DNA of 5,873 nucleotides from Chloroflexota bacterium (GTDB lineage Bacteria > Chloroflexota > Anaerolineae > Anaerolineales > Anaerolineaceae): the NCBI GenBank assembly GCA_012800995.1, contig JAAZIH010000036.1, forward strand, positions 1-5,873, read 5' to 3'. Each line of letters opens with the position of its first letter. Positions within the stretch are counted from its first letter, which is position 1. A model generated the notes under the pieces. It was not told the origin of the DNA, did not search any database, and was given only the letters and a program-made list of their open reading frames with translations. Of this stretch, positions 1 through 5,873 are shown piece by piece. The position numbers and the translations under genes were made by a program.

Positions 1-2505
1 CTGCGAACTTGAAACCGTTAGCGCGGTGGCGTTTTGTGCTGGAGTTGCCTGGTCGCCAAAACTGACTTTGAGCACATCGCTGGGCACCAATCGATAGGAA
101 TAGCGCGAGATCGAGGGTTCGCTTGGTTCCAGAAAATAGAGCACATTATCCGCCACCTGCAAACCAGCAATCTGAGTAAAATGCCCTTGAGCGCTTTGCC
201 AGGGCATATTCGGTGGTTCAGCTTCAACAAAACCGTTAAAAGCAGGCACATTGCTAAAAACCATTCTGGCATCGTCGTAGATCACAAAAAGCCCTTCGCG
301 GCGCACAGAAAGATCAAGCGCGCCACTTAAATCAGCATCCGTGCCATCCAAATAAAGCCCGGGTTCATTTGGGAAGAGCTCCATCAAACCACGATAAACC
401 CAAATTTTGTTGTTGGTGACATCCATAAGATATAAACCGTCGTTGCCAAAATGGATCGCGTCGATACTGCCAAAACCACCTTCAGGCGGGGTTAAAGCGA
501 CAGCGATTTGTTCCTGTCCGCTGTCTGAACAATAGATAAGATTGCCTTGCGCGTCCACGCCTAAAAGCGCGGCAAAGTTGGGGCTCGCGCCCTGAACATC
601 CGTGATATCAATGATTTTGCCCAACTCTATATCGCCATACATGGCAGGACCACAGGCAAATTTCGCGTCCAGAAGATAAGCGCCGCCTGCCTGATAAAAG
701 CGCAAGATGTTGCCGGTATTTTTATCCAAAACGAAAACCGCATTTCGTCCCGTCACCAAATGACTGATTTGCAAATCAGGATAGACCACATTCCCAAAAG
801 CGTTGCTCAGCATCAAACGATGCACACCATCCATTTTGTCCAGTTGACCCTGGGCTTTGTTGCGCATTTGGATGATTTCTTCGGTATCACCCTGATTAAA
901 CTCACGAGCCTGGTCCAACCAAACTACCGCCTGCACCAAAGCCTCGCGTTGTTCACCCTGGGTGGCGCTTTCTTTGGCTAACTGGATTTGCTGATGTGCT
1001 TGATTGATATAGTAGACATATTGGCGGTCTAATCCGCGCGCGAAGTAGATACTCACCGCGATGGCGACCACTAAAAGGGGCACAATTATCACAATCGCCC
1101 ATTTCGCGAAGGGCGTCAATGCGGGGACATCCTGCTCCGCGGGACTCACGTTTTGTTTTATCCTTCTCGCGCGGGCAAGCGCGTTTTCTTCTATGCCATA
1201 CAGCCATCCGGCACCCTTGGCAATACCGGTAAGCGCCTCTTTTTTGAATTGTTCAAGGCGTTTTTGTCTGGCGATCGCCTCGAGGTCAGGTTCGGGAGGA
1301 GCTTGAGGCTCATCTGGTTCCGGGATATCAACAGGGCGTTCTGGTTTTGGCTCTGCTTTTTCAGGTTCTTTTGCATTTAAGACCTGTTGGTATTCACTTT
1401 CATTGTGATAGCGCGAGTAGGTTTCCTGATGTGTTTCAGTTTCATCGCTGAAAATGCTTGCTTCATCATCCGCTTCAGCGTTTTCCTGTGGAATATCAAT
1501 GATGACGGATATAGCGGATGAGTCATCTTTTAAGCTATCTTTTTCTGAAACCGGCTCATCAGGCTCAAACACTGCCTCAGGTTCTGTGGCTTCAAACTGA
1601 CCTTCTTCCGATGAGCCAATTTCTTCTTCAACGGGTTCGACAATGACAGGTTCCTCTGTTTCGACATCTTCTGAGGGTTGATAGATTGGCAATTCAAGTT
1701 GCTCAATGGTATCTGGCATGGGTGGCTCTTCATCTTCCACCTCGGTTTCCAGGGCAGTTTGTTCAGTAACCGTATAGACAAAGGTTTCCTCGCTCAATGC
1801 AGCAGGAGCTTCATTTACAGGTTCAGCTTCGTCCAAAAGCATAGCCAGGGAAAGTAAACGGTTTTCAACCTTTCCCTCACCCAAAGCGATTTTGGTCAGA
1901 GAAAATGCTTTTGAAATGTCCTCGATTTCGTTGACCAATCGAATCACGGAGCTTGGAACAGGAGCTTCGCGCTCAAAAGCCAGCATGCTTTCCGGAGAGC
2001 CGAACAGCAGATAGTCCGAACCAAAAATATCCGCGCGATAATAACGAATATCCAGAATGTCGTTCAGCCCTAAACCTCTCTGCTCGATATCTCTATCAAA
2101 GAACAAACTTGTGCCCGCTCCACTGACCAATAAAGCACTGGCATGTGCCGCCTGAGCCAAATACAAGGAACCATCCCGCAAAACACCCACCATCATCGCA
2201 GCGGTTTCAGGGCTTTGCTCTAAGCGCAAGCCGCTGTTTTGAATGCGCAAGGCTCTGTTTACAAGCTCAATCGCGCTACGCATGGCATTCGTCACCGAGC
2301 CTGAACTTTGATAATAGGCAAGCGCTGTGTCGCGGGTTAGCTTTGCCAGGCGAGATTGCCAAAAGGCGTTATCCTGGGCAGGTATCACCTGCAGGATGAG
2401 GACATCCTCCGATCTCTGCCGCGAAGCGCCACGTAATGGCAGGCTGGTGATGAAGCCGGGATTTTCTTTATTATCTGATTGATAGCTGGTCAAGTTATAT
2501 TTCAT
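1..2505 (-). CDS. PP2C-like pseudophosphatase / membrane / beta-propeller protein, partial (C-terminus off left edge)
   Basis: An open frame of 835 codons with no stop runs from ATG at 2505 to the left edge. An in-frame TGA lies 21 bases upstream of the ATG, which supports this start; the Shine-Dalgarno is weak (only GGG, about 6 nt upstream). Residues about 30-220 have the outline of a PP2C/SpoIIE-type phosphatase domain: a strand at DVLILQVIP (34-42), the segment MMVGVLRDGSLYLAQAAHASALLV (104-127, broken here as MMVGVLRDGSLY + LAQAAHASALLV), and DYLLFGSPE (164-172). The metal-binding Asp-Gly, the GDS motif and the usual SDG are all absent, so it is probably catalytically dead. Residues 225-406 form an acidic Pro/Glu-rich linker, and 407-468 are basic. 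Residues 469-489 are a membrane span (WAIVIIVPLLVVAIAVSIYFA region). Residues 490-575 are helical. From about 575, repeated strand pairs such as AVFVLDKNTGNILRF and GLYLMDVTNNKIWVY resemble a beta-propeller. Charges predict the N-terminus inside and the propeller outside. Function is unknown; sensing or signalling is inference. Confidence 0.82.
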   Translation of the reverse strand, partial: MKYNLTSYQSDNKENPGFITSLPLRGASRQRSEDVLILQVIPAQDNAFWQSRLAKLTRDTALAYYQSSGSVTNAMRSAIELVNRALRIQNSGLRLEQSPETAAMMVGVLRDGSLYLAQAAHASALLVSGAGTSLFFDRDIEQRGLGLNDILDIRYYRADIFGSDYLLFGSPESMLAFEREAPVPSSVIRLVNEIEDISKAFSLTKIALGEGKVENRLLSLAMLLDEAEPVNEAPAALSEETFVYTVTEQTALETEVEDEEPPMPDTIEQLELPIYQPSEDVETEEPVIVEPVEEEIGSSEEGQFEATEPEAVFEPDEPVSEKDSLKDDSSAISVIIDIPQENAEADDEASIFSDETETHQETYSRYHNESEYQQVLNAKEPEKAEPKPERPVDIPEPDEPQAPPEPDLEAIARQKRLEQFKKEALTGIAKGAGWLYGIEENALARARRIKQNVSPAEQDVPALTPFAKWAIVIIVPLLVVAIAVSIYFARGLDRQYVYYINQAHQQIQLAKESATQGEQREALVQAVVWLDQAREFNQGDTEEIIQMRNKAQGQLDKMDGVHRLMLSNAFGNVVYPDLQISHLVTGRNAVFVLDKNTGNILRFYQAGGAYLLDAKFACGPAMYGDIELGKIIDITDVQGASPNFAALLGVDAQGNLIYCSDSGQEQIAVALTPPEGGFGSIDAIHFGNDGLYLMDVTNNKIWVYRGLMELFPNEPGLYLDGTDADLSGALDLSVRREGLFVIYDDARMVFSNVPAFNGFVEAEPPNMPWQSAQGHFTQIAGLQVADNVLYFLEPSEPSISRYSYRLVPSDVLKVSFGDQATPAQNATALTVSSSQ

Positions 2506-2520
2506 ATTAAACCCAATTCT

Positions 2521-2542
2521 ATGTCTTCAAGCATTAAGACAT
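2521..2542. repeat. 22-bp dyad upstream of the membrane protein gene
   Basis: ATGTCTT (2521-2527) and AAGACAT (2536-2542) are perfect 7-bp inverted arms separated by 8 bases. The dyad lies 16-37 bases upstream of the ATG at 2505, so it could be an operator or a 5'-leader hairpin. No T-run follows on either strand, so it is not a standard terminator. The surrounding spacer (2506-2636) shows no convincing promoter: TAGAAT on the minus strand (2521-2516) resembles a -10 box, but has no -35 partner and lies only 10 bases from the ATG. No terminator is visible after the upstream AlbA_2 gene, so read-through into this gene is possible. Confidence 0.4.
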
Positions 2543-2636
2543 CGTGTAAAGTTTAGAGAGCAACATTCATGCCAGAGAAATCTAATTAATACTTTGGGAG
2601 CAGACCTCTTTCTTATAAATTATTGAAAAACCGGCT

Positions 2637-3971
2637 CTATTTCAGCATTTCCCATGTCGGATTCTGTTTTGAACCAACACGCCTAATATAGCCTTTATCT
2701 CCAAGAGAATTCAATGCTCTTTGAACCGTTCTGACAGTTTTAGAAATCTTATTGGCAATTTCTTCTCTTGAAGAATCCGGTTTTTGTTTTAAAATGGCAT
2801 AAACTGCTTTTTCTGTTCCATTCAAAGTGACATCCAAAGTGACATCCAAAATGTCACTTTGAAACTGCGGACGATAGATTATAAATTTGAAACCGTTCTC
2901 TTTGTTTTCGTAAAAATACCTGATTCCTGAATCTTTACACAAACTATCTATTCTTTTAAAACCGCTTCCAAACTGCTCTATGTATTTGCTCAAGTACAGG
3001 ATTTTTGCGATTGTTGGATTTCTTATCTCAGATTCCACATTGCCCTTTATATATTCTTCCGGTTTATGTCTACTCGCATAATCTCCGGGGCTATATATGG
3101 TTATCATACTCGGATGAATACATATCTCATGATTGGTTCTGCTTCCATACATAGCGTGAGCAAAGCTATTTGCCAAAACCTCTCTTATCACTGCAGTCGG
3201 AATTTCAGGAATCTCACTTCTTTCCGATTCAATAATTTCAATTTTCCATCGTATATTTTTAAAAATGTAATCTTCTGCCTTCTTTAATAGATTGTAAACA
3301 TTATCCTCATATAATTTCATATCAAGAATTGTTAACTTTTCATCCGTTGCGAATATACCAACCCTCAACGAAACAGGTCTTGTATCTCCAAAGAGAACCT
3401 CACCGGCGTTTGTCAAATATTCCCCCTTAACAAGACCAAATCTATTTAATATGATTGGGCTGGTATACCTGCCTTCAGGTAATCTTCCGACAGTTATTGC
3501 TTTTTGCCAAAAAAGCTTTATTGCCGGCTTATCCACTTGTTTTGATAAAGCATCAGATTTTTCGTTTTCCCATTTTGTGCGATATTTATTTGCCTCAAAA
3601 AAATTTCTCAATTCATCAGGACTGACTTCTCTGTCTTCATCGGCAGTTCGCAAGTAGTATTTGCCCGCTGCAGAGTATGGTTTGCTATCACCACTGAATT
3701 CAACCTTTATCAATTGCTTACCGTCTATCACAACTTCATCAATGGCAGGATATATTTGCGGCTGAATACTCTCATAAACCGCTCTTGAAACATCCCTTAA
3801 AGACGATTCCGACACATTCTGTCCAACAACATCACCATTGTTTTTGACCCCGAAATACAATGTGCCAATACCATGTTTATTTAATATGGACGCTATGGAA
3901 ATCATCGCTACTTTTATCTCGCTCGTTGATTTTTTGAATTCAAGAGTTTCAGTTTCTTTTCCAAAATTCAT
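2637..3971 (-). CDS. Schlafen AlbA_2 / HATPase-like / winged-helix putative transcriptional regulator
   Basis: This is a complete 444-aa protein of the COG2865-like type (putative regulators, often annotated as RecG-like or ATP-binding). Residues about 6-125 form the AlbA_2 (Schlafen) domain, with ETETLEFKKS (6-15), GTLYFGVKNNGDVVGQN (36-52) and KPYSAAGKYYLR (97-108). Residues about 255-345 match the HATPase_c_4 region: AVIREVLANSFAHA (260-273), ITIYSPGDY (290-298), RNPTIAKILYLSKYIEQFGSG (317-336, given as RNPTIAKILYL + SKYIEQFGSG). The common HRDY motif is altered to HAMY. A tandem DVTLDVTL linker (376-383) leads into a winged helix (385-444) with SKTVRTVQRALNSLGDKGYI as recognition helix. 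The start is ATG 3971, with AAGGAG 11 bases upstream and an in-frame TAA at 3989-3987. The gene is AT-rich (14 G+C in bases 3241-3300, against 38 in 4501-4560 of hrcA), which suggests acquisition. Nucleic-acid binding is the family expectation; the target is unknown, and autoregulation is inferred from the repeats. Confidence 0.9.
   Translation of the reverse strand: MNFGKETETLEFKKSTSEIKVAMISIASILNKHGIGTLYFGVKNNGDVVGQNVSESSLRDVSRAVYESIQPQIYPAIDEVVIDGKQLIKVEFSGDSKPYSAAGKYYLRTADEDREVSPDELRNFFEANKYRTKWENEKSDALSKQVDKPAIKLFWQKAITVGRLPEGRYTSPIILNRFGLVKGEYLTNAGEVLFGDTRPVSLRVGIFATDEKLTILDMKLYEDNVYNLLKKAEDYIFKNIRWKIEIIESERSEIPEIPTAVIREVLANSFAHAMYGSRTNHEICIHPSMITIYSPGDYASRHKPEEYIKGNVESEIRNPTIAKILYLSKYIEQFGSGFKRIDSLCKDSGIRYFYENKENGFKFIIYRPQFQSDILDVTLDVTLNGTEKAVYAILKQKPDSSREEIANKISKTVRTVQRALNSLGDKGYIRRVGSKQNPTWEMLK
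2821..2863. repeat. Intragenic triple repeat (core AAGTGACA) in the AlbA_2 gene
   Basis: CAAAGTGACAT occurs at 2823-2833 and again at 2835-2845 (a 12-bp tandem unit), and its inverse ATGTCACTTTG follows at 2851-2861. The outer pair extends to perfect 13-bp arms, 2821-2833 against 2851-2863. The inner pair gives 11-bp arms with a 5-base gap, so two mutually exclusive stems are possible in the mRNA. In the gene's frame the tandem units encode DVTL twice (residues 376-383), in the linker just before the winged helix. The same core occurs three times upstream of this gene (3990-4035), and one copy shares a 12-mer with it. Confidence 0.85.
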
Positions 3972-3982
3972 TATCTTCTCGT

Positions 3983-3988
3983 CTCCTT
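3983..3988 (-). promoter_or_regulatory. Ribosome binding site of the AlbA_2 gene
   Basis: AAGGAG on the minus strand lies 11 bases upstream of ATG 3971, slightly longer than the usual spacing. It is the best Shine-Dalgarno match near this start. The stop of the possible upstream small ORF overlaps it. Confidence 0.6.
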
Positions 3989-4166
3989 ACCAAAGTGACA
4001 TTATAGTACCACGAAGTGACACTTTTGTCACTTCGTTTTTTTCCGAAAGAGTAACCTGCTCAATCATGTCATAATCGGCATTTCCCTTTGTCTCCCATGT
4101 CAAAAATATCTGAATAATTGGCAAGTTTTCGACTTCGACCTTTGTAAAAGACCTGAGAAATCCCAT
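3987..4166 (-). CDS. Possible small ORF (59 aa) upstream of, and in frame with, the AlbA_2 gene
   Basis: An ATG at 4166 opens a 59-codon frame ending in TAA at 3989-3987. The stop is followed by five sense codons and the ATG of the AlbA_2 gene in the same frame, and the AAGGAG of that gene lies directly after this stop. The protein begins MGFLRSFTKVEVENLP and continues through IIQIFLTWETKGNADYDMIEQ to IMSLW. It has a protein-like composition but I recognise no family. No Shine-Dalgarno is visible at its ATG, and an upstream in-frame TAA lies eight codons before it. Its last 17 codons contain the operator-like array and the -10 box proposed for the AlbA_2 gene. It may be a real small gene, the 3' remnant of an older gene, or chance. 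Confidence 0.28.
   Translation of the reverse strand: MGFLRSFTKVEVENLPIIQIFLTWETKGNADYDMIEQVTLSEKNEVTKVSLRGTIMSLW
3990..4035. promoter_or_regulatory. Operator-like array at the AlbA_2 promoter (three AAGTGACA cores)
   Basis: A perfect palindrome has arms CGAAGTGACA (4012-4021) and TGTCACTTCG (4026-4035) around the 4-base centre CTTT. A third copy, CCAAAGTGACAT, lies at 3990-4001. The palindrome covers the expected -35 region and the third copy covers the end of the -10 box and the probable start of transcription, a placement typical of repressor sites. The same core is repeated at 2821-2863 inside the gene. The AlbA_2 protein is the obvious candidate ligand through its winged helix, but that is inference. 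Confidence 0.6.
4000..4005 (-). promoter_or_regulatory. -10 box of the AlbA_2 gene
   Basis: A perfect TATAAT reads on the minus strand at 4005-4000, 28 bases upstream of the ATG at 3971. A -35 box at 17-bp spacing would fall at 4028-4023, inside the palindrome, and is a poor match (ACAAAA). GTGACA further upstream gives a 20-bp spacer. A weak -35 could mean dependence on, or control by, a factor bound to the palindrome. Transcription would start near 3993. Confidence 0.5.
4012..4042 (+). terminator. Terminator-like hairpin with T7 tract on the plus strand
   Basis: The 10-bp perfect stem (4012-4021 with 4026-4035), its CTTT loop and the seven T at 4036-4042 have the form of a Rho-independent terminator for plus-strand transcripts. 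No plus-strand gene lies before it, so it would only stop antisense transcription across the AlbA_2 gene. The same palindrome is more simply explained as an operator for the minus-strand promoter; both roles are possible. Confidence 0.35.
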
Positions 4167-4287
4167 TTGATACTGCGTTTCGCACCATTAGCACTATGAT
4201 GACATTTTCCCTGAATAAAAAACAAATTGTCCATCCTGTTCTATTAAAGTTTTAACGAAAGATTAACGTCCCAGCCCTCGTCAATTC
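4043..4287. other. Intergenic stretch without a confident gene
   Basis: Apart from the possible small minus-strand ORF (to 4166), little can be supported here. A second minus-strand frame is open from about 4251 to 4066 without a clear start. TTAACG occurs twice 11 bp apart (4252-4257 and 4263-4268), upstream of the hrcA promoter, and could be a binding site. A solitary TTAGCACT (4188-4195) matches eight of nine bases of a CIRCE arm. No tRNA, insertion sequence or CRISPR structure is seen. Confidence 0.4.
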
Positions 4288-4293
4288 TTGACG
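4279..4293. repeat. 15-bp palindrome over the hrcA -35 box
   Basis: CGTCAA (4279-4284) and TTGACG (4288-4293) are perfect inverted arms around TTC. The right arm is the -35 box of the hrcA promoter, so a dimeric regulator bound here would compete with RNA polymerase. Six-base arms are short enough to arise by chance. Confidence 0.3.
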
Positions 4294-4316
4294 CTCCTAT
4301 GCCCGCGTGATATCAT
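4288..4316 (+). promoter_or_regulatory. Housekeeping-sigma promoter of hrcA-grpE
   Basis: TTGACG (4288-4293) and TATCAT (4311-4316) are separated by exactly 17 bases; each box differs from the sigma-70/sigma-A consensus at one position. Transcription would start near 4323, just before the CIRCE element at 4330. This is the usual arrangement in HrcA-controlled operons, where vegetative promoters are blocked by the repressor. Confidence 0.85.
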
Positions 4317-4329
4317 TAAATTGAGGATT

Positions 4330-4356
4330 TTAGCACTCTCAGTCCGAGAGTGCTAA
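4330..4356. promoter_or_regulatory. CIRCE operator (HrcA binding site)
   Basis: TTAGCACTC (4330-4338) and GAGTGCTAA (4348-4356) are separated by nine bases, a perfect match to the CIRCE consensus of 9-N9-9. It lies between the predicted transcription start and the hrcA ATG at 4371. It would be bound by the HrcA dimer, whose folding depends on GroEL in the systems studied, and released on heat shock. In the 5' leader it can also form an RNA hairpin. Confidence 0.97.
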
Positions 4357-4370
4357 TTTATGAGAAGATA

Positions 4371-5405
4371 ATGACGACACTTAGCGAACGACAAAAAATC
4401 ATCCTTTCTTTGGTGGTGCATGAGCACATCAAAGGCTCTCAAGCCGTCGCTTCGGGCGCGTTGATTCGCGATTACAAGCTTAAAATCAGCTCAGCTACCG
4501 TGCGCGCGGAACTCAACACACTTACCGAGTTGGGCTACCTGCGCCAACCCCACACCTCCGCTGGACGTGTGCCCACCGAAGAGGGCTATCGCTATTTCGT
4601 CAACAACCTCCTCAACCAGACTGACTTGCCTGCCACAACACGCAACACTATCAACCACCAGTTTTACCAGAGCGACAAAGGCTTGCACGAATGGCTTCCC
4701 CTGGCTGCCTCGGTGCTCGCCACGCAAAACCGCGCTGTGTCCATCGTCACTGCCCCACATACGGAGCGCGTGGCATTCAGACACCTCGAGCTGATCTCGG
4801 TGAGGGGTTCGCAGGTTTTGATGGTTTTGGTTTTGCTTGGCGGAGAAATTCGCCAGCAGATTTTATCGCTTGATAACATCTACACGCAAAACCAACTTTC
4901 AGATCTTGCCCAAAAAATAAATAACGGTTGTGAGAACTTCACGATTGATGAAATCGAACAGTTCAGGCTCATCGATGAACCGCTTTCAGACACCATTCTT
5001 GAAGCAGTTGCTAATCAAATGCGTTTTAGCGAAGACTACGCCAATGGCAAACTCTTTATGGATGGGCTCACCAATGTGCTCGGCGCGGATGAATTTATCG
5101 ATCCTGATCAAGCACGGGTCGCGCTCAAGCTTATTGAAGAACGCAAAAATCTGGATGTTCTCATGTTACGCGCCAATCAGAACCAGGAAGTTGGCGGTGT
5201 GCAAGTGCTCATCGGCTGCGAAAACACCTGGCAAGAACTCCGCGATTGGTCCATCATCCTCACCCGTTATGGCGTCCCTGAACAAATGACTGGCACGCTG
5301 GGCATTCTTGGCCCCATGCGCATGCCTTACGGCCACGCCATTAACACCGTGCGCTTTGTTGGTGAAGTCCTTTCTGATTTGATTTCAGAAAGCATGGTGG
5401 AATAA
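4371..5405 (+). CDS. hrcA: Heat-inducible transcription repressor HrcA
   Basis: HrcA is the dimeric repressor of class I heat-shock genes and binds CIRCE, here 14 bases upstream of its own start. The protein has 344 aa, the normal family length. Residues 1-80 form the winged-helix DNA-binding domain, with LSERQKIILSLVVHEHI at the N-terminus, SSATVRAELNTLTELGYLRQ (40-59) as the recognition region and the conserved HTSAGRVPTEEGYRYFV (61-77). The remainder is the GAF-like and inserted dimerisation region, with SIVTAPHTERVAFRHLELI (124-142) and the family motif GTLGILGPMRMPYGHAI (308-324). ATG 4371 is chosen because a GTG at 4350 in the same frame lies inside the CIRCE right arm and has no ribosome site. 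The Shine-Dalgarno is weak (GAG at 4362-4364). grpE follows after 34 bases. Confidence 0.97.
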   Translation: MTTLSERQKIILSLVVHEHIKGSQAVASGALIRDYKLKISSATVRAELNTLTELGYLRQPHTSAGRVPTEEGYRYFVNNLLNQTDLPATTRNTINHQFYQSDKGLHEWLPLAASVLATQNRAVSIVTAPHTERVAFRHLELISVRGSQVLMVLVLLGGEIRQQILSLDNIYTQNQLSDLAQKINNGCENFTIDEIEQFRLIDEPLSDTILEAVANQMRFSEDYANGKLFMDGLTNVLGADEFIDPDQARVALKLIEERKNLDVLMLRANQNQEVGGVQVLIGCENTWQELRDWSIILTRYGVPEQMTGTLGILGPMRMPYGHAINTVRFVGEVLSDLISESMVE

Positions 5406-5430
5406 TTTAGTTTAAACACGAGACCTTGTA

Positions 5431-5434
5431 GAGG
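5431..5434 (+). promoter_or_regulatory. Ribosome binding site of grpE
   Basis: GAGG lies five bases before the ATG at 5440, and a second AGGA directly abuts the ATG. The hrcA-grpE gap (5406-5439) shows neither terminator nor promoter, so the genes are probably cotranscribed. Confidence 0.7.
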
Positions 5435-5439
5435 TAGGA

Positions 5440-5873
5440 ATGACTAAGGAAAAGAAAAAAGAAGACATAAAAGAAGAAACCCCAAAAACCTACACCCAAG
5501 CGGATATCGACGCTTATCAAACTGCCTTAGATGACGCCCAAGCTGTTGCCGAACAGTATCTTGAAGACCTGCAACGCGAGCGCGCCTCTTTCGCGAATTA
5601 CAAACGCCGCGTTGACCAGGATAATCAGCTGACTGCTGAGATCCAACTCGGTAAGAGCATCAACCTTTTCTTACCCGTGGTTGATGACCTCGAACGCGCG
5701 CTCAAAAATCAGCCCGAAGATATGGCAAGCAAAGCCTGGGCTGAAGGCATTGAGCTCATCCTGCAAAAGCTACGCACCGCGATGGCTAAACTCGACGTTG
5801 AAGTTATTGACATTAAGCCCGGTGATGATTTTGACCCCACCGACCAGGAAGCCCTCACCCACGAAGAGAGTGA
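5440..5873 (+). CDS. grpE: Nucleotide-exchange factor GrpE, partial (C-terminus off right edge)
   Basis: GrpE releases ADP from DnaK and so drives its substrate cycle in the cytoplasm. The window holds 144 codons and two further bases; family members usually have about 180-200 residues, so roughly the last 40-50 are missing. The N-terminus is a charged lysine/glutamate tail (MTKEKKKEDIKEE). A long helix follows (about 20-75) with YLEDLQRERASFANYKRR, the typical dimer coiled coil. The head region begins with LPVVDDLERAL, continues through GIELILQKLRTAMAKLDVEVI and reaches the family signature GDDFDPTDQEALTHEES at the edge; the usual His of HEA is Gln here. Its position directly after hrcA places it in the CIRCE-controlled operon. 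Confidence 0.96.
   Translation, partial: MTKEKKKEDIKEETPKTYTQADIDAYQTALDDAQAVAEQYLEDLQRERASFANYKRRVDQDNQLTAEIQLGKSINLFLPVVDDLERALKNQPEDMASKAWAEGIELILQKLRTAMAKLDVEVIDIKPGDDFDPTDQEALTHEES

Follow-up and report, generated by a model that had tools for sequence, protein, structure and literature searches.

Operator-like repeats shared between the promoter and the linker codons of an AlbA_2-type regulator gene

The regulator gene and its two repeat arrays

The window analysed here, i.e. the whole stretch of 5,873 nt, carries on its minus strand a gene for a predicted regulator of the AlbA_2 type, together with two clusters of a short repeat, one upstream of the gene and the other inside it. The features are listed below with the kind of evidence behind each.

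2637..3971, minus strand: regulator gene, 444 aa, with SLFN_AlbA_2, HATPase_c_4, linker and winged HTH (ORF and Pfam)
3624..3956, minus strand: SLFN_AlbA_2 domain, residues 6-116 (Pfam and family search)
2895..3125, minus strand: HATPase_c_4 domain, residues 283-359 (Pfam)
2823..2861, minus strand: linker QSDILDVTLDVTL, residues 371-383, bearing the intragenic array (pLDDT and codon conservation)
2685..2828, minus strand: winged helix-turn-helix, HTH_36 match, residues 382-429, the predicted DNA reader (Pfam)
2852..2859, minus strand: intragenic half-site 1, AAGTGACA, codons of S372-D373 (octamer search)
2837..2844, minus strand: intragenic half-site 2, TGTCACTT, codons of V377-T378 (octamer search)
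2825..2832, minus strand: intragenic half-site 3, TGTCACTT, codons of V381-T382 (octamer search)
4026..4033, minus strand: promoter half-site 1, AAGTGACA, including the predicted -35 GTGACA at 4031-4026 (octamer and promoter search)
4014..4021, minus strand: promoter half-site 2, TGTCACTT, within the predicted -35/-10 spacer (octamer and promoter search)
4003..4008, minus strand: predicted -10 hexamer TACTAT, 17 nt from GTGACA (consensus match only)
3993..4000, minus strand: promoter half-site 3, TGTCACTT, two bases past the predicted -10 (octamer search)

All three domains that mark AlbA_2 / HATPase_c_4 / HTH proteins were found in the regulator by Pfam, namely SLFN_AlbA_2 (PF04326, 1.2e-18, 68.2 bits against a cut-off of 25.3), HATPase_c_4 (PF13749, 1.7e-10, 41.2 bits against 26) and the C-terminal winged HTH (PF13730, 4e-8, 33.4 bits against 25). 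We take the protein to be of the COG2865 type, whose members have the same domain order. The linker is predicted to be a flexible joint between domains, residues 371-381 having a pLDDT below 50 between confident blocks in the AlphaFold model, in which residues 1-116 also fall below 50. A PADLOC search gave as its top match a SIR2-pAgo-associated model (6.6e-7, residues 219-364), followed by CasR/CARF models across the HTH. No relative was found in the PDB at E 0.01, and Rfam gave no match at gathering scores.

The octamer AAGTGACA/TGTCACTT is present in six copies, compared with a mean of 0.20 and a maximum of two in 200 dinucleotide shuffles, and there is no seventh copy in the 5,873 nt. Three of the copies lie upstream of the regulator gene and the other three within it, where they are codons of the linker. 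On the minus strand the order AAGTGACA, TGTCACTT, TGTCACTT is common to both clusters, with about 1.17 kb between the cluster centres. In the promoter, 4 bases separate the members of the inverted pair, and the direct copy follows after a further 13. For the linker, the corresponding spacings are 7 bases when measured by the octamer (5 by the 9-mer AAGTGACAT/ATGTCACTT) and 4 bases. The 12-mer ATGTCACTTTGG, which has the octamer of promoter half-site 3 as its core, is exact on the minus strand at 2834-2845 and 3990-4001, with one-mismatch copies at 2822-2833 and 2851-2862. The search thus bears out what the sequence-only reading had described, that is, the positions and number of the octamers, the identity of the 12-mer between promoter and linker, an inverted pair with a gap of 4-5 bases (in the linker by the 9-mer) beside a direct copy in each cluster, and a linker written in the operator-like sequence.

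The operator-like array overlies the predicted -35/-10 promoter region, in which GTGACA and TACTAT match 9 of 12 consensus bases, and RNA polymerase would presumably be stopped by a protein occupying this region. By eye, TATAAT at 4005-4000 provides an alternative -10 register. An intrinsic terminator on the plus strand (4011-4036) was also considered, given the palindrome and T residues present here; the operator reading is preferred because the related genes L001 and L003 have no T run behind the palindrome.

The regulator gene is an AT-rich island of 36 % G+C amid genes of 49-50 %. Relatives with 83-91 % identity come from bins labelled Clostridiaceae, Christensenellaceae, Oscillospiraceae and Oligoflexales, and the open frames adjoining two of the related genes, L002 and L004, are by eye dissimilar to each other and to those of the window. 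The gene appears to have been horizontally acquired, which fits a self-contained gene bringing its own control. A scan of viral contigs recovered no relative, and the 24 plasmid records and 12 phage records that matched all have less than 60 % identity; two of these regions were inspected.

Conservation and genomic distribution of the repeats

The codons of the linker were compared in eight genes (the window gene, L001-L006 and L091; L006 is truncated), which are 74-91 % identical to that of the window. For the operator codons S D V T L V T L, the codon was identical in 217/217 same-residue pairs, as opposed to 5260/9102 (58 %) outside the array in the same genes, all eight of which are related to each other. 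No 13-codon window of the 431 in the alignment exceeds the linker in codon identity, and under the window gene's own codon use the joint chance of the eight array codons is about 6e-6. S372, D373, V377, T378, V381 and T382 are each at least 90 % conserved among 42 homologue sequences, in a stretch of low pLDDT. Judged by these alignments, the array within the coding sequence is conserved at the DNA level, beyond the peptide. The codon freeze suggests that the linker copy matters today, in a manner that the freeze itself leaves unspecified.

The dipeptides SD and VT are encoded by one and the same half-site, depending on its orientation. At the protein level, 96 of 120 homologue linkers have one SD and two VT, while three proteins (P0008, P0081 and P0102) show SD at positions where others show VT, and the linker of P0012 has three VT and no SD. 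Such flips, judged from four proteins and not from DNA, would preserve the DNA half-site while altering the peptide.

On the promoter side, L001-L003 (90-91 % identity) show four exact copies of the octamer over the 200 nt upstream, besides three in the linker. Three exact upstream octamers are found in L006 and one each in L004 and L091, the last two of which retain the full linker array. No exact copy lies upstream of L005, whose identity to the window gene is 74 %.

In the genome as a whole (81 % complete), the octamer proved not to be common, with 19 copies in 1,377,344 bases against 23 for the reversed control, a high frequency being what would have spoken against the sequence-only reading. 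Of the 19, the window accounts for six and the linker of a second AlbA_2 gene (contig C64) for three, with no octamer in the upstream stretch examined for that gene; the other 10 are single. The 12-mer, for which a genome-wide count had been proposed, has two copies, both in the window; this count follows from the octamers, since each 12-mer contains one and all 19 were inspected.

The paired pattern AAGTGACAN{2,14}TGTCACTT was searched in nine genomes, mostly draft bins, that were chosen for holding a relative of the gene. It yielded 15 sites in eight of the nine, the exception being G404, and the reversed pattern yielded none. By their coordinates, sites lie in the promoter or linker of this regulator gene in G000, G400, G401, G402, G403, G405, G769 and G771; the others lie ahead of a truncated copy (G400, contig C37) and in a downstream remnant (G405). 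No second target of the paired site was found in the nine genomes at this stringency. A genome-wide regulon was accordingly not supported for this motif, the octamer being unenriched and the paired site being found only with the regulator gene.

Promoter and linker sharing in other subfamilies

In order to follow the pattern in the wider family, genes were collected via genome searches and their linkers located by HMM, leaving out before counting those with fewer than 120 upstream bases and those in which no linker was parsed. The score was the number of linker bases covered by 10-mers common, on either strand, to the gene's own 200 upstream bases, with all the remaining equally sized windows of that gene as the null and mismatched promoter/linker pairs as a second control. 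The set comprised 197 genes in 142 clusters at 70 % identity. A coverage of at least 14 bases was reached in 11/142 clusters, the window's included, against 0.89 expected from the other windows, a proportion that is not an unbiased rate since the alignment used for collecting later genes (A1) contained known positives. Taking the best member per cluster inflates the observed count, and the member average is 8.8 against 0.56. Mismatched pairs reached the same coverage in a mean of 0.43 and a maximum of three cases over 200 shuffles, and a first version of the test had given 11/111 clusters against 0.77 expected. Nine of the 11 positive clusters score above every other window of their own gene, the exceptions being L218 and L224, which together with L213 are AT-rich and less certain positives. 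With an alternative cut, which asks for 11 bases or more and a score higher than in any other window, 11 clusters are again obtained, including L049 and L097.

The shared sequences differ between subfamilies. Promoter and linker share the 23-mer ATGGCACCGATCATGGCACCGAT in L050 and the 18-mer GTTGGGAATAAAGTTGGG in L057; the linkers of L131 and L111, which are mainly direct repeats, spell VGLN and KAQN, respectively. The motifs are GTCGGTTTGAAT in L131, ATGGCACCGATC in L050, GTTGGGAATAAA in L057, TCGATAAATGAT in L114 and L099, TAAAGCGCAA in L111, AAAGTGGGTG in L135 and AATGTCG in L049. A 14 x 14 promoter-by-linker matrix of chosen positives is nearly diagonal, its biggest off-diagonal values being those of L114/L099, which have the same motif and cluster, and L056/L135, which have a near-identical recognition helix. 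A homologue on a Mycoplasmopsis arginini plasmid (44 % identity, alignment A2), flanked by type I restriction genes, has repeated GTGAC/GTCAC in promoter and linker, and GTC is used at 4/4 valines of its linker against 4/34 valine codons elsewhere in the gene; its coverage is 11 nt, below the 20 of another window of the same gene.

A second sample of 45 new genes was divided into 38 that formed 31 new clusters and seven that fell into old ones. None of the 31 new clusters reached 11 bases (0.44 expected). Two of the seven, L295 and L296, belong to positive clusters and both match (37 and 23 bases), and none of the five in negative clusters does. Within positive clusters there are also members that score 0 (L005, L042, L053, L212 and L217).

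Tandem 12-nt linker repeats were found in 36/111 clusters, with a promoter match in 8/36 as compared to 6/75 clusters without tandem repeats, a match being a coverage of at least 11 with less than 0.5 % of other windows doing as well, or of 10 with none elsewhere. The remaining 28/36 have no match by this criterion, which also excludes the Mycoplasmopsis gene despite the repeats visible by eye. Among 34 unmatched repeat-bearing genes examined (26 of the 28 and 8 hand-picked), eight have any flank match to a 9-mer repeated in the linker, and only the AT-rich L224 has it within 200 nt upstream. No frame of at least 100 codons ends within 100 nt upstream in 28 of the 34, so that operon position is not the explanation.

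The expectation that the repeat encoding the linker would also occur upstream across proteins of this type was thus upheld in a limited number of clusters, and did not extend to most tandem-repeat linkers. A family-wide law of promoter/linker match was rejected, in view of the new clusters and the unmatched tandem linkers; the sharing is confined to certain subfamilies and is seen in a minority of the family at large. Tandem linkers in themselves probably have an additional cause, e.g. slippage or a peptide role. Covariation of HTH and motif, considered as proof of the binder, was not supported: across 120 pairs of 16 chosen positives and relatives, motif sharing showed no correlation with HTH identity (rho 0.07, p 0.45) and a weak one with the rest of the protein (rho 0.20, p 0.03). 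Two same-motif pairs, L056/L135 and L003/L265, have similar recognition helices, which overall relatedness explains equally well.

Proposed autoregulation, rival readings and significance

The interpretation given in the sequence-only reading is supported in part. Our data suggest, with a fair degree of probability, that the gene product is a private autoregulator and that its winged helix would bind two copies of one operator, the first in the promoter and the second in the linker DNA just before the HTH. We infer that the regulator itself occupies the arrays, that its binding to the promoter represses transcription and that the linker copy adds to the repression. The protein would bind the promoter array over the predicted -35/-10 and repress its own gene, and the linker array, 1.17 kb off and directly ahead of the HTH codons, would add to the repression. 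The likeliest route would be an oligomer binding both arrays cooperatively, with a loop of about 1.2 kb that raises the local concentration of the repressor; a close alternative is a roadblock at the linker, where the polymerase would be halted and transcripts cut short before the HTH. Whether the gene stands for a class of self-addressed regulators is more doubtful, and we lean somewhat against it: the linker would be an operator cassette, the linker DNA and HTH a travelling unit of about 250 bp, the operators private to each subfamily, and one sequence under selection both as a flexible peptide and as a binding site.

It is unlikely, but still the most probable of the rival readings, that autorepression takes place at the promoter alone, the linker copy having no regulatory role today and being either a relic or an evolutionary donor of operator sequence, in that copying between linker and promoter keeps operator and HTH matched. 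The promoter array does cover the predicted -35/-10, and the promoter arrays of L050, L057 and L114 keep by eye the 12-nt step of the codon repeat, as if copied from the linker. However, a dead copy would not have its codons frozen in every one of the 217 pairs, and the linker array is complete in L091 and L004 in spite of promoters with one exact octamer each. A role in the mRNA, where a hairpin of the inverted pair would affect translation or termination before the HTH, has in its favour that the predicted fold of the linker RNA is more stable than those of its shuffles (z -2.65, 0/200), as is that of the promoter stretch taken as RNA (z -4.12, 1/200); the folding test is informative for these two stretches of the window, the L131 stretch having included part of its linker and that of L111 having missed it. 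We find this reading very improbable, because the promoter pair, located at the predicted -35 and spacer, should be untranscribed and other subfamilies, such as those of L131 and L111, have mainly direct repeats; it also leaves the third, direct copy unexplained, and in P0102 all three half-sites have, by peptide, one orientation.

Another factor could bind both arrays, e.g. a host regulator, or a methyltransferase or restriction enzyme seeing GTSAC, as might be thought from the restriction genes around the Mycoplasmopsis homologue and from motif sharing that does not track HTH identity. Yet one outside factor does not fit a paired site that is private to the regulator gene across the nine genomes and motifs that differ by subfamily, and we give this possibility as little weight as that of the hairpin. 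The least probable reading is that the tetrapeptide repeats are selected as protein and resemble the promoter by chance or codon bias. Tandem 12-nt linkers are indeed common and for the most part without a promoter match, but the codon freeze, the SD-for-VT swaps, which would keep the half-site and change the peptide (seen in proteins only), and the within-gene and mismatched-pair controls all speak against it; selection on the peptide is disfavoured for the window's subfamily and possible for the non-matching majority.

Autoregulation by way of two operators, one near the promoter and one in the gene's own coding region, is known from PurR of E. coli. We know of no autoregulator with a coding-region operator in which the operator is a codon-frozen interdomain linker or in which paralogues have their own operators. 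No report of a transcription regulator with its operator as its own linker was found among the literature matches listed, in a search that left most subscription journals outside, nor did those matches contain an operator-type function for COG2865-type proteins.

The closest precedent is that of the RepA_N and lambda O initiators, which have their binding sites in their own genes; in the present case a transcription regulator would make use of such a design. According to the available part of the source, four Rep boxes within the staphylococcal pSK41 rep gene are bound by Rep itself, and their DNA encodes the linker between two domains; a Rep without the linker still rescues replication in trans (PMC5703833). 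The likeness lies in a winged-HTH protein with boxes in its own gene that encode the interdomain linker, a placement that appears to fit the present case. The difference is that the site is a replication origin and not an operator, and that a promoter copy is not described for pSK41 Rep in that part of the source; the RepA_N domain (PF06970) is also absent among the five Pfam families matching the regulator of the window, which is likened to the RepA_N family and not filed in it. Likewise, in the portions of the papers at hand, the repeats of ori-lambda bound by the O initiator lie within gene O (PMC5043065), and oriV of the p42d repABC plasmid lies within repC, where function is lost upon silent mutation of an A+T-rich region (PMC3155836), but lambda O and RepC are replication initiators and not transcription regulators. 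At the RNA level, RGG-motif RNA-binding proteins bind G-quadruplexes formed by their own coding RNA, as far as the accessible text describes them (PMC11789052). There the coding sequence is a ligand of its own protein, as proposed here, but it is RNA and bound by the repeated peptide, whereas here a separate HTH would bind DNA.

If the private autoregulator is real, it would parallel, among transcription factors, the replication initiators with binding sites in their own genes, and one stretch of DNA would double as protein code and control switch. It would explain why some linkers of such regulators are repeated tetrapeptides, would allow the operator of an uncharacterised regulator to be read directly from its own gene, and would offer a route by which a moving gene carries along its own control site. 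Should the class of self-addressed regulators hold as well, paralogues and horizontally moved copies would stay insulated from each other within one genome.

Base composition and signals around the regulator

The region of the window's AlbA_2-type regulator (window 2521-4370), which has an open frame of 835 aa on one side and hrcA on the other, shows a G+C content of 34-39 %, against 49-50 % on either flank; it is likely an acquired island. On the plus strand, at window 4011-4036, the promoter palindrome is followed by TTTTTT and resembles an intrinsic terminator; in two relatives 90-91 % identical to the window gene (L001 and L003), no T run follows the palindrome. Another signal was read by eye:

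Window 4329-4355: inverted repeat TTAGCACTC-N9-GAGTGCTAA, upstream of hrcA

We take this repeat to be a classical CIRCE element, as is expected at the hrcA-grpE operon.

Truncated, rearranged and additional copies

L006, 2939-4116: truncated relative in a bin labelled Oligoflexales
G400 contig C37, 93311-94001: truncated extra copy (L113, L279), matching residues 1-210
Contig C64 of the window's own genome, 2564-4021: second AlbA_2 gene (L277)

In L006 the operator array is joined to approximately codon 100, the AlbA_2 part being mostly gone and the linker array intact, and a remnant carrying a third array (QSDKNVTLNVTL) is found 3' of the stop codon. The truncated copy of G400, a genome that also holds a full copy, has retained the promoter operator pair. 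The linker of the C64 gene (TQSDTQNDTQSD...) contains three copies of AAGTGACA in direct orientation, with none in the upstream stretch read for this gene, and cross-talk between it and the window's regulator is possible.

Promoter/linker sharing and genomic setting

Sharing of a motif between promoter and linker also occurs without a tandem linker, as in the related gene L246 (G938, contig C10), where the promoter carries three tandem TTTTCTGGTTG copies at an 11-nt step and the linker a single 16-nt inverted copy. In a Mycoplasmopsis arginini plasmid record, the regulator L265 has a type I restriction gene on either side, S and R, and type I R annotations are also touched by matches H4 and H6 of the plasmid record search, which suggests that AlbA_2-type regulators may often be located in restriction loci.
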